In this document: in pieces, positions 1-43,702 of the stretch
Position numbering within the stretch: the stretch's first letter is position 1
How the letters are laid out: each line of letters opens with the position of its first letter
Virus record (IMG/VR): IMGVR_UViG_3300009008_000080
Coordinates: 1-43,702 of that record
Source of the DNA: a virus
Reading direction: 5' to 3' (one strand)
DNA: 43,702 nt
The notes under the pieces: generated by a model
What the model was told of the DNA's origin: nothing
The model's database searches: none
Seen by the model: the letters and a program-made list of their open reading frames with translations, nothing else
Made by a program: the position numbers and the translations under genes

Positions 1-493
1 AGGGGGCAACATGTCGAGTAAACCAAAATTGAACCTAGTGAAAAAGGATAGAAAAAGCTTCTGGAGCCGCATGGACGGCATTACCAACTTTTTGACAAAT
101 CTTGGTGTTTTGAACAAGGATAAACTTCAAAGCGCTTTCTATCAAAGACGCTTCCTCACTCAAACTGAGGTCGAAAACCAGTATCAGTCGGATGATATAA
201 GTGCACGAATTGTTGACTTGTTACCCGATGAGATGATGAGGGAAGGTTTTGATATAGTTATCCCAGAGGACAGCAAGGATATTTCGAGTCAACTCAAACA
301 AAGATACGAGTTTTTTGACCTGGACTCAAAAATTCATAATTGCCTTAAATGGGCTCGCCTCTATGGTGGATGCATCCTTCTCATTGGCGCTGATACAGCA
401 AACCCACAGCTTCCCCTCGAATTTGATAAGGCTTTAGACCTCAAGTACTTTAGAGAGTTCCATAGATACGAGGTCAACCCTTCCTCTGCTCAA
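1..493. repeat. Contig-end repeat, copy 1 (matches 43210-43702)
   Basis: These 493 bases align without gaps to the last 493 bases of the window. I count 22 substitutions, almost all synonymous within the portal gene. The first 99 and the last 99 bases of the repeat are identical between copies, and all differences lie between positions 100 and 394. This is best read as closure of a circular or permuted phage genome through a strain-variant bubble, not a biological duplication. Confidence 0.9.
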
Positions 494-1360
494 ATTACCA
501 GAGAAATTGACAATGAAAACTTTGGAATGCCTGAGTTTTATACTCTTGTAAGAGCTGAGAGCTTAAGGCTGCATCACTCTCGTGTTATTCGTTTTGAAGG
601 CGCTATGCTTCCCCCCGATATGTTCAAAGAAAATACTTACTGGCATGACTCTGTGCTTTCTCGCCTTCGTGACACCATTTCAGGATACCAGACAGCAAAT
701 AGGTCTGTTTTACAGCTTATGCATGACCTTGGCCTTGATATTTACAAGCTACAAGACCTTGCTTCTCTTGTAGCTCAGGGCGACGAGAATATCGTGCGAA
801 ACAGAATTGAAAGCATTCAGCTTCAAAAGTCCGCGTTTAACGCCATTGTGTTGGATAGAGAGGATGACTACGAGCGTAAAATGACAAACTTCTCAGGTGT
901 TTCGGACATTCTGCGCTCAATGGGTAATAGGCTGGTTGCGTCAACTGATATTCCGCACACAAAGCTTTTAGGTGAAAGCCCTTCAGGATTGGGGGCTACA
1001 GGCGACTCAGAAAAGAATGACTGGTTTGACTACGTAAAAAACAAGCAAATTACTATGCTTGAGCCTATCTTGAATAAAGTGGTTGAAATTCTCATGCTTG
1101 ATAAGAATGGCCCTACAAATGGGAACATTTTACCGTTCGATATTGTATTTAAGCCTTTGTTCCAGCATTCTACGAAGGAAATGCTTGATATGCGTAAAGT
1201 TCAGGCTGAAATTGATGAGAAGTATATCATTCAGGGTGTATTAGACCCGAATGAGGTAAGAGATAGCCGTTTTGCTGAAGGTGACTTCACTCATAAGTAC
1301 AACATAGAGACTGAGGATAGAAGCAATGCAAATGACTTCGACCCCAATACTGAAAGTTGA
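11..1360 (+). CDS. Phage portal protein (HI1409 / DUF1073 family)
   Basis: A 449-residue protein resembling the HI1409-type portal family. It would form the dodecameric ring at the capsid vertex through which DNA is packaged and to which the neck attaches. The N-terminal third contains the pattern RFLTQTEVENQY followed by a DLLPDEMMREG segment, typical of this family, and an ARLYGGCILLIGAD stretch near residues 115-130. It starts 9 bases after the stop of the large terminase if the contig ends are joined, with GGGGG before the ATG. Its last 35 bases overlap the Mu-F-like gene. The family assignment is by recognition; no key truncation is seen. Confidence 0.88.
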   Translation: MSSKPKLNLVKKDRKSFWSRMDGITNFLTNLGVLNKDKLQSAFYQRRFLTQTEVENQYQSDDISARIVDLLPDEMMREGFDIVIPEDSKDISSQLKQRYEFFDLDSKIHNCLKWARLYGGCILLIGADTANPQLPLEFDKALDLKYFREFHRYEVNPSSAQITREIDNENFGMPEFYTLVRAESLRLHHSRVIRFEGAMLPPDMFKENTYWHDSVLSRLRDTISGYQTANRSVLQLMHDLGLDIYKLQDLASLVAQGDENIVRNRIESIQLQKSAFNAIVLDREDDYERKMTNFSGVSDILRSMGNRLVASTDIPHTKLLGESPSGLGATGDSEKNDWFDYVKNKQITMLEPILNKVVEILMLDKNGPTNGNILPFDIVFKPLFQHSTKEMLDMRKVQAEIDEKYIIQGVLDPNEVRDSRFAEGDFTHKYNIETEDRSNANDFDPNTES

Positions 1361-2204
1361 TAATAAGAGTGACCTAGAGCGCTTTATTGACCGAAAGAAG
1401 GAAAAGACCCGTCGAAAGAAGTTGCCGAAGACACCAAGGCCAAGAGAGCCTAATCATTTAGAGCGTCGCTACAATAGAGAGCTTCAGAAAATAGTAGATA
1501 CTCTTGATGAGCTTGTTTCTGAAATAGTCACCCCACATATAGGTCAAATTCTTGGTTCGGCTCAATTATTGCGCCCTGATAGCAAAAAGAAGAAAATTGA
1601 CACCTATGTTGACGATATTGTGACCCTTCTTTCAGCCGTTAGAGTGCAGTATCTTCGCCGTTATCCAGACGAGCAAATAAATAAGATAGCAAACGACCAG
1701 GCTTTTGAGGTGAACCAGTTCAATGAAGAGCAACATACTCGTATGGTTGAAAGGGTTCTTGGGGTTCAACCAATAGCTGCTGAGGTTTGGTTGCGGCAAG
1801 AAGTGTCTGCATTCACAAGAGAGAACGTCAAGCTTATCAAGTCCATATCAGACCAACACTTAGAGCGCATAGAAGGTGTCATTACACGCGGTGCACAAGC
1901 TGGAAAGCTGCAAAGGGAAATAGCAAGAGAGATAAAAGAGCAAGTTGGTGTTGCTTCACGCCGTGCTGAGCTTATTGCACGTGACCAGGTGCAAAAGTTT
2001 AATGGACAGCTCACGAAGTTAAGGCAGCAAGACATAGGAATTAAGAAATATCGCTGGTCAACTTCTGAAGACGAACGAGTAAGACCAACTCACAGAGCAA
2101 ATAACCACAAAGTTTTTTCATGGAACAACCCACCTGCAACTGGACACCCTGGCGAAGAAATAAATTGTCGTTGTGTTGCAATTGCTGTCTTTGAAGACGA
2201 ATAA
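1326..2204 (+). CDS. Phage minor head protein, Mu gpF / SPP1 gp7-like
   Basis: A 292-residue protein whose C-terminal third (about residues 200-285) carries the Mu-F signature: a WSTSEDERVRPTHR segment followed by GHPGEEINCRC at residues 273-283. Family members are minor head or ejection proteins associated with the portal and incorporated in the procapsid. The long charged N-terminal part is predicted helical. It starts inside the portal gene with a weak GAGG upstream, consistent with translational coupling. The portal - MuF - protease order supports the call. Confidence 0.88.
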   Translation: MQMTSTPILKVDNKSDLERFIDRKKEKTRRKKLPKTPRPREPNHLERRYNRELQKIVDTLDELVSEIVTPHIGQILGSAQLLRPDSKKKKIDTYVDDIVTLLSAVRVQYLRRYPDEQINKIANDQAFEVNQFNEEQHTRMVERVLGVQPIAAEVWLRQEVSAFTRENVKLIKSISDQHLERIEGVITRGAQAGKLQREIAREIKEQVGVASRRAELIARDQVQKFNGQLTKLRQQDIGIKKYRWSTSEDERVRPTHRANNHKVFSWNNPPATGHPGEEINCRCVAIAVFEDE

Positions 2205-2218
2205 GTAAAAAGTTTTTT

Positions 2219-2248
2219 ACCAAAACGCACCAAAACTCACCGAAAACC
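2219..2248 (+). repeat. Three tandem 10-bp repeats with phased A-tracts
   Basis: The untranslated gap between the Mu-F gene and the protease gene holds three consecutive 10-bp units: ACCAAAACGC, ACCAAAACTC and ACCGAAAACC. The A4 tracts recur once per helical turn, so the DNA should be curved. A T6 run follows at about 2251. No convincing -35/-10 pair was found next to them. A regulatory or binding-site role is inference. Confidence 0.6.
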
Positions 2249-2312
2249 CATTTTTTAATTGCGGATATTATGAGGTCATTTATTTTTACAATATCTGTGA
2301 AGGGGTTTTTTT

Positions 2313-3458
2313 GTGAGTAAACAATATAGAAGAGACCTTTCAACATTTGCAAAACCTACCGTGACCTCTCAAGGCTTCTTGAAGGTTGAAGGATATGCCA
2401 CGCGAACTGGCATCTTTGAATATGTCATGGATGACGGCTCAATAAGAAAAGAGCTGAGACCTGCTGACGAAGTCTTCAAGCAGGAGTCATTAGAGAGCTT
2501 ATCTTCAGTTCCAGTAACAAATGACCATCCGCCGTTTATGGTTCACGCTGATAACGCAAGAGCTTATACGGTTGGTTTTACAAGTGAGAAAGTCACAAGA
2601 GATGAAAAGTTTGTAAAGGTCGGCATGACCGTTATTGACCTTGCCACCATCGGTGAAATGAAGGCTGCGGGCAAGGTGCAGTTGTCTTGTGGTTATACAT
2701 GCGACGTAGAGGAAGCGCCTGGGGTATTTAATGGCGAGCCTTATGACGCTGTACAAAAGGACATACGCTATAACCATTTAGCTATTGTAGACAGAGGGCG
2801 CGCTGGGCCTGACGTAAGGGCACGGCTTGACGGGTATAACACGGGAGTCATGAAAAGGGACGGTGACGAGCGTGTAAACGAAGAACCAAAAAAAGGAGAA
2901 AACAAAATGAGTGCAAAAATTAAGATAGACTCTATTGAGTTTGAGGCTTCTGAGTCACTCGCTCAAGCTGTACAAGCTAAAATTTCTAAGCTCGATGCGG
3001 CTGAGAAAGAGGTAGAGAAGCTAAAAGGCAAGTGTGATGCACTTGAGGACGAGTTGAAAGCTAAGAAAGAAGAAATTGAAAAAGTAAAAGCTGATGCTCC
3101 TTCTCGTGAAGAGCTTCGCGCTGAAGTTCGCGGACGTCTTGACCTAGAAGCAACTGCAAAAGGTATTCTTGGAGAAGATGCTAAGTTTGATGCAAACACT
3201 TCAGATGAGGATATTAAAAAGCAAGTCATTTCTAAAGTATATCCTGAACGCAAGCTTGATGGTAAGGGCGCTGAGTATATCGACGCAACTTATGACTTCG
3301 CATTAGAAGCGCATAAGAAAGATAGCTCTGACCCTGTTAAAGAAGGTTTAAAAAACGATGATGGTAAGGCAACTGAAAAAGTTGACGCTGAGTCTGCTCG
3401 CAAGAAAATGATAGAGCGAAACAGAAGTGCTTACCTTCCAAAGAAGAAAGCTAGCTAA
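2313..3458 (+). CDS. DUF2213 prohead protease fused to scaffold
   Basis: A 381-residue protein with a GTG start. Residues about 15-175 match the DUF2213 capsid maturation protease type. Candidate catalytic residues of a His-Ser-His triad are H72 (in VTNDHPP), S125 (in LSCGY) and H155 (in RYNHLAIVDRG); this triad assignment is inferred from the family. Residues about 199-381 are a charged, coiled-coil-rich scaffold domain. It lies between the head protein and cement/capsid genes, as expected for procapsid assembly. An in-frame internal start at 2907 probably yields the scaffold alone. Confidence 0.85.
   Translation: MSKQYRRDLSTFAKPTVTSQGFLKVEGYATRTGIFEYVMDDGSIRKELRPADEVFKQESLESLSSVPVTNDHPPFMVHADNARAYTVGFTSEKVTRDEKFVKVGMTVIDLATIGEMKAAGKVQLSCGYTCDVEEAPGVFNGEPYDAVQKDIRYNHLAIVDRGRAGPDVRARLDGYNTGVMKRDGDERVNEEPKKGENKMSAKIKIDSIEFEASESLAQAVQAKISKLDAAEKEVEKLKGKCDALEDELKAKKEEIEKVKADAPSREELRAEVRGRLDLEATAKGILGEDAKFDANTSDEDIKKQVISKVYPERKLDGKGAEYIDATYDFALEAHKKDSSDPVKEGLKNDDGKATEKVDAESARKKMIERNRSAYLPKKKAS
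2907..3458 (+). CDS. Nested scaffold protein (internal in-frame start)
   Basis: ATG at 2907 is in frame with the protease gene (residue 199) and is preceded by AAAGGAG at ideal spacing, a far better ribosome site than that of the full-length GTG start. The product of 183 residues is acidic and lysine-rich, with a heptad-like helix around residues 30-70. It has the layout of phage scaffolds made from the 3' part of the protease gene, as in lambda C/Nu3. Expected role: internal scaffold of the procapsid, made in excess and then cleaved. Confidence 0.75.
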   Translation: MSAKIKIDSIEFEASESLAQAVQAKISKLDAAEKEVEKLKGKCDALEDELKAKKEEIEKVKADAPSREELRAEVRGRLDLEATAKGILGEDAKFDANTSDEDIKKQVISKVYPERKLDGKGAEYIDATYDFALEAHKKDSSDPVKEGLKNDDGKATEKVDAESARKKMIERNRSAYLPKKKAS

Positions 3459-3472
3459 AAAGGAGAAAGAAA

Positions 3473-3964
3473 ATGGCTCAATTATCATATCCAACTGAAA
3501 TGAATAAAGCTATCGCTGGTATGCCTGGCGATGCTGGTGAAAGTGATGTTTTAACAAAAACTGCTGACGCAGCCATTCCTTTTGGCCGTGTTGTAGCAGA
3601 TGGCGCAACTATCAGCTCAGTGAAATTGCCTGATGATGCTGCCGACGTAGTTGCTGGCGTTTCAATGAGAACGCTTGCTCAGGTAAGCACCGACCTTGAC
3701 GAAGACCAGTATGACGCTGGTGACCCAGTGAACACACTTAAAAGAGGTCGAGTGTGGGTTGAGGTGGAAGACGGACAAGACCTAGATGGTGCTATCTTTG
3801 TTCGTTTCGCTGCTGGCGCTGTATTAACTGACCTTGGAAAACTTCGTGACGATGATGGTGACGAAGGTGGTGGTGCCCTCGCATTTGAGGTCACTTCTGG
3901 AATGAAGGTTTTAAGCGCTGTTGAGAACGGATTAGTTCTCGTAGACCTTAACTTGCCTAGCTAA
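3473..3964 (+). CDS. Capsid cement / decoration protein
   Basis: A 163-residue acidic protein with a strong AAGGAG site 7 bases before the ATG. It has the short beta-rich pattern of phage structural cement proteins: an early AIPFGRVVADG strand, then a paired sequence ending in VWVEVEDGQDL and a C-terminal FEVTSGMKVLSAVENGLVLVDL segment. It sits immediately before the major capsid gene (14 bases), where decoration proteins of this phage type are found. It would stabilise capsid threefold or pseudo-threefold positions. Identification is by pattern and context. Confidence 0.72.
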   Translation: MAQLSYPTEMNKAIAGMPGDAGESDVLTKTADAAIPFGRVVADGATISSVKLPDDAADVVAGVSMRTLAQVSTDLDEDQYDAGDPVNTLKRGRVWVEVEDGQDLDGAIFVRFAAGAVLTDLGKLRDDDGDEGGGALAFEVTSGMKVLSAVENGLVLVDLNLPS

Positions 3965-3977
3965 AAGGAGATAAGTC

Positions 3978-4937
3978 ATGTCAATGATTGAAAAAATGGA
4001 TGAATCCACAAGAGTTTTCTTTGAAAGGGAAATTGAGCATGTCAAGTCTCAGACCTATGATGTTCAATACCCAACACTAAAAGCACTTCAGTTGCTACCG
4101 ATGAACGATTCGGCTGGCCCTGGTGCTGATAGCATTACTTATGAGCAATTCGACAAAGTCGGTATGGCAAAAATCATCGCTGACTATGCCGATGACCTAC
4201 CTCGTGTAGACATCAAGGGTAAGAAATTCACGACCCCTGTTGAGTCTTTAGGCGACGCTTATGGGTATTCTCTTCAAGAGGTACGTTCTGCTGCTCTAGC
4301 AGGTCGTGCGCTTCAGACAATGAGAGCTGATTCTGCTCGTAGAGCAATGGCTCAAGAAGAGCACCGCATTTTGATGTTCGGTGATTCCACAACTGGTCTT
4401 CCAGGGTTCTTGAGTAACGCAAACGTTCCTTCTGTTGCTGTCCCTGCCGACGGTGCTGGTGGAGCGACAACTTTTGCTTCTAAGAGTGCAGACCAAATTT
4501 TGCGTGATATGAATAGCCTTGTAAACGGCATTGTAGACCTTACAAACGGTGTAGAAATGCCAAACACTTTGCTTCTTCCTATCTCACAGCACAGCTTGAT
4601 TGCCTCAACACCAAGAAGTGCAACGAGTGACACAACTATTTTGCAATACTTCTTGAATAACAACCCATTTATCACTGCTGTTGAGTGGGTTCATGACTTG
4701 AAGGCGCCTGCTGCTGGTTGGTTGGCACAACACGGTATCACATTGCCGATTGATACTGGTGACGTGATGGTAGCTTATGACCGCAACCCAAATAAGCTTA
4801 CCGCAGAAGTTCCTCAACCTTTTGAGCAGCTTCCTATTCAGGAACGCGGCTTAGAGTTCTTGGTGAACTGTCACCAACGTGTCGGTGGATGTATCATTTA
4901 CTATCCATTGAGTGTTTCAATTGCTGTAGGAATCTAA
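3978..4937 (+). CDS. Major capsid protein (DUF2184 family)
   Basis: A 319-residue protein resembling the DUF2184/encapsulin-like major capsid family with the HK97 fold. It has a long N-terminal helical arm with ESTRVFFEREIEHV, an expanded-loop region around residues 50-100, and a QEEHRILMFGDSTTGLPGF segment near residue 125 that is characteristic of the family. The RBS is AAAGGAG. The downstream terminator at 4939-4972 ends the capsid block, as expected for a very highly expressed gene. Confidence 0.9.
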   Translation: MSMIEKMDESTRVFFEREIEHVKSQTYDVQYPTLKALQLLPMNDSAGPGADSITYEQFDKVGMAKIIADYADDLPRVDIKGKKFTTPVESLGDAYGYSLQEVRSAALAGRALQTMRADSARRAMAQEEHRILMFGDSTTGLPGFLSNANVPSVAVPADGAGGATTFASKSADQILRDMNSLVNGIVDLTNGVEMPNTLLLPISQHSLIASTPRSATSDTTILQYFLNNNPFITAVEWVHDLKAPAAGWLAQHGITLPIDTGDVMVAYDRNPNKLTAEVPQPFEQLPIQERGLEFLVNCHQRVGGCIIYYPLSVSIAVGI

Positions 4938-4938
4938 C

Positions 4939-4972
4939 TAATGGGGGGCCATTAGGCCCCCTATTATTTTTT
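4939..4972 (+). terminator. Rho-independent terminator after capsid gene
   Basis: The stem GGGGGCC / GGCCCCC around an ATTA loop is extended by flanking TAAT/ATTA pairs and followed by a T-rich tract (ATTTTTT). It begins one base after the capsid stop codon and is the strongest terminator in the head region. The next gene starts only 14 bases downstream, so some read-through or an undetected promoter is implied. Confidence 0.9.
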
Positions 4973-4985
4973 CTGGGAGGGAAAA

Positions 4986-5396
4986 ATGCCTAAAACAATT
5001 ATTGTAGAAAACAAGACCGAACGACCTTTAGGAATTATGTCGTCTGGCCATGAAGGTGGGACGAAGTTCCTCATTCCTGGCAACAATTCTCTTGATGAGA
5101 CTTATTGGTTAGAAGCTAAAAAGAACAAAATTGTTGTCGAGATGCTCGAAAGAGACATGCTTTCTGAATCAACTGCAAAAGTGAGTTCTAAAGCGAAGAG
5201 TGACGAAGGTCTTGGAATGTATGGCGTAAAAGATGCGAAAGCTATTATCCAAAGCACTTATGATGTGAAGACGTTGAAAGATTGGGAATCAAAAGAAGGT
5301 CGTAATGGCGTTCGTGCTGCTTTGAAGAACCAAATTGAGTTTATGAAGCAGCGTGACAAGAAGGAAGAGAAGAAAGACGACGAAAAGGATAGCTAA
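4986..5396 (+). CDS. Hypothetical protein after capsid gene
   Basis: A 136-residue protein with no recognised domain. The N-terminal 55 residues look like a small beta domain (TIIVENKTERPLGIM, then a FLIPGNNSLDETYW strand). The C-terminal half is helical and ends in a very charged KKEEKKDDEKDS tail. RBS is GGGAGG. Its stop overlaps the start of the DUF4054 gene (TAATG), which suggests co-translation. A minor virion or head-completion role fits the position but is not shown. Confidence 0.7.
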   Translation: MPKTIIVENKTERPLGIMSSGHEGGTKFLIPGNNSLDETYWLEAKKNKIVVEMLERDMLSESTAKVSSKAKSDEGLGMYGVKDAKAIIQSTYDVKTLKDWESKEGRNGVRAALKNQIEFMKQRDKKEEKKDDEKDS

Positions 5397-5749
5397 TGGC
5401 TTGGGACTTAGCAACGTTTCAACTTAAGTTTCCAGAGTTTTCTGACTTAGAGCAGGACGCTTATGACCTTTGTACTTCAGTTGCTGAGCTTTATGTAAAC
5501 GAGGCTGTCTGGGGTGTTAAGTATGATTCTGGGGTTGCTTATCTCACAGCGCATTTAATTGCATTAGCTCAAAGAGGAAGTGCTGAAGCTGCTGGGCCAG
5601 TCATCATGGAAAAGGTGGGAGACCTGCAAAGGCGGTTTGCTGACCAGTCGGGGGATGAGACCCTGGGCGGTCTTGGTAAAACAAATTATGGTGTAATATT
5701 TTTGGCATTTCGGGCAACCGTATCGCCTTTACCAATGGTTATCACATGA
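5396..5749 (+). CDS. Head-tail connector (DUF4054 family)
   Basis: A 117-residue protein of the DUF4054 type, the adaptor that docks on the portal. Typical features are the opening FQLKFPEFSDLEQDAYDLC, a helix with VNEAVWG, and the YLTAHLIALAQRG helix. It has no signal peptide. It starts inside the preceding stop codon, and the next gene overlaps its end by 4 bases (ATGA). The position right after the capsid genes and before three further neck genes is standard. Confidence 0.82.
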   Translation: MAWDLATFQLKFPEFSDLEQDAYDLCTSVAELYVNEAVWGVKYDSGVAYLTAHLIALAQRGSAEAAGPVIMEKVGDLQRRFADQSGDETLGGLGKTNYGVIFLAFRATVSPLPMVIT

Positions 5750-6249
5750 CGCTTAAAATTATCGACAAGGGATGGGACAGGATTAAAAAAGAAGTTGGAA
5801 GTCTCGATAAGTCCTTTGTCAAAGTTGGTGTTATTTCTGGCGGTGGCCAGGAAAAATGGAAGAAACATAAAGACGTAAATGCAAAGCCTCAAAGTAAAAA
5901 AAGAGGCTCTGATATTGACATAGCACAATTAGCTTCTATTCACGAGTTCGGAGACCCGTCGAATGGTATCCCGTCCCGCCCTTTCATGAGACAGGCTTTC
6001 GATAAAGGGAATAGAAGGTTAACTAATTTTGTTAAGCGAAGATATAACGGTGTGTTGCTTAATGAATTTAGTGTTGTAGGCGCGCTGGAAAAGATAGGCG
6101 AGTGGTACACTGGACAAGTGAAGAGCATTTTTCTTCATGGTAATTTTGAAGCAAACAGTCACATTACTATGGCAAGAAAAAGGTCTAAGAGACCGCTCGT
6201 TGACACAGGAAGGTTGCGCCAAAGTATCAGTTGGGAGGTTAAAACGTAA
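5746..6249 (+). CDS. Neck / virion morphogenesis protein (HK97 gp10- or Mu G-like)
   Basis: A 167-residue protein with two diagnostic patterns of tail-completion proteins: ASIHEFGDP...GIPSRPFMR around residues 62-86 and RPLVDTGRLRQSISWEV at the C-terminus. Such proteins join the head connector to the tail or act during tail completion. It overlaps neighbours by 4 bases (ATGA) upstream and 1 base (TAATG) downstream, placing it firmly in the neck operon. The exact neck position cannot be decided from sequence alone. Confidence 0.75.
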   Translation: MTLKIIDKGWDRIKKEVGSLDKSFVKVGVISGGGQEKWKKHKDVNAKPQSKKRGSDIDIAQLASIHEFGDPSNGIPSRPFMRQAFDKGNRRLTNFVKRRYNGVLLNEFSVVGALEKIGEWYTGQVKSIFLHGNFEANSHITMARKRSKRPLVDTGRLRQSISWEVKT

Positions 6250-6620
6250 TGCCTTTTGTAAATGCTGTCGCTCTTATTGCTGCTTTTGGTGAGGATGTGA
6301 CGATAACTCGCTTCCTTCCTGGGGCATATGTTGATGGCATTTGGCAAGAAGCACAGGATGCCCAGTTTGAGGCTACCATGAGCGTTCAACCAGTAACTGA
6401 TAGAGAGCTAGAGAATTTGCCAGAAGGTAGGCGCTCTGGCTCGGTCAATAAGTGCTACATTGCCTCTGACATCTTCACGATTGATGCGAGGACTCAGAGG
6501 AACCCAGACCGTGTTTCATGGCAGGGGCGGACGTATGAGCTTATAGAGGTTCAAAGGTGGCGGGGTGACCTCGGCCACTGGAAAGGCTTTTTGGCTGAGA
6601 TTAAAGAGGGAAGAAATTAG
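6249..6620 (+). CDS. Head-closure / neck protein, hypothetical
   Basis: A 123-residue protein, beta-rich, with a stopper-like pattern: an early VTITRF strand, a middle VQPVTDRELENLPEGRR segment and SWQGRTYELIEVQRW near the C-terminus. The last pattern is common in phage head-closure proteins that sit under the connector. Overlaps of one base with each neighbour show tight coupling. The assignment rests on gene order (connector, this gene, terminator, sheath) and on the pattern. Confidence 0.7.
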   Translation: MPFVNAVALIAAFGEDVTITRFLPGAYVDGIWQEAQDAQFEATMSVQPVTDRELENLPEGRRSGSVNKCYIASDIFTIDARTQRNPDRVSWQGRTYELIEVQRWRGDLGHWKGFLAEIKEGRN

Positions 6621-7111
6621 TGGCGACCTTTCAAGACCTAAGAGATACATTATACGCAGTTATCTCGACTGAAACTGGCCTCACTACTATCTTCGCTCAA
6701 CAAAATGCACCACGTCCAGACCTACCATATTGCGTTATAAACATTCTCTCGAATGTGAAGATAGGCTTGAGAGATGAACAGCGCGAAATTAACGACCTGA
6801 ATGAAGCAACTTATTGTGGAACGAGAGAAGCAACGGTTGAAGTGCAATTTTTTGGTGATGATGCGTTTCAAAATGCCCAATTGCTACAGGCAGCATTTAG
6901 TAAGCAAGGGGTTTTAGAAACTTTTCGCGACGCAGACATGGCTATTGTTGACGACGGTGATGTCACTGACATTACCACCTCACTTGATAGTCAATTTGAA
7001 GTCCGAGCAATTTTAGACCCAATTATTGTACGTTATTTAATTGAAACCACAGTAGACGTTGATACTATTGAAACTGTGGAAATTAACGAAGAAGAATATA
7101 GTCTTGTATAA
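6620..7111 (+). CDS. Tail terminator / neck protein (gp12-like LIC_12616 family)
   Basis: A 163-residue protein with a GTG start that overlaps the previous stop. It has the layout of tail terminator proteins: an N-terminal helix (QDLRDTLYAVISTE), PDLPYCVINILS, then a conserved GTREATVEVQFFGDDAFQNAQ segment before a mixed C-terminal part. Terminators cap the tail tube and sheath and join them to the neck. It lies just before the sheath gene, 11 bases apart. Confidence 0.78.
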   Translation: MATFQDLRDTLYAVISTETGLTTIFAQQNAPRPDLPYCVINILSNVKIGLRDEQREINDLNEATYCGTREATVEVQFFGDDAFQNAQLLQAAFSKQGVLETFRDADMAIVDDGDVTDITTSLDSQFEVRAILDPIIVRYLIETTVDVDTIETVEINEEEYSLV

Positions 7112-7122
7112 GGGGGCTTAAT

Positions 7123-8466
7123 ATGGCTGCACCATTATCAGAAATTGTAGATGTTTCTATAACACGCCAAGCGCAAGGAATTAGTCGAGCAGGTTTCGGG
7201 GTTATGCTCATTTTGGGCACTGAGGCCGAGTTTGCTGGTCGAGTTCGTTCTTACAGCTCTATTGAAGGGGTTGCAGAGGACTTTGAAACAACGGATGCCG
7301 AGTATAAGGCTGCACAGGCAGCTTTTTCTCAAACACCTAAGCCGAGAACCATTAAAATTGGCCGACGTGAGACACCTGTTGCTCAAGAGCAAACTCTGAC
7401 CTTTGACGTAGACTTTGTTGCTGGCAACACTATCACGCTTGACGTTGATGGTGTAGAAGTAAGCGTTCCATTCAACGCAGACCACGCGACAACACTTAGT
7501 GACTTAGCTGCTGCAATTCAAGCTGAGGCTGGTGTTGTAACGGCTGTCGTGACTGGTGCTCGTGAAATTACCATTACAGCGCAAACGGCTGGTGTCCCCG
7601 TTACTTTAGACGACGTTCTAGTGGCTGGTGGCGCTCAGCAAGCAGTTGGCGTTGTTGCGGTGACTGTAGAGAACGTTGGGGTTCAAGAAGACCTTCTTGC
7701 TGTCATTGAAGAGGATAAAGACTGGTACGCTCTTGTTTTAACCGACCGCACTCAAGCGGTTGTAGAGCTAGCGGCTGCTTTCATCGAAACTCAGCGACGT
7801 ATTTTCGTAACTGCCTCTGACGATGCAGATGTTTACGACGATGCTGTGACTACTGACGTTGCTAGCGTCTTGAGCGATGCGAACTACTCTCGAACTGCTG
7901 TCGTTTATGACGACGATGACCAAGACTTCATTGACGCTGCTTGGTTAGGTCGCATGCTTCCAACTGACCCAGGTAGTGCAACTTGGAAGTTTAAGACTCT
8001 TGCAGGCATTTCCTCTCACTCGCTCACTACGAACGAGAGAAACAATGCTCTTGCTAAGAACGCAAACCTTTACACTGAATTTGCCGACGCTGACATGATG
8101 GAAGAGGGCGTTATGGCAAACGGTGAGTTCATTGACCTTATTCGTGGCATTGACTGGCTTCAAGCTCGTTTGGAAGAGAACATTTTCCTTATGCTTAAGA
8201 CTGAAGACAAAGTGCCTTACACAAACGGTGGTATCGCTGCTGTTGAGGCTCAAATTAGAGCTGTACTTGAGAACGCAGTGCGTCAAGGCGTAATTACTCG
8301 CGACCCTGATAAGTTTGAAGGTCAACCTTATAGTGTTGTGACACCTGATGTGTCTGCAATTGACCCTGTAGATAGAGCGAACCGCCTGCTTCCAGATGTT
8401 ACATTTGAGGCAACACCCGCAGGGGCTATCCATAAAGCCGTAATTACTGGAGCGGTTAGCATTTAA
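7123..8466 (+). CDS. Contractile tail sheath protein (DUF3383)
   Basis: A 447-residue protein matching the DUF3383 sheath family. It has an N-terminal SEIVDVSITRQAQGISRAGFG segment in family style, a variable inserted beta domain (about residues 85-185, rich in TIT/TLT strands), and a conserved C-terminal part. The latter carries WLGRMLPTDPGSATWKFK around residue 275 and RGIDWLQARLEENIF near 345. The sheath contracts to drive the tube through the envelope. A strong GGGGG site precedes the ATG, and the tube gene follows at 11 bases. Confidence 0.9.
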   Translation: MAAPLSEIVDVSITRQAQGISRAGFGVMLILGTEAEFAGRVRSYSSIEGVAEDFETTDAEYKAAQAAFSQTPKPRTIKIGRRETPVAQEQTLTFDVDFVAGNTITLDVDGVEVSVPFNADHATTLSDLAAAIQAEAGVVTAVVTGAREITITAQTAGVPVTLDDVLVAGGAQQAVGVVAVTVENVGVQEDLLAVIEEDKDWYALVLTDRTQAVVELAAAFIETQRRIFVTASDDADVYDDAVTTDVASVLSDANYSRTAVVYDDDDQDFIDAAWLGRMLPTDPGSATWKFKTLAGISSHSLTTNERNNALAKNANLYTEFADADMMEEGVMANGEFIDLIRGIDWLQARLEENIFLMLKTEDKVPYTNGGIAAVEAQIRAVLENAVRQGVITRDPDKFEGQPYSVVTPDVSAIDPVDRANRLLPDVTFEATPAGAIHKAVITGAVSI

Positions 8467-8477
8467 AGGAGATAACT

Positions 8478-8900
8478 ATGCCAGCTAGAACATATGATGC
8501 GAAAGAAGTTCAAATAATTGTAGGGGGTCAAAAAATTCAAGGCTTTGCTCAAGGGGCAATGATACGAATTAACCGAAACGAGGATGCGTGGTCATTGTCG
8601 GTTGGTGTAGACGGTGAAGGCTCTCGCTCTAAGTCAAATAACTTCTCTGCAAGTATTGAGCTTGAATTACAACAAACAAGTGACTCAAATGAGTACCTTT
8701 CAGGTCTAGCTATTGCTGATGAGGTTTCAAATAGCGGAATTTTCCCGCTACTTGTCAAAGATAGCAATGGAACTAGTATTTATGCGGCAGAAACAGCTTG
8801 GATAAAGAAGCTTCCAGACTCTGAGTTTAATGACGAAATTCAGTCACGTGTTTGGATGTTAGAGACTGACAACTTACAAGTGTTTGTAGGTAAAAACTAA
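8478..8900 (+). CDS. Tail tube protein (DUF3277)
   Basis: A 140-residue beta-rich protein of the DUF3277 type. Recognised features are TYDAKEVQIIVGGQKIQGFA at the N-terminus, the DAWSLSVGVDGEGSRSKSNN loop, and AWIKKLPDSEFNDEIQSRVW at the C-terminus. Hexameric rings of this protein form the inner tube below the sheath. The AAAGGAG ribosome site and position directly after the sheath gene support high expression and the assignment. Confidence 0.88.
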   Translation: MPARTYDAKEVQIIVGGQKIQGFAQGAMIRINRNEDAWSLSVGVDGEGSRSKSNNFSASIELELQQTSDSNEYLSGLAIADEVSNSGIFPLLVKDSNGTSIYAAETAWIKKLPDSEFNDEIQSRVWMLETDNLQVFVGKN

Positions 8901-8921
8901 ACTTTCTCTGGGGAGGGATAA

Positions 8922-9356
8922 ATGAAGGAAAGTAAAACGCTCGTTGTAGACGACAAAACTTATATAGTTTCCCACTATTCGCCGACAAAAGGGCGAAAGC
9001 TAGCGTGGAAGCTTGGAAATATCTTAAGTGGCTCATTAGGGGTTATACAAAGCAAGTTGGATGATAATATTGAAAATGCTATCTCTGAAATTGTACAACC
9101 TATCTTTGAAAAACTCGACCCCGACGAGTTTGATGCGCTATTTCAAGAAGTCTTGTCGACTACCGAGATAAAAGAGAACAACCAAATACGGCCTATAAAC
9201 TGGCAATTGGACTTCATGGGTGAATACATGCACCAAGCAAAATTGCTCGTTGAAGTACTTAAGTTTCAGTTTAGCGATTTTTTCGCAGGTGTGGGCGCCA
9301 TTACGGCGGTAAAAAAACAAAAGCCCACAACCAAGAAGAAGATAAAAGCAAAGTAA
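8922..9356 (+). CDS. Tail assembly chaperone, short form
   Basis: A 144-residue protein between tube and tape-measure genes, the constant place of the tail assembly chaperone. It is mainly helical, with KGRKLAWKLGNILSG near the start and a lysine-rich C-terminus (KKQKPTTKKKIKAK) encoded over a run of A residues. That A-run is a slippery site from which a -1 shift yields a longer product. Expected job: it binds the tape measure and recruits tube subunits during tail assembly. RBS is GGGGAGGG. Confidence 0.8.
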   Translation: MKESKTLVVDDKTYIVSHYSPTKGRKLAWKLGNILSGSLGVIQSKLDDNIENAISEIVQPIFEKLDPDEFDALFQEVLSTTEIKENNQIRPINWQLDFMGEYMHQAKLLVEVLKFQFSDFFAGVGAITAVKKQKPTTKKKIKAK

Positions 9357-9535
9357 GCTACGAAGACTTTGCAAATGACTCTATGGTTTGGCGTGTTGTT
9401 TTTAACAAAATGGCGACGCTGCATGAAATTGAGACTTACTGGAATATAAACGACTTATTAGACGCAAATATACTTTTAGATGAAATGGAAGAGGAACAAA
9501 AGCGTGAATACGATAAGTTGAAAAAGGGCAAATAA
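8922..9535 (+). CDS. Tail assembly chaperone, -1 frameshift product
   Basis: If ribosomes slip back one base at 9311-9317, translation continues without a stop to the TAA at 9533-9535 and gives a fused protein of about 204 residues. The -1 frame extension of 72 codons (from 9317) reads as a real protein, including DSMVWRVVFNKMATLHEIE and YWNINDLLDANILLDEM. This is the typical style of the second half of chaperone fusions in contractile phages. The extension has no good start site of its own, and its stop overlaps the tape-measure start. Confidence 0.78.
9311..9317 (+). other. Slippery heptamer for programmed -1 frameshift
   Basis: A AAA AAA in the zero frame (GTA AAA AAA CAA) allows two lysyl-tRNAs to re-pair in the -1 frame. 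It lies about 40 bases before the zero-frame stop. This is the efficient poly-A type known from bacterial genes and phage G/GT chaperones. No strong downstream hairpin was verified. Confidence 0.78.
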
Positions 9536-10968
9536 TGGCAACTGTTCGTGAACTGGTAACAAAGATAGGTTTTGACCTTGACGCCACAGGGATGGACAAG
9601 GCCGAAAACAGAGTTAAAAAGTTCGGCCAGTCGGTAAAGAGCATTGGTAAAAAGTTCACAGCATTTGCCACACTTCCTATTCTTGGCATTGGTGCAGCAT
9701 TCATAAAGACTGCAAGCGATGCTGAGGAAACTACAGCAAAATTTGGAACAGTTTTCGCTTCTATAAGTGAAGAGTCTGAGCAGGTGGCAAGAAACCTTGG
9801 TCGAGACTTTGGGCTTAGTAGAGCAGCTTCAAAGAAACTTCTCGGTGATACTGGTGACTTGTTGACTGGTTTTGGTTTTACTGCTGAGTCTGCTTTAGGG
9901 TTGTCTGAGGAAGTAAACAAGCTTGCCGTTGACTTGGCTTCTTTCACCAACTTCTCTGGTGGTGCTGAGGGTGCTTCGGCAGCTCTTACAAAAGCTTTAC
10001 TTGGTGAGCGAGAGTCTATCAAAAGCCTCGGCATCTCTATTCTTGAAGAGGATGTTAAGAAGCAGGTCGCTATCAATAGGGCTAAAGGGCTTACTTTTGA
10101 GACAGAGAGACAAGCTAAGGCATTTGCGACCCTAGAATTAGCACAGCAACAAAGTAAGAATGCTATAGGCGACTTTGCGAGGACGCAAGATAGTTTTGCA
10201 AACCAGATGCGTATTTTACGCAGTGCTATTGCTGACTTTTCTGATACTGTAGGTCAAAGACTTCTTATTGTTGTCACCCCTATGATAGAAAAGTTCACTG
10301 CCTTTGTAAGAAAGCTTGAGGAAACGAACCCAGTTCTTCTTGACCTTGGAATTATCATTGCAGGAATAGTTGCTATCCTTGGCCCGCTTCTTGTTCTTAT
10401 AGGGTTCATAACTACTGCATTTGCTGCCGTAAGCGCACCTGTTTTAGCTGTAGTTGCTGCGATTGGCGCTCTTATTGCGGTTGGCGCTGTTGTCATTGCT
10501 AAATGGACTCAAGTAAAAGAATTTTTGATAAAGCTTTGGGAATCCCCTTTAGGAAAGTTCTTTAAGTTTTTCCATCCAGTTGGAAGGTTGATATGGCTTG
10601 CTGAAAAAATAATGGAGCATTGGAAGCCTATTAAGGAATTTTTTGCGGATATTTGGGATAGCATTGCACCAACGATACAAAAATTATCTGGAATAGCTGG
10701 AAAAGCCTTCCGTTTTGTTACTGGAGGCGCATTTGATGTCTTTGGAGGGGATGGCGCAGCTACTGCGACACAAGTGAGCCCATTGCCTCTTTCTGGTGGT
10801 TCTGGTTCAAGAACTGCAAACGTGCAGAACCAAACTTCTGTGAATATGAATATTCAGTCAAATGCAAACCCTGAAGAAATAAAACAAAAAGTAAAAGAAG
10901 GCGTTGAAGAAGCAAATAGTTCTCAATTAAGACAAACGAAACTAGCTCTTGCTGGAGGTGCTTTCTAA
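9535..10968 (+). CDS. Tail tape measure protein
   Basis: A 477-residue protein, short for this role, implying a tail of roughly 70 nm by the usual 0.15 nm per residue rule. The N-terminus (VRELVTKIGFDLDATGMDKA) and the long alanine-rich helices are typical. Two strongly hydrophobic segments lie at about residues 270-325 (IIIAGIVAILGPLLVLIGF and AVVAAIGALIAVGAVVIA), as in many tape measures that enter the host membrane during ejection. It starts inside the stop codon of the frameshifted chaperone. Confidence 0.88.
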   Translation: MATVRELVTKIGFDLDATGMDKAENRVKKFGQSVKSIGKKFTAFATLPILGIGAAFIKTASDAEETTAKFGTVFASISEESEQVARNLGRDFGLSRAASKKLLGDTGDLLTGFGFTAESALGLSEEVNKLAVDLASFTNFSGGAEGASAALTKALLGERESIKSLGISILEEDVKKQVAINRAKGLTFETERQAKAFATLELAQQQSKNAIGDFARTQDSFANQMRILRSAIADFSDTVGQRLLIVVTPMIEKFTAFVRKLEETNPVLLDLGIIIAGIVAILGPLLVLIGFITTAFAAVSAPVLAVVAAIGALIAVGAVVIAKWTQVKEFLIKLWESPLGKFFKFFHPVGRLIWLAEKIMEHWKPIKEFFADIWDSIAPTIQKLSGIAGKAFRFVTGGAFDVFGGDGAATATQVSPLPLSGGSGSRTANVQNQTSVNMNIQSNANPEEIKQKVKEGVEEANSSQLRQTKLALAGGAF

Positions 10969-11621
10969 TGGCTGGAGCATTTGACATTATTTTCTCTGTA
11001 GACCCTACCACAATAGAGCCACAAGACGCTGTGGCATTGGATGGTGTTGGTATCGGACAAATAAGCATTGATGCTACTGTTCAGCAAGAGCACAAGCTTG
11101 CAAGTGAAGTGTCTGACAACCCAGTTGAAGACGGTAGTAATATTGTTGACCATGTAAACTTGCTTCCGTTTCAGTTAACATTGAATGGGGTTATCACTGA
11201 TTCGCCAATTAAGTTTGGTGTATTTAGTAGTGTGGTAAATGCAGGGCAGACTATAGCAACTCTTTTCGGGCAGACAAGACGTTCAATTGAAGCTTATCAG
11301 CAATTAGAAAAGCTTTGGGAGTCTCGTGTACCTCTCACAATTATTACTTCGCTTAAAGAATACAAAGATATGATAATTGAGAGCTTATCAGTTCCTAGAA
11401 CTGCTCAAACTGGTAACGCAATTCACTTCACTATCTCTTTTCGACAAATTAAGCGTGTAAACTCAGTTGTTGTAGATGCAGCGAGTTTTAAAAGCGATGT
11501 GAGAGACTTGGCAACGTCAACAAAGAACAAGGGGAATAAAATTTCAGGTGAAGTTGCAGCAACGGCTGATAAGCCACGAGGTTTGTTTGAAGGAATAGCA
11601 GAGTTTTTTTACGGAAAGTAA
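10968..11621 (+). CDS. Baseplate protein, Dit-like
   Basis: A 217-residue protein with the pattern of Dit-like N-terminal domains: EHKLASEVSDNPVEDGSNIVDHV, then LPFQLTLNGVITDSP. In contractile phages with simple baseplates this protein forms a ring around the hub at the tube end. Its start overlaps the tape-measure stop by one base, and the plug and hub genes follow. The C-terminal 50 residues are low-complexity and probably flexible. Confidence 0.78.
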   Translation: MAGAFDIIFSVDPTTIEPQDAVALDGVGIGQISIDATVQQEHKLASEVSDNPVEDGSNIVDHVNLLPFQLTLNGVITDSPIKFGVFSSVVNAGQTIATLFGQTRRSIEAYQQLEKLWESRVPLTIITSLKEYKDMIIESLSVPRTAQTGNAIHFTISFRQIKRVNSVVVDAASFKSDVRDLATSTKNKGNKISGEVAATADKPRGLFEGIAEFFYGK

Positions 11622-11623
11622 TT

Positions 11624-11950
11624 ATGGCACTTTTTGAGATACCAATTGATAGCACCGACGCTTCTTACCAGCTTAGAACTGAGGTTGATGGAAGTGTTTA
11701 TATCCTACGCTTTGACTGGAATAGTCGCTTAGAAATGTGGCACATGTCGGTGTATGATGCTGATGAGTCGCCTATCGTAATAGGGCAGGCAATGGTTGTG
11801 AATTACAACTTTATGAATAAGTTTAAAGATGAGCGCTTGCCTGTTGGTGTTTGGGTGCTTTTAGACCTTTTTGAAAAGAACCAAGATGCTGGAAGGGAAG
11901 ACCTTGGTTCAAGGCATAGGCTTTTTTATGATGACGAGGCTTCTTTATGA
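11624..11950 (+). CDS. Baseplate plug protein (Pam3 gp18-like)
   Basis: A 108-residue protein resembling the plug domain named from the cyanophage Pam3 baseplate. Features are FEIPIDSTDASYQLRTEVDG, a YILRFDWNSRLEMWHMSVYD core and VGVWVLLDL near the end. It is a small beta-barrel-like protein expected to close the tube lumen at the baseplate. It overlaps the next gene by 4 bases (ATGA). Confidence comes from both pattern and order (Dit-like, plug, hub, spike). Confidence 0.78.
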   Translation: MALFEIPIDSTDASYQLRTEVDGSVYILRFDWNSRLEMWHMSVYDADESPIVIGQAMVVNYNFMNKFKDERLPVGVWVLLDLFEKNQDAGREDLGSRHRLFYDDEASL

Positions 11951-12756
11951 CAGAATTGTATCTGAGGAAGGTAAGGGTGAACCTCATACCTGAGACTGGG
12001 CAGGCTGTTGTTATAGAGAACCTAAGAACGCTCTTTGAAATTGAGAAGACGAATAAGCAAGAGCCGAATAAGATGAAGCTGCGCATTCATAATATGAATG
12101 AGACACATCGAAGCGCTTTTGAGGTTGAGTCAAGCGTTGTAGCTGTCGAAGCTGGTTATGGTGAAGACCTGGAAACAGCTTTTATTGGCACTATCAGCAA
12201 GACAGTTCATCAAAAGACGTCGACTGAAATTATTACGACGGTTGAAGCTGAAGATGGCGGGAATAGGTATCGAAACGCTAAAATAGAAAGGGCTTTTCCA
12301 CCTGGTGTGAAGCTGAACCAAATTATTAAAGAGCTAAGAAACCAGCTCGGCTTTTCAAAGGCTACAATTTTAGGGCTTCCTGACTACACCTATGACAACG
12401 GTGTGACCTTATCAGGGCTTGTAAGGGATGAAATGGACAATTTCACAAAGTCTTTTGACCTTGAGTGGTCGATACAAGACCAAACGCTGCAAATTATCCC
12501 TGCTGGAAGCCCAAGTACTGACGAAGCAACGTATCTTTCTGATGAAACGGGTTTGATAAACAGCCCAGAGAAAACAAAAGAAGGTGTAGAGTTTGAGAGT
12601 TTGTTTCAGGCCAGTTTAAGACCTGGTAGAAAAGTTGTTATTAAGAGTCGTGTTTTTGACGACCAAGAAGAGGTTTTTATAGTGCGAAGAGTTATGCACA
12701 CATGTGACAATAGGTCTGGTGACTTTGTGAGCAAATGTGAGGCGACACGTGGCTGA
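11947..12756 (+). CDS. Baseplate hub protein (gp27 / protein D-like)
   Basis: A 269-residue protein in the hub position. It has the pattern of hub proteins: strand-rich N-terminus, VVAVEAGYGEDLETAFIGTI near residues 65-85, and a C-terminal FESLFQASLRPGRKVVIKSR segment near residue 220, where hubs meet the spike. The trimeric hub adapts the sixfold tube to the threefold spike. It overlaps the plug gene upstream and the spike gene downstream. Confidence 0.8.
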   Translation: MTELYLRKVRVNLIPETGQAVVIENLRTLFEIEKTNKQEPNKMKLRIHNMNETHRSAFEVESSVVAVEAGYGEDLETAFIGTISKTVHQKTSTEIITTVEAEDGGNRYRNAKIERAFPPGVKLNQIIKELRNQLGFSKATILGLPDYTYDNGVTLSGLVRDEMDNFTKSFDLEWSIQDQTLQIIPAGSPSTDEATYLSDETGLINSPEKTKEGVEFESLFQASLRPGRKVVIKSRVFDDQEEVFIVRRVMHTCDNRSGDFVSKCEATRG

Positions 12757-13429
12757 GTTCATTGAGGAAATAGAAACGACTTCAGAAGAGGAAATCACCC
12801 CCTCTCTTGAGAACGTTATAAGAGATGCTTTTAAAGCGCTTTTATCTGACACGCATGTGTGTATGCCTGCAATTGTTTTGAAGTACGACCATAAGAAGCA
12901 ACTGGCTGACGTTCAGCCTGTGTTTAAGAAGAAGTACCGCGACGGAACGATAGTTGATAGGCCGAAGATTTTCAATGTTCCTGTGGTTCATCCAAGGGCT
13001 GGGAATGCCATTGTGCACATGCCGATAAAAGCAGGTGACTCGGTAATGTTGGTGTTTTCTGACCGCTCTATGGATAGATGGCAGTCAAATGGGGGATACA
13101 TTGAACCAAAGGAAAAGCGGCAGCACCATATTTCAGATGCTATTGCTTACCCTGGGCTTTATCCGAACCCTGAAGCTATCGACATCGCGAACAATGACGA
13201 CATTACCATTATCAATGGGAATGACACGAGTGGAAAGGTTGAGGTTCGCATAAAGGATAACGGTCACTTTCAGATAAAGAACCAGACTCAAGAATTTGTG
13301 AAGGTCATTGACGACCTCATTACCATTATTCGTCAAGCTCGTGTATATACCTCTAGTGGTGCACAACCCTTGAGGCATACAAATTTTGCAAAGATACAGC
13401 AAAGGTTAAGAACTTTTAAGGAGACTTGA
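12749..13429 (+). CDS. Baseplate spike protein (Gp138-type N-terminal domain)
   Basis: A protein of about 226 residues with an OB-fold-like N-terminal domain in Gp138 style. The pattern is MPAIVLKYDHKKQLADVQP, then FNVPVVHPRAGNAIVHMPI and GDSVMLVFSDRSMDRWQSNG. The C-terminal part would be the beta-helical needle that punctures the outer membrane. Start choice: GTG at 12749 has GAGG six bases upstream, better than the GTG at 12737 with no clear site. Both overlap the hub gene end. Confidence 0.8.
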   Translation: MAEFIEEIETTSEEEITPSLENVIRDAFKALLSDTHVCMPAIVLKYDHKKQLADVQPVFKKKYRDGTIVDRPKIFNVPVVHPRAGNAIVHMPIKAGDSVMLVFSDRSMDRWQSNGGYIEPKEKRQHHISDAIAYPGLYPNPEAIDIANNDDITIINGNDTSGKVEVRIKDNGHFQIKNQTQEFVKVIDDLITIIRQARVYTSSGAQPLRHTNFAKIQQRLRTFKET

Positions 13430-13430
13430 T

Positions 13431-13670
13431 ATGGCTATGAATGCGGCAGCTTTAGCGGCTAGCTTAAAAGCCGAAATTGATGCGAGACTAAAGGCGAAAT
13501 ACGACCCTGATAGCATACCAGATAATCACCAACTCGCAGGTTTTACTTGGGATGACTGGTATAATGACTTAACTGAAGCTTTAGCGGTGGCAATTGTGAA
13601 CCATATTCAAGGAAATGCGCAGGCAGCTGGCATATCTCACGGTGAGGCCCATGACCTGCCGATTGTGTAA
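13431..13670 (+). CDS. Small conserved phage protein after spike
   Basis: A 79-residue protein starting 2 bases after the spike gene, with AAGGAG 9 bases upstream. It opens with an alanine-rich helix (ALAASLKAEIDARL), then WDDWYNDLTEALAVAIVNHI, and ends in SHGEAHDLPIV. Similar small proteins lie beside spike genes in other contractile phages. A role at the baseplate or spike tip is possible but not shown. I do not recognise a named family. Confidence 0.7.
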   Translation: MAMNAAALAASLKAEIDARLKAKYDPDSIPDNHQLAGFTWDDWYNDLTEALAVAIVNHIQGNAQAAGISHGEAHDLPIV

Positions 13671-13715
13671 CGTTTTACCGATGTCGGCAAAACGATAGGT
13701 CGGTACGTACCGACC
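13671..13715 (+). promoter_or_regulatory. Tandem palindromes before the gp25 gene
   Basis: Two dyads sit back to back in the 54-base gap. The first is CGTTTT-A-CCGA-TG-TCGG-C-AAAACG (13671-13694). The second is GGTCGGTACGTACCGACC (13698-13715), a perfect 18-bp palindrome. Both share the CCGA/TCGG core. The ATG that follows at 13725 lacks a visible Shine-Dalgarno sequence. The element could be a processing or binding site; there is no U-tract for termination. Confidence 0.7.
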
Positions 13716-13724
13716 ATTTAAACT

Positions 13725-14099
13725 ATGGCAAACTTACTTTTAAATGACGATGGTGACCTCGATATACAGGCAAATAATTTTGTCGTAAACTCTGGTCTAC
13801 AGGCAATTCAGCAACACTTGCAAAGTCGCTTGAGGTTCTTTCTTGGTGAGTGGTTCCTTGATGTGACACTTGGGGTTCCATATTTCCAAAGTATTTTAGT
13901 GAAAAAAGCTGTGTTTCCTGTTGTTATCAACATATTCAAGCAAACTATCTTGAATACGCCAGGTGTGAATGAAATTGATACGTTTGAAGTCAACTTAGAT
14001 GCCGCAACACGTGAATTAACGGTTGAGTTTACGGCAATAACTGAAGAAGGCGGCGTTTTAGACTTTACAGGGATAAACGCTATTTTTGTAGAGGTGTGA
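13725..14099 (+). CDS. Baseplate wedge protein (gp25 / GpW-like)
   Basis: A 124-residue protein of the gp25-like family. It has NSGLQAIQQHLQSRLRFFLG, then EWFLDVTLGVPYFQSIL, where the E-W-F/G-V-P-Y pattern is the family hallmark. The protein joins the baseplate wedges to the sheath start and is tied to sheath polymerisation. It precedes the J-like gene by one base. No good ribosome site is visible; initiation may depend on the palindromic leader. Confidence 0.88.
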   Translation: MANLLLNDDGDLDIQANNFVVNSGLQAIQQHLQSRLRFFLGEWFLDVTLGVPYFQSILVKKAVFPVVINIFKQTILNTPGVNEIDTFEVNLDAATRELTVEFTAITEEGGVLDFTGINAIFVEV

Positions 14100-14100
14100 T

Positions 14101-15576
14101 ATGGCTGGTTTAACGGCTGATGGTTTTCAAATAAAGCGTCTTGCAGAGATAAAAACAGAGCTAGAAGAAGCTCATAGAGCTGCTTTTGGAAACGCTTTCA
14201 ATATCGACCCTTCTGAACCTGCTGGGCAGCTTATTGGTATCTATGCAGAGAGAGAAGCGCTTCTGTGGGAGCTTATGCAGGCTCTCTATAATACATTGAA
14301 CCCAGACGCAGCCACAGGGGTAAACCTTGATATTATCGCAGCTCTTACGGGCGCTGTTAGGCTAGAGGCTACTTTTTCTCAGGCTGAAGTGGTGGCAAGA
14401 GGTGTTCAGGGCACGGTCATTCCTGCGGGTTCTCAAGTGAGTGTAGAGGGTGACCCAGAAGCAGTTTTTGAGTCTCAGGCTGAGGCTATTATCGGCGACG
14501 GGGTTGACGAGGTTCAGGACATTTCATTTTCCGACGTTCCTGTAGCTGGTGAATTTACCCTTATTTTCGATGGTGAGGAAACTGCCGCTATCCAGTTCAA
14601 TGATAACGCTGCCGCAGTAGAGGCCGCTTTAGAGGCTTTGAACGGAATTGACGATGTTGATGTCGTTGGCGACTTTGCAGGCGGTTTTACAGTTGCCTTT
14701 GTGAATGCAAGCGGTGACCAAGACCAGCCGCTAATTCTTGAGGGGAATACAAACACATTAGAAGACGGTGGTGCAGCGCCTATCACAATTGATATTGTGG
14801 AAAGCGTAGCTGGTGACCTTCCTAGTGTGACCTTTACGGTATTTGCAGTTGAAGCAGGTCGTTTAGTGGCAAGAGCTGGGACACTAACCGTTATTGAAAC
14901 GCCAGTCCCTGGCTGGTCTGAAGTCACAAACCCTGCTGATGCCGTTGAGGGCAGAGACCTTGAGACTGACGCAGAATTTAGACTAAGACGCTTTCTTACA
15001 TTAGCCGAGCCTGGTTGTGGTACTGTCGACGCTATCAGAGCTGAAATACTTAAAATTGATGACGTAAGGTCGGCTCGTGTCTTTCAAAATATCGAATTTG
15101 TTGTTGATGCTGCTGGAAGGCCGCCAAAATCAGTTGAGGCTGTGGTTTTAGGTGGTTCTGACGAGGATGTTGCGAACGCTCTTTTTGTGACCGTATCTGC
15201 TGGAATTGAGCAGTTTGGTGATGAGACTTTTGACGTTATCGACTCACAAGGGTTCACTCAAACAATGAGATGGAACAGGCCAGATGAAATAGACATATGG
15301 CTTGAGGTAGACCTTACCACTAATGACGACTTCCCTGTCGACGGTGATGTGAGCGTTGAGGAAAAAATACTTGAATTTGTTGATACTGAATTTCTTATCG
15401 GAGACGACGTTGTGACCTCTAGGCTTTATTGCCCTATTCATGAGGTAGATGGCATTGACGACATTGTTATACGTATTGGACTTGCCCCAGGGCCTGTTGG
15501 TGACGCCAATATCCCAATAGGTGAAAGAGAGATTGCGGTTTTTGATAGTGCCAGAACCACAATAAATATACTTTAG
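14101..15576 (+). CDS. Baseplate J-like protein
   Basis: A 491-residue baseplate wedge protein. The N-terminal part (DPSEPAGQLIGIYAEREALLW, then TGVNLDIIAALTGAVR) and the EGRDLETDAEFRLRRF segment near residue 285 are typical of the J family. Residues about 140-250 look like an inserted beta domain (FTLIFDGEETAAIQFNDNA, AALEALNGIDDV), a module seen repeatedly in phage structural proteins. J proteins form the baseplate ring with gp25 and connect to tail protein I and fibres. Confidence 0.88.
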   Translation: MAGLTADGFQIKRLAEIKTELEEAHRAAFGNAFNIDPSEPAGQLIGIYAEREALLWELMQALYNTLNPDAATGVNLDIIAALTGAVRLEATFSQAEVVARGVQGTVIPAGSQVSVEGDPEAVFESQAEAIIGDGVDEVQDISFSDVPVAGEFTLIFDGEETAAIQFNDNAAAVEAALEALNGIDDVDVVGDFAGGFTVAFVNASGDQDQPLILEGNTNTLEDGGAAPITIDIVESVAGDLPSVTFTVFAVEAGRLVARAGTLTVIETPVPGWSEVTNPADAVEGRDLETDAEFRLRRFLTLAEPGCGTVDAIRAEILKIDDVRSARVFQNIEFVVDAAGRPPKSVEAVVLGGSDEDVANALFVTVSAGIEQFGDETFDVIDSQGFTQTMRWNRPDEIDIWLEVDLTTNDDFPVDGDVSVEEKILEFVDTEFLIGDDVVTSRLYCPIHEVDGIDDIVIRIGLAPGPVGDANIPIGEREIAVFDSARTTINIL

Positions 15577-15601
15577 TAATTAAAGAGGCACTTATTTTAT
15601 T

Positions 15602-16195
15602 ATGGCTGACTTAAGTAAAATTGATACGCATGTTGCTGATGCCCTAGACAGGCTTTTACACCAATATAAAGACAAGCCACGGCTTGAGTCTTGGGTATCT
15701 CTTTATGTGACTCTTTTGCAGGAAGTTGAAGACACTGGCGACTCACTCTGTATGTTGCTTGATATTGTGACTCAAGATGGTGACCGACTCGACCTTATAG
15801 GCGGAATTGTAGGTGTTTCAAGAGCTGGGAAGAATGATGCAGAGTATCGTATAGCTATTTATGCTAAAATAGGACAAAACACGTCGAATGCAACTATAGA
15901 GGCTGTCATAGGTGTGATGAAGCTTTTATCTCAAGCTGATGGTGTTTTTATTATCGCAAATTATCCAGCCACAATTTCAATACAATTGAATGTTGACCCT
16001 GCTGGTCTTGATGCTGATGGGTTACTGCTTGTTGCGCAAAAAATAGTCGCTGGGGGCGTAAAAGTTGGTGATATTTCCGCCTTTGCTGGTGAAGAAGCTT
16101 TTGCTTTTGAAGGGCCCACACCTGGTCAAGGCTTTGGTGATGAAGGTGACCCATTAGTAGGCGGAAGGTTTGCAGGAATTCTTATTGGAACTTAG
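15602..16195 (+). CDS. Baseplate / tail protein (DUF2612, tail protein I-like)
   Basis: A 197-residue protein of DUF2612 style, the functional analogue of P2 tail protein I. Features are HQYKDKPRLESWVSLYVTLL, DGDRLDLIGGIVGVSRAGK and a RIAIYAKIGQNTSNATIEAV helix. It would attach the fibre to the baseplate. The last 40 residues (AGEEAFAFEGPTPGQGFGDE) resemble a fibre-interaction extension. It follows J and precedes the first fibre gene by 10 bases. Confidence 0.78.
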   Translation: MADLSKIDTHVADALDRLLHQYKDKPRLESWVSLYVTLLQEVEDTGDSLCMLLDIVTQDGDRLDLIGGIVGVSRAGKNDAEYRIAIYAKIGQNTSNATIEAVIGVMKLLSQADGVFIIANYPATISIQLNVDPAGLDADGLLLVAQKIVAGGVKVGDISAFAGEEAFAFEGPTPGQGFGDEGDPLVGGRFAGILIGT

Positions 16196-16205
16196 GAGAT
16201 AGAAA

Positions 16206-17690
16206 ATGGCAAAACCAGATAATTTACCGCGTTGGGCAGACCAGAACCCTGGAGGAGTTGTTGAGCCAAACGAGGCAAAGAAAAACACAGGGTGGGTTGT
16301 TGATGAACGTCCGCCTGCACAGTTCTTTAATTGGCTACTTTTGAAAGCATACCAATGGTTGCAGTACTTAGGAAGGCGCTCAGATTCTCAACGTCCTATG
16401 CAGCTTCGCGCTGAAGACTCTGTTACGTGGACTGGTGCAGAACTTCAATTCGCAGAAAACATTGACCTTTATTTCAGAGAAGGTGGAAGCGTTTTTAGAA
16501 ATAGCATTTCTAACGCCGATTCGCCTCTAGCTATAGGTGATGGGCAGGTGTTAGTATTACGAAAAGATAACACTCAAGATACCAACCTTTCCGTACAGGC
16601 TGTTTATGGTGACCTTTCTGATGGTGAATATATTGTTGTTGATGAGGCGAGCCTTACAGACACAAATGAAGAGCAAGAAATTATCTTGTTTAGACGACGT
16701 GGTGACGAGCTAGAATTACCTTTCTGGGGTAGAATTATCAATGCAGGTCAAACGCTGTTTTTTGGTGAATTACCGCAACATGACCACTCAGGGCCAGAAG
16801 AAGGCGGGCAGTTTCAGCATAACAACCTTTTAGGAAGGGATAACCTAAACACCCATAGTGTGTTTACGGCAGTTGATGGAAGCAGAGCATTTACAGGAAA
16901 CCAGTCAATGGGTGGGAATAGAATTACGAACGCACAAGACCCTGTTGGACAGCAAGACTATGCCACAAAAGAATATGTGGATAATAATATACCAGGGCTA
17001 CATACCCACGAAATCCCAGATGTTGGCTCAGACCAAATTACTGTCATTTGGAATGCAGACGGCGGTGGGCTTTTTGACGGAAATGACGACGATAGTGGTA
17101 TTGCATTTCCTTTAGCAACAAATGGAACTGCAAATGGTGAATTTGAATTTGATAACCCAAGAGCCGATGGTGCGTTTATGGTGTTGCCAGACCCTGGAGC
17201 AACAATTGATATTATGGATGATAACAGCGGCTCGACTTTATATACTATAGAAAATATAGTTAATTTAGGCGGTGGTAGATATAGAGTAGAACTTCAGGGA
17301 GACCCTGATATAACGAGGTTTACAACTGGTCAAAATGCACGTTTTTGGATGAAAGTTATTCAATTTATGACTGGCACGGGACAGAGTGTTTTTAATGGTG
17401 AAAATGATTGGCAGGGAGGTCATAGGCTTCAAATATGGTATGAGCTAAGTGAAGACCTTGTTTTTACGGTTGAGGTCGATGGCGTTGCGGATAATGACAT
17501 CGTCATTCCTTCAATTATTGGTTATCACCATTATGGCGAGGGATTTGACGCAAATGACGGTTACTCAATTGAAACTATTGAAAGGATTGGTGATAATTGG
17601 AGGTTTACAATCCTTTTGCGAAACAGAGATGATGCAAGGCTAGATTTATATTTTAATATTATACCAAGAGAAAGCACTGCAAGCATTTAA
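16206..17690 (+). CDS. Tail fibre protein
   Basis: A 494-residue fibre. The N-terminus (RPPAQFFNWLLLKAYQWLQY) is of the kind that docks to the baseplate. A central LPQHDHSGPEEGG motif and FTGNQSMGGNRITNAQDP followed by DYATKEYVDNN are signature fibre-shaft repeats. The C-terminal 200 residues are beta-rich and probably bind the receptor. It is the first gene of the host-recognition block and has an AGGAG site. Confidence 0.85.
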   Translation: MAKPDNLPRWADQNPGGVVEPNEAKKNTGWVVDERPPAQFFNWLLLKAYQWLQYLGRRSDSQRPMQLRAEDSVTWTGAELQFAENIDLYFREGGSVFRNSISNADSPLAIGDGQVLVLRKDNTQDTNLSVQAVYGDLSDGEYIVVDEASLTDTNEEQEIILFRRRGDELELPFWGRIINAGQTLFFGELPQHDHSGPEEGGQFQHNNLLGRDNLNTHSVFTAVDGSRAFTGNQSMGGNRITNAQDPVGQQDYATKEYVDNNIPGLHTHEIPDVGSDQITVIWNADGGGLFDGNDDDSGIAFPLATNGTANGEFEFDNPRADGAFMVLPDPGATIDIMDDNSGSTLYTIENIVNLGGGRYRVELQGDPDITRFTTGQNARFWMKVIQFMTGTGQSVFNGENDWQGGHRLQIWYELSEDLVFTVEVDGVADNDIVIPSIIGYHHYGEGFDANDGYSIETIERIGDNWRFTILLRNRDDARLDLYFNIIPRESTASI

Positions 17691-17699
17691 GGAGGGGTT

Positions 17700-18005
17700 A
17701 TGGCTAAACAAATTTCTCAATCATTTACTTTAGAAATGAAGTCTTTGGCAGAAAAAATGAAAGACTGTGATTTAAACAATTTTATAAGTAAATTATCAAA
17801 AGGTGAAATGGAAAGTATGAATGAAATAAGCGCTGATACACTTATTGATATTTTAGAGCTTTGTAAAAATCTTGTGCATAATGCAGGCTATTCTCATTTT
17901 GGTAATAATTTTGCTAATTCTGTTGTTTTACTAACTGGGGTTATCAGTCAAATTCGTCGAGGAAGAAAAAAGGCTCTTGAACAGGATAAAGAAAATAAAG
18001 AATAA
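17700..18005 (+). CDS. Hypothetical protein in fibre region
   Basis: A 101-residue protein of unknown function. It is helical and mildly charged, with DTLIDILELCKNLVHNAGY in the middle and a basic C-terminal tail (RRGRKKALEQDKENKE). There is no signal peptide or membrane segment. RBS is AAGGAGGGG. Position directly after a tail fibre suggests a fibre assembly factor, but no sequence signal supports this. Confidence 0.65.
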   Translation: MAKQISQSFTLEMKSLAEKMKDCDLNNFISKLSKGEMESMNEISADTLIDILELCKNLVHNAGYSHFGNNFANSVVLLTGVISQIRRGRKKALEQDKENKE

Positions 18006-18067
18006 AGTTAATTATTTTAGTGAAAGAGTTTCTAAATCTCTTATATTTTAGGAAAAAGGAGTATCAA

Positions 18068-18424
18068 ATGCGAACAATAGCAAAATTTTCTATTATCTTT
18101 TGCTTACTTACAATGCCAGTGCTTGCATTTGGTCAAGCGTTCAGGCCGCCTACTAGCGTCATTGTAAATATACCTTTAGCGGGAAATGATGATAGAACAC
18201 AAGCGCCAGAGCTTCAAGTTTCTGCGTGCAGTGTACAGGCTCACCACAATAACGTGGGGGCTATTTACAATGGTGGTGCTGATGTCACAAATGCTGGTGG
18301 TGTGAACAGAGGTATCAAAATTGACGCTGATGAAGGTCATGGGCCTATTCTTATGGGGAATAGAAACAATATTTTCCTTGCTGCTGATGTTGCTGGCGAT
18401 AAGGCCATTGTCTACTGTAATTAG
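18068..18424 (+). CDS. Secreted small protein with virion-type domain
   Basis: A 118-residue protein. The start at 18068 is chosen because AAAGGAG lies just upstream and because the product then begins with a clear Sec signal peptide (MRTIAKF, a FSIIFCLLTMPVLAF core, cleavage near AFG-QA). The mature part contains GAIYNGGADVTNAGGV followed by an ILMGNRNNIFLAADV segment. This pattern is seen in small beta-sandwich domains on phage virions. Two cysteines, near residues 60 and 117, could pair in the periplasm. A secreted protein inside a fibre block is unusual; function unknown. Confidence 0.75.
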   Translation: MRTIAKFSIIFCLLTMPVLAFGQAFRPPTSVIVNIPLAGNDDRTQAPELQVSACSVQAHHNNVGAIYNGGADVTNAGGVNRGIKIDADEGHGPILMGNRNNIFLAADVAGDKAIVYCN

Positions 18425-18432
18425 GAGAAGCT

Positions 18433-19308
18433 ATGCGCTTTTTTAAATATTTCGTTTCATTGCTTCTTATTTCAAATATTGCGTTTGCCAATTCTGGTTT
18501 ATTGCCAATTACTGCTGGTGAAGGCGGTGGGCCAGGGCCAGGTGGTGGCATTGAGTATGACGCTGCCGTACAAGATGGCGATGCTTTTATTTCACTAAGA
18601 ATAAATGAAAATACTTTAGGTAAGGCTACTGGTATATCAGAGTCTGTTCTTATCTCGCTTCACACTATCAACTCATGTTCAAACGACGTGGGAACAGTGG
18701 AAATTGGAACTGATGTTGATAACGTGACTGTGAATTGGACGTATAACCGAAACGGCGATGACCCTGAATCGCAAGAGGTGTCAATGAACCCAGGCGACCT
18801 GCCAGGTGGTGACCCTGATGTAAGGGCGGTCGGTGATAGACAGGCTATTTATGCAGGTCTTGGGCTTGATGAGGTCAACACTACATTCACCATTGATGCT
18901 GTAGGTGATGACGAGACTTGGGGTGCTGCTGCTGGTAACCCTACAAGCTGTAACACGTCGGTGAACTTCTTGCCTTGTGTTTATTTTGGCATTTCTCAGG
19001 CTGACGACATAGACACAGGTGCTGAAATTATGGCTAACTTTGCAGCCTCTTGTGAGCTAGATGCGAATAGAGGTCATACATATAACTTTGATGCTTCTCA
19101 AGGTGGCGGGAATAACTATCTTTATGTTGCATATCCTCAAGCTTATGGCGTTCCAGCTCAAACGCTTTTCAATGGGTTTATCTTTAATGACTACCAGACG
19201 ACACAGAATGAGAACTTAATAAACGCTCAAGGATATGCTCAAAACTATATTATCCTGCGCACCAATAACCAATTTAACGGTGATGACATTACATGGGTGA
19301 TACAATGA
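18433..19308 (+). CDS. Secreted protein with receptor-binding-like C-terminal domain
   Basis: A 291-residue protein. The first 19 residues form a Sec signal peptide (basic MRFFK, hydrophobic core VSLLLISNIAF, cleavage near AFA-NS), then a Gly/Pro-rich linker. The C-terminal domain (about 185-291) has the pattern YFG, NNYLYVAYPQAYGVP, FNGFIFNDY, YAQNYIILRTNNQFNGDD. This is found at the ends of many phage tail proteins. Four cysteines are compatible with periplasmic disulfides. The next gene repeats this domain without signal or cysteine. It could be an exported structural protein or a receptor-masking factor (inference). Confidence 0.75.
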   Translation: MRFFKYFVSLLLISNIAFANSGLLPITAGEGGGPGPGGGIEYDAAVQDGDAFISLRINENTLGKATGISESVLISLHTINSCSNDVGTVEIGTDVDNVTVNWTYNRNGDDPESQEVSMNPGDLPGGDPDVRAVGDRQAIYAGLGLDEVNTTFTIDAVGDDETWGAAAGNPTSCNTSVNFLPCVYFGISQADDIDTGAEIMANFAASCELDANRGHTYNFDASQGGGNNYLYVAYPQAYGVPAQTLFNGFIFNDYQTTQNENLINAQGYAQNYIILRTNNQFNGDDITWVIQ

Positions 19309-19640
19309 TAATTTTCCAAGGTTTTGCAAATTTCGATATTTCTAATGCTGAGAAGCTTATGGAACACGTTCCAGCTTCAAACCAAGAAAGTCCGTTTAAG
19401 AAATTCGAGTTTAATGCAAGCACAAATGGTGAGGAAAACTTTCTCTATGTTGCCTACCCAAAGAGTGCTGGGAAGCCTAGTAAAACTCAATTTGGTGGAT
19501 TTGGTGAGGACTTTACAGCTTATGAAGTGAAGGAAGTGGAAATTTCAGTTACGCCAGAAAAAAAGGAAACTTTTCTCATGTTTAAGAGCCAAAACAAATA
19601 TAATGGCAATAACTTAACATGGGAATTTTTTAAGGGGTAA
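19305..19640 (+). CDS. Small protein, cytoplasmic paralogue of preceding C-terminal domain
   Basis: A 111-residue protein starting at the ATGA overlap with the previous stop; the ATG at 19293 would only add four residues. Its sequence NFLYVAYPKSAGKPSKTQFG ... GGFGEDF ... MFKSQNKYNGNNLTWEF lines up with the C-terminal domain of the preceding protein (NYLYVAYPQAYGVP ... RTNNQFNGDDITW). It has no signal peptide and no cysteine. It is probably a virion tip domain or fibre subunit born by duplication. Confidence 0.75.
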   Translation: MIIFQGFANFDISNAEKLMEHVPASNQESPFKKFEFNASTNGEENFLYVAYPKSAGKPSKTQFGGFGEDFTAYEVKEVEISVTPEKKETFLMFKSQNKYNGNNLTWEFFKG

Positions 19641-19643
19641 GAC

Positions 19644-20963
19644 ATGCCAAATGAACGGGGTACAGTTATCGGTGCGGCGATAGTCCCCACGAACCCTTTA
19701 GACCAGTATGCAACGCATGATGCTTATTGGGGTCGTGGTGGTACCAGAACTGTTGCCGACTTAGCAGAAAGAAATGCAATACCAGCACAACGTCTTGAAG
19801 AAGGCATGCTTGTCTATGTTCAGGCCGATGGTGCAATTGGTGCAATGTATCAATTGCAGCCAGGCTTTGGCGTTCCTACCGTTGATGGCGACTGGGAATT
19901 GTTCCACGGTGGCGGTGCAGGTGTTGGCGTTCGTAATGAGTTTTGGGTTGATACTGCTGGTGATGATGGAAACGATGGAAGCCAAGCGAACCCATTCCTT
20001 ACATGGCAAAAAGCTGCTGACGAAGCGACTGCCGCACTTCCAACAATGGGAATGGCGACAATTCATATCAATAATGGACTTTACGACCTAGCTACAGGGG
20101 CAAATTTCACAGGAAACGCCGCAGGTGTTATAAAAATCACTACCGACGACCCTTCTATTCCTGCCGCAGTTCTTCTTAGAGGAATCGCAAACAACCTTGG
20201 GTACGGAATTACAGTAAATAACCCGAACCTAGTACTTGATATTGAAGGGTTTAACACTCAACGTTCCGCCTTTGGGCTTAATGTATTGGCTGGAAACGTA
20301 CTTATTGGGTATGTTGGTTTTAATGACCATGCTTTTGATGTTGTTGCTAATGGATACTTCTCAAAGGCAAAATTTATTCAAAACACCAATGGTGATGCAG
20401 CTCTTGTTGGTGCAAATGCAAATGGCTCGTATGGTTGTTATGCAATTGCAGGTGGTATGATAGAAGTTGACCAAGATATTTCTGTAAGCCTTGCCGATGA
20501 GTGTTTTAGAAATGAAGGTGGACGAATACTTTGCCGTCAAACAAGAACCCTTACTTTGCTTCCAATTGCACTACCTAATGCCTGCGCATTTAGAACAACT
20601 TCAGGTGGTTTGAGCATCATTCGTTCAACCATTAGCCCAGACGGAACAGTTGCACAGCCTTTATTGGCTAATGCGAATATCGCATTTGATGTGGATAATG
20701 GAACGCAGATAATGGACTTTTCCTCAAACTATAATTTGGACAACTTTACGCTTGGCATTAGAATTATCAACACTGGAAAGGTCATTGATGATGGTAATAC
20801 GTGGCTTTACAACAATGTTACTCAGCATGTTCTGTATGACCAGTCTGCTCAATGGAAGAGTAGAAGGCACTTTGATACTGATGACATTGCTTATCAGGGA
20901 AGTAATTCATTCCAAAGCGGAATACACTATGAAATGCGTAATTTATTAAGGACTATGAGGTAG
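19644..20963 (+). CDS. Tail fibre/spike with right-handed beta-helix
   Basis: A 439-residue protein. The N-terminal 85 residues (GRGGTRTVADLAERNAIP, then EGMLVYVQADGAIGAMYQL) are a common virion attachment domain. It continues with EFWVDTAGDDGNDGSQANPF, the typical opening of pectate-lyase-like beta-helices, and NPFLTWQKAADEA. Many short V/I-rich turns follow. It probably binds or degrades host surface polysaccharide. No catalytic residues can be assigned by eye. It starts 3 bases after the previous stop. Confidence 0.78.
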   Translation: MPNERGTVIGAAIVPTNPLDQYATHDAYWGRGGTRTVADLAERNAIPAQRLEEGMLVYVQADGAIGAMYQLQPGFGVPTVDGDWELFHGGGAGVGVRNEFWVDTAGDDGNDGSQANPFLTWQKAADEATAALPTMGMATIHINNGLYDLATGANFTGNAAGVIKITTDDPSIPAAVLLRGIANNLGYGITVNNPNLVLDIEGFNTQRSAFGLNVLAGNVLIGYVGFNDHAFDVVANGYFSKAKFIQNTNGDAALVGANANGSYGCYAIAGGMIEVDQDISVSLADECFRNEGGRILCRQTRTLTLLPIALPNACAFRTTSGGLSIIRSTISPDGTVAQPLLANANIAFDVDNGTQIMDFSSNYNLDNFTLGIRIINTGKVIDDGNTWLYNNVTQHVLYDQSAQWKSRRHFDTDDIAYQGSNSFQSGIHYEMRNLLRTMR

Positions 20964-20966
20964 CTT

Positions 20967-21737
20967 ATGGGCTTTAAATGGAACTTGTTGGCACAGCTAA
21001 CCCCAGCAAATACATTAGTAAACACACTTTATTTCCCCCCTGCGGGTAAAAAAGCGATGATTGAGAAGGTTGTTGTTTCTGCCGCAGAAGGTGGTGGCCC
21101 TGTTCAGGGTCATTTGTTCTATGATGCCGATGGAAACGAGGCAACTGAGAACACAGCTCTTTTATGGGACGCTTCTGTTTCACCAAGTCAACCGACCACA
21201 TTTGGCGAGACAGATACACTTATGCTTCCGATGAATAGTGTGAACTCAACTATCCGTTGTAGAAGTGAGCAGGCAAACGGTCTTACTTTCTCAGTTTATG
21301 GATATGAGTATCTTGTTGAGGACTTTACTGAAGGCTTTTTTGACCTTACTGAGCCGCCTGGTTCTGAGCTTAAAGATATTTTCTTTAACTTGGCACAAAT
21401 TAGACCTGCTGGCGGTGCTGGTATACCTTTTAATATCACAGGCCCTGCTGGAAGCAACCCAACACCTGCCAACCAACAAATAATTTTGACTGACTTGATA
21501 GCAACAAACACTTCAGCTCAGAATGGCAACTTATATTTGTATCATGATAAGGATGGTGAGGTTTTTGGTGATGGCTCAAGAATTATGACACGCTTCTTGC
21601 CTAAAGGTTTTATGTGGCATTGGGGTGCTATGGATATTCCACTTACGAGTTTAGATGCGTTTGCGGTTGAGTCGGATATAAACGCAGGGATTAACTTTAC
21701 GATTATTGCGGAAAGAAGACCAATAAGGAGCATTTAA
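20967..21737 (+). CDS. Fibre-associated protein with two related domains
   Basis: A 256-residue beta-rich protein that seems built of two similar halves of about 125 residues. The first half has TLYFPPAGKKAMIEKVVVSA and VQGHLFYDADGNEA; the second has QQIILTDLIATNTSAQNGNL and YHDKDGEVFGDG. This is the jelly-roll style of phage accessory structural proteins. No signal peptide. It lies 3 bases after one fibre and 1 base before the largest fibre, so a shared assembly is likely. Confidence 0.7.
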   Translation: MGFKWNLLAQLTPANTLVNTLYFPPAGKKAMIEKVVVSAAEGGGPVQGHLFYDADGNEATENTALLWDASVSPSQPTTFGETDTLMLPMNSVNSTIRCRSEQANGLTFSVYGYEYLVEDFTEGFFDLTEPPGSELKDIFFNLAQIRPAGGAGIPFNITGPAGSNPTPANQQIILTDLIATNTSAQNGNLYLYHDKDGEVFGDGSRIMTRFLPKGFMWHWGAMDIPLTSLDAFAVESDINAGINFTIIAERRPIRSI

Positions 21738-21738
21738 A

Positions 21739-24705
21739 ATGGTAGAACAATATCACCCACTTAATTTTGACGGTCAACCCGTTCAGGTTGTCATTGGGCC
21801 TAACAGGCAATTCAAGACGTTCACAGACGCGATTGACATTGCCCAAAACCAAATTGGCTCGCCTACTACTACTGTAGTTATTACGGCTGACCCTGCTACT
21901 TACTCAGAAAGTTTTTCACTTCCTAAGAATGTCTATCTTGTCGGCAAAACAGACCAGAGTAGAGGTGTGGTTATTAGCGGTAAAGTTACGCTTGACCACG
22001 GTGACGGCGTTGGGAACCAATTCTCGAACAGAAACGGTATCTCTAATATCATGATTTCAAATGAAGGTGACTATGCGGTCGACTTCACTGGAACTAATGA
22101 ACAAGAGACATTTCTTAAAAACGTCCATATTTACGGTGGTGCAACTGGATTAGGTCTTAAAGCTGATAACACTGCTGCTGCACCTGGTGGAACATCTACA
22201 ATCCGACTTGAAGGCTGGACGCATGTTTGGGGCGATGCTGCTAACACTAATAAGCAAATTACTCAGGCTGGAAACACAAGGATTAACGTTGCAAACGGTT
22301 ATCTTGATGTAGGTCAAGCTGGTATTATTGATGTTCCTGCATGGTCTGTTACAGGTGATGGTACAATTTGGACAAGCAACGGTTCAATTCAGATTACAGG
22401 ACAACTAGAGACAACTACAAACACTGGTTCCATCAATATTGGCAACCTTATCATTACGACAAACACGGTTTCTGCTCTCGTTTGCAATTCGGTCGGTCTT
22501 ATGTCGGTGGGCAACTTCTTTGGTATCGCAGCAAGTGGTGCTGCCGTTCCTGCCGTAACTGGTGCTGGTGCATTTGCTCACGGTTCAGCTACCTTTGGGC
22601 AGTCTGGTTTTATTGATTATATTGCTTCGACTATCAACGGTGGTTTAGGGCCAAACGCTGCTGCTATACCAGTTCGTTTAGAGTCTTACATTGCTGATAA
22701 ATATGTTGTTGGCCCTACTCGAAAATTTAAAACAGCCACAGAAGCTATCGCAACGGCAAGCGCTGTTGGGGATACTACTGCGACAATTACCATTGCAGAA
22801 AATATCACTGAAGATATTTCATTGCCTGCTGGCATGCACTTAAAAGGTGTTTCTGACCAACGTAACTACAATGTCACTATCAGTGGTTCAATTACTGTTA
22901 CTGGGGCTGTTGGGGGTTCTACTTCAATTAGTGGCTTAAATGTAACCACTGGGGCTCAGAACGCCTTGGTTGTGAATACTGCCACTACTGTAAGGCTTCA
23001 CAACTCAACATTCGCCTCAAACGGTGATGACGCTATCTTGGTAAATGACGCAGGTGCAAACGTAGTTGCATACAATATCAGCGCTGACGAGACAGGCGGG
23101 GCTCACAACCCTATCAACCTCACAAATGGGACTGTCACAATTGACACCTTCAGTAACACCGCAGCAAGCGGTATCTGTGCTTCTGTTGACGCAGGAACAC
23201 TAACATTCAACAATGCGGCTATTTCTGGTAAGGTTGATGTTTCTGGCACTGGTGCATGCAACTTGTTTGGAAGCACCGTTTCTGCCACAGGGTCTTGTCT
23301 AACCACAAACTCAACTGGCACAACACTTCTCGGGAACTGTTCTCTTGTAAATGCTGGCGGTGATACAATTGATGGCGCTGGGGTATTTGCTTATCAAAAT
23401 GTAAGCTTCTTAGGTGTTGGTAATACCTTCGCGAGCACTCTAAACGGTGGTGCAGGTGCTGACGCTGGGGTTGTGAAACTTAGAGGGGCTGCTGGTTTTA
23501 TTTTTGACTCAACTAAGGGTGTTTCTGCAACGAACCTTCAAGCTGCCCTTGATGAAGTTGCTCAAGATGTAGATAGAGGATGTTATACCATTGGTTCAAA
23601 CGCACAGTTTGCAAGTTTCGCTGATGCAAAAGCTCAGGCGATACTTGATGGGAATGCTAATGCGGTGTTTATCCTTTTTGAAGACCTCACAGAGAATATA
23701 GTTATTCCAGAGGGGATGACTATTATGTCTAAGGTTCAGCAAGGAAGACCTGCACTTACTTTAACGGGCAGCATTAGGTCTTCGGATGTTGGTGGACAGC
23801 TCGCTACTAACGTTATCGGCCTTATCATTACAGGTGATGGAACTGAGGCAACTGTTGTAGCAGATAATGCGAGTGCTCTTGCGTTTAGTGAGTGTGTGCT
23901 TACCAATAACGGTGACTTCCCTATCTTGTTCTCAGACACAAACGGTGCAAGTGTTCATTTCGATTCATGTCAGAGCATTTCAGTTGCCGCTACAGCACCT
24001 TACATGGATATTGACGATGGCAATATCACTGGCTCACGCTCTGTATTCGGTATTTTTGCAGGCTCAAAAATTATTGCTGATATTAGCGCTGGGGCACTTA
24101 CTTCAGACCGTTGTGGTTTTCAAGGGCCTATTGTTACTAGTGGAACTGGTGGCTTCACCAAGTCAAGCGGAAGCATAAATTGTGCTAGCGGTGCAGTTCC
24201 AGTTACTCATAATGGAACTGGTTTCTGCTCAATAACAAGAAGCAGTCTTTTTAGAGCAGATGCTGACTCTAACGTTATTGAAGGAACTGGCGAAATTCAA
24301 TATCATGACCTTCATTTCTCAGGTTCTTCTAAGCTCATTCAATCTACAGTAGACCTTAGACCACAGTTTAGCCTCGATGATATGCACAGACCAGGTACCA
24401 TTGACCTCGCTGCTGGTGATGAGGTTCCCGTTGGACAGTGGAAAAAGCTCACTATCGGTGGGGACGGTGGGAATGTCACTCTTACCTCAACGCCTTCTAT
24501 TGATACTGATGTGCCAGACGGGACTGAAATTAGGCTTTATGGGACTACAAACACGGTTACTATTCAAGATAAAGGAACGCTTCCTGGAAGTGCAGTAAAT
24601 CTTCCTGGTGGTGCGGCTGACATGGAATTGGCGGAAAACGATATTGCAATTTTAGAAAAACGAAACGGCGAATGGTTCTTAATTAGTTTTGCTGACCATT
24701 CATAA
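21739..24705 (+). CDS. Large tail fibre with three beta-helix repeats
   Basis: A 988-residue protein, the largest of the genome. Three related units of about 300 residues begin with VVIGPNRQFKTFTDAIDIA (about residue 17), YVVGPTRKFKTATEAIATA (322) and YTIGSNAQFASFADAKAQA (614). Each goes on into a right-handed beta-helix rich in Val, Thr, Asn and Gly. A linker STKGVSATNLQAALDEV precedes the third. The C-terminal domain (about 880-988, with NVTLTSTPSIDTDVPDGTEI) looks like a trimer tip. It is likely the main receptor-binding or depolymerising fibre. Confidence 0.82.
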   Translation: MVEQYHPLNFDGQPVQVVIGPNRQFKTFTDAIDIAQNQIGSPTTTVVITADPATYSESFSLPKNVYLVGKTDQSRGVVISGKVTLDHGDGVGNQFSNRNGISNIMISNEGDYAVDFTGTNEQETFLKNVHIYGGATGLGLKADNTAAAPGGTSTIRLEGWTHVWGDAANTNKQITQAGNTRINVANGYLDVGQAGIIDVPAWSVTGDGTIWTSNGSIQITGQLETTTNTGSINIGNLIITTNTVSALVCNSVGLMSVGNFFGIAASGAAVPAVTGAGAFAHGSATFGQSGFIDYIASTINGGLGPNAAAIPVRLESYIADKYVVGPTRKFKTATEAIATASAVGDTTATITIAENITEDISLPAGMHLKGVSDQRNYNVTISGSITVTGAVGGSTSISGLNVTTGAQNALVVNTATTVRLHNSTFASNGDDAILVNDAGANVVAYNISADETGGAHNPINLTNGTVTIDTFSNTAASGICASVDAGTLTFNNAAISGKVDVSGTGACNLFGSTVSATGSCLTTNSTGTTLLGNCSLVNAGGDTIDGAGVFAYQNVSFLGVGNTFASTLNGGAGADAGVVKLRGAAGFIFDSTKGVSATNLQAALDEVAQDVDRGCYTIGSNAQFASFADAKAQAILDGNANAVFILFEDLTENIVIPEGMTIMSKVQQGRPALTLTGSIRSSDVGGQLATNVIGLIITGDGTEATVVADNASALAFSECVLTNNGDFPILFSDTNGASVHFDSCQSISVAATAPYMDIDDGNITGSRSVFGIFAGSKIIADISAGALTSDRCGFQGPIVTSGTGGFTKSSGSINCASGAVPVTHNGTGFCSITRSSLFRADADSNVIEGTGEIQYHDLHFSGSSKLIQSTVDLRPQFSLDDMHRPGTIDLAAGDEVPVGQWKKLTIGGDGGNVTLTSTPSIDTDVPDGTEIRLYGTTNTVTIQDKGTLPGSAVNLPGGAADMELAENDIAILEKRNGEWFLISFADHS

Positions 24706-24718
24706 AAGGAGTTGAATT

Positions 24719-26098
24719 ATGGCAGATATTGGCGGCCCAGGTGAGGGCAATGAGGTAAAGAGTCCTTTTGAAGCAGGTGCAAGCGGACTTACTTCAACTG
24801 ATATTGGGGGTGCTATTAGAGAGCTAAAAACTTTGCTTGATGCTTCCCCTTGGTATGCTGACTCAAGAGTAGTTTTGGTTGACCCAGGTCATTCAAATGC
24901 GGCTGATGATGCAGACCTATCAACACCATTCTTGACACCAAGTGCTGCTGTAACAGCAATTGGCGACCCAAGCGGTGTTTATCATGTTGTTTTAGTTGCC
25001 CCAGGTGTTTACGACGACAATGTAGTTATCAATTACAATAAGATAAACTTGATGGGTTTTGGTATCAACACAAGTGTCATTCGTCCCTCTACAGGCGATG
25101 GTCTTACCATGAGACCAGCTTCAGATAGTTCTGGCCCAAGAGATACCAGAATTGTCAACATGACCATTAAGAATATCACCGTTTCTGGTGAAACAGCGCC
25201 TGCGTCTGGTGTTTTCTATGGTGGCATGTGTGGTAATGAGCTTCTTTTCGATACATCTACCATTGAAGGCTATCTCAATGTTGATACTGCAAACTATATC
25301 TCAGCTCAGGGTATCTATATCAATGGGACAGCTTCATTTACGAACGTTGCTGGACAATGGTTTAACTTCTCTGAGGTGGCTGGTGCGCTTACTATCGACT
25401 ATGACTCTGGGAACCAAGAGCCAAACGACACAGGAAATTATGGCTGGTCACCTTATGGCGGTGCAGTTGGAAGTGTTACGCTGAGCAATGAAGGTAAAAT
25501 TGATGCACGTTCACACTTTATCGGTGGAACGCTTACTATTGATGATGCTACATGCGAAGCGACTTTCAGACAGTGTTTCGTAAATGCTATCACAAATACT
25601 GGCGGAATTACTATCAGTAATACTGGTGCTTATTATGACAATGCTACAAGCGGACTTACTGCGACTGACATGCAGGCTGCAATTGATGAGCTTAAAACCC
25701 TTGTTGATGCAGCTTCAGACCCAGATGCTTTGAAAAAGCTTGGAAGCGTAAATGTTGATATGCTCTCAACTGGGCAGACATTGCTTTACACCGTACCTAC
25801 TGGAAAGAAATTGCTTGCTTATAAGGTTATGTCTCGCTGTACAGCTTCTGACACACCTGGATTTAGTTCTAATGGCTCTATAGGTAGTAATGCGCCTAAT
25901 TATGATAACCTTCTTTTTGGCTTCTTCACTATTCCTACTACAGTAGATAATTTTGCTTCACAAGGCGACCTTGGAAGTGGTGGAATTGTTCCAGCGTTAG
26001 GTGCTGGCACGCAAATTTATGTGAATATCACCACAGGTGATGGTGGTACTGACCTCGATGTTCAATTTGACCTACTTGGATACTTAGTTGACGCGTAA
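24719..26098 (+). CDS. Tail fibre protein with beta-helix and linker repeats
   Basis: A 459-residue protein. It holds two copies of a fibre linker, SGLTSTDIGGAIRELKTLLD near residue 22 and SGLTATDMQAAIDELKTLVD near residue 315, enclosing a beta-helical region (VYHVVLVAPGVYDDNVVI, TRIVNMTIKNITVSG). The last 110 residues form a separate beta domain. It shares linker style with the 988-residue fibre. RBS is AAAAGGAG. It closes the fibre block; its stop overlaps the first lysis gene. Confidence 0.8.
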   Translation: MADIGGPGEGNEVKSPFEAGASGLTSTDIGGAIRELKTLLDASPWYADSRVVLVDPGHSNAADDADLSTPFLTPSAAVTAIGDPSGVYHVVLVAPGVYDDNVVINYNKINLMGFGINTSVIRPSTGDGLTMRPASDSSGPRDTRIVNMTIKNITVSGETAPASGVFYGGMCGNELLFDTSTIEGYLNVDTANYISAQGIYINGTASFTNVAGQWFNFSEVAGALTIDYDSGNQEPNDTGNYGWSPYGGAVGSVTLSNEGKIDARSHFIGGTLTIDDATCEATFRQCFVNAITNTGGITISNTGAYYDNATSGLTATDMQAAIDELKTLVDAASDPDALKKLGSVNVDMLSTGQTLLYTVPTGKKLLAYKVMSRCTASDTPGFSSNGSIGSNAPNYDNLLFGFFTIPTTVDNFASQGDLGSGGIVPALGAGTQIYVNITTGDGGTDLDVQFDLLGYLVDA

Positions 26099-26424
26099 TG
26101 ATGACAGATGACGACGCAAAATATATGTATGGAAAACTGGGCTCTATTGAGTCTAGTATTTCTGGCATTCAGAAGGAATTGACGCTTTCTAATGAGCGCG
26201 AAGCCAAGATAAGAGAGGCTATGTGGAAAAAGCTCGATAGGCTTGAAAACATAGATACTGAAACAAATAGAAAGCTTGATGGCCATATTTCTAAGTATGA
26301 AGCGGACATAAATATGGTAAACCTGAAAATTAAAATTATGGCCATCGTTCTCGCTGTTACCCTCTTTAGCGCTGGTATCTTTTCCTCGGACTTTATTAAG
26401 AGGGCATTTATAGGACTCTTTTAA
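26098..26424 (+). CDS. Coiled-coil membrane protein, possible holin partner
   Basis: A 108-residue protein whose first 75 residues are a charged helix or coiled coil (SIESSISGIQKELTLSNERE). One membrane segment follows at about residues 80-97 (IKIMAIVLAVTLFSAGIF). This layout resembles XhlA-type or antiholin-type lysis proteins. It overlaps the endolysin start by one base (TAATG), placing it in the lysis cassette. The role as holin, antiholin or other membrane anchor is inferred. Confidence 0.7.
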   Translation: MMTDDDAKYMYGKLGSIESSISGIQKELTLSNEREAKIREAMWKKLDRLENIDTETNRKLDGHISKYEADINMVNLKIKIMAIVLAVTLFSAGIFSSDFIKRAFIGLF

Positions 26425-26870
26425 TGAACTGGTTTAGCCAAAAGGTATATGAGAGCCTTGTCAAGCGTCGCCATGTCAAAGTGAGCGAACATTTCTACTT
26501 ATGGGAAGTTGACTGCCGAGATGGCAGCCCAGTCCCTTTCAATCTTCTTAATGAATATGCCATACCACTTGCAAAGAATCTTGAGGTCATAAGAGCGCTT
26601 TACGACAAGCCTATGCATGTCAATTCTTGGTATCGCACAAAGGCATATAATGATTCACTACCTAACTCAGCACCTACAAGCCAGCATTTGAAAGCTAATG
26701 CCTGCGACTTCTGGTTTGCTGAGGTGCATCCAACTGAGGTGCATGAAGGTATTGAAAAGCTTATTAGAGATGGAAAACTGCCCAATGGTGGGCTTGGTCT
26801 CTATGACGGCTTTATCCACTACGACAACCGTGGCAAAGCTGCAAGATGGGACTTTAGGACGAAAAAATAA
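26424..26870 (+). CDS. Endolysin, peptidase M15-type (L-Ala-D-Glu / D-Ala-D-Ala peptidase)
   Basis: A 148-residue single-domain peptidase of the M15 group that cuts peptidoglycan peptides in the periplasm. Visible motifs are HVNSWYRTKAYN (substrate loop), TSQHLKANACDF with zinc ligands H88 and D95, and GFIHYDNRG with H132. No signal peptide, so release depends on a holin. It is followed by a small two-TM holin and spanins, confirming the lysis context. Confidence 0.88.
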   Translation: MNWFSQKVYESLVKRRHVKVSEHFYLWEVDCRDGSPVPFNLLNEYAIPLAKNLEVIRALYDKPMHVNSWYRTKAYNDSLPNSAPTSQHLKANACDFWFAEVHPTEVHEGIEKLIRDGKLPNGGLGLYDGFIHYDNRGKAARWDFRTKK

Positions 26871-26887
26871 CGACGAGGAGGGTCAAA

Positions 26888-27079
26888 ATGGGTTTATTCA
26901 AGTCAAAGAAGTTTTTGGCAGCAATTGGTGGTGTTATCGCGGCAGTGCTCTTTTATTTTCTGAGCATTCCAGAACAAACCACTATGCAGGTAGTAGGTAT
27001 CATTATTTCGTACATTGTCGGCCAAGGCATTGCGGATAAGGGTAAAGAGGCTGAGAAGATTAAGAAGGGTCAAGAGTGA
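26888..27079 (+). CDS. Holin, two transmembrane segments
   Basis: A 63-residue protein with a short basic N-terminus (MGLFKSKKF) and two hydrophobic helices (about 10-27, AAIGGVIAAVLFYFL, and 34-48, MQVVGIIISYIVGQG). The C-terminal tail is highly charged (KGKEAEKIKKGQE). Size and topology are those of class II holins. RBS is GAGGAGGG, among the best of the cassette. It would permeabilise the inner membrane to release the endolysin. Confidence 0.78.
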   Translation: MGLFKSKKFLAAIGGVIAAVLFYFLSIPEQTTMQVVGIIISYIVGQGIADKGKEAEKIKKGQE

Positions 27080-27080
27080 T

Positions 27081-27335
27081 ATGGAAACAACCACGGCAAT
27101 TGGCGGTGGTGTTTTATTCCTCTTGTTCTTGGCTGGTGGATTACTTGCCTGGAAGTTTAAACGAGAAGAGCGGCTTAAAATTGAGCGAGATAGTTATAAG
27201 AGCATAAACAAAGCCTATGAAAAGTCTCAAATTGATAATGCAAAGCGGGATATTAACCTTTTTAAGCTTCGTAAGTCTAACCATAGTTGGCTGCGCAAGT
27301 ACCTGCAAGGTGATAAAGATAGTTCCGCCGAATAA
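27081..27335 (+). CDS. i-spanin (Rz-like)
   Basis: An 84-residue protein starting one base after the holin stop. Residues about 7-25 form one membrane anchor (GGGVLFLLFLAGGLLAW). The rest is a charged helix (LKIERDSYKSINKAYEKSQ) that would extend into the periplasm. The o-spanin gene begins inside it in another frame, the classical Rz/Rz1 arrangement. The complex fuses inner and outer membranes in the last lysis step. Confidence 0.8.
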   Translation: METTTAIGGGVLFLLFLAGGLLAWKFKREERLKIERDSYKSINKAYEKSQIDNAKRDINLFKLRKSNHSWLRKYLQGDKDSSAE

Positions 27336-27612
27336 CCCCTGCCCATCGCATGAAGACCTTCTCACGCCCTTTAGAGATAGGGCACATGAGATAGAAACGG
27401 TTACTCAATGCGTTGAGCGTTTTGAGGCTATAAGTGAAGCAAAGCATGATAATGGCACGCCATTTTCTGCTCAAGAGCTTCAAGAATTGCGTAAACAGGC
27501 TATTTTTATGTGTTCAGCTACGTTTGACCTATCAGACAGAGAGTTATGCCTTATAGACTGGAATATACGGCACAGAAACCTGGATGTGTTCAAACATGAA
27601 GACGGAACTTGA
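27217..27612 (+). CDS. o-spanin lipoprotein (Rz1-like)
   Basis: A 131-residue protein read in a different frame from the i-spanin, overlapping it by 119 bases. It has a lipoprotein signal (hydrophobic SGILTFLSFVSLTIVGC) with lipobox I-V-G-C at about residue 26. PPNNPCP follows, giving the proline-rich style of o-spanins. It is longer than most Rz1 proteins and continues well past the i-spanin stop. It supports a host with an outer membrane. Confidence 0.82.
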   Translation: MKSLKLIMQSGILTFLSFVSLTIVGCASTCKVIKIVPPNNPCPSHEDLLTPFRDRAHEIETVTQCVERFEAISEAKHDNGTPFSAQELQELRKQAIFMCSATFDLSDRELCLIDWNIRHRNLDVFKHEDGT

Positions 27613-27787
27613 GGAAAACCCAAGGAACGACTTTGAGAAGCTCGCCAGTAATATTATCCAAGAGGTAAGGGTTGCTATAGGGGATAATTTGCAGGCTGAG
27701 GTGGCCCTGAATAGCCTTGTAAAGCTTTTCGAGCATGAAATTGCTAAACAGCATGAGGAATTTCTAAAAATGAGGGATGAGATTTAG
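27584..27787 (+). CDS. Small hypothetical protein after spanins
   Basis: A 67-residue (or 63-residue from the ATG at 27596) acidic, helical protein with SNIIQEVRVAIGDNLQAEVA and KLFEHEIAKQHEEFLKMRDE. It has no membrane segment. It overlaps the o-spanin end by 29 bases, and its own stop is 36 bases before the late terminator. It is the last gene of the late transcription unit. Function is unknown. Confidence 0.62.
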   Translation: MCSNMKTELEENPRNDFEKLASNIIQEVRVAIGDNLQAEVALNSLVKLFEHEIAKQHEEFLKMRDEI

Positions 27788-27822
27788 GTAGACGTGCCGA
27801 AAGGTTCGTTGACCCTCCCCAT

Positions 27823-27856
27823 GAAAGGGCTGCGCAAGTGGCCCTTTCTACTTTTT
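27823..27856 (+). terminator. Rho-independent terminator of the late operon
   Basis: GAAAGGGC and GCCCTTTC form an 8-bp perfect stem around a 10-base loop (TGCGCAAGTG), followed by TACTTTTT. It lies after the last lysis-region gene and before the longest non-coding stretch, so it separates late and early transcription. Confidence 0.9.
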
Positions 27857-28183
27857 AGATTCACTTTTATATCAAGCATTTCCTGATGCTATTCTATAGC
27901 AACTATTTTTTAGACATAGAAAGCTTGTCAAGTAGTAAGTTCTCATGCTTTTTTTAGCCGTTTTTTCTACCATTATTAATATACAGTATTTAAAGTGGAT
28001 ATTCCTTTATTTTTCAACACGTAACCTGACCTGAAAATTTATCTCAGGTTCCATTTCTTGACAGGGGTGTGACCTATGTGACTCTACCAAACTTTTTTAT
28101 CCCGTATTTTCTCAACAAAAAACCCGCAAAACGTTGCTATTATTTACCTTCCCGATGAAAAAACTTTTGAGAATAAAATGTGC
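27857..28183 (+). promoter_or_regulatory. Non-coding leader between late and early regions
   Basis: This is the only gene-free stretch above 300 bases and is very AT-rich. It contains an inverted repeat AACCTGA (28023-28029) / TCAGGTT (28044-28050) and a consensus-like TTGACA at 28058-28063 without a matching -10 box. No open frame with a ribosome site was seen on either strand. It leads into promoter P1. It may hold repressor sites or a small RNA; neither is shown. Confidence 0.5.
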
Positions 28184-28212
28184 TTGACGGTAAACTAAAG
28201 TTAACGTAAGAT
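28184..28212 (+). promoter_or_regulatory. Early promoter P1 with operator-like motif
   Basis: -35 TTGACG (28184-28189), 17-base spacer, -10 TAAGAT (28207-28212): a good sigma-70 type promoter. Across the spacer lies GGTAAACTAAAGTTAACGTA (28189-28208). Its GTAAAC-n4-GTTAAC core is a near dyad, and it is shared in 17 of 20 positions with the element at 36859. It drives the early genes from 28237. A repressor bound here would block RNA polymerase (inference). Confidence 0.75.
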
Positions 28213-28221
28213 GTGGTTAAA

Positions 28222-28239
28222 CCTTGGGAGGTCACTATG
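28222..28239 (+). promoter_or_regulatory. Conserved early-gene leader CCTTGGGAGG, copy 1
   Basis: CCTTGGGAGGTCACTATG: an extended Shine-Dalgarno leader that recurs almost unchanged before other early genes (28552, 32531, 37307; variants at 32967, 33178, 37719). CCT/AGG can pair around TGGG. Confidence 0.6.
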
Positions 28240-28416
28240 AAAGAGACATTTCTAAACGAAGAACTTATTGGCGACACAATGAGGGAAATATTTGAAAGGC
28301 GCTTTATTCGGCCTTACAAGGGGAACACATGCAATTCGACGGAAGCAAATTTAAACGAGAACGAAAAAAGCAAGGATACTCACTCATCAACTTCTCAAAC
28401 TCGCTCAGAGAGCTAG
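28237..28416 (+). CDS. Small hypothetical first early protein
   Basis: A 59-residue protein. ATG at 28237 is chosen because the strong GGGAGG leader sits at proper spacing; an ATG at 28213 would fall on the promoter edge. Residues 1-30 look folded (FLNEELIGDTMREIFERRF). The C-terminal half is a low-complexity Asn/Ser/Thr/Glu tail that is overprinted by the start of the HTH gene in another frame. Being first behind P1, it may act very early. No family recognised. Confidence 0.65.
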   Translation: MKETFLNEELIGDTMREIFERRFIRPYKGNTCNSTEANLNENEKSKDTHSSTSQTRSES

Positions 28417-28640
28417 GGTTCGAGAAAGCAAGCAAGAGCCTTGTTGCTAAGTGGGAAAATGGAACACAGCCAAAAGCTGACCATTACAACGCAATATGTA
28501 GAATTTTAAAGCGGCCTCACGGATATTTTGTCAATGAAGACTGCATAACTACCTTGGGAGGGTCATATGAAGTCAGAAAGCATCAAAGAGCTAAGTGCAG
28601 CTCTCGCAAAAGCACAACTGAATATGGGAAAAGCCCATAA
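28329..28640 (+). CDS. HTH regulator, Cro/CI (XRE)-like
   Basis: A 103-residue protein with an N-terminal helix-turn-helix of XRE type: FKRERKKQGYSLINFSN (helices 1-2), ASKSLVAKWENGTQPKADHY (recognition helix and following turn), ICRILKRPHGYFV. RBS is AAGGGG. It overlaps the preceding gene by 88 bases and the ERF gene by 74 bases in different frames, so both its ends are overprinted. It is a candidate binder of the shared early operator motif. It lacks a CI-type cleavage domain. Confidence 0.78.
   Translation: MQFDGSKFKRERKKQGYSLINFSNSLRELGFEKASKSLVAKWENGTQPKADHYNAICRILKRPHGYFVNEDCITTLGGSYEVRKHQRAKCSSRKSTTEYGKSP
28552..28569 (+). promoter_or_regulatory. Conserved early-gene leader CCTTGGGAGGG, copy 2
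   Basis: CCTTGGGAGGGTCATATG before the ERF gene matches the leaders at 28222 and 37307. It lies inside the coding end of the HTH gene, so it is kept despite the reading frame there. Confidence 0.6.
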
Positions 28641-29310
28641 GTCTCAGACAAACCCGTTTTTTAAAACAAAGTATGCCGACCTTGCTAGCTGTTGGGATGC
28701 TTGCCGTGAGCCCTTGTCAAAAAATGGTTTGTCGGTGGCTCAATTTACGGTTGTTCACCAAGGGACTTTAACGACAACAAAAGAAACAACCGACAAGAAT
28801 GGAAATGTATATGTCACTAGGGAAAGCTTTGAAAACCCAATGGCACTCAAAACAATTTTGATGCATGAAAGCGGGGAGTGGATAGAGGGTTATTATCCTA
28901 TCAAAGCAACAAAAGAAGACCCGCAAGGCTTGGGCAGTGCTCTCACATATGCCCGCCGCTACGCATTAAGTGCTCTTGTTGGCATTTGCCAGGAAGATGA
29001 CGACGGAAACGCAGCAAGCAGACCATCTCAACAAAAGATACAGCCTAAACAGCAAGCAAAACAGGCGCCAAAAGCTCAACCTAAACAAGAGACGAAGCGA
29101 CAAGCAACACCTATTGAACGCTGCAAGAATGGCCTGCAAATGCTCAATGTGAACAAAGAAGACCAGGAAATTATCTTGAAGGGTTTTAACGGTAAGCTCG
29201 ACGAACTCACAGAGAACTTGAAAACGGTATATAACGAGAAAGACGACGCTTTAAAGCCTGAGCTTATTGCAACTATCAAGAAAAAAGCACAGGAGGCCCT
29301 CAATGTCTAA
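28567..29310 (+). CDS. erf: ERF-family single-strand annealing protein
   Basis: A 247-residue recombinase of the ERF type, which anneals homologous single strands during phage recombination and genome circularisation. Typical features are NPFFKTKYADLASCWDACRE near residue 30, then MHESGEWIEGYYPI and KEDPQGLGSALTYARRYAL around residues 115-140. A Gln/Lys-rich linker follows, with a small C-terminal helical domain from about residue 175. It is followed in operon by a gene of unknown role with 8 bases overlap. Confidence 0.9.
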   Translation: MKSESIKELSAALAKAQLNMGKAHKSQTNPFFKTKYADLASCWDACREPLSKNGLSVAQFTVVHQGTLTTTKETTDKNGNVYVTRESFENPMALKTILMHESGEWIEGYYPIKATKEDPQGLGSALTYARRYALSALVGICQEDDDGNAASRPSQQKIQPKQQAKQAPKAQPKQETKRQATPIERCKNGLQMLNVNKEDQEIILKGFNGKLDELTENLKTVYNEKDDALKPELIATIKKKAQEALNV

Positions 29311-29752
29311 ACACGAATGGGTAAACCACCTGACAGGTGAAATAAACGAATGTGCTAGCCTTGAGGACGCTCTCATAAACGAATTTGAGAGCCTCAAGCA
29401 GCTTGAAAGTAATGTGAGGGATAGAAAGCGGCTTGTAGAAGAGAAGCTTGTTGACATGGCAAGTACGGTTGAAACGTCCAGTAAAACAATACATATTCAA
29501 GGCGAGAAGCGTAACTGCAAGGTCGTCTTCACTGCTCGCTCAAGCTGGGACAAGGACAAGCTCAATGAAATAAAGAAAAACATCGGAAGTGAAAAATTTT
29601 ATCGTTTCTTTGAGCCAGTTGGGTATAAAGGAAAAGCGGCAGAATTGAAAAAGCTATCAGCAACGGCAGGTGAAGCGCAAGACTTGTTTAAAAAGTTTAG
29701 CTCTGCTAAGGTTGAAGCTTATTCTAAGCCGCAAATTAAGGTGGATGCTTAA
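29303..29752 (+). CDS. Hypothetical protein, recombination operon
   Basis: A 149-residue protein. ATG at 29303 is selected for its AGGAGG site; an upstream ATG adds 12 residues read from the ERF end. The N-terminal part has KHEWVNHLTGEINECASLED and a long helix (ESLKQLESNVRDRKRLVEEK). A beta-like core follows with NCKVVFTARSSWDKDKLNEI. Coupling to the ERF gene suggests a partner in recombination or nuclease inhibition, but no family was recognised. Confidence 0.68.
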   Translation: MSKHEWVNHLTGEINECASLEDALINEFESLKQLESNVRDRKRLVEEKLVDMASTVETSSKTIHIQGEKRNCKVVFTARSSWDKDKLNEIKKNIGSEKFYRFFEPVGYKGKAAELKKLSATAGEAQDLFKKFSSAKVEAYSKPQIKVDA

Positions 29753-29756
29753 ATAT

Positions 29757-30035
29757 ATGGACAAAGTCATTGCAATATCTTGCTCTATTGGTTGGGGTTT
29801 AGCGCTTGCTTTTGGTTTAATGCTTATTTTCAATAAACCGCAAGAGAAAAGCCTTGAGGAAATGTTTAAACAAGGCGACCTAATGCTTAAGCTGTCACGA
29901 TACAACGATATGCCATGCCTTGTGAATAAGGTGGGTATAAGCTGTGACTGGCAATTTGTGAGGGGGTACAATAGTGAATTTCAAAACTCTAATTTCAATT
30001 ATGGCGGGTTTAGTACTTGTTTTAGCGGCAAGTAA
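29757..30035 (+). CDS. Small single-pass membrane protein
   Basis: A 92-residue protein with one membrane helix close to the N-terminus (about residues 3-25, AISCSIGWGLALAFGLMLI). A soluble, mildly basic part with two cysteines (PCLVNKVGISCDWQF) follows, which may face the periplasm. Start at ATG 29757 lies just behind the previous stop. It overlaps the next membrane protein gene by 62 bases. Role unknown; superinfection exclusion is one possibility. Confidence 0.6.
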   Translation: MDKVIAISCSIGWGLALAFGLMLIFNKPQEKSLEEMFKQGDLMLKLSRYNDMPCLVNKVGISCDWQFVRGYNSEFQNSNFNYGGFSTCFSGK

Positions 30036-30183
30036 TGCCTTCTTTGCGTGGAAGCTTTTTGACGTTGTCGAGAAGTACGACATCAACAAGCAAGCAAACA
30101 CACAACTAAGAGAAGCGCTTCGTCTTCACAAGACCAAACTGAAGCAATACGAGCTTGTATTTAAGCAGATGAAAAAGAAATAA
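29974..30183 (+). CDS. Small membrane protein with coiled coil
   Basis: A 69-residue protein with a GTG start, GGGGG upstream. One N-terminal membrane anchor (ISIMAGLVLVLAASNAFFAW) is followed by a basic helix (NTQLREALRLHKTKLKQYEL). The topology is like an i-spanin, yet it is far from the lysis cassette and has its own lysis-unlike neighbours. It overlaps the preceding membrane protein gene in another frame. Confidence 0.62.
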   Translation: MNFKTLISIMAGLVLVLAASNAFFAWKLFDVVEKYDINKQANTQLREALRLHKTKLKQYELVFKQMKKK

Positions 30184-30217
30184 GTGCGTCGCAGAGGATT
30201 GCGATAGCTTTGGGCTG

Positions 30218-30256
30218 GGCCTCAAGTCTTCCTGTGACTTGGGGCCTTTCTTATTT
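30218..30256 (+). terminator. Rho-independent terminator
   Basis: GGCCTCAAGTC and GACTTGGGGCC form an 11-bp stem with one G-T pair around a 7-base loop, followed by TTTCTTATTT. It ends the recombination unit. A second short hairpin (TTTGGCT / AGCCAAA) starts directly after it. Confidence 0.85.
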
Positions 30257-30335
30257 GGCTTATTATCTTAGCCAAAAATAATAAAAATTAAGTCTTTGTT
30301 TTTTAAGGATAAATAAAGTTTTTATTATTTTTTGT

Positions 30336-30375
30336 TGCATTTGTTTCTGAAACCTTTATGCATTTGTTTCTGAAA
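30336..30375 (+). repeat. 17-bp direct repeat upstream of small HTH-like gene
   Basis: TGCATTTGTTTCTGAAA occurs twice, at 30336-30352 and 30359-30375, with a 23-base period, in AT-rich non-coding DNA. The second copy ends just before the GGGGG ribosome site of the gene at 30385. It may be a regulator binding pair. Confidence 0.7.
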
Positions 30376-30384
30376 GGGGGAATA

Positions 30385-30570
30385 ATGGAAAATGAATTAG
30401 ACCTGGAAAGAGAAATTGAGGAAGCTAGAGAAAGAAGGAATGAACGTTTAAGAAAACGTTATCAGCTTTTAAGGCAACTTGGTTTTTCTTCACAAGAGGC
30501 TGCAGTCCTGCAGCATAAAAGTAAAAAGATAATTGAAAAATTTATAGAGAAAAAAAGCGCCAATTCTTAA
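30385..30570 (+). CDS. Small charged protein, possible DNA-binding
   Basis: A 61-residue, very charged helical protein (LDLEREIEEARERRNERLRK). A segment resembling a helix-turn-helix follows: QLGFSSQEAAVLQHKSKKII. ATG at 30385 has AAGGGGG before it and is preferred to the ATG at 30358, which lies in the repeat. It is the first gene of the replication operon, 18 bases before the initiator gene. Function unknown. Confidence 0.65.
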   Translation: MENELDLEREIEEARERRNERLRKRYQLLRQLGFSSQEAAVLQHKSKKIIEKFIEKKSANS

Positions 30571-30588
30571 TTTGAAAGGGGGGGAAGG

Positions 30589-31380
30589 ATGCATAGAGGT
30601 TTTATAAAAATTTGGCGCCGCATAGATGATTGGGACTGGGCTGACGACCTGATAACTGTAGGATTTTTCTGCAAACTTATTCTTATGGCAAATTATAAAG
30701 ATAAGCGTTGGCACGGTATTGTTGTTCCAAGAGGCTCTTTTGTTAGCTCTCGTTCTTCATTAGCAAAAAAATTTAATGTATCAGAGCAACGCATACGAAC
30801 GTTGATAGGTCGCTTAAAATCAACCAACGAAATAACCACCGAATCAACCAGCTCTTACACTCTATACACTATTGTAAACTATAATAAATTTCAAAATAAT
30901 GAAATCCAATCAACCAGCGAAGCAACCAGCAATGTAACCAACTTCCAACCAGCGACCAACCAGCCATCAACCAGCGACCAACCACAACTAAAGAAAGAAA
31001 AGAATATAAAGAATGAAAAGAATGAAAAGAATTTAAAACCATTGTCGAACAAATTCGACGATAGGGTCGTTGAAGTCTTCGAGTACTGGAAGGAACAACT
31101 CAACCATCCTAAATGCAAACTCGATAAGAAGCGAGGGAATGCTATTAAGGGAAGGCTTAAGGAAGGTTATGACGTAGACCGCATCAAGCAGGCCATTAGA
31201 GGCATTAAGTTCTCAGCTCACCATATGGGGCAGAACGACCGTAACACGGTTTATGACGACATTGAGCTTATCTGCCGTACAGGTGCCAAGGTTGACCAGT
31301 TTGCCGAAATGGAAGAAAAGGGTGTTAGCCCGACAAAGGGAATAAACGTCGCCCGTTATGAAAAAATGGGCCTAATGTAA
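30589..31380 (+). CDS. Replication initiation protein (DnaD / phage O-like)
   Basis: A 263-residue protein. The N-terminal winged-helix part (GFIKIWRRIDDWDW, then SFVSSRSSLAKKFNVSEQRI) is of the phage replisome organiser type. Residues about 77-150 are a Thr/Asn/Ser/Gln/Lys-rich linker, and the C-terminal part (VVEVFEYWKEQLNHP, RLKEGYDVDRIKQAIRGIKF) is a conserved helical domain of DnaD-like replication proteins. The linker-coding DNA carries the iterons of a likely origin, as in lambdoid O genes. RBS is GGGGGGAAGG. Confidence 0.82.
   Translation: MHRGFIKIWRRIDDWDWADDLITVGFFCKLILMANYKDKRWHGIVVPRGSFVSSRSSLAKKFNVSEQRIRTLIGRLKSTNEITTESTSSYTLYTIVNYNKFQNNEIQSTSEATSNVTNFQPATNQPSTSDQPQLKKEKNIKNEKNEKNLKPLSNKFDDRVVEVFEYWKEQLNHPKCKLDKKRGNAIKGRLKEGYDVDRIKQAIRGIKFSAHHMGQNDRNTVYDDIELICRTGAKVDQFAEMEEKGVSPTKGINVARYEKMGLM
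30821..31038 (+). other. Predicted replication origin: iterons plus AT-rich stretch
   Basis: Repeats of YAACCAGCGA type occur at 30821, 30833, 30845 (12-bp spacing) and then at 30911, 30923, 30935, 30946, 30957, 30968, 30979 (12, 12, 11, 11, 11, 11). The 11-bp steps change the reading frame, so the DNA and not the protein repeat is conserved. An A-rich, nearly GC-free tract (30986-31038) follows, fitting a DNA unwinding element. The lambda origin inside gene O has the same design. Confidence 0.8.
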
Positions 31381-31389
31381 GGGGGTTGT

Positions 31390-31866
31390 ATGCAGTTAGA
31401 AGAAGCGAAGAAGTGGTTTGCATGGATGGCTGGTGTTTTTCCAAACTGGACGCCTGACAAGGTCGTTTTGCAGGTATGGGCTAAGGAAATGCCAGAAGTT
31501 GATGCAGATACAGCCATAGAAGCTACGAAAACTATTATGGGTGAAGAAGCTGGCAAATTTCCGCCTGGGCTATTTCAAATAATAAACATGCTTAGAGAGC
31601 CAGTAAAGGTTGACAGTATCGCCCTTGAGGAATGGATGAAGGTAAAAGCTGCTTTAAGCAATTCCCAGAACGCAAGGTTTGATAACCCGACCACGGCTAA
31701 GGTGGTCAAGCTACTCGGTGGGGCTTATATACTGGGACAAAAGAACGACTATGAGCTAAGGTTAGACGAAAAGCGGTTTATTGAGATGTTTAAGCATTAC
31801 CACAAAATTGAGCAGAGCGAGAGCCTCATGATAGAAAATGGCAAGATGAGGAGGTTGAATGCTTAG
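31390..31866 (+). CDS. Helicase-loader-like protein (G39P-type N-terminus)
   Basis: A 158-residue protein. The N-terminal 75 residues (EAKKWFAWMAGVFPNWTPDK ... AGKFPPGLFQIINML) resemble the small helicase loader/inhibitor domain known from SPP1 G39P. The remainder is a helical tail (EKRFIEMFKHYHKIEQSESL). It follows the initiator gene and overlaps the next gene by 8 bases. Likely it brings the host or phage replicative helicase to the origin; no phage helicase gene is present in the window. Confidence 0.68.
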   Translation: MQLEEAKKWFAWMAGVFPNWTPDKVVLQVWAKEMPEVDADTAIEATKTIMGEEAGKFPPGLFQIINMLREPVKVDSIALEEWMKVKAALSNSQNARFDNPTTAKVVKLLGGAYILGQKNDYELRLDEKRFIEMFKHYHKIEQSESLMIENGKMRRLNA

Positions 31867-32545
31867 TAAATTCAATTTCAAAGCCTGCATGGAAAGGCTC
31901 GCAAATGCCACTGGCGAGTCACAGGCGGATAAATTTAGCGTGAAGGTTGATGAGTATTACCGAGTTTTATGCGACCACTTCGAGGACGAGCAAATAGTAA
32001 ATGCCACTGAATGGCTTTTAAAAGAGTCTCAAGGTCGTTTTCCGAGCATTAAGCAAGTGAGAGAAGCTTGCTATATGCATTCGCCAAACCGCAAGAAATA
32101 TGTAGAAGCTTGCACTTATTGTAGTTCTACAGGCTTTATCACGGCATGGAAAGAAAAAGCTAATTACGTGTTTAGTTGCCATAAATGCCAGAACGGGCCG
32201 CAAGGCTATCCGAAATGGGATAACAAGCTCTTTGACCAGGGGTACACGCCGCCGCCTGCGATAAAATGGGACGAAAACGACGAAATGCAGCTTAAAGGCT
32301 TGGCTTTTCTGGGGGAAGACTCGCTTGCTTACAAAAAAGCCCCGCAAGCTGTAAAAGATGCCTTCCAAAAACGACAAAAACGGCCCTCTAAGCCACGAAC
32401 TCAGATAACGGGTACCATGGCAACCCTTGAGGAATTTCCGAGCCACACAAGCGATTCTAGCAAAGTTAACCTGGGCTCTCAGGGGTCAAAAAATGAAGTA
32501 GGCAACCCGTTTTTTGATGAAGCGCCTTTACCTTGGGAGGTGTGA
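31859..32545 (+). CDS. Replication accessory protein with loader-like domain and zinc site
   Basis: A 228-residue protein with AGGAGG 5 bases upstream. Residues about 20-75 (EYYRVLCDHFEDEQIVNATE, GRFPSIKQVREAC) have the same layout as the preceding loader-like protein, so the two may be distant paralogues. Residues about 84-106 hold a CTYC ... CHKC zinc ribbon. The C-terminal 100 residues look disordered. A role in helicase loading or primosome assembly is inferred. Confidence 0.68.
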   Translation: MLSKFNFKACMERLANATGESQADKFSVKVDEYYRVLCDHFEDEQIVNATEWLLKESQGRFPSIKQVREACYMHSPNRKKYVEACTYCSSTGFITAWKEKANYVFSCHKCQNGPQGYPKWDNKLFDQGYTPPPAIKWDENDEMQLKGLAFLGEDSLAYKKAPQAVKDAFQKRQKRPSKPRTQITGTMATLEEFPSHTSDSSKVNLGSQGSKNEVGNPFFDEAPLPWEV

Positions 32546-32922
32546 TGTTTATTCCAGGTTCTGAAGAGTTGCATGTGAACATGAGAGCTATACCTGCGCC
32601 AAGGTTGACGCAAAAGTCAAAATACTATGGCTTAGGAACTAGATATAAAAAATGGAAAAACGCTTTAAGATGGGAAGCTAAGCAGCAAAAGTTTGAATTG
32701 GGTGATAATATTCAAATTGGTTTTTATTTTTCAATGCCAAAGAGTTGGTCAAAAAAGAAAAAAAGCCAAATGATGGGAAGGCCACACACACAGACGCCTG
32801 ACCTTGACAATCTAATAAAATCAACTGTTGATGCCTTAAAAAGCAAAGACAGTTCAGTTTACGACATAAGAGCTTATAAACTTTGGTCTGACTCTGATGC
32901 AATTTGTATCGAAAATTATTGA
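32545..32922 (+). CDS. rusA: RusA-like Holliday junction resolvase
   Basis: A 125-residue endonuclease of the RusA family, which resolves branched DNA before packaging. Hallmarks are the RAIPAPRLTQKSKY start, PKSWSKKKKSQMMGRPHTQT and the acidic motif TPDLDNLIKSTVDAL with D86 and D88, plus D102/D107 behind it. ATG at 32545 follows the leader CCTTGGGAGG; the stop of the previous gene overlaps it by one base. The length is usual for the family. Confidence 0.88.
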   Translation: MFIPGSEELHVNMRAIPAPRLTQKSKYYGLGTRYKKWKNALRWEAKQQKFELGDNIQIGFYFSMPKSWSKKKKSQMMGRPHTQTPDLDNLIKSTVDALKSKDSSVYDIRAYKLWSDSDAICIENY

Positions 32923-32928
32923 AATAAA

Positions 32929-32969
32929 GGTTGAAAAAAATTGACCTTCATGTAAAGTATCAAAATTCT
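32929..32969 (+). promoter_or_regulatory. Early promoter P2 with operator-like motif
   Basis: GGTTGAAAAAAATTGACCTT (32929-32948) matches the shared operator pattern, and its right end forms a -35 box TTGACC (32941-32946). The -10 is weak (around AATTCT, 17 bases on). It precedes the TTG-start regulator gene at 32987. Confidence 0.5.
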
Positions 32970-32986
32970 TGGGAGGGTAAAAGTCA

Positions 32987-33241
32987 TTGGGGGAAACTTT
33001 GGCTCTTACTGGAAACTGGGATAAGGAATTAAGAAAAAAGTTTCGTAAGGCCGTTGATATTTGTGGTGGGGGTAGTAAGTTTGCAAGGCGTTTTGACGTT
33101 AGCTGCTCTCAAGTAAGCCAGATATACAACGGTTATTCACCAATTTCAAAGCGCTTTGAAGGCTTTGTGCAGCAAGTCCTTGGGGAGGGAGAAGATGACA
33201 CAGCAAGTCGTGACGGTTCCAGGTCAACTGGACAAAATTGA
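32987..33241 (+). CDS. HTH regulator, Cro/YdaS-like
   Basis: An 84-residue protein with a TTG start, GGGAGGG nine bases upstream. The helix-turn-helix is clear: RKAVDICGGGSKFARRFDV, SCSQVSQIYNGYSPISKRFE, FVQQVLG. It looks like a single-domain Cro-type protein. It has its own promoter P2 with the shared operator motif, so it may be autoregulated. Its last 47 bases overlap the next gene, whose ribosome site lies in its coding end. Confidence 0.78.
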   Translation: MGETLALTGNWDKELRKKFRKAVDICGGGSKFARRFDVSCSQVSQIYNGYSPISKRFEGFVQQVLGEGEDDTASRDGSRSTGQN

Positions 33242-33578
33242 AACCATGAAAGACCGCAGTGTCAAGATGGTTTTCTACACAAAAGAGCTTAAACCAGAAG
33301 ATGCAGGCAAGTTGCACGGAATTGCACACAATTACGGTTGGTGTGTTTTCGCGCCTGAAGAGCTTTATGGTGAGGCAGTTCAGGCAGTTCCAAAAGAAAA
33401 ACCACCGAAAGAACACGAGAGACAAAAGTCAAATTCAGAGAGAATTTGGAATGTGACTTATGTGCTTTGGGAAAAGCTGGGAAGACCTGGAAACACACAT
33501 AAAGAATTTTACGACAAAGAGTGTGAACGCATAATGATTGAATTTAAAGAGCGAATACGTGAACTTGAACAAATTTAA
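33195..33578 (+). CDS. Conserved hypothetical phage protein
   Basis: A 127-residue protein. ATG at 33195 is chosen for the CCTTGGGGAGGG leader; an earlier in-frame ATG lies in the HTH gene. The N-terminal half (VSVPG-like QLDKIETMKDRSVKMVFYT, LHGIAHNYGWCVFAPEEL) looks like a compact alpha/beta domain. The C-terminal half is charged and helical (EKLGRPGNTHKEFYDKECER). Position between a regulator and an HNH-like gene suggests DNA metabolism; no function can be given. Confidence 0.68.
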   Translation: MTQQVVTVPGQLDKIETMKDRSVKMVFYTKELKPEDAGKLHGIAHNYGWCVFAPEELYGEAVQAVPKEKPPKEHERQKSNSERIWNVTYVLWEKLGRPGNTHKEFYDKECERIMIEFKERIRELEQI

Positions 33579-33870
33579 ATTTAAAGTGAAAGACCCAGAA
33601 TATATCAAGTGGATAAAGCAGCAAAACTGCTATTTGTGCGGTTGTAGCCCAAGCGAAATGCTTAACGGAACCATTGACCCGCATCATGTTGGTAATGGCA
33701 TCACAACACGAAGAAGCAGGGACGACTTAGTTTTGCCCATGTGCAGAAGGGTCGACCGCTCTTGTCATGAACAAATTGAACGTATTAGCAAGCAGTTTTT
33801 GCCAAAGCTGAGAAAGGACGCGGCTGACTTTTATGAGTACTATCGAAAACATGTCCGAAATGTCACGTGA
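33559..33870 (+). CDS. HNH/DUF968-like zinc nuclease candidate
   Basis: A 103-residue protein. GTG at 33559 has AAAGAG upstream; a TTG at 33538 is also possible. The pattern CYLCGCSP (zinc pair), TIDPHHVGNGITTRRSRDDL, then VLPMCRRVDRSCHEQ is that of small HNH-like phage proteins related to DUF968 or recombination-associated nucleases. It follows the RusA and HTH genes. It overlaps its neighbours by 20 and 38 bases. Confidence 0.72.
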   Translation: MNLNKFKFKVKDPEYIKWIKQQNCYLCGCSPSEMLNGTIDPHHVGNGITTRRSRDDLVLPMCRRVDRSCHEQIERISKQFLPKLRKDAADFYEYYRKHVRNVT

Positions 33871-34255
33871 AGAGTTTCTTGACACTGTAGAAGAGTACCT
33901 CACAGCTCACGCCATTACTTATGAGGAACTTCCTGCAATATCAGGTTTGAGTGATAAGTTTTGTGAGAGCTTAAAAGACGGCTCTGTGCGTTATAAAAGA
34001 AACGGTGAGCTGACTAGAAACGTTCAATTCCTTATTCAGTTCATGACTGAAGAGGTCGACTTGCCCGTTGATATTGTTGATGATGAAGTTGGGAAAAAGA
34101 AAGAGTCTCTGCTCAAAGAAGCAGAAGAGATAAGAAGGGAAACATTTTATAAATACTGCAATAAATGCAGAAAACGGGTACGAGTGAAAATGAATAATAT
34201 GCCCGTAGAACATTGTAAACGATGCGTTTTAGACGCAAAATTAAAGGAGTGTTGA
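33833..34255 (+). CDS. Hypothetical protein with zinc ribbon
   Basis: A 140-residue protein. The N-terminal 75 residues contain a helix-turn-helix-like segment (EYLTAHAITYEELPAISGLS DK region). A long helix follows (KKKESLLKEAEEIRRE). The last 35 residues hold a zinc ribbon, YCNKCRKRV ... EHCKRCVLD. It overlaps the HNH-like gene by 38 bases. Possibly a small DNA- or RNA-binding regulator. Start could also be the ATG at 33851. Confidence 0.62.
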   Translation: MSTIENMSEMSREEFLDTVEEYLTAHAITYEELPAISGLSDKFCESLKDGSVRYKRNGELTRNVQFLIQFMTEEVDLPVDIVDDEVGKKKESLLKEAEEIRRETFYKYCNKCRKRVRVKMNNMPVEHCKRCVLDAKLKEC

Positions 34256-34256
34256 T

Positions 34257-34451
34257 ATGAATGAATTAGAACTGGTTTTTCATAGAAAGCTTTATGAAGC
34301 ATTTGGTCTTGCAAAAAAACTTAACTACACGCCTCTTTTTTTATTGCAAGACAAATTCGGTGAAACCACCTGTCTTTGTTATGAAGAAAAAGCAAAAATT
34401 TGTGTAAATATGGCTGAAACATTTCTTGAAGCAGAAAAAGGAGATAAATAA
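34257..34451 (+). CDS. Small hypothetical protein, paralogue A
   Basis: A 64-residue protein of unknown role with AAAGGAG upstream. It aligns with the protein at 34671: LYEAFGLAKKLNYTPLFLL here against LIDALDLAKKSGYKALFLF there, then a CLCYEEKAK against CYSCEEDEAK segment. Both are acidic alpha/beta miniproteins. They flank one unrelated small gene, suggesting duplication. TAATG overlap links it to the next gene. Confidence 0.68.
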   Translation: MNELELVFHRKLYEAFGLAKKLNYTPLFLLQDKFGETTCLCYEEKAKICVNMAETFLEAEKGDK

Positions 34452-34678
34452 TGCCGCAAACAAAAATTGAAGCAGATGAGCCGTTTGGGTATTTTAAAGG
34501 CTGTTGTAAGAATGATGACGATACATGTGTCATGTTTAAGCTAGAGGAAAACCAGAAATTCACCGTTAGCTTGAATGATACCATTTTCTTTTTAAGCATG
34601 GCTGAGTTTAAAGAGTGGAAAAAGTACAAGGAAAGCAAGGCAACAAAGAAAGAGAAAAAGGATAAAAAAAATGACTGA
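34451..34678 (+). CDS. Small hypothetical protein
   Basis: A 75-residue protein of unknown function. The first part has FGYFKGCCKNDDDTCVMFKL and a SLNDTIFFLSMAEFKEWKKY segment; the C-terminus is a lysine-rich tail (KATKKEKKDKKND). Three cysteines might bind metal. It lies between the two paralogous genes and overlaps each by 1 and 8 bases. Confidence 0.62.
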   Translation: MPQTKIEADEPFGYFKGCCKNDDDTCVMFKLEENQKFTVSLNDTIFFLSMAEFKEWKKYKESKATKKEKKDKKND

Positions 34679-34859
34679 AAACTACATTGAGTTCCAAAAA
34701 AAGCTTATCGATGCATTAGACTTAGCAAAAAAGTCGGGATATAAAGCCCTTTTCTTATTTGACACAGAAGACGACAAGATTTCTGCTTGTTATTCTTGCG
34801 AAGAAGACGAGGCGAAGCATTTAGCAGAGCAGTTTATAAATGGTGACAGGGGTGAGTAA
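34671..34859 (+). CDS. Small hypothetical protein, paralogue B
   Basis: A 62-residue acidic protein clearly related to that at 34257 over nearly its whole length (helix LIDALDLAKKSGYKALFLF, then ISACYSCEEDEAKHLAEQF). No known family. Its start overlaps the previous gene by 8 bases, and its stop overlaps the next start by one base, showing a continuous operon. Confidence 0.66.
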   Translation: MTENYIEFQKKLIDALDLAKKSGYKALFLFDTEDDKISACYSCEEDEAKHLAEQFINGDRGE

Positions 34860-35104
34860 TGAAACGCTGCCCGAAATGTAGCTGTATGGTTGCTTTAAAC
34901 AGCCGTTGTCATGGGTGTGGTAAGTTTATGCTTGAAAAGCCAAAAAAAATAGTTGTCACGGATATGGAAAACAATGTTTTGAAAGAATGTGACACGGTTG
35001 ATGAAGCGGTTATGTTTGCATTAGCCTGCACTGAAAAGCAGGTGAATTTTGTACAAAATACTAAAGGCGAACCGATAATTTCTGATGAAAGGTTGGAGAA
35101 ATGA
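34859..35104 (+). CDS. Small zinc-ribbon protein
   Basis: An 81-residue protein beginning with a zinc ribbon, RCPKCSCMV ... RCHGCGKFM. A beta-alpha unit follows (KIVVTDMENNVLKECDTVDE, AVMFALACTEKQVNFVQ). Such proteins are often nucleic-acid or protein adaptors in phage early regions. No specific function is evident. Coupled by TAATG to the paralogue B gene. Confidence 0.68.
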   Translation: MKRCPKCSCMVALNSRCHGCGKFMLEKPKKIVVTDMENNVLKECDTVDEAVMFALACTEKQVNFVQNTKGEPIISDERLEK

Positions 35105-35238
35105 GCTGGTGGATTATTGCATATGATAAAGGAATCGCACGTGACAGGGCCTCATGGGTACCACGCCCTTGCAGAAGTCAGAATCCTGCAATGCCTTCAC
35201 AATTTGCAAAGGGGGAATTATGCCAGGTGGAAACATAA
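35101..35238 (+). CDS. Very small ORF, 45 residues
   Basis: ATG at 35101 overlaps the previous stop (ATGA) with AAGG eight bases upstream. The product begins MSWWIIAYDKGIARDRASW and ends in the following gene at 35238. It is tryptophan-rich at the N-terminus. The frame is short, and I cannot exclude that it is only leader sequence for the gene at 35220. Confidence 0.4.
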   Translation: MSWWIIAYDKGIARDRASWVPRPCRSQNPAMPSQFAKGELCQVET

Positions 35239-35534
35239 ATGAAAAAACAGCTCGTCCAGATTGGCTCGTTTTTCCAGAAGAACGGAATTACGAAAGTCTT
35301 GAGCGGCCTCTTAAGCCAGAGGAACTTGAAGAAAAAGGCTCAAAGGACACAAAGAAAGAAGAATGTGGCCCAGTATGCGAGTTCAAAAGAAAAGTACTTC
35401 GAGCAATGGATGAAGCGAAAGCAAAAGCTCTCGAAAACTCAGCTAAGAGGTTTAAAGGCGGTTCAGGGGGTGGTGGACAACCTGCGCAACCGATACAAAA
35501 AGCGGACAAATGGGACGGGATGATAATGGAATGA
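35220..35534 (+). CDS. Hypothetical charged protein
   Basis: A 104-residue protein. ATG at 35220 follows AAAGGGGG; the ATG at 35154 has no site. It is hydrophilic and probably largely disordered: RPDWLVFPEERNYESLERPL, a lysine-rich stretch with ECGPVCEFKRKV, and a glycine run (GGSGGGGQP) before the end. Similar glycine-containing small proteins occur in phage early operons. No function assigned. Confidence 0.62.
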   Translation: MPGGNINEKTARPDWLVFPEERNYESLERPLKPEELEEKGSKDTKKEECGPVCEFKRKVLRAMDEAKAKALENSAKRFKGGSGGGGQPAQPIQKADKWDGMIME

Positions 35535-35575
35535 CTTTTGTGTTCATTCCAATATACTAGAAAAGGCAATTTATT

Positions 35576-35848
35576 ATGAATTTGACTGAAGAACAAAAAA
35601 AAGAACTCGAAGAGCTGAAACAAGACCCCTTCTATAAGTTCTCGCTTAAGCAAACAGACCATGTATTTAGCCAGCTCATGGCCTATTACAACGCCTCAAA
35701 GAAAAAGGTAAAGATACCTGCAAAGGACTTCATACACCATTACTTTATGGGTCTTTTGCTTATTTGCGATGAGGCAGGATATTTGCAGTATTATAACGGC
35801 ATATCTAAAAAGGTTAGGGAAGAGAATGGTCAAACAAGTCAAGGTTGA
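35576..35848 (+). CDS. Hypothetical protein
   Basis: A 90-residue helical protein. It starts with a charged helix (LTEEQKKELEELKQDPFYKF), then a KIPAKDFIHHYFMGLLLICD segment that may be a helix-turn-helix or a short hydrophobic helix. It overlaps the ParB-methyltransferase relic by 23 bases. RBS before ATG is weak (AAAGG). Function unknown. Confidence 0.62.
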   Translation: MNLTEEQKKELEELKQDPFYKFSLKQTDHVFSQLMAYYNASKKKVKIPAKDFIHHYFMGLLLICDEAGYLQYYNGISKKVREENGQTSQG

Positions 35849-36338
35849 AAATATTACACCTTACGAAAAGAATGCAAAGAAGCACCCAAAGAAGCAAATT
35901 GAGCAAATAGCTCGCTCAATTGAAGCCTTTGGTTTTAACCAGCCTATTGTTGTTGATAAAGAAAATGTCATTGTAGTAGGTCACGGGCGCTTTGAGGCTG
36001 CAAAGAAGCTTGGAATGAAAGAAGTGCCTTGTTTACAGGTGGACTTAAACCAAGACAAAGTGAAGGCATATAGGCTTGCGGATAACAAGCTCAATGAAAG
36101 TGACTGGGAACATGGAACGCAAAAGCCGATTGAATGTATGCTTAGACCTATAAAGAACAACACTTCACCTGGTCACGCAGTTTATGACCCGTTCGGCGGA
36201 AGCGGTACGACTCTTATAGCTTGCGAGAAAAGCGGAAGACAATGCTTTATGATGGAAATAGACCCGTGCTACATTGATGCCATAATTGAAAGGTGGCAGG
36301 AATATACAAACGAAAAGGCAGTTAAGGTCGATGGCTAA
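35826..36338 (+). CDS. ParB domain joined to a truncated DNA methyltransferase
   Basis: A 170-residue protein. Residues about 3-90 are a ParB/Srx-like domain (QIEQIARSIEAFGFNQPIVV, VVGHGRFEAAKKLGM, RLADNKLNESDW). Residues about 95-165 are the C-terminal end of an N4/N6 methyltransferase, with TQKPIECMLRPIKN, the SAM-binding YDPFGGSGTTLIA and EIDPCYIDAIIERW. Full-length relatives are over 400 residues; the middle with the catalytic (D/N)PPY motif is missing at the junction near residue 95. It cannot methylate on its own as written. Confidence 0.8.
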   Translation: MVKQVKVENITPYEKNAKKHPKKQIEQIARSIEAFGFNQPIVVDKENVIVVGHGRFEAAKKLGMKEVPCLQVDLNQDKVKAYRLADNKLNESDWEHGTQKPIECMLRPIKNNTSPGHAVYDPFGGSGTTLIACEKSGRQCFMMEIDPCYIDAIIERWQEYTNEKAVKVDG

Positions 36339-36783
36339 GAAGAAAACAAAGAAAAAAACTAAAAAACGTGGTAAAAATGTCAATAAAGGCGGAAGACCGA
36401 CTAAGTTTACCCCAGAGGTGATAAACAAGCTTGAACACGCCTTTTCAATTGGCGCTAAGGCTATTGAAGCGTGTATTTATGCCGATATTACAGAAGACAC
36501 CTTTTATAAATGGTTGAAAAATAACAAAAAGTTTTCTGAGAGAATAAAGCTGCTTAGACAAAAGCCCGTTTTAATGGCTCGGCAAAGTGTTTTAAAGCAT
36601 ATGTCAAGTGACGGAAATCTAGCCCTTAAGTTCTTAGAGCGTAAGTGCAAAGACGAATTTAGCACGAGAACCGAAACGGTTGACCAGAGCGTCAAAGAAA
36701 TGGTAAGAGATAAGCTAAAGCAGCTCACCGACGACGAGCTTATTGCGTTAGAGCAGAAATTAGACAAAGAGAGTTCTGCTTGA
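36331..36783 (+). CDS. Terminase small subunit
   Basis: A 150-residue protein. After a very basic N-terminus (KKKTKKKTKKRGKN) comes GGRPTKFTPEVINKLEHAF and a helix-turn-helix (EACIYADITEDTFYKWLKNN). This is the form of many phage small terminases that bind the packaging site. The next helices (SVLKHMSSDGNLALKFLERK) may form the ring. ATG 36331 is preferred to 36286. It is separated from the large subunit by nearly 5 kb, which is unusual. A transcription regulator is the alternative. Confidence 0.72.
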   Translation: MAKKKTKKKTKKRGKNVNKGGRPTKFTPEVINKLEHAFSIGAKAIEACIYADITEDTFYKWLKNNKKFSERIKLLRQKPVLMARQSVLKHMSSDGNLALKFLERKCKDEFSTRTETVDQSVKEMVRDKLKQLTDDELIALEQKLDKESSA

Positions 36784-36822
36784 TGTCATGTCAAGCATTG
36801 CATATACCCCCCAAGGGTAAAG

Positions 36823-36848
36823 AGGGTCGCGAAAGCGGCCCTTTTTTT
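36823..36848 (+). terminator. Rho-independent terminator with GAAA tetraloop
   Basis: AGGGTCGC-GAAA-GCGGCCCT: 8-bp stem with one G-T pair, a stable GAAA loop, then TTTTTTT. It ends the early unit after the small terminase gene. Confidence 0.9.
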
Positions 36849-36858
36849 GTCTCAAACT

Positions 36859-36899
36859 GGTAAACTTAAATTGACGTATTCCGTGGTTAAGAGTAACAA
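36859..36899 (+). promoter_or_regulatory. Early promoter P3 with operator-like motif
   Basis: GGTAAACTTAAATTGACGTA (36859-36878) equals the P1 element in 17 of 20 positions. Its end is the -35 box TTGACG (36871-36876). A 17-base spacer leads to TAACAA (36894-36899). It drives the gene at 36923. Confidence 0.68.
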
Positions 36900-36922
36900 A
36901 ATAGGGATAAGGGGGGGTTGAT

Positions 36923-37249
36923 TTGGATGAACAGTATGCAAAAGACCTTGAAGACGGCCAGGTTTATCAGGACTTTATTTCGCTACAACTTGGCATTTCC
37001 AACTTTTCCAGCAAGCACAACCAGCTTAAAATAGGCGAAAACGCTATAGGGATTGAAATTAAATACGATAGAATGCTCGAAAAAACGGGCAATATTTGGA
37101 TTGAGACTGAGCAGAGAAGCGATAAAAGCTACAATTGGTCGCCTGGTGGTATTTGCTGCAATGATAACTCATGGGCCTTTCTTATAGGAAACTATGAAAT
37201 TGCCTTCGTGTTCATAAAAAAGCTCGTTTCTTTCCTTAAAAATATTTAG
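36923..37249 (+). CDS. PD-(D/E)XK nuclease-like protein
   Basis: A 108-residue protein with a TTG start behind a GGGGGGG site. The arrangement EDGQVYQDFISLQLG (helix), NAIGIEIKYDRM, then GNIWIETEQRSD looks like the E-x-K core of a restriction-endonuclease fold. SWAFLIGNYEIAFVFIKKLV follows. Similar small phage proteins are thought to be nucleases or resolvases. This is an assignment from motif layout only. It has its own promoter P3. Confidence 0.55.
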   Translation: MDEQYAKDLEDGQVYQDFISLQLGISNFSSKHNQLKIGENAIGIEIKYDRMLEKTGNIWIETEQRSDKSYNWSPGGICCNDNSWAFLIGNYEIAFVFIKKLVSFLKNI

Positions 37250-37256
37250 GTTTGAA

Positions 37257-37297
37257 GGTAAAAAATAGTTGACTCTTTGTTCAGTATATCCTAAAAC
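37257..37297 (+). promoter_or_regulatory. Early promoter P4 with operator-like motif
   Basis: GGTAAAAAATAGTTGACTCT (37257-37276) carries the same GGTAAA...TTGAC pattern, and TTGACT (37269-37274) is the -35 box. A 17-base spacer leads to TAAAAC (37292-37297). It drives the small gene at 37323. Confidence 0.6.
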
Positions 37298-37306
37298 TGA
37301 CTCATA

Positions 37307-37325
37307 CCTTGGGAGGGTCATTATG
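37307..37325 (+). promoter_or_regulatory. Conserved early-gene leader CCTTGGGAGGG, copy 3
   Basis: CCTTGGGAGGGTCATTATG before the gene at 37323 is almost identical to the leaders at 28222 and 28552. Confidence 0.6.
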
Positions 37326-37493
37326 AGATACAAAGTTCATTACCAGTCAAAAGAGAGAACATTCAAACCAGCATGTAAAACCGTTGCACAGTCATCTTGG
37401 GGTGAGCCAGCCACAACCGCATTTAAGGAAACAGTTACCTGCAAGAAGTGCATTAAGCTCTTAAAAGAAAAGGGGGCTACATGTACTTCATAA
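37323..37493 (+). CDS. Small cysteine-containing protein
   Basis: A 56-residue protein. ATG 37323 lies 5 bases after GGGAGGG. The pattern ERTFKPACKTV ... ETVTCKKCIKLL (C-x-x-C at the end) matches a type of small phage protein often seen near replication genes, possibly zinc-binding. Function unknown. It overlaps the next gene by 13 bases. Confidence 0.66.
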   Translation: MRYKVHYQSKERTFKPACKTVAQSSWGEPATTAFKETVTCKKCIKLLKEKGATCTS

Positions 37494-37717
37494 GAGAAAA
37501 CAAATATGGCAATAGCTGGTTCGTTGGTGAGGTAGACCACGAAAAAGGAACTTCAAAAGCCATAGTCCAGAACTTATCAAAAAAAGAAGCTGAAAAGATA
37601 GCTGACCAACTAGAGGGCGGTGTTGATTATGACACCTGCTTTAGTTGTCGGCGTGTTGTTATACTCGACAAGGTGCGTACGGGTTGTCCGTATTGCCACC
37701 GCAGTTGGGTAGATTAA
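37481..37717 (+). CDS. Small zinc-ribbon protein
   Basis: A 78-residue protein with AAAAGGGGG upstream. The first 45 residues form a beta-beta-alpha unit (NSWFVGEVDHEKGTSKAI, LSKKEAEKIADQLE). The end is a zinc ribbon, CFSCRRVV ... GCPYCHRSW. Probably an adaptor or nucleic-acid-binding protein. No known name. Confidence 0.66.
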   Translation: MYFIRENKYGNSWFVGEVDHEKGTSKAIVQNLSKKEAEKIADQLEGGVDYDTCFSCRRVVILDKVRTGCPYCHRSWVD

Positions 37718-37733
37718 ACCTTGGGGGGTTGTA

Positions 37734-38033
37734 ATGAAAGACATCAAAGTAAAGCTAGAGGACAAAGTAGAGTGTATCTTGGCAGCTCATGAAACGGCTA
37801 GGGGCAGCGACCCTGAACTCATTATGCTGGTGATGTGGCGCTTTTATCACGTAAAGCCTAGCACTCCTATTGCTGAGGTCATGAAGATGGTTGCAGAGGG
37901 TGTTTTGCCTACGTTTGAGGGCATTACTCGCTGCCGACGGAAGATACAAGAGCAGGGCAAGTATAGAGGTTCACGAAAACAAGTGAGAATGTCTTTGAAA
38001 GAGGACGTTTCAGGACAAATGAGGGGGTGGTGA
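37734..38033 (+). CDS. Hypothetical DNA-binding-like phage protein
   Basis: A 99-residue protein with leader CCTTGGGGGG. It begins with a helix, KLEDKVECILAAHETARGSD, then ELIMLVMWRFYHV and a conserved EGITRCRRKIQEQGKYRGSR. Small proteins of this layout are frequent in phage early regions and may be winged-helix regulators. The basic C-terminal third would suit nucleic-acid contact. Confidence 0.66.
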   Translation: MKDIKVKLEDKVECILAAHETARGSDPELIMLVMWRFYHVKPSTPIAEVMKMVAEGVLPTFEGITRCRRKIQEQGKYRGSRKQVRMSLKEDVSGQMRGW

Positions 38034-38034
38034 T

Positions 38035-38478
38035 ATGCCATGTTATTTTGAGAGAAGATACATTTTAGAAAAATTAAATGAATTAGAAGTGTCGTTGAAC
38101 AAAATCACTTTGGAAAAAAATCAATCAACTCAGACAGTTATGGCAAAAGTCTGCCTTGATAAGATTGCCTCTTGGTATACTGAGATGATGGAAGCTGAGG
38201 ATAATAAAGTGGTAAACGGACACGTAGAAGAATTAGATAGCCTAGACGAAATTCGTCAATCAGAATTAGAGGATTTAGAAGAAGGTTTGAATGATTTTCT
38301 TAAGCTTTATCTTAAAGATGAGCTTGATGCTAATGATGGTAGTCCAGACATTTTAAAAATACCGTCAAATATATTTCTTGAGGATGTTAGTGGTAGGCGT
38401 TTTATCATATTGGAAAATCATGATTTCAATTCAATGCATTATTGGGAAAACTATTTTATCATAGATTTGGGACTTTGA
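38035..38478 (+). CDS. Hypothetical acidic protein
   Basis: A 147-residue acidic protein of unknown function, starting 1 base after the previous stop with GAGGGGG upstream. The first half is helical (RRYILEKLNELEVSLNKITL; VEELDSLDEIRQSELEDLEE). The end is a beta-like segment (GRRFIILENHDF, HYWENYFIIDLGL). No motif recognised. Confidence 0.62.
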   Translation: MPCYFERRYILEKLNELEVSLNKITLEKNQSTQTVMAKVCLDKIASWYTEMMEAEDNKVVNGHVEELDSLDEIRQSELEDLEEGLNDFLKLYLKDELDANDGSPDILKIPSNIFLEDVSGRRFIILENHDFNSMHYWENYFIIDLGL

Positions 38479-38546
38479 GATGATGGTGATAAAAGGTTTG
38501 CCTAAAATTACTGAAAACAATGAAGGAACGTAAAAATGGGGGATTT

Positions 38547-38759
38547 ATGATGTTTTTTAAAAAACGGGATGTCTTCAGAAAAAAACTGTTGAGCCTAGGG
38601 CGCATGATTTATTCGGTGGCAAATGATATGCATAAACAAACTAAGCATTTAGATACGAGTAAACCTTGCAATAAACTTATCACCTTCATTGAAAACAATG
38701 AGGTCAGCGACGACTTTGACATTATTTCTTCAATAGAAATTAAACCGAAAGGAGAGTAA
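38547..38759 (+). CDS. Small hypothetical protein
   Basis: About 70 residues from ATG 38547, preceded by GGGGG; an ATG at 38520 would add nine residues. Basic at the start (MMFFKKRDVFRKKLLSLGRM) and acidic at the end (NNEVSDDFDIISSIEIKPKG). It may be amphipathic at the N-terminus. Function unknown. Start is uncertain. Confidence 0.52.
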   Translation: MMFFKKRDVFRKKLLSLGRMIYSVANDMHKQTKHLDTSKPCNKLITFIENNEVSDDFDIISSIEIKPKGE

Positions 38760-38760
38760 A

Positions 38761-39069
38761 ATGATACCTTGGGGAAACGTAGAGCAAAAAAATGGGAAAG
38801 ATGAAATTAAAAAACTATTATCGGACGCAGACAGCGTGTTTCCAATACTTTATTTGCTTGAAAAAAACATAAACAACACAATTGAAGTACTTCTTTTAAG
38901 TGAAATAGAACCAAAACTTACTGCAATTTTAATTAAGGCAACACTTTCAAAACAATTTGCTTATCTTAAAAAATTCGGTTTTTTTAGTGACCAGGAAATT
39001 ATGCACGGAATTTATGAGGCCATGAAAATTGTTGAAGAAGAAATGGAGGAAGAAAATGGAACCACCTAA
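38761..39069 (+). CDS. Hypothetical helical protein
   Basis: A 102-residue acidic helical protein starting one base after the previous stop with AAAGGAG. Contains IKKLLSDADSVFPILYLLEK and EPKLTAILIKATLSKQFAYL. The first codons themselves include CCTTGGGG, a partial copy of the early leader motif. It overlaps the next gene by 14 bases. No function can be named. Confidence 0.62.
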   Translation: MIPWGNVEQKNGKDEIKKLLSDADSVFPILYLLEKNINNTIEVLLLSEIEPKLTAILIKATLSKQFAYLKKFGFFSDQEIMHGIYEAMKIVEEEMEEENGTT

Positions 39070-39253
39070 AATATGTCACACCCTTTTCACAAGGGTAAAA
39101 GAAACATGCTCAGACGTAAAAGGATACGTCTATTGCAAGCAGGAACAGGTTAAGACCGAGATATGCGTTGCTGAGTCTGCTAGCATGGCTGAGACTTTGG
39201 AACGTCTTAAAACGGTATTGAGCGGCATCAAGCCGAATGGGGATAAAAAATAA
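39056..39253 (+). CDS. Small hypothetical protein
   Basis: A 65-residue protein from ATG 39056, with GGAGG upstream. It has several cysteines (KICHTLF, ETCSDV, VYCKQEQ, EICVAES) and ends with a helix SMAETLERLKTVLSG. A weak likeness to the paralogue pair at 34257/34671 exists in its second half but is not convincing. One-base overlap (TAATG) with the next gene. Confidence 0.58.
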   Translation: MEPPKICHTLFTRVKETCSDVKGYVYCKQEQVKTEICVAESASMAETLERLKTVLSGIKPNGDKK

Positions 39254-39510
39254 TGTATACTTTCAATGAATACTATATTCCAGAGCGTATGATTGAGCCT
39301 ATAAAGCTCTATATTGAAAAAGGTTTTCATCCAGGTCACTTTTTATCTGGCATCATTACTAATGACTTGGCTGCTGCTGTCGCTGCTGCCGACTCAGAAA
39401 ATATGAAAAACATTCCAGCATTTGTTAGTTTTTTTTGGAACGAGGCACCTTCAATGTGTTGGGGTTCAAATGAAATAATGTCTGACTGGATGAGAAGCAA
39501 GGCAGAATAA
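39253..39510 (+). CDS. Hypothetical protein
   Basis: An 85-residue protein with FNEYYIPERMIEPIKLYIEK, then GHFLSGIITNDLAAAVAAAD and a C-terminal WNEAPSMCWGSNEIMSDWM. The layout, with a short loop of residues followed by an alanine-rich helix, resembles small conserved phage proteins of unknown role. Start overlaps the previous stop. A gap of decayed sequence follows. Confidence 0.64.
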   Translation: MYTFNEYYIPERMIEPIKLYIEKGFHPGHFLSGIITNDLAAAVAAADSENMKNIPAFVSFFWNEAPSMCWGSNEIMSDWMRSKAE

Positions 39511-39528
39511 AAAGCGAGGTATTTCATA

Positions 39529-39675
39529 ATGAATAAAATTTTTCTGCCACCACAAGAGATTGTTAGGGGATGGTTTTTGTGAGCAAGTTTATTAAGGTAT
39601 TTGAAGGCGGCAAACAATTGAGGACTTCCTACATTTGAGCAGAAGAGAGCTGAAGAACGTGAAAAAAAAGTTTTG
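39529..39675 (+). pseudogene. Decayed small-gene remnant
   Basis: In this otherwise fully packed region, about 150 bases hold only fragments. ATG 39529 gives MNKIFLPPQEIVRGWFL then a stop; a GTG frame gives SKFIKVFEGGKQLRTSYI then a stop; a third frame reads FEQKRAEEREKKVL into the next gene. Frames change every 20-60 bases, as in a gene broken by indels. A non-coding leader is the alternative. Confidence 0.35.
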
Positions 39676-40101
39676 ATGAATAATAACACTATTTTCAAAT
39701 TAGCTATAGAACGAGCTTCTAAGAATGGCTTTATTCGCGAATGGGCTGGGATTTCTTGGAAATTAAATGAGTATGGTTATTTTTCAAGCTGTGATGTCTT
39801 CGTTAAAAACCAGCTTATAGTTGACACTAAAGGTGAAACTTATGAGTCGGTAAAGGATGTAATTTTCTCTCATGATTTTGCTGAGGCGTTCTGGGGTGAC
39901 TATTGCCATGATAGACAGCCCCATTCAATGCAAGGTTATTTTGACCCTGATATTTGCATACACTGTGGCAGTAAAGGCTATGATAATGAGTTCTGTTGGC
40001 AGCAACACCTGCAAAGGATGGTTTTAGAAGAAGAGCCGATTCAATATTTATTGAAGTTTTTATTGAAAGATAAGGATGAAAATAAGCAAGATAAGGCATG
40101 A
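39676..40101 (+). CDS. Conserved hypothetical phage protein
   Basis: A 141-residue protein. It has FSHDFAEAFWGDYCHD in the middle, FDPDICIHCGSKGYDNEFCW (cysteine/histidine-rich) and the C-terminal RMVLEEEPIQYLLKFLL. The FSHDFAxAFWG and VLEEEPIxYL patterns are familiar from phages of many hosts, but no function is known. No good ribosome site precedes the ATG. It overlaps the next gene by 26 bases. Confidence 0.68.
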   Translation: MNNNTIFKLAIERASKNGFIREWAGISWKLNEYGYFSSCDVFVKNQLIVDTKGETYESVKDVIFSHDFAEAFWGDYCHDRQPHSMQGYFDPDICIHCGSKGYDNEFCWQQHLQRMVLEEEPIQYLLKFLLKDKDENKQDKA

Positions 40102-40282
40102 GCACATTGGCTCGGTTGTAGGTTTCAAAGACTCTGACCTGCTTCTTTTTGTTACTGCTGTGGGCTTGAAGAAGTTTCTTGCTTATAATGTTCTTAAGGC
40201 AGCCGATGAAGACAGGCAGGAAGTTGCTTATGACCGTGAGAGTCCTTGGTTTTTGCTTGGGGGTAAGGATGAAATACTTTAA
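40076..40282 (+). CDS. Small hypothetical protein
   Basis: A 68-residue protein beginning inside the previous gene. ATG 40076 has AAGG directly upstream. Contains LLLFVTAVGLKKFLAYNVLK and ESPWFLLGGKDEIL. It is possibly a compact alpha/beta fold; no membrane segment is certain. It overlaps the next gene by 14 bases. Function unknown. Confidence 0.55.
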   Translation: MKISKIRHEHIGSVVGFKDSDLLLFVTAVGLKKFLAYNVLKAADEDRQEVAYDRESPWFLLGGKDEIL

Positions 40283-40550
40283 TGCAGAGTTATTTGTTTA
40301 TGACTCGAAAAACGGAAATGCATATCATATTACGTCGCAAAACAGCTACTTTAAAAACTGGCTAGAGGTTAAAAAATGGTATCGCGAGGCTAGGTTTAGG
40401 TTCCGCTTTATGCGAGGTACCGAGGAAGTTCTTTTAGCAATGAAGGAAAAGGGCACTAAGGACAAGCCCTTTAAAAAAGTGGTGGTGAAAGGTTTAAACT
40501 TACATGATGACCCAAGAAGAACGAAAAGACGTAGAAGAAAAGCTTCGTGA
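40269..40550 (+). CDS. Small basic protein
   Basis: A 93-residue protein from ATG 40269 with GGGGGTAAGG upstream. It begins KYFNAELFVYDSKNGNAYHI and becomes very basic (KKWYREARFRFRFMRG, DDPRRTKRRRRKAS). It probably binds nucleic acid. The last 47 bases overlap the next gene in another frame, and the basic tail may partly be a by-product of that overlap. Confidence 0.58.
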   Translation: MKYFNAELFVYDSKNGNAYHITSQNSYFKNWLEVKKWYREARFRFRFMRGTEEVLLAMKEKGTKDKPFKKVVVKGLNLHDDPRRTKRRRRKAS

Positions 40551-40701
40551 GTGCTCTGAGGCTCTTGCTTGCTCAAACTTCGATGCTTTTACTAAGTGGG
40601 AACAGGACTTTCTTAATTCTGTCAATGAACAGCTAGAAGAGAGAGGTTTTTTAAGTGCAAAGCAGGTCGATATAGTGAATAAGATATGGTGGAAGATATA
40701 A
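40504..40701 (+). CDS. Small conserved phage protein
   Basis: A 65-residue helical protein. The pattern FTKWEQDFLNSVNEQLEERG followed by FLSAKQVDIVNKIWWK is recognisable as a small family spread among phages (LS-x-KQ near the C-terminus). Function is not known. It starts inside the previous gene with AAAGG ten bases upstream. Confidence 0.68.
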   Translation: MMTQEERKDVEEKLRECSEALACSNFDAFTKWEQDFLNSVNEQLEERGFLSAKQVDIVNKIWWKI

Positions 40702-40725
40702 TTGCACGCTTAAGGGAGGCTATTA

Positions 40726-40995
40726 ATGGCACCACCGAGAGTGATACCTAAAGGCACTTACAACTGCAATGGGTTGACTGTAGAGCATGAATTGAGGTGC
40801 TACAACCTACAAGAACCTGAAAAGATGTCACTTGAAAGGCTCATTAAGCTTAGAGTACAGATAAACGAGATGATAATTGAAAGAAAATGGAATGTATACA
40901 CAGAAGAACGAAAGGCCCAAATAAATAGGGCCTTTTTTAATGGTATTGCTAAATGGTTTAAAAGTGTTGACTGGGGGAAGTATGGACTTAGATGA
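40726..40995 (+). CDS. Hypothetical protein
   Basis: An 89-residue protein with AAGGGAGG upstream. The N-terminus (PPRVIPKGTYNCNGLTVEHE) is followed by a helix (MSLERLIKLRVQINEMIIER). It overlaps the next gene by 14 bases. Function unknown. Nothing in the sequence points to a membrane or metal site. Confidence 0.62.
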   Translation: MAPPRVIPKGTYNCNGLTVEHELRCYNLQEPEKMSLERLIKLRVQINEMIIERKWNVYTEERKAQINRAFFNGIAKWFKSVDWGKYGLR

Positions 40996-41239
40996 AGTTG
41001 AAGAGGTTTATGGTGGTCAAATACCTGTAAGAAGGGTTTTTTATGATAAGAAGCAAGGTCTTTTTCTTGGTTTTCAACTGAAGTCGGTTAAAAAGAGACA
41101 AGATAGGGCTTATGGCGCTAAATATGAACTTGAGGACGCATTTTCAGATGAAATGAGTGCTGTTGAGTGGGCGACTGAGGCAATGATAGCCGCAGTGCAT
41201 CCGCTTGAGTTTGAGGGGGAGGATTATGGAAGTCATTAA
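40982..41239 (+). CDS. Small hypothetical acidic protein
   Basis: An 85-residue protein from ATG 40982 (GGGGGAAG upstream). Sequence features are DLDEVEEVYGGQIPVRRVFY, DKKQGLFLGFQLKSVKKRQD and MSAVEWATEAMIAAVHPLEF. It looks like a compact alpha/beta fold. Function unknown. It overlaps the following zinc-ribbon gene by 14 bases. Confidence 0.6.
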   Translation: MDLDEVEEVYGGQIPVRRVFYDKKQGLFLGFQLKSVKKRQDRAYGAKYELEDAFSDEMSAVEWATEAMIAAVHPLEFEGEDYGSH

Positions 41240-41411
41240 GAAGAATGTCTTATTCTGCACTAAGTGTGGGGCAGAATGTGACGCAAATGATGAAAGGTGC
41301 ACTTGGGTAGGCTCTGTTGAGAACAAAGACGACAAGGGAAACTATCACAAACAGTATATTGTTTATTGTGCAGAGTGCACAAGAGACTCTAAGGAATTTA
41401 AGCGAGGATGA
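41226..41411 (+). CDS. Small zinc-ribbon protein
   Basis: A 61-residue protein from ATG 41226 with GGGGGAGG upstream. Two cysteine pairs, FCTKCGAECD and VYCAECTRD, flank a beta hairpin (WVGSVENKDDKGNYHKQYIV), making a zinc ribbon of rubredoxin-like layout. Role unknown. It overlaps the next membrane protein gene by 4 bases (ATGA). Confidence 0.66.
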   Translation: MEVIKKNVLFCTKCGAECDANDERCTWVGSVENKDDKGNYHKQYIVYCAECTRDSKEFKRG

Positions 41412-41770
41412 GTAGAAAAGCCGTCGCAATTACAATGCTCGTATTGGCCCTTGCTATAATTGGGTGGGACATCTACCTTTTCCTAGACAAATACCCTCAC
41501 AACACAATAAGCGCACTTACGAACGAATGGGCCTATATCACTTCACTGTTGCCTTTCGCCTGCGGTGCATTGCTTGGGCACTTTTTCTTCAATTATTCAA
41601 AAAAGGAAAGAATTTCCTATTTTTTTATGGTACCTTTTATTATACCTATACTCATAACTGACTTAGCCCTACAAGGCACGCCAAAGGCAGTTATGATAGC
41701 TATAATGCCAGGGATAGGATATGCTTTCGGAAGACTTTTCTTCAGTAAAAGAAGACCATCAGCCGAGTGA
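41408..41770 (+). CDS. Membrane protein with several TM helices
   Basis: A 120-residue hydrophobic protein with about four membrane helices: AITMLVLALAIIGWDIYLF, YITSLLPFACGALLGHFFF, YFFMVPFIIPILITDLAL and MIAIMPGIGYAFGRLF. The tail is basic (FSKRRPSAE). It lies directly before the large terminase, with 50 bases overlap. It could alter the host membrane (exclusion, lysis timing). It is not similar to the holin in the lysis cassette. Function unknown. Confidence 0.68.
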   Translation: MSRKAVAITMLVLALAIIGWDIYLFLDKYPHNTISALTNEWAYITSLLPFACGALLGHFFFNYSKKERISYFFMVPFIIPILITDLALQGTPKAVMIAIMPGIGYAFGRLFFSKRRPSAE

Positions 41771-43211
41771 GTACATTCGGGACGCCTTAAAAATTGAGAG
41801 GGAAGCAAGAGAGCTTCCTAAAAGCTACTACGATTTTTTTGTAGAGGCTTGGAATACCCTTGAGCAGAGGACACCACTCATAGACAACTGGCATATCAAG
41901 TATCTTTGCGATGCCATACAAGACAATGTTATGAGGCTGTATCATGGCCTTCCTCGAAAGCATAACCTCTGTGTAAACATCCCGCCACGTTCCCTCAAGT
42001 CATATATTGGCTCAATTGTTCTCTGTCCTTGGGTATGGACGTTCTTCCCTGAGTGTAAGTTCATCAACTCGTCTCACTCTGCCTCTCTCTCAATTTCACA
42101 CTGTAGGCTATCAAGGCAGCTTATCGAGTCCGAGTGGTATCAGGATAGGTGGGGCGAAAAATTTCAACTGAAAACTGACCAAAACGTAAAGTCATTCTTT
42201 GAAAACACTCAAAATGGCGGAAGGTTTGCAACTTCTGTGACCGCAGGGGTTACGGGGCAGGGGGCAAACATTATCATAGCCGACGACCTTGCTGACCCGC
42301 TAAGGGCAGACTCTGAGACAACCCGCTTGAAGGCAAACGAGCATTTTGAGAACACTCTTTTTACACGTCGTAATAATTCTGAGACTGACTTCTTTATCAA
42401 TATACAACAAAGGCTTCATGAAGAGGATGTTACTGGGCTTTTGATGAACAAGTATCAAGATGAGTACAAGTTCATTATCATTCCGCTTGTGTATCACGAA
42501 GATATTTTGCAGCCTAAAGAGCTTCAGAAGCATTATGAGAACAATCTCTTTTTCCCGCAGCGTTTCAATGAGGGGTTTGTAGAAGCTTCAAAAAAGGCAG
42601 GGTCAAAACTTTTTCATTCTCAAATGCAGCAAACGCCTGTGAGAGAAGGTGGCAATGTTATCCCGACCGAAAAGTTTCAATTTTATAGAGAATTGCCCAA
42701 GAAGTTTGACGAGCAAATACACTCTTGGGACATGGCATTTAAGGGCGGTAAGAAAAATGATTATGTAGTCGGTCAAATATGGGGAAGGGCTGGCCCAAAT
42801 TTTTATTTAATTGCGCAATATCGTGGAAAATGGGACTTTATACAAACGTTAGAGCAATTTAAGCTTGCTTGTGACCAACATCAAAAGGCAAGAAAGATAG
42901 TTATTGAGGATAAGGCAAACGGGCCTGCAATTATCAGCGTTATTAAGCAAACGGTGCCTGGCGTGGTTCCTAATTCGCCCACAACTGACAAAGAGGCAAG
43001 GGCTCACGCTGTAAATTATCTTGTAGAAGCAGGAAACGTGTATATACCGCACCCAGACTGGCAGCCTTGGGTGAGTGAATTTATAAACGAATGTGCTGTG
43101 TTCCCAGACGGGAAGCACGACGACCAAGTTGACGCATATAGCCAGGCTTTAGAAATGCTTGGCGGTAGAAGCTCAGCAAAACGACGTTTTGAGCTATTAT
43201 CTAAGCTTTAG
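41721..43211 (+). CDS. terL: Terminase large subunit
   Basis: A 496-residue packaging ATPase/nuclease. The Walker A-like motif is NIPPRSLKS at about 86-94, with S-L-K-S in place of the usual G-K-S. Walker B is IIIADDLADP at about 184-193. The nuclease domain shows HSWDMAFKGGKKNDYVV (near 335), VIEDKANGPAII and GKHDDQVDAYSQAL (near 465-477) with the acidic metal ligands. The start overlaps the membrane protein gene; GGGAT(A)GGA lies before ATG. The portal gene follows after 8 bases. Confidence 0.92.
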   Translation: MLSEDFSSVKEDHQPSEYIRDALKIEREARELPKSYYDFFVEAWNTLEQRTPLIDNWHIKYLCDAIQDNVMRLYHGLPRKHNLCVNIPPRSLKSYIGSIVLCPWVWTFFPECKFINSSHSASLSISHCRLSRQLIESEWYQDRWGEKFQLKTDQNVKSFFENTQNGGRFATSVTAGVTGQGANIIIADDLADPLRADSETTRLKANEHFENTLFTRRNNSETDFFINIQQRLHEEDVTGLLMNKYQDEYKFIIIPLVYHEDILQPKELQKHYENNLFFPQRFNEGFVEASKKAGSKLFHSQMQQTPVREGGNVIPTEKFQFYRELPKKFDEQIHSWDMAFKGGKKNDYVVGQIWGRAGPNFYLIAQYRGKWDFIQTLEQFKLACDQHQKARKIVIEDKANGPAIISVIKQTVPGVVPNSPTTDKEARAHAVNYLVEAGNVYIPHPDWQPWVSEFINECAVFPDGKHDDQVDAYSQALEMLGGRSSAKRRFELLSKL

Positions 43212-43702
43212 GGGGCAACATGTCGAGTAAACCAAAATTGAACCTAGTGAAAAAGGATAGAAAAAGCTTCTGGAGCCGCATGGACGGCATTACCAACTTT
43301 TTGACAAACCTTGGTGTATTGAACAAGGATAAGCTTCAAAGCGCTTTCTATCAAAGACGCTTCCTCACCCAGACAGAGGTCGAAAACCAGTATCAGTCGG
43401 ATGATATAAGTGCACGAATTGTTGACTTGTTGCCCGATGAGATGATGAGGGAAGGTTTCGATATAGTTATTCCAGAGGATAGCGAGGATGTTTCGAGTCA
43501 ACTCAAACAAAGATACGAGTTTTTTGACCTGGACTCAAAAATTCATAATTGCCTGCGATGGGCAAGGCTTTACGGTGGATGCATCCTTCTTATTGGCGCT
43601 GACACAGCAAACCCACAGCTTCCCCTCGAATTTGATAAGGCTTTAGACCTCAAGTACTTTAGAGAGTTCCATAGATACGAGGTCAACCCTTCCTCTGCTC
43701 AA
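43210..43702. repeat. Contig-end repeat, copy 2 (matches 1-493)
   Basis: Second copy of the 493-base terminal repeat, aligned without gaps to 1-493, with 22 substitutions and exactly 99 identical bases at each side. It belongs to the same genomic locus as the start of the window. Confidence 0.9.
43220..43702 (+). CDS. Portal protein, partial (variant copy at contig end)
   Basis: The first 161 codons of the portal protein, cut by the end of the window. It differs from the copy at 11 by mostly silent changes; amino-acid changes are K to E and I to V near residues 89-91 and K to R near 113. It starts 8 bases after the large terminase stop, which is the true gene order terL - portal. It is the same gene as the first one, from another strain in the sample. 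Confidence 0.88.
   Translation, partial: MSSKPKLNLVKKDRKSFWSRMDGITNFLTNLGVLNKDKLQSAFYQRRFLTQTEVENQYQSDDISARIVDLLPDEMMREGFDIVIPEDSEDVSSQLKQRYEFFDLDSKIHNCLRWARLYGGCILLIGADTANPQLPLEFDKALDLKYFREFHRYEVNPSSAQ

Follow-up and report, generated by a model that had tools for sequence, protein, structure and literature searches.

The tails of tailed phages are, in the established view, built in the cytoplasm. Two neighbouring genes of a 43,702-base virus record from IMG/VR (the window, i.e. the whole stretch of DNA that was analysed) are flanked by a small AT-rich gene (17700-18005) and by fibre genes, and their products P0001 and P0002 start with predicted signal peptides. Which role could proteins sent through the Sec pathway play in the fibre cassette of such a phage?

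Two genes with predicted signal peptides

Matches of window genes to portal, head morphogenesis, major head, tail sheath, tape measure and baseplate families indicate a contractile-tailed phage. An endolysin match together with a spanin pair at 27015 and 27217, read by eye and with one lipoprotein member, points to a host having an outer membrane. Elsewhere in the window, a 189-aa ORF (35769-36338) combines ParB-like matches at its N-terminus with DNA methyltransferase matches at its C-terminus.

The genes of P0001 (118 aa, 18068-18424) and P0002 (291 aa, 18433-19308) lie on the plus strand, and the coordinates given for them by the original prediction are correct. Its claim of clear signal peptides on both products is borne out as well, the two candidates having the tripartite Sec type-I form and strong ribosome-binding sites. 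P0001 starts with MRTIAKFSIIFCLLTMPVLAFGQA, preceded by AAAAGGAG, and its putative signal peptide (18068-18136) would be cleaved after VLA (residue 20) or GQA (residue 23). P0002 starts with MRFFKYFVSLLLISNIAFA, followed by NSG and preceded by TTAGGAG; cleavage of its signal peptide (18433-18489) would occur after AFA at residue 19. These cleavage sites were placed by eye, and the signal peptides were assigned by a crude rule requiring a positive n-region, an uncharged hydrophobic core and an A-X-A-like site. Five of the 108 window starts preceded by a ribosome-binding site pass this rule, P0001 and P0002 among them. Of 624 ORFs, taken from the window together with 39 loci that include near-duplicates, 25 passed a slightly different rule, and at this background of about 4% two neighbouring passes are unlikely by chance. 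The lipobox, a motif [LVI][ASTVI][GAS]C at the cleavage site of the signal peptide, is absent from both signal peptides on reading. As a prediction from sequence, export of P0001 and P0002 by Sec is well supported.

A recent insertion as origin of the two genes was rejected, because their GC content and codon usage fit the phage. A search for a promoter dedicated to them yielded just a weak match, at 18020-18047; promoter-like sites in the region number 26, compared with 14.8 (sd 4.4) in shuffled sequences. The 101-aa gene at 17700-18005, directly 5′ of P0001, is an outlier of the genome with a GC content of 0.29 and a GC3 of 0.17, and has a weak match to a PHROG of unknown function (E 0.0019).

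The original prediction also took the mature parts of both proteins for virion domains. This holds for P0002, where homology, HMM and fold search agree; in P0001, which has no family match and a weak model, no such domain was detected. No homologue of P0001 was found in PHROGs, Pfam, phage records or IMG/VR, and a search of 25 related viral records, run without a positive control, gave no match. Its sole PDB match, to ribosomal L31 (E 0.05-0.2), was taken as chance. By eye only, P0001 resembles a small phage family with a GGSNVT motif (A7: P0004, L043 and L047); hhalign gave a probability of 9% over 16 columns and phmmer a result no better than chance. Structure prediction, proposed with the original prediction as a check of both proteins, led to matches with viral models for P0002, but for P0001 only to a single-sequence AlphaFold2 model with a pLDDT of 41.

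The adaptor domain of P0002 and its usual place

Residues 79-291 of P0002 (18667-19305) are confirmed as a virion-type domain, which usually ends a tail protein encoded 5′ of a fibre gene. In the alignment the domain consists of one Ig-like half and one half with a YAYP/YYG signature. By tblastn, residues 85-287 share 30% identity (E 8e-10) with gp28 of Tunturiibacter phage Tunturi_5 (PP885688.1, annotated as tail fiber protein), through which the domain is linked to Bacteroides phages and faecal phage scaffolds. Both halves of P0002 have significant profile similarity to the fibre-adaptor C-terminal domain family defined here, where the HMM search of the own genome used an alignment (A6) that includes P0002 and P0003 themselves. 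The AlphaFold2 model has a mean pLDDT of 65, reaching 78-92 in the last 72 residues and staying below 50 in the first 58. At E values not above 0.001 it matched 24 viral models, most of them uncharacterized and four named as tail, tail fibre or baseplate; the named entries are from phages, Caudovirales or, once, a 'virus sp.'. Among solved structures no match was obtained by sequence, and the model gave common Ig-like matches only (Z up to 6.8), including a tail protein of SU10 (Z 6.6) that was left out as evidence. Searches of IMG/VR with P0002 alone or with alignment A3, and of plasmid records, returned no relative. Of 398 genomes from the phylum to which the Sphingomonas genome G001 belongs, G001 was the only one with a match to the domain. 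A BFVD match, the annotated structural protein gp58 of Cellulophaga phage phi12:1, was considered as a virion protein with a signal peptide and rejected, as it has none, and none was found among gp48-gp61 of this phage.

The usual place of the domain was examined in 29 IMG/VR loci, several of them near-duplicates, which were fetched with the N-terminus of the window fibre. A domain ORF lies upstream of the fibre in 23 of these, at a distance of 3-42 nt in 22 and of 1067 nt in L030; L014-L018 and L035 have no upstream domain ORF. In L030 the gene right after the domain protein (at 4934) is patatin-like by eye, with the fibre farther downstream. Loci found by the domain alone carry the fibre N-terminus on the next gene in Tunturi_5, SJC03/DAC16 and L009 (by eye), and lack it there in L006 and L007. 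Two pairs of adaptor domain and fibre occur in L025 (2362-3387 with 3388, and 6875-7612 with 7609). In L003, two minus-strand ORFs just 3′ of the fibre genes (14383-15890) look by eye like an IS200/IS605 transposase pair.

Some relatives start with virion modules of different kinds, such as DUF2793 in L012 and collagen-like fibre families in L021 and L036. In L031 (5300-5983) a head-tail joining domain (Phage_H_T_join_3) precedes the adaptor domain in a single fused protein, and a fibre comes next, which hints at fibres attached to the neck. The same arrangement was seen in L026, L028 and L029, the Phage_H_T_join_3 match having been tested in L031. We infer that the following fibre docks on the adaptor domain.

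In front of the domain P0002 has no recognised virion anchor, and a signal peptide and a Gly-rich linker (GEGGGPGPGGG, 18517-18549, read from the translation) stand there instead; residues 20-101 gave no PHROG or Pfam match below E 0.19. Its relative in L011 is likewise without a recognised anchor. No signal peptide at a plausible start was found among the relatives in this first sample, where one start alone exceeds the cut-off, at codon 313 within the L040 frame, and the closer relatives (Tunturi_5, L011-L013, L019) are all without one. The gp28 protein of Tunturi_5 is encoded directly 5′ of a fibre that shares the docking N-terminus of the window fibre; unlike P0002, it has no signal peptide and a different, cytoplasmic N-terminus.

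In the window itself, P0003 separates P0002 from the fibre that has the docking N-terminus. P0003 (111 aa, 19305-19640, plus strand) is a free-standing second half of the domain and adjoins the fibre with a gap of 3 nt. The original prediction had called it a cytoplasmic homologue; homology to the second half of P0002 was found (hhalign 98.8%, with a profile, A6, that itself contains P0003), but none to P0001. The fibre protein (19644-20963, plus strand), whose reading frame opens only at 19641, has the N-terminal docking motif LDQYATHDAYWGRGGTRTV...RNAIP. Neither P0003 nor this fibre carries a signal peptide.

The predicted cysteine counts were correct, with four in P0002 (residues 82, 173, 182 and 207), two in the mature part of P0001 and none in P0003; a third cysteine of P0001, C12, lies within the core of the signal peptide. 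In an alignment of 35 sequences, with some near-identical rows and one to three gaps in each of these columns, none of the 34 other rows has a cysteine at any of the four positions of P0002. Phe occupies the column of C82 in 18 rows, and Lys or Arg that of C182 in 27. The three cysteines of Tunturi_5 gp28 are at none of these positions. Cysteines unique to P0002 would fit two disulfides gained after export. Such a gain is not general, because the signal-peptide-bearing domain protein of L055, described below, has only one cysteine.

Paired signal peptides in other viral contigs

The second half of the domain, used as query in a first scan, returned eight loci, three of them already known. Four of the five new loci have a domain protein without signal peptide, and the fifth, L055, has one with signal peptide, Gly-rich stretch and adaptor domain, followed by a fibre which also has a signal peptide. 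A wider scan seeded with L055, itself signal-peptide-bearing, and four others led to 43 loci. Domain proteins with a predicted signal peptide were found on six contigs (L062, which is the contig of L055, L063, L066, L099, L101 and L102), and in all six the next gene carries one too. Most relatives of P0002 are without signal peptide, and the six that appear to bear one are distant.

The 74 loci fall into 56 clusters, each judged by its first member; for the 54 that have a next gene, an automatic count gave 5 clusters with signal peptides on both genes, 4 with the domain protein only, 0 with the next gene only and 45 with neither (Fisher p 4e-5). After correction by hand the numbers for the 54 clusters are 6, 0, 0 and 48 (p 4e-8); neither p-value takes account of relatedness. 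The correction concerned L101, where the next ORF had been mispicked and the true next gene at 10324 carries a signal peptide, and L064, L086 and L040, where signal-peptide-like starts have no ribosome-binding site and lie within long frames or close to their beginning. The signal peptide of L066, with a TTG start and no ribosome-binding site found, was sought after the next gene had shown one, and the starts in L099, L101 and L102 have no ribosome-binding site by the rule used. Three groups were excluded from the count: the six fibre loci without the domain; L053-L057, which share their contigs with loci from the wider scan; and the second domain ORFs of L008 and L025.

The N-termini of the exported fibres were compared with those of cytoplasmic relatives, such as MANNIGTLVTAQIRP in L090 and MAIELIDKIAPKN in L064. 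With the cleavage sites placed by eye, the predicted mature fibres continue with NNIGTLVTDPIRP after SLGQ in L102, NNQGGTLVTAPIRP after SAQ in L099, DGTVLVIDKLAPKN after WGA in L062, IVIIDDLAPKN after VSQ in L063 and TVTVIDVLGPKN after ARA in L066. Thus, after predicted cleavage, five of the six exported fibres match the Met-start N-terminus of cytoplasmic relatives, in an alignment made without L101. A signal peptide placed before the conserved fibre N-terminus means that cleavage would restore the docking end, which speaks for continued docking of the exported fibre and, with it, for formation of the pair outside the cytoplasm. Among the genes fetched for L063, only the fibre pair passes the signal-peptide rule. 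More signal-peptide-like N-termini occur near the exported pairs of L101 (12000-12494) and L066 (5244-7904). Judged by eye, the signal peptides of L099, L101 and L102 resemble those of Bacteroidota.

In the window the signal-peptide pair consists of P0001 and P0002, the latter being the domain protein. As P0003 and the fibre at 19644 have no signal peptide, the window stands outside the full paired class.

The contig of L055 and L062 (IMGVR_UViG_3300009506_000082, here G424) resembles the window in its domain protein with signal peptide and Gly-rich stretch and in the small signal-peptide-bearing protein that precedes it, as P0001 precedes P0002, although these two small proteins do not align with each other. 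Unlike the window, it has predicted signal peptides also on the fibre and on an SU10-type adaptor. Twelve of about 47 listed ORFs of G424 pass the signal-peptide score, including a tail-fibre match, possible lysis genes and the SU10_adaptor protein; the portal and major head matches fail it. The SU10_adaptor protein (G424:25007-25732, equal to L060:5007-5729) reaches Pfam E 3e-19, over the family cut-off, with residues 31-225 behind a Sec-like N-terminus, MRKLFLSLVFSLTLFTGFAKA. In a search of 19 viral records only G424 was over the cut-off, so that the signal peptide on a core adaptor is one case. The fibres of G424 are large and beta-helix-like, with NosD/Beta_helix matches.

Proposed assembly outside the cytoplasm and competing explanations

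From the signal peptides, the domain homology, the usual position 5′ of a fibre, the cysteines found in P0002 only and the recurring pairs, we infer that export takes place, that disulfides form and that virions are joined at a certain stage, in the following way. P0002 would be a fibre adaptor in which the usual virion-side N-terminus has been replaced by the signal peptide and the Gly-rich linker. The periplasm would be the site where this protein folds, probably with two disulfides, and where it is kept in store late in infection. It would then enter the fibre complex outside the cytoplasm, where virions built in the cytoplasm would most likely be met when the inner membrane fails at lysis. 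For P0001, export alone is proposed. We assign a probability of roughly 0.45 to the reading that parts of the fibre cassette are exported by Sec, mature in the periplasm and join virions, probably at lysis. It is supported by the phage-like codon usage of P0001 and P0002. The combination of a domain protein and a fibre that both bear signal peptides, the latter with its docking N-terminus, argues for extracytoplasmic assembly more than for a pure decoy, without deciding between them. Against this reading stand the window fibre and P0003 without signal peptides, unlike the six paired cases, the lack of detectable relatives of P0001, the crudeness of the signal-peptide rule and the single contig with an exported core adaptor. 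More doubtful is a wider form of it, by which several distant lineages of tailed phages would export a fibre cassette by Sec, and in at least one case a head-tail adaptor, with fibres or tails maturing in the periplasm and being joined to cytoplasm-built heads at lysis; the window would then be a partial or reduced member whose exports are the adaptor and its small partner. Should Sec indeed handle fibre adaptors, fibres and even a head-tail adaptor, some phages would have to finish assembly in the periplasm or at lysis. Fibres could then be disulfide-bonded, and the parts that bind receptors would be kept away from heads up to release; the making of fibres could also be linked with superinfection exclusion.

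The forms with signal peptides have no recognised virion anchor, so possibly they do not join virions at all. In the main rival reading, exported P0001 and P0002 might target the receptor of the host, either out of the periplasm or, once lysis has occurred, on debris, thereby preventing superinfection as well as futile adsorption of progeny. We consider this unlikely. Predicted export, the lost virion-tying anchor of P0002 and a window fibre without signal peptide agree with it, and passages of PMC9586334 offer a precedent in Llp of phage T5, a phage protein acting in the periplasm that prevents adsorption to infected cells and debris. However, Llp is, by description, an outer-membrane lipoprotein, and P0001 and P0002 have no lipobox; the domain resembles a fibre dock more than a receptor-binding tip, and the whole fibre appears to be co-exported in six other contigs, as does the SU10-type adaptor in G424. 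The same missing anchor, and the large beta-helix-like form of exported fibres as in G424, would also suit an adhesin made from fibre parts, free or displayed on the surface and released by the infected cell or at lysis, which serves the phage or lysogen with no joining to virions and no receptor block. Such an adhesin seems improbable to us, given that the exported fibres keep their docking N-terminus and that the cassettes sit among tail genes and have phage-like codon usage. Least credible, and in our view very improbable, is that there is no export at all and that the hydrophobic N-termini are virion parts, e.g. plugs or anchors, which merely resemble signal peptides. Hydrophobic N-termini of virion proteins are conceivable, and the signal peptides discussed here are predicted from sequence. 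Yet the full tripartite form with plausible cleavage sites, the adjacent pairs in seven sequences, the homologous fibre N-terminus starting at the predicted cleavage site and the cysteines peculiar to P0002 speak against it.

Filamentous phages, which are membrane-assembled and tailless, differ in both points from the phage of the window, as compared by description. Use of host secretion by their virion proteins is described in PMC4823517. The original prediction knew of no described system of the form seen in the window, and none emerged from the open-licence papers searched here; their titles, abstract openings and the passages covered gave no report of tailed-phage tail proteins that carry a Sec signal peptide. 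Passages across PMC9586334, PMC3556154, PMC2628397, PMC11437467, PMC5723332 and PMC8951688 do mention exported endolysins and exclusion lipoproteins, as well as two rumen Bacteroides phages with signal peptides that are unassigned. Phage endolysins with signal peptides (passages of PMC8951688 and PMC2628397) are like P0001 and P0002 in their export by Sec, which for the latter two is predicted, but are cell-wall enzymes and not tail or fibre proteins.

Follow-up and report, generated by a model that had tools for sequence, protein, structure and literature searches.

An iteron array with an adjoining A-rich tract inside a phage initiator gene: a probable replication origin and a candidate residue-to-base recognition code

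The DNA analysed here, referred to as the window, is a whole 43.7-kb virus record (IMGVR_UViG_3300009008_000080, positions 1–43,702). A gene at 30589–31380, encoding a putative replication initiator, carries ten AACCA units on the same strand between 30821 and 30988, followed by an A-rich tract (Table 1). A sequence-only reading of this DNA had listed at least ten YAACCAGCGA-like units, and all ten were confirmed at their coordinates, each containing AACCA. The decamer was exact in only three units (30911, 30946 and 30968), the remaining units being looser. The successive spacings were 12, 12, 66, 12, 12, 11, 11, 11 and 11 bp, which agrees with the proposed 11–12 bp within both unit groups and departs from it at the one 66-bp gap between them. 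When YAACCAGCGA was counted across the whole window with up to two mismatches, 58 occurrences were observed against 54 expected; the signal is a local cluster, and the global count was dropped as support.

Other features were observed around the gene. Upstream of the initiator operon, a terminator-like hairpin (30217–30247) precedes an A+T-rich stretch with two exact copies of GCATTTGTTTCTGAAA (30337–30352 and 30360–30375) placed 23 bp apart, which are a possible operator pair. An inverted repeat, GTCGAA-CAAA-TTCGAC, is located directly 3' of the A-rich tract (31044–31059), and a gene at 35769–36338 fuses a ParB_N-like domain to an N6/N4 DNA methylase domain.

Table 1. Features of the initiator gene and of the repeat region that it contains
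Feature	Coordinates	Strand	Remark
Initiator gene, 263 aa	30589..31380	+	winged-helix N-terminal domain, origin-encoded linker (putative), O-like C-terminal domain
Arg55 codon	30751..30753	+	start of helix 55–62, preceding recognition helix; covaries with iteron base 5
Gln67 codon	30787..30789	+	second residue of predicted recognition helix 66–78; covaries with iteron base 2
Iteron 1 (CAACCAACGA)	30821..30830	+	wing-coding part
Iteron 2 (TAACCACCGA)	30833..30842	+	wing-coding part
Iteron 3 (CAACCAGCTC)	30845..30854	+	wing-coding part
A+T-rich spacer between the two iteron groups	30855..30910	+	possible second unwinding region
Iteron 4 (CAACCAGCGA)	30911..30920	+	
Iteron 5 (CAACCAGCAA)	30923..30932	+	
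Iteron 6 (TAACCAACTT)	30935..30944	+	
Iteron 7 (CAACCAGCGA)	30946..30955	+	first frame change
Iteron 8 (CAACCAGCCA)	30957..30966	+	
Iteron 9 (CAACCAGCGA)	30968..30977	+	
Iteron 10 (CAACCACAAC)	30979..30988	+	
A-rich, purine-biased tract with AAGAATGAA repeats	30989..31038	+	proposed unwinding element
C-terminal domain, residues 158–246, lambda-O-like	31060..31326	+	proposed recruiter of the helicase or the helicase's loader

The protein was described earlier as DnaD/O-like, and the PHROG matches bore this out, being DnaD-like over the N-terminal half and O-like over the C-terminal half. PHROG 2514 (DnaD-like helicase loader) matched residues 2–153 (E 9.4e-24), PHROG 16167 (replication initiation) residues 118–246 (1e-25) and PHROG 18020 (O-like) residues 117–249 (E 1.4e-13). 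AlphaFold2 predicted a confident N-terminal winged helix (pLDDT >90 in most blocks) with helices at 21–33, 55–62 and 66–78 and strands at 82–86 and 91–95, followed by a disordered linker (106–156) and a helical C-terminal part of low confidence. By coordinate, units 1–3 encode residues 78–89, which close the recognition helix and cover some of the wing, and units 4–10 encode the linker. Pfam returned only a sub-threshold HTH_11 match for the window protein, which fell outside the Phage_rep_O N-terminal family; Phage_rep_org_N (PF09681) was absent from it and weak in 3/26 members (best E 0.0013). The C-terminal domain was up to 57% identical to those of Vibrio phage VvAW1 and others, whose N-terminal domains differ. 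A P-like helicase loader was sought downstream, where two proteins matched PHROGs of unknown function only and gave no match to the P-like genes that neighbour the initiator in related phages.

A search of the full model against the PDB gave weak winged-helix matches only, none at E <= 0.001. The top match was TubR (E 0.036), and the closest folds were mostly transcriptional repressors. In partition sites, direct repeats of ∼10–12 bp typically form an array to which small DNA-binding proteins bind. Together with the weak TubR match, this would suit a centromere-like site of the parC/tubC type, serving partition in a plasmid-like mode of maintenance; however, no partition motor was found among the ten neighbouring proteins scanned, and both the A-rich tract and the O-like domain indicate a role in replication, which makes this explanation highly improbable. 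The array could otherwise be an operator for autorepression or autoregulation of the initiator rather than an origin, as a winged-helix protein with binding sites in its own gene could serve there as a repressor or a roadblock, and the repressor folds, all weak matches, lean the same way. We consider this unlikely, since the array lies 230–400 bp into the gene and not at a promoter, is always followed by the weak A-rich tract, and belongs to a protein whose C-terminal half is O-like. Autoregulation could nevertheless coexist with origin function.

The repeats were compared with 5000 synonymous shuffles of the gene, in which the protein and the codon usage were held fixed. AACCA occurred 12 times in the gene against 4.1 ± 1.4 in the shuffles, and CAACCAG six times against 0.8 ± 0.8; both counts were reached in 0/5000. 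The self-match at lag 11 was 3.2 sd above synonymous shuffles. Steps of 12 and 66 bp preserve the reading frame, and units 1–6 therefore share a single frame, whereas the units at 30946, 30957, 30968 and 30979 rotate (frames 0, 2, 1, 0). The earlier argument that frame rotation rules out protein selection is thus limited to the last four units and fails for units 1–6; the synonymous test covers the remainder. These results bear on the explanation that the repeats merely follow from a low-complexity Ser/Thr/Asn/Gln linker that is maintained for the sake of the protein. Such a by-product would fit the similar peptides encoded by units 1–6 in their common frame and the T-, N- and Q-rich linkers of all relatives, but it accounts neither for counts that synonymous shuffles never reached, nor for four final units read in three frames, nor for the lag-11 excess seen again in most relatives. 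We regard it as scarcely credible, the synonymous test having already largely refuted it.

Relatives were collected by protein search, giving 59 loci initially and several hundred overall. They share a layout consisting of wing-encoded units, an array at approximately nucleotides 320–390 of the gene, and then AAGAATGAA repeats or a similar purine tract. The arrays hold about 5–8 units in 11-bp steps. The sequence-only reading had suggested searching related phages for the same repeat, and diverged relatives indeed carry repeats at the corresponding place and with the same spacing, in a unit sequence that depends on the lineage. Over 47 non-redundant genes, the mean self-match was 0.511 at lag 11, where synonymous shuffles gave 0.390, and 0.462 at lag 22, where they gave 0.367; the excess at other lags was small. 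The gaps in the fitted arrays were 11 bp in 590/869 and 12 bp in 205/869; as the array fit favours 11, the lag spectrum is the cleaner evidence on spacing.

Several records among the relatives deserve a separate comment. At the 3' ends of their genes, loci L065 and L026 encode near-identical C-terminal domains (NNKYSFLASLL...), joined to N-terminal domains and iteron classes that have little in common; this combination suggests that modules are exchanged at the origin. In Vibrio phage 1.183.O (MG592549.1; locus L127, 1351–1380), a "CRISPR spacer" annotated within the repeat region of the initiator gene is probably a misread repeat array. The 35.8-kb record of Dulem virus 31 (PP511318.1; L133) includes a replisome organizer and is assigned to Microviridae, a taxonomy line that looks wrong.

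Covariation between the N-terminal columns and the iteron sequence was analysed in 92 non-redundant initiators (<80% identical). After removal of the overall N-terminal distance, residue 67 was the column most strongly related to iteron sequence (partial r -0.39) and residue 55 the next (partial r -0.23), while 300 permutations over the tested columns gave values no more extreme than -0.22. Wing residues 83–89 also correlated with iteron sequence and were set aside as trivial, because they are encoded by the iterons. The iteron registers were inferred by refitting on the RAC core and allowing free shifts, a procedure that made no use of the protein residues. An initial register, obtained by rotation to a running mean, had left the CTAACA class at least two bases out and suggested C/T at base 5; the refit gave C/A and a cleaner code. 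Among all N-terminal residue-by-base pairs, the strongest was residue 55 with base 5 and the second strongest residue 67 with base 2. Gln67 was accompanied by A at base 2 in 30/30 initiators and Arg67 by G in 14/16 (Q/R by A/G, p = 9e-11; 92 initiators). Where residue 67 was Gln, Arg or Met, Arg55 went with C at base 5 in 26/27 and a non-Arg residue with A in 19/20 (p = 6e-11). The reading of A by Gln and of G by Arg, which at base 5 is the G on the opposite strand, is familiar chemistry.

Codons 55 and 67 are located upstream of the first iteron, and the covariation is therefore not a coding artefact; repeat DNA that tracks these two residues argues further against a by-product of the linker. 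On a tree built without columns 55 and 67, 8/9 independent Q/R pairs and 11/12 independent Arg55 pairs were concordant, and none was reversed. The wing-region units, which lay outside the fit, sorted in the same way, with 28 AACC units to 1 GACC in the AACC class and 27 GACC units to 5 AACC in the GACC class. In held-out initiators (n = 26, <85% identity), 25/26 agreed with the code; some of these loci came from query peptides that included iteron-encoded residues, and none was selected on residues 55 or 67. At the exception, L295, the array window was misplaced, and the stretch read there still contains CAACCAGCGA. By inspection, named phages combined Arg67 with CGACAAG and TGACACC, Gln67 with TAACAAA, and Lys67 with GGGCAAGC; 6/6 had a non-Arg residue 55 together with A at base 5. 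The window itself, with Gln67 and Arg55 beside CAACCAGCGAC, fits the code. Taken from sequence comparison, these observations are strong indirect evidence that the N-terminal domain would bind the iterons.

An A-rich tract had been reported after the iterons, and a weak duplex is present there, at 30989–31038. The four least stable 50-bp stretches in the window include this tract and the stretch 30854–30912, and three window stretches, the tract being one, have that purine bias. The tract contains the exact 24-mer AAGAATGAAAAGAATGAAAAGAAT (31009–31032), which a scan of viral contigs returned in 68 stretches, nearly all of them within initiator genes of this kind and in frame. One match clearly departed from this and was the sole exact tract match to fall outside an initiator gene: a short, repeat-rich stretch at a contig end (L092, ∼4000–4581, reverse strand), where AAGAATGAA repeats lie beside 23-bp repeats (GGTTTCATTGATCGCGTGTGTCT). 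BLASTN of the AAGAATGAA tract against named phages gave no match, possibly through low-complexity filtering. In 88 genes chosen by protein search alone (a first version of the test used selection by the exact 24-mer), Lys codons before Asn in the tract were AAG in 295/308, compared with 52/143 elsewhere in the same genes (p = 4e-43), and Asn codons in the tract were AAT in 320/327. This codon bias indicates that the DNA sequence is kept, beyond the KNEKN peptide. Its instability and position suggest that the tract may be the unwinding element. As a speculation, it might also be a single-strand binding site: Bacillus subtilis DnaD requires paired 5'-TnnT-3' motifs on single-stranded DNA (PMC10201434), and motifs of this kind are present in the tract's complement.

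The general arrangement of an origin within an initiator gene is already known. Lambdoid origins, namely ori-lambda and the Stx phage ori, carry iterons and an AT-rich tract in the middle of gene O, with four iterons in lambda and six in Stx phages, the two extra iterons adding 13 residues (PMC7466680). The window shares with them the location of iterons and tract in a linker between DNA-binding and helicase-recruiting parts, as well as the O-like C-terminal domain, and to this extent the earlier comparison with a lambda-type origin was apt. It did not extend to the repeats: lambda-like iterons take about 18–20 bp per unit, whereas the window has ten 11-bp direct repeats with a unit every 11–12 bp. 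Its initiator also differs in having an N-terminal domain of the DnaD-like winged-helix kind, and no P protein was recognised. The replisome organizer gene 38 of SPP1 likewise contains direct repeats and an AT-rich unwinding element at oriL (PMC6316719), with repeat sequence and protein unlike those of the window; the second SPP1 origin, oriR, lies ∼13 kb away, and no second array of the same kind was seen in the window. In pSK41 Rep (RepA_N), as in the window, a DnaD-like winged-helix N-terminal domain is paired with sites in its own gene and a linker encoded by the origin (putative in the window); Rep binds boxes central in its gene, and the RepA_N N-terminal domain and origin are exchangeable as a module, the N-terminal part of pPR9 resembling a phage replication protein (PMC5703833). 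It differs in having four Rep boxes, and characterised RepA_N iterons are mostly semi-palindromic (PMC7145576); RepA_N (PF06970) was not matched in the window protein or 25 relatives. A likeness is also seen to PHROG 2514 DnaD-like loader or "replisome organizer" genes, such as those of Cellulophaga phi18:3, Vibrio phage 1.135.O and Dulem virus 39, which have a homologous N-terminal domain and 11-bp iterons in the same place. The sequence of their iterons departs from that of the window in the way expected from residues 55 and 67, and their purine tract is also different, being AATAATGAA-like in some.

The best-supported reading of 30821–31038 is that it is very probably a replication origin embedded in the phage's own initiator gene, similar to those of lambda and SPP1, in which 11-bp direct iterons are joined to an A-rich tract for unwinding. 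The origin claimed by the sequence-only reading is thus supported, on the basis of the DnaD-like and O-like PHROG matches, the repeats kept in diverged relatives and a repeat sequence that tracks residues predicted to contact DNA. GC skew, which had been proposed as a check, was positive over the entire window with no switch at 31 kb; being uninformative, it was dropped as evidence on the origin. DnaA boxes were not found within the putative origin, the closest match being at ∼29929 on the minus strand.

From sequence comparison we infer binding, unwinding, helicase loading and origin firing at this region, as follows. The N-terminal winged-helix domain would bind the ten direct iterons, with Gln67 of the recognition helix reading A at base 2 of CAACCAGCGAC and Arg55 the C-G pair at base 5. 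Initiator copies spaced about one helical turn apart would line up on a single face of the DNA, and the assembled complex would open the adjoining A-rich AAGAATGAA tract. The O-like C-terminal domain would then bring in the host replicative helicase, probably via a phage loader encoded downstream.

On balance, we favour the view that these phage initiators form a large family with reader and sites in one gene, in which specificity would be largely set by a two-residue, two-base code (67 with base 2, 55 with base 5). Lineages would have switched class repeatedly, with arrays, including the wing-encoding units, rewritten to match, while the separate AAGAATGAA tract, which at synonymous sites does not vary with class, would serve as a shared single-strand or unwinding signal. 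The family layout and the recognition code are the parts not found in the papers searched; for the code, the search covered literature outside subscription, the main phage replication-module review being among the subscription papers.

In the PLE satellites of Vibrio cholerae, RepA variants and origins covary and function only in cognate pairs (PMC8263062). A joint change of origin and initiator specificity is hard to study because the two usually lie apart and few natural pairs are known; here, both are in one gene and many natural switches are available. Since the AAGAATGAA tract is conserved, the opening step may be shared and independent of iteron class. The code yields specific binding predictions from sequence and could be used to locate origins and compatibility classes in many uncultivated phages.
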